Shown here: positions 1-6,689 of the stretch, one piece after another
How the letters are laid out: the number at the start of each line of letters is the position of its first letter
Numbering within the stretch: the first letter of the stretch is position 1
Assembly: GCA_031254955.1 (NCBI GenBank)
Contig: JAIRTK010000410.1
Span: 1 to 6,689, forward strand
Origin: Opitutaceae bacterium
Lineage (GTDB): Bacteria; Verrucomicrobiota; Verrucomicrobiia; Opitutales; Opitutaceae
Direction: 5' to 3'
Length of the DNA stretch: 6,689 nt
Made by a program: the position numbers and the translations under genes
The notes under the pieces: model-generated
What the model was told of the DNA's origin: nothing
Seen by the model: the letters and a program-made list of their open reading frames with translations, nothing else
Databases searched by the model: none

Positions 1-1
1 T

Positions 2-23
2 TGATTCAGTAAAAATGCCATGA
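2..23 (+). promoter_or_regulatory. Start region: in-frame stop, ATGA overlap, no clear Shine-Dalgarno
   Basis: TGA at 2-4 closes the gene's frame upstream. The bases before the ATG (A-rich, around 10-15) contain no GGAG- or AGGA-like Shine-Dalgarno sequence. The start codon overlaps a TGA at 21-23 in another frame, forming ATGA. That other frame is open from the left edge through 23, so it could be the last codons of an upstream gene translationally coupled to this one, or just a two-codon frame opened by the ATG at 15. Only 19 bases are available, so promoter elements cannot be assessed. Confidence 0.35.
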
Positions 24-145
24 AACTCCAGCCCGTCCGCCCGCGCTCTGCCGCGCGCATTTCTGCCACCCTTCACACGGGGTTTTTATCGTTCGCGTTC
101 GCGCTTGCGCTTGCGGCGCTCTTTTCCGTCTCCACGGCGCGCGCC
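20..145 (+). other. Signal peptide (residues 1-42)
   Basis: Residues 1-20 form a positively charged N-region (K2, R7, R9, R13). Residues 21-37 form a hydrophobic core rich in Phe, Ala and Leu. The motif A40-R41-A42 then fits the A-x-A rule of signal peptidase I, with Gln43 as the predicted first mature residue. The long N-region is common in large exported proteins. There is no lipobox cysteine, so it is not a lipoprotein. It directs the protein to the Sec pathway and periplasm, and it supports the ATG at 20 as the true start. Confidence 0.9.
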
Positions 146-3100
146 CAGTCCACTTGGCAGGTCACTTCCGGCCAGTGGGGCATCGGCTCGAACTGGAGCA
201 GCGGCACCGCGCCCGACATGCAGGATGCCGCCGTGCTGTTCGACAACACCGTCTTCGCCGCCAACCGCACCGTCACCGTCAACGGCGCCTACACCGCCGG
301 CTCGCTGCTGCTGCGGGGCATGGGCGGCACCACCACCACCACGTTCAACTCCGGCACGCTCAACTTCGACTCCACCGAGGCGGGCGGGGCGATTTTCCGC
401 GTGCAGGACCAAAATCACGTCACCGTCGGCTCCGCCGTCAGCCTCGGCTCCCATCTTTCCCTTATCGCCGACTTTGGCAGCGCCAGCGGCTTCTCAAACG
501 CCTTCACCATCAACGGCGCCATTCTCGGCAACGGTCACATCCTCGATGCCGTCGCCAGCAACCCCGCCTCCACCATCACCCTCGCCGGCGTCATTAGCGG
601 CGCGGGGACCCGGCTCGTCAAGTCTGGCGGCGGCGCCCTGTCCCTCACCGGCTACAACAACACCTTCGACGGCGGGCTGGAAATTTACAATGGCCGCGTC
701 AACACCGCCATTCGCGCCGGCGCCGGCAGCGGCATCGTCATCGGCGCGGAGGAAGCCGGCGCCAACAACCTCGGCGCGGGCGGCATCCTCGTCGCCAACA
801 ACGGCACCGTGCTGGCGGTCAATTCATCGGGCACCGGCCAATTTGCCGAGTTGCGCTCCGGCACGCTGGCGGTGCTGGCTGACATTTTCGGCGCGGGCCG
901 CTTTCAGCTCACCGAGGCCAGCACCGCCCACAACGGCCTCGCCTTCCGCATGACCGGCGGCGAACTCACCGGGCTGGGCGGCGTCGCCGCGGGCAGTCTG
1001 TATCTCACCGCCGCGGACTTCGACTACCACGCCGGCCTCATCACCGGCGCGCCCAACCTCGTCCTCGACACGCAGACCGCCATCAACGCGGCGAACGCCA
1101 TCACCGTCAACCTCAACGGCGCGGCCTTGGACGGCTCATTCGGCACGGTGAGCAAGCTTGGCCACAACCAACTGACGTTCAACGGCGGCGGCGTCTTCCG
1201 CGCGGAAAACCTCTTCATCACCAGCGGCAGCGGCGCGCTGAACCTGGGCGCCACGACCTTCGACCTGGCCAACGGGCTGACCCTCGGCGGCACCAACGTC
1301 GCGTTCACCAACCTGCGCACCGGCGGCACGGCGGCGGGCTGGGTCAACCTCGGCGTGGCCAATCAGCTTGGCAACTCGGCGCTGAACGCCGGCTCCGGCG
1401 CCATCGGCAACGTGTATTTGAACGGCTCCGACCAAATAGTGAACGATATTAACCTCGCCCCCGGCGCCCGCCTCGGCCTGTGGTTCAACGGCGGCGCGCC
1501 CGCGACGCTGACCGTGAACAACCTCACCGCCGACGGCGGCCCCGCCGCGCCGACCGGCGCCAACTATCTTTCCATCTATAACTGGACCGGCAACCCGGCC
1601 ACCCATCTCGGCGACGGCACCCTCGCCGCCAACGGCAACACCGTCATCGCCGGCCCCGGCGCGGACTTGGACAAAATCTGGTTTCGCGGCTACGCCCCCG
1701 GCGCGGTGGACATCGGCGGCGGCGTCCTCGCGCCGACGGACTTCCTGCACACCACTTACAGCGGTGCCGACGCCGGCAACTGGTTCGACCTCGCCAACTG
1801 GTCGGTGGATGTGCCCGACGGCGCGGGTACCGTGGTCACGATAGATTCCTCCGGCAACAAGTCCCTGCAAAACCAGACCGTCACCGTCGGTCACCTCGTG
1901 GTCAGCGGCAGCAACACCCCCGTCTTAACATCCGGCACGCTGGTCTTCGACAGTGGCGTGACCGGCGTCGCTTCCACCATCAGCGGCACGCGCGGTATTC
2001 AGATTAGTAATGCCCTGACGTTGAACAATGACTTGATTGTCGCCAACACCGGCATAACCAGTAAGGCCAATGTTTATTTGTCTGGCGCGCTCAGCGGCGG
2101 CGGCAACCTTGTTATCGGCGGTTCCAATTCCATGAGAATCTACGGGGCCATTGCCAATTACACCGGCAATATTGATCTTTCCGGCACCCTGATTTTTGGC
2201 ACTGACGGCGGAACCACCATTTCCAAGCAGTTCACCCACAGCGGCACGGTTTTTGTGCGCGACGGCGCGCGGCTGACCATTGACGAATACGACTTATTCG
2301 GCCTGCACGCTTCCGCCGCGCTCGGCAGCGCGTTGGTCATTGACGGTAATTTTGCTTTATACGGAGTCATGGTTAACTACGCCGGCGACGTGGCGCTGAC
2401 GGTCAGCCACACCATTGCCATTGGCGGCTATAGCAACGACCCCAACGCCGAGCGGAGGGCGGGTTTCAGCGGGTCAACCAATCTCGTCGGTGCCGGCGGT
2501 CTCACCGTTGCCGACGGCAACTCGGCTTTCCTGCTAAGTGACGGCAACACCTTCAGCGGCGGCCTGGTAAAAATCGGTTCCGGCGCTCTCTATACTGAGC
2601 TGCACAGCGATCTGGTCACCGGCACACTGTCAGCGGGCCACAACTACCTCGGCTTGTCGGATATAGCTATCAACAGCAACGCCAGTATTATTGTTAACAA
2701 CAACGGCTACGACGCTTATTTGCGCGGCGTGACCTCCGCCACCACCAACGGCAACTACCAGTTTATCGGCAGCGGTTCCACCATCATCAGCGGCACGATG
2801 AACTTGGCCAGTAACTCTTATGTCACCTTTAACGGTGGCGACGGCCTCATCACCGACAGCGCGGAATGGAACACCACCGCCGGCAATTCACGGATTAATT
2901 TCGATCATAACCTGACGGTGAACGCCCCGTTTCTCGGCAATGCCGTGGACCTCTACGCCAGGCCGGGCTTCGGCCAGACCTATGCGCTCACTTCCACGAT
3001 GGCGGACGGCATCGCCAACGTTGGCACGCTGACCAAGGAAAACCAAGGCACGCTGGTGCTGTCCTCCACGCTGCATTCCAGCGGTTTGAATATGTTCGGC

Positions 3101-6100
3101 GGCGTGTTCGTTCTCAACGGCAGCGAATTTATCCAGCCGCGGAGCGGCGTCGTGCCCGCCACCTCGGTGGTGATGAACGCCGGCAGTCTGTATGCCAAGG
3201 GCGGTGCCGCCGGCAGTCCGTGGTTTAACCGGTACAACAATCTCAGCATCACCGGCAATGCCGGTTTTTACCTGGAGAACCATTCCGCGCTATACTTCAA
3301 TAACCTCATCGCTTGGAGCGCGGTCAGCGGCACCAACTATTACACGCTGAACCTCGCCAACGACAGCGGCCTGTGGTCCACCGCCGGCGACCCGGCCGCT
3401 TACGACACCTACGTGTATTTCACCAGCACCACTGGCTTCGGCGGCGCCAGCGCCGTCCGGCTGAACTACGTTGCCTTTACCGGCTATGAGCGGGGCGCGG
3501 AACTGGTGCAGGTGAGCGGCAGCAACGTTTGGTTCCTTGCGCCGTCCGGGGCGCAACTCAGCGAATGGGTCGGCGCGAAGGACACGGGCGTTGACACCGA
3601 CCGCCTGTGGAGCAACGCGGCGAACTGGGTGGGCGGGGTTCCGGACGCCGCCGGTCGCGTGGCCGCTGTCCGTGACGTGGACGGACTGCTGAACGGCAAC
3701 ACCGTCATGCTGGACGCGGACGCCACCGTCGGCAAATTGTCGCTGGAAAGCGGCAACGCGCAAATCTTCACCATTGACGGCGCCAATGGCCGTGCGCTGA
3801 CGTTTGACAACAACGGCGCCCGCGCCGTGCTGGACAACAGCGGCAACCACCGCGCCACCATCAGCGCCGGTTTGCATCTGGCAAGTGACTTGGATGTCTT
3901 CACCACCACGGCGGACGCTTTGTATTTGAACGGCGCCATCAGTGGCAGCGGCGGGATTTGGTTTGGTTCCATCGGCATCCTGGGGTTTGGCGGCGCCAGC
4001 GGTGCCAGCGATTACACCGGCGGTTTTCACTTGGTCGGCAGCACCGCCACCAGCGGAGGTGGCGCGCGTCCCCACGTGATTATCGCCACCAACGGCAGTA
4101 TCTTTGGCAGCGGCAGTTACAACGGCACGGACGCGGCGGGCAGCCTCCAGCCGCTGACCGTCGGCGATGGCACGCCCAATAGATGGTACTCCATGCGGAG
4201 CGACGTGGGTGACGGAGCATATGTGATCGACGCCGCAGTGCGTATCGCCGGTAATCTGTATTTTGACAGTGCCGGTCCCTACCCCAAGTATGCCACCCTG
4301 ACCTTCCGTAGCGCCGACCCGGGGTATATCGCTTCCGGCACTTGGTCATTGCAAGGTACGAGGGGAGCTTTCGAGCTGCGCCATAATGTGATAGTGCTGG
4401 ATCAGGATCTGCAAGGCGAGACGGACAGCGCCTTGATAATCGAGAATAACGCATCGGTCAGATTTCTGGGTGACAACAGTTTCGGCGGCGGAGTTATAGT
4501 TAAAGGCAATGTCGGCATCGGCAGTGATACCGCACTTGGAACCGGCTTGGTTCAGGTAGAATCCGGCGCCCAGTTTTTTGCGTTAGGCGGCACGCGGACG
4601 ATAAGCAACGATATCCTATTCAACGCCGGTGCTTATTGGGGTGATGGTAATTTCATTTTGGCGTACAACGGCACGAGCACCATGCAGCAGTTGACCGGGT
4701 TTAGCATCGGTAACCAAGGCGAGGGCCGCGTCGTGACGGTCAACGCCGGCCATGTGCTGACCGGCCCCGGCGGCCTTCGCGTGAATGAAGGGATGCTGAT
4801 ACTACTCGGTTCCAATGCTTACACCGGCAATACCATCCTGGGGTATCGGGGGCGGCTGGCGGTCGGTGATGACCACGCGCTGGGCAGCGGGACACTGGTG
4901 TTTGATGACACAACCGTTCTTTCCTCCCATGGTGGCCCTGTCACGCTGGCCAACCCGGTGGAGTTCTATCGCCATATTGCCTATCTGGACGGCTCGGCCG
5001 GCTTGCTCACGCTTGACCCCGCCGCTGGCGCAATCATGGGCACCAGCCCCAATCTAACCATTAGGGCCACCGGCAGCGTCGGGTTCGGGTCGAATCTTGC
5101 CATCAGCGGCACGGTCAACGTCACCAAGGAAGGCGCCGGGACGCTGATCCTTGCCAGCGGCAGCAGCGATTACTCCGGCACGACCACGCTCACGCAAGGC
5201 ACGCTGCGGGTGAACGCGGGCGGGGACATCACGCTGGGTCGCGCCGCCGCCGGTGAGAATTATCTCGGCACCGGCGGCGTGCGGGCGAACGGCACGGTGC
5301 GGCTGGAACTGGTGACCGGTGACGGGAACGCGGTGCATCTGGGCGGCAATCTGGACTTGAACGGCTACTATGACAACCAAACCGGCGAACTGCGGATCAC
5401 CGACGCGGCGGACGTGGTGAGCGGGACCAACATCAAAGTTTACCTCGACCCGGTGGTCAGCGCCACCCTCGGCGGCAACACCTTCGGCCACCTGCGCGCG
5501 CCCGGCGACATCATCAAAACCGGCACCGGCACGCTGACCTGGACGGGCGGCAACATCGTCACCGGCGCCGGCAAAAGTTTCATCATGGAGGAAGGGGTGT
5601 TGAACTGGAGCAACAACCTCGCGCAACTGACCGCCGGCGGGCTGGAGGTGCAATCCGGCACGGTGAACATCGGCGCGACCATGACGCAGAACGGCATCCA
5701 GCGCATCACGCTGGGCGACGGCGCGGTGCTCAATCTGGCGGGCCACACCTTCACGGGGACGAACATCATCCTCGCGCTCGCGGGCAGCGCGACCATCGAC
5801 CTGGGCGACACCGGGCGGCTGACGCTGGGCGGCATCGACGGCGGGGCGTGGAACGGCTCGCTGGCGGTGGCGGGCTGGGCCGGCGACCCGGCCAGCGGCA
5901 ACGGGACGACGCAGGTGCGCTTCACGCAGGACGTGCTCGCGGCGCTGACGCCGGCGCAACTGGCGGCGGTGCGGTTTTTCTCCAACACCCCCGGCCTCGG
6001 CTACGCGGCGGGCTCGCGCCTGGCGCGCAACGCGGCGGGCTTCTACGAACTGCTGCCGATGGGCGTGACGACGGAATGGCTGGGCGGCGGCGTGGGCGAC

Positions 6101-6689
6101 AACTGGAGCGTGTCGGCAAACTGGCAAAACAACGTGCCGCCCAACGGGGCCGGCTCCATCGCCATCTTCGGCGACCTCGACCCGACGCTGGACGGGGCGG
6201 TGGTGCCGATCGACGTGGCGCTGACCCTGGGCGGCTTCGTGTTCAACAACACGGCCGGGGCGGACTTCGCCATCGACGGCGGCTTCATGACGCTGGACGG
6301 CGGCGCGGCGGACGCGATGATCACGCTCACCGGCGACAGCGACGTGGAAATCAAGGTGACCGACATCCAGCTCGTCAGCGACCTCGACATCATCCACGAC
6401 GGCACCGGCACGCTCACCCTCAGCGGCCAACTCACCGGCACGGACGGCACGGCCAGCACGGCCAGCCTGCTCAAAAGCGGCTCCGGCACGCTCGTGCTCG
6501 CCAACGCGAATAACATTTTCACCGGCGGAGTGACGCTCCTCGGCGGCGCCATCGAGACCTCCGCGAGCACCGCCGGCGCCGCCGGCTCGGTGACAGCCGG
6601 CCCGCTCGGCACCGGCACGCTCACCGCCGGCGCCGACGCCGCGCTGGTGTTCACCGCCGCCGGCGCGCAGACCATTAACAACGCCCTCA
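20..6689 (+). CDS. Giant PATR-type secreted surface protein, 3' partial
   Basis: One uninterrupted frame of 2,223 codons runs off the right edge; I read every row in this frame and found no stop or frameshift. The start is well fixed: the frame has a TGA at 2-4, no start codon between it and the ATG at 20, and a signal peptide begins at that ATG. The mature part is Gly/Ala/Thr/Asn/Ser-rich with alternating hydrophobic residues, as expected of a beta-helix, and carries several autotransporter-associated beta-strand repeats (PF12951/TIGR02601 type). It is built from four successive units, each opened by a W-x4-N-W-x(4-5)-P signature. It has no cysteine and only about 20 lysines. Family knowledge suggests an exported passenger or adhesin-like protein on the cell surface. 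The anchor (type V barrel, PEP-CTERM or other) would be downstream and is not seen. No catalytic motif is recognised, so the specific function is unknown. Confidence 0.95.
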   Translation, partial: MKLQPVRPRSAARISATLHTGFLSFAFALALAALFSVSTARAQSTWQVTSGQWGIGSNWSSGTAPDMQDAAVLFDNTVFAANRTVTVNGAYTAGSLLLRGMGGTTTTTFNSGTLNFDSTEAGGAIFRVQDQNHVTVGSAVSLGSHLSLIADFGSASGFSNAFTINGAILGNGHILDAVASNPASTITLAGVISGAGTRLVKSGGGALSLTGYNNTFDGGLEIYNGRVNTAIRAGAGSGIVIGAEEAGANNLGAGGILVANNGTVLAVNSSGTGQFAELRSGTLAVLADIFGAGRFQLTEASTAHNGLAFRMTGGELTGLGGVAAGSLYLTAADFDYHAGLITGAPNLVLDTQTAINAANAITVNLNGAALDGSFGTVSKLGHNQLTFNGGGVFRAENLFITSGSGALNLGATTFDLANGLTLGGTNVAFTNLRTGGTAAGWVNLGVANQLGNSALNAGSGAIGNVYLNGSDQIVNDINLAPGARLGLWFNGGAPATLTVNNLTADGGPAAPTGANYLSIYNWTGNPATHLGDGTLAANGNTVIAGPGADLDKIWFRGYAPGAVDIGGGVLAPTDFLHTTYSGADAGNWFDLANWSVDVPDGAGTVVTIDSSGNKSLQNQTVTVGHLVVSGSNTPVLTSGTLVFDSGVTGVASTISGTRGIQISNALTLNNDLIVANTGITSKANVYLSGALSGGGNLVIGGSNSMRIYGAIANYTGNIDLSGTLIFGTDGGTTISKQFTHSGTVFVRDGARLTIDEYDLFGLHASAALGSALVIDGNFALYGVMVNYAGDVALTVSHTIAIGGYSNDPNAERRAGFSGSTNLVGAGGLTVADGNSAFLLSDGNTFSGGLVKIGSGALYTELHSDLVTGTLSAGHNYLGLSDIAINSNASIIVNNNGYDAYLRGVTSATTNGNYQFIGSGSTIISGTMNLASNSYVTFNGGDGLITDSAEWNTTAGNSRINFDHNLTVNAPFLGNAVDLYARPGFGQTYALTSTMADGIANVGTLTKENQGTLVLSSTLHSSGLNMFGGVFVLNGSEFIQPRSGVVPATSVVMNAGSLYAKGGAAGSPWFNRYNNLSITGNAGFYLENHSALYFNNLIAWSAVSGTNYYTLNLANDSGLWSTAGDPAAYDTYVYFTSTTGFGGASAVRLNYVAFTGYERGAELVQVSGSNVWFLAPSGAQLSEWVGAKDTGVDTDRLWSNAANWVGGVPDAAGRVAAVRDVDGLLNGNTVMLDADATVGKLSLESGNAQIFTIDGANGRALTFDNNGARAVLDNSGNHRATISAGLHLASDLDVFTTTADALYLNGAISGSGGIWFGSIGILGFGGASGASDYTGGFHLVGSTATSGGGARPHVIIATNGSIFGSGSYNGTDAAGSLQPLTVGDGTPNRWYSMRSDVGDGAYVIDAAVRIAGNLYFDSAGPYPKYATLTFRSADPGYIASGTWSLQGTRGAFELRHNVIVLDQDLQGETDSALIIENNASVRFLGDNSFGGGVIVKGNVGIGSDTALGTGLVQVESGAQFFALGGTRTISNDILFNAGAYWGDGNFILAYNGTSTMQQLTGFSIGNQGEGRVVTVNAGHVLTGPGGLRVNEGMLILLGSNAYTGNTILGYRGRLAVGDDHALGSGTLVFDDTTVLSSHGGPVTLANPVEFYRHIAYLDGSAGLLTLDPAAGAIMGTSPNLTIRATGSVGFGSNLAISGTVNVTKEGAGTLILASGSSDYSGTTTLTQGTLRVNAGGDITLGRAAAGENYLGTGGVRANGTVRLELVTGDGNAVHLGGNLDLNGYYDNQTGELRITDAADVVSGTNIKVYLDPVVSATLGGNTFGHLRAPGDIIKTGTGTLTWTGGNIVTGAGKSFIMEEGVLNWSNNLAQLTAGGLEVQSGTVNIGATMTQNGIQRITLGDGAVLNLAGHTFTGTNIILALAGSATIDLGDTGRLTLGGIDGGAWNGSLAVAGWAGDPASGNGTTQVRFTQDVLAALTPAQLAAVRFFSNTPGLGYAAGSRLARNAAGFYELLPMGVTTEWLGGGVGDNWSVSANWQNNVPPNGAGSIAIFGDLDPTLDGAVVPIDVALTLGGFVFNNTAGADFAIDGGFMTLDGGAADAMITLTGDSDVEIKVTDIQLVSDLDIIHDGTGTLTLSGQLTGTDGTASTASLLKSGSGTLVLANANNIFTGGVTLLGGAIETSASTAGAAGSVTAGPLGTGTLTAGADAALVFTAAGAQTINNAL
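152..247 (+). repeat. Unit 1 opening module: Trp signature (residues 45-76)
   Basis: First of four copies of the opening signature, placed at the mature N-terminus. Key residues are W46, W53, N58, W59 and P65, i.e. W-x4-N-W followed by Pro six residues after the last Trp. It ends in a hydrophobic strand (AAVLF, 70-74). The next segment has a TVTV strand (84-87) and a GSLLLRG strand-turn (94-100), and the same order follows the other copies. It is probably the N-cap of a beta-helix unit. The role is inferred from position and repetition. Confidence 0.8.
614..697 (+). repeat. PATR repeat 1 (residues 199-226)
   Basis: This matches the PATR pattern of L-x-K-x-G-x-G-x-L-x-L-x-G, then N-x-(Y/F)-x-GG and a closing G-x-(L/V). 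Visible positions are L199, K201, G203, G205, L207, L209, G211, N214, F216, G218, G219 and G225. PATR segments are short beta-strand pairs forming rungs of the passenger beta-helix. The upstream strand ITLAGVISGAG (186-196) is the usual lead-in. Confidence 0.85.
1145..1192 (+). repeat. Degenerate PATR-like segment (residues 376-391)
   Basis: The segment TVSKLGHNQLTFNGGG keeps the K-x-G-x-x-x-L-x-F-x-G skeleton of a PATR core (K379, G381, L385, F387, G389), but the second half (N-x-Y-x-GG) is not clear. It is probably a diverged rung of the same helix. It could also be a chance resemblance in a Gly-rich protein. Confidence 0.45.
1568..1738 (+). repeat. Unit 1 closing segment (residues 517-573)
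   Basis: A non-PATR segment directly before the second Trp signature. It holds an aromatic strand with W522-T-G, then a D-L-D-K-I-W-F strand ending at F555, the turn G557-Y558-A-P-G561-A562, and a glycine-rich run ending in P572. The order matches two later segments before Trp signatures 3 and 4: hydrophobic strand ending in Phe, Gly-Tyr or similar, Gly-Ala or Gly-Ser, then Pro. A comparable segment is familiar near the C-terminal end of PATR proteins in Verrucomicrobiota, so here it probably caps unit 1. Confidence 0.6.
1754..1846 (+). repeat. Unit 2 opening module: Trp signature (residues 579-609)
   Basis: Second copy of the opening signature, with Y580 in place of the first Trp, then W588, N593, W594 and P599. 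The W-x4-N-W spacing is identical to the other copies, with Pro five residues after the last Trp. A VVTI strand (605-608) follows, then a TVTV strand at 620-623 and HLVVSG at 625-630, mirroring unit 1. It lies only six residues after the proline of the unit 1 closing segment. Confidence 0.8.
2087..2185 (+). repeat. Diverged PATR of unit 2 (residues 690-722)
   Basis: The lead-in ALSGGGNLVIGG is followed by a short strand and then N-Y-T-G-N-I-D-L-S-G (713-722), matching the N-x-Y-x-G-x second half of a PATR. The K-x-G-x-G core is replaced by G-G-S-N. It sits at the same place relative to the Trp signature as PATR 1 does in unit 1. The surrounding bases are lower in GC than the flanks. Confidence 0.6.
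2483..2590 (+). repeat. PATR repeat of unit 2 (residues 822-857)
   Basis: G824-A-G-G-L828-T-V forms the first strand, L838-L839 the second, and G842-N843-T844-F845-S846-G847-G848 the typical N-T-(F/Y)-S-GG turn, closing with G855-A-L857. The usual lysine before the glycines is missing. The N-T-F-S-G-G element makes this a confident family member. Confidence 0.75.
3026..3121 (+). repeat. Partial PATR of unit 2 (residues 1003-1034)
   Basis: T1003-L-T-K1006-E-N-Q-G1010-T-L-V-L1014 is a good first half (L-x-K-x-x-x-G-T-L-x-L). The second half reads S-S-G-L-N-M-F-G-G-V-F-V-L-N-G and keeps G1027-G1028 but lacks the N-x-Y element. It is probably an eroded rung toward the end of unit 2. Confidence 0.65.
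3407..3547 (+). repeat. Unit 2 closing segment (residues 1130-1176)
   Basis: Matches the closing segment of unit 1 in order: strand L-N-Y-V-A-F ending at F1153, turn G1155-Y1156-E-R-G1159-A1160, then E-L-V-Q-V and a final strand ending at P1175. It is followed after seven residues by the first Trp of signature 3. The shared F-x-G-Y-x-x-G-A pattern with unit 1 (F555 to A562) is the best evidence that these segments are related. Confidence 0.6.
3563..3673 (+). repeat. Unit 3 opening module: Trp signature (residues 1182-1218)
   Basis: Third copy: W1183, then W1197, N1202, W1203 and P1208, again W-x4-N-W with Pro five residues later. The distance between the first and second Trp is longer here (14 residues against 7-9). 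A hydrophobic strand (RVAAV, 1213-1217), a TVML strand (1228-1231) and GKLSLESG follow, in the same order as after the other copies. Confidence 0.8.
3932..4039 (+). repeat. Diverged PATR of unit 3 (residues 1305-1340)
   Basis: The lead-in G1305-A-I-S-G-S-G-G-I parallels the lead-ins of units 1 and 2. It is followed by L-G-F-G-G and S-D-Y-T-G-G (1330-1335), then F-H-L-V-G. The second half fits the (D/N)-Y-x-GG turn of a PATR, while the central K-x-G-x-G core is lost. Its position in unit 3 corresponds to PATR 1 in unit 1. Confidence 0.6.
4532..4630 (+). repeat. LGTG / TISN companion repeat (residues 1505-1537)
   Basis: A1505-L-G-T-G-L-V-Q-V, then S-G-A-Q-F, then G-G-T-R-T1527-I-S-N1530-D-I-L-F. 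This A-L-G-T-G ... T-I-S-N-x-I element is the usual partner following PATR turns in this family and forms the next helix rungs. It falls within the lower-GC stretch of the gene. Confidence 0.7.
4772..4858 (+). repeat. PATR repeat of unit 3, first clear copy (residues 1585-1613)
   Basis: G1585-L-R-V-N-E-G-M-L-I-L-L-G, then S-N-A-Y-T-G-N-T (1598-1605), then a closing strand ending G-R-L1613. It matches the PATR consensus with N1599, Y1601 and G1603; the second Gly is replaced by Asn. It begins a C-terminal zone of unit 3 where PATRs are well conserved. Confidence 0.8.
4877..4966 (+). repeat. LGSG companion repeat (residues 1620-1649)
   Basis: A1620-L-G-S-G-T-L-V-F, then G-G-P-V-T1642-L-A-N1645-P-V-E-F. 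This is the same companion element as at residues 1505-1537, with T-L-A-N-P-V for T-I-S-N-D-I. It directly follows the PATR at 1585-1613, giving the canonical order of PATR then LGxG element. Confidence 0.7.
5120..5212 (+). repeat. PATR repeat of unit 3, best copy (residues 1701-1731)
   Basis: The most canonical PATR in the window. V1701-T-K1703-E-G-A-G-T-L-I-L matches the L-x-K-x-G-x-G-T-L-x-L core, S-D-Y1718-S-G-T-T-T-L-T-Q-G1727-T-L-R-V matches the Y-S-G-x-T-x-(V/L)-x-x-G-T-L half. It is the main support for assigning the whole protein to the PATR family. An L-G-T-G-G element follows at about 1750. Confidence 0.92.
5510..5608 (+). repeat. PATR repeat of unit 3, last copy (residues 1831-1863)
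   Basis: I1831-I-K1833-T-G-T-G-T-L-T-W is a full first half. The second half reads I-V-T-G-A-G-K-S-F-I-M-E-E-G1859-V-L-N-W, keeping G-x-L spacing but not the N-x-Y element. It is the last repeat before the unit 3 closing segment. Confidence 0.8.
5861..6064 (+). repeat. Unit 3 closing segment with LTPAQL motif (residues 1948-2015)
   Basis: Starts with a strand and G-W1953, then T-Q-V-R-F, then L1976-T-P-A-Q-L-A-A-V-R-F-F (1976-1987), a P-G-L-G-Y-A-A-G-S turn and F-Y-E-L-L-P2013. An LTxAQLxxIRF element followed by a Gly-rich turn and E-L/I-x-P is, from family knowledge, typical of the very end of PATR passengers just before the sorting signal. Here it is internal and is followed five residues later by the fourth Trp signature. 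It aligns in order with the closing segments of units 1 and 2. Confidence 0.7.
6071..6172 (+). repeat. Unit 4 opening module: Trp signature (residues 2018-2051)
   Basis: Fourth copy: W2020, W2029, N2034, W2035 and P2040, again W-x4-N-W with Pro five residues later. The strand S-I-A-I-F (2046-2050) matches AAVLF of unit 1. A V-P-I-D-V strand and T-L-G-G-F-V-F-N-N follow, in the order seen in the other units. Codons here strongly favour G-ending forms, unlike the unit 1 copy. Confidence 0.82.
6467..6553 (+). repeat. PATR repeat of unit 4 (residues 2150-2178)
   Basis: L2150-L-K2152-S-G-S-G-T-L-V-L, then A-N-N-I-F2167-T-G-G-V-T-L-L-G-G-A-I matches the PATR consensus almost throughout, with K2152, G2154, G2156, N2165, F2167, G2169 and G2170. 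A half-copy, I-I-H-D-G-T-G-T-L-T-L, precedes it at 2124-2134. Its place after the Trp signature corresponds to PATR 1 of unit 1. Confidence 0.9.
6602..6689 (+). repeat. LGTG / TINN companion repeat, cut by window edge (residues 2195-2223)
   Basis: P2195-L-G-T-G-T-L-T-A-G, then A-L-V-F and Q-T2218-I-N-N-A-L2223. This is the same element as at residues 1505-1537 and 1620-1649, following the unit 4 PATR in canonical order. The window ends inside it, so unit 4 and the protein clearly continue. Confidence 0.75.

Follow-up and report, generated by a model that had tools for sequence, protein, structure and literature searches.

Four homologous units at the N-terminus of a probable giant autotransporter from an Opitutaceae bacterium

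The protein encoded in the window, the whole 6,689-base contig JAIRTK010000410.1 (C280) of an Opitutaceae bacterium, carries four homologous units that each begin with a module opening at a tryptophan signature, and its units 1 to 3 form a chain in which each is bounded by an opening and a closing module. One reading frame fills the window (Table 1), and the source genome is fragmented (3.58 Mb in 574 contigs, 68.7% complete). We consider it probable that these are the N-terminal units of a giant type Va autotransporter acting as an adhesin. The architecture, meaning the modules, their order and their conservation, is well supported; secretion of this copy, its tip position and adhesion are what we infer, because the contig ends before any anchor.

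Table 1. Features of the window and the evidence on which each was placed
Feature	Residues	Position	Strand	Basis or remark
Open reading frame (2223 aa from first in-frame ATG)		20..6688	+	cut at 3' end by contig end
Putative Sec-type signal peptide	1-42	20..145	+	by eye: basic start, FALALAALFSV core, A-R-A before Q43
Opening module, unit 1	43-203	146..628	+	profile comparison
Trp signature 1	W53-P65	176..214	+	sequence motif
Closing module, unit 1	444-577	1349..1750	+	profile comparison
Opening module, unit 2	577-728	1748..2203	+	profile comparison
Trp signature 2	W588-P599	1781..1816	+	sequence motif
Closing module, unit 2	1047-1179	3158..3556	+	profile comparison
Opening module, unit 3	1180-1346	3557..4057	+	profile comparison
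Trp signature 3	W1197-P1208	3608..3643	+	sequence motif
Best PATR repeat (1 of 5 stretches)	1701-1731	5120..5212	+	PF12951/TIGR02601 scans
Closing module, unit 3	1883-2016	5666..6067	+	profile comparison
Opening module, unit 4	2017-2181	6068..6562	+	profile comparison
Trp signature 4	W2029-P2041	6104..6142	+	sequence motif

Opening and closing modules of the units

By existing annotation, the window protein is a PATR / autotrns_rpt repeat protein above the curated cut-off (PF12951, 47.1 bits against 27; TIGR02601, 49.7 against 19.85; five stretches each). A Pfam scan found no other family, in agreement with the original prediction that the unit-level plan lies outside the description of the PATR family. 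The same scan, at E-values up to 10, found no TPS domain (PF05860) of two-partner secretion exoproteins, and the pairing of a known adhesive domain with a stalk domain that defines fibrillar adhesin-like proteins was absent, PATR / autotrns_rpt being the only match. Since such giant genes are labelled by their PATR repeats only, their domain plan is invisible to annotation. An antisense frame of 544 aa, itself open, occupies 5054-6688 on the minus strand and is likely a by-product of G+C-rich codon usage.

The signature W-x4-N-W-x(4-6)-P recurs at residues 53, 588, 1197 and 2029 as originally claimed, with a six-residue tryptophan spacing and an asparagine before the second tryptophan (W53/W59, W588/W594, W1197/W1203, W2029/W2035), and with a proline 5-6 residues past the second tryptophan in every case. 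Composition alone does not account for it, as 20,000 composition shuffles gave at most one occurrence (mean 0.0015) against the four observed. Tryptophan is not sparse elsewhere, however, contrary to what had been supposed: it makes up 28 of 2223 residues (1.3%), and several further tryptophans fall within closing modules (W488, W522, W554, W1068, W1099, W1119, W1171, W1944 and W1953).

Each signature begins an opening module of about 150 residues that is homologous across the four units by profile comparison. With HHalign profiles built from 27 four-unit proteins, all six pairs of openings matched clearly (probability 98.5-99.7), while the controls reached at most 12.9 for opening against closing modules (12 pairs) and 48.6 for opening against mid-unit segments (28 pairs). 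A compositional artefact is ruled out by the shuffles together with these profile controls. Self-alignment of the single sequences by BLASTP, the check first proposed, bore out half of the expectation: three of the six unit pairs were significant and in register (units 2-3, 8e-8; 3-4, 1e-9; 1-4, 4e-4), but the other three were weak though in register (1-2, 0.055; 1-3, 0.21; 2-4, about 20 residues at 0.19-0.55), and weak out-of-register matches between units also occurred (best 0.008-0.08). The predicted order of strands likewise stood in part, in that a T-x-G-x-(L/F) strand is common to all four units but the TVTV-like strand is only loosely shared. PATR matched 13 of 30 opening modules at E-values up to 10, presumably in the module tails. 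Among solved structures no convincing match was found for the opening module (best E = 0.041), and the best match of the window protein had an E-value of 0.43.

A second module of about 130 residues, absent from the original prediction, lies ahead of each later signature. It reads LSIYNWTGNP...IWFRGYAPGAVD in unit 1, LNLANDSGLW...FTGYERGAELV..WFLAPSG in unit 2 and LAVAGWAGDP...RF...GYAAGSRL..YELLP in unit 3. These three closing modules are homologous (HHalign 97.1-98.6) and each abuts the next opening. One mid-unit profile (mid11) matched closing module 1 (98.7) and partly closing module 3 (51.1), but its slice overlaps the closing module of unit 1 and is thus an unclean control for closings. 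In other multi-unit proteins a closing profile derived from the giants was found directly before the next opening in seven, L086-L089, L096, L098 and L099, and was not found between openings in L082, L090, L133, L137, L138, L139 and L142. Of 19 PEP-CTERM proteins built from one to three units, 10 have it ahead of their anchor. These comprise 4 of 10 single-module proteins (L092, L093, L095 and L101; not the second frame of L082, L094, L100, L102, L140 or L143) and 6 of the 9 that contain two or three (not L082, L090 or L133). Two of the single-module proteins, L095 (649 aa) and L101 (571 aa), consist of an opening module, a closing module and PEP-CTERM, and are about the size of unit 1.

For unit 4, no clear closing module was found in the relatives' frames, and the window ends too early to show one; the region that this unit opens spans 572 to 8,883 residues in frames that reach a stop codon. 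A faint closing-like match about 994-1021 residues past opening 4 was observed in L031, L032, L075 and L129-L132 (E = 6e-5 to 0.01), and not in the intact L128. It might be the unit 4 closing module of one subfamily.

Given that homologous closing modules stand before the next opening or before PEP-CTERM, and that one-unit proteins exist, a unit looks like a whole passenger. The homologous openings, the closings that abut them and the one-unit proteins fit the proposed chain of passenger-like units, each with its own N-cap, better than a uniform repeat field, with models alone speaking to the structural part. Each unit is predicted to fold as a separate beta-helix, capped by its opening and closing modules, and in the structure check few matches of the predicted models crossed a unit boundary (1 of 50 and 3 of 50 among the matches listed). 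Autotransporter passengers are usually a single helix, and one continuous PATR beta-helix in which the tryptophan motifs are surface insertions rather than unit starts would also suit the likeness of mid-unit segments from different units (many HHalign pairs above 90) and the few structural matches that do extend from one unit into the next, among them the top match for the unit-2 model. We nevertheless think a continuous helix unlikely, as closings abut openings, one-unit proteins exist and so few of the matches listed cross a boundary.

Distribution and history of the four-unit array

In the same genome, contig C113 encodes a paralogue that bears all four signatures and is 54.7% identical to the window over 2282 columns; its frame of 3725 aa is open at either end. 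Part of a third copy lies on C422, where three openings follow the spacing of units 1-3. Among named genomes a scan found six loci, in Ereboglobus sp. PH5-10 (3), an Ereboglobus MAG (2) and a Puniceicoccales MAG (1). With loci from further genomes added, four opening modules were found in 27 frames, window included, with mean spacings of 579, 613 and 843 residues. We define the four-unit head family by openings that start at about 28-174, 557-778, 1125-1520 and 1960-2500, and the window protein falls within it.

Nine four-unit frames were fetched from G046, a genome of the same genus as the window that appears to be Termitidicoccus mucosus, whose protein P0002 is 100% identical to the G046 locus L063 over 2820 aa. 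The longest of the nine is the uninterrupted 10,954-aa four-unit frame of L063 (1325-20000, continued in L064 to 14186), which ends in a barrel; P0002 is its first part, deposited publicly as a 'partial' protein of 2,820 aa. Four-unit genes that are frame-split or stop before the barrel were seen in L074, L075, L091 (three modules seen), L131, L132 and L071, and may reflect decay, phase variation or sequence error. At L028 (499-9099), a 2,867-aa frame with a barrel-like end lies directly upstream of a four-unit gene, placing giant genes in tandem. We also observed a second multi-unit family (L086, L088 and L089), whose three openings are spaced differently and whose members end in PEP-CTERM; in the opening-module tree its modules fall separately from those of the four-unit family.

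The suggested profile search, run on a sample of the phylum, matched opening modules in 111 of 387 genomes (E <= 1e-8). Genus g67 accounts for 8 of these, and we fetched the five that matched most strongly. Four openings and a barrel share one frame in L128 (5386 aa) and in L130, whose 5' end lies outside the fetched stretch; the frame of L132 contains four openings but ends short of a barrel, L129 shows three openings, its start lying outside the fetched stretch, and the openings of L131 are split over two frames. G180, a g67 genome, holds an orthologue of Amuc_1100 (PDB 6lad, 2.6e-162), a tag which we take to belong to A. muciniphila, so we treat g67 as Akkermansia. The G180 stretches L146 and L150 and the loci L147 and L148 yielded nothing informative. 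A protein search from L128 returned 83 proteins. Every one of the 13 strongest (P0011-P0023, including copies of L069 and L031) has four openings, comparably spaced. Four openings were seen in none of the remaining 70 (P0024-P0093, most of them generic PATR proteins).

The opening module alone is common, occurring in 83 of 150 Opitutaceae genomes (E <= 1e-6). With unit 3 plus opening 4 as the query, matches fell in 7 of the 150 genomes and 3 of 49 genera, namely those of the window, of Ereboglobus and of the apparent termite-hindgut strain TAV5 (G005). A scan of the class with this query matched at least 5 of 384 genomes, a lower bound since two candidates were scored per genome and no Akkermansia-like genome was listed; it adds one genus of another family, represented by three genomes. 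A units 3-4 match was also seen in a 6,192-aa frame of another class-level lineage (G581:C2:3960-7040; f97, g269).

Three trees of the opening modules sort largely by unit number and not by protein. In the careful tree L128 pairs with P0018 in all four units, and L079 pairs with P0003 in units 1, 3 and 4 and is close to it in unit 2. No unit is set off completely by a single branch, a split that appears in 0-12% of bootstrap trees. The starred branches force no second origin in two of the trees; they do in the first, in which split-gene pieces were labelled 'other'. As the simplest reading of these sequences, one ancestral array of four seems to have been inherited as a block. The near-constant spacing in 26 other frames, the Akkermansia-like genomes and the 13 of 13 strong protein matches indicate that the four-unit plan is old. 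It is very improbable that the array is a recent tandem expansion of one unit and the number four meaningless: the units are homologous and other proteins do have two or three of them, but same-number units from different genera group together, rather than the units of one protein, and the spacing is conserved. On the module trees we therefore reject the idea that the units arose by recent tandem duplication.

Anchors and proposed function

Among the 26 other four-unit frames, 7 run off their stretch and 19 reach a stop codon. The C-terminus is an autotransporter barrel in 14 of these 19, PEP-CTERM in 3 and neither in 2. PF03797 matched all 14 barrel-like ends, which had been chosen by their ending in RRLW or RRFW, and also matched L128 and P0003. 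The PEP-CTERM ends (PF07589, above the Pfam cut-off) are those of L030, L079 and L080, and the two with neither anchor are L071, whose barrel lies in a later frame, and L072. P0003 shares 52.8% identity over 2282 columns with L079 of TAV5. It carries an ESPR signal and a barrel, while L079 and L080, the proteins most closely related to it, end in PEP-CTERM: the head has changed anchors. An ESPR signal is usual in Proteobacteria, and transfer of P0003 to another phylum is possible. Since three relatives carry the head on a PEP-CTERM protein, it seems to be a cassette that does not depend on the type of anchor.

The copy in the window might itself be a four-unit PEP-CTERM protein, fixed to the surface via the PEP-CTERM/exosortase route instead of a barrel. 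Its contig ends at residue 2223, before any C-terminus, and L030, one of the three PEP-CTERM proteins, is about as similar to the window as several other relatives (39% identity, 1233 bits). We judge this improbable: G046 belongs to the same genus as the window, and a scan matched PF03797 at the end of 7 of its 9 four-unit frames, with no PEP-CTERM end found among the nine and L071 and L072 ending in neither. Rather, judged from full-length relatives, an autotransporter C-terminus with a variable PATR-rich stalk and a PF03797 barrel would be what is missing. Doyle et al. (2015) are reported to treat PATR as a repeat that serves secretion efficiency. It is established for autotransporters that the passenger emerges with its C-terminus leading, so the head would lie at the outermost end of a long adhesin, carried outward on the PATR stalk, and four different units on one stalk could offer several contact surfaces towards gut material.

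A bolder proposal, which we put forward only tentatively and lean against, is that of a polypassenger head: four individually capped beta-helical passengers with their own surfaces and in fixed order, passed on as one cassette across gut-dwelling Verrucomicrobiota from insect symbionts to Akkermansia and mounted anew on two unrelated anchors, a type V barrel and PEP-CTERM, as a shared device for attachment to host or polymer. Because Akkermansia-like genomes share the four-unit plan with an apparent termite-gut strain, it offers a testable candidate for a colonisation factor of Verrucomicrobiota. The opening and closing profiles cut the giants into pieces of about 500-850 residues that could be expressed and solved singly. 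Since one head occurs on both kinds of anchor, a comparison of autotransport with PEP-CTERM display also becomes possible.

Comparison with known systems

Among the literature matches listed, from a search that left subscription journals and preprints outside, no title or abstract opening concerns a four-unit passenger, and a term search of the accessible text of PMC3419190 and PMC11573778 gave no matches. In A. muciniphila, nine members of the outer-membrane proteome carry an autotransporter barrel (PMC4960237), and two putative autotransporters, one with an adhesin passenger, are mentioned in a study of how Akkermansia evolved (PMC10540074). The Akkermansia-like four-unit protein may be among these, and the available portions of both papers do not describe a four-unit head.

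A survey of fibrillar adhesin-like proteins, based on adhesive and stalk domains already in Pfam, names Ereboglobus luteus (10) and Opitutaceae bacterium TSB47 (17) in its top list as rich in such proteins (PMC8286594); its available text mentions neither PATR nor a four-unit head. The giants resemble such proteins in being long, repeat-built, anchored surface proteins of the same or related organisms. Some Verrucomicrobiota PEP-CTERM beta-strand-repeat proteins are also similar, having an opening and a closing module in the same order, but those examined contain one to three units, except for the four-unit L030, L079 and L080. The giants are also like PATR-type (type Va) autotransporters, such as BmaA and BmaB of Brucella with 5 and 6 PATR repeats in the available text (PMC8111173), in the PATR repeats, the predicted beta-helical passenger and the PF03797 barrel of most full-length relatives. 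They differ from these autotransporters in their fixed four-unit head and in a length of up to 10,954 aa, and the absence of four openings from all 70 weaker L128 matches sets them apart from generic PATR proteins.
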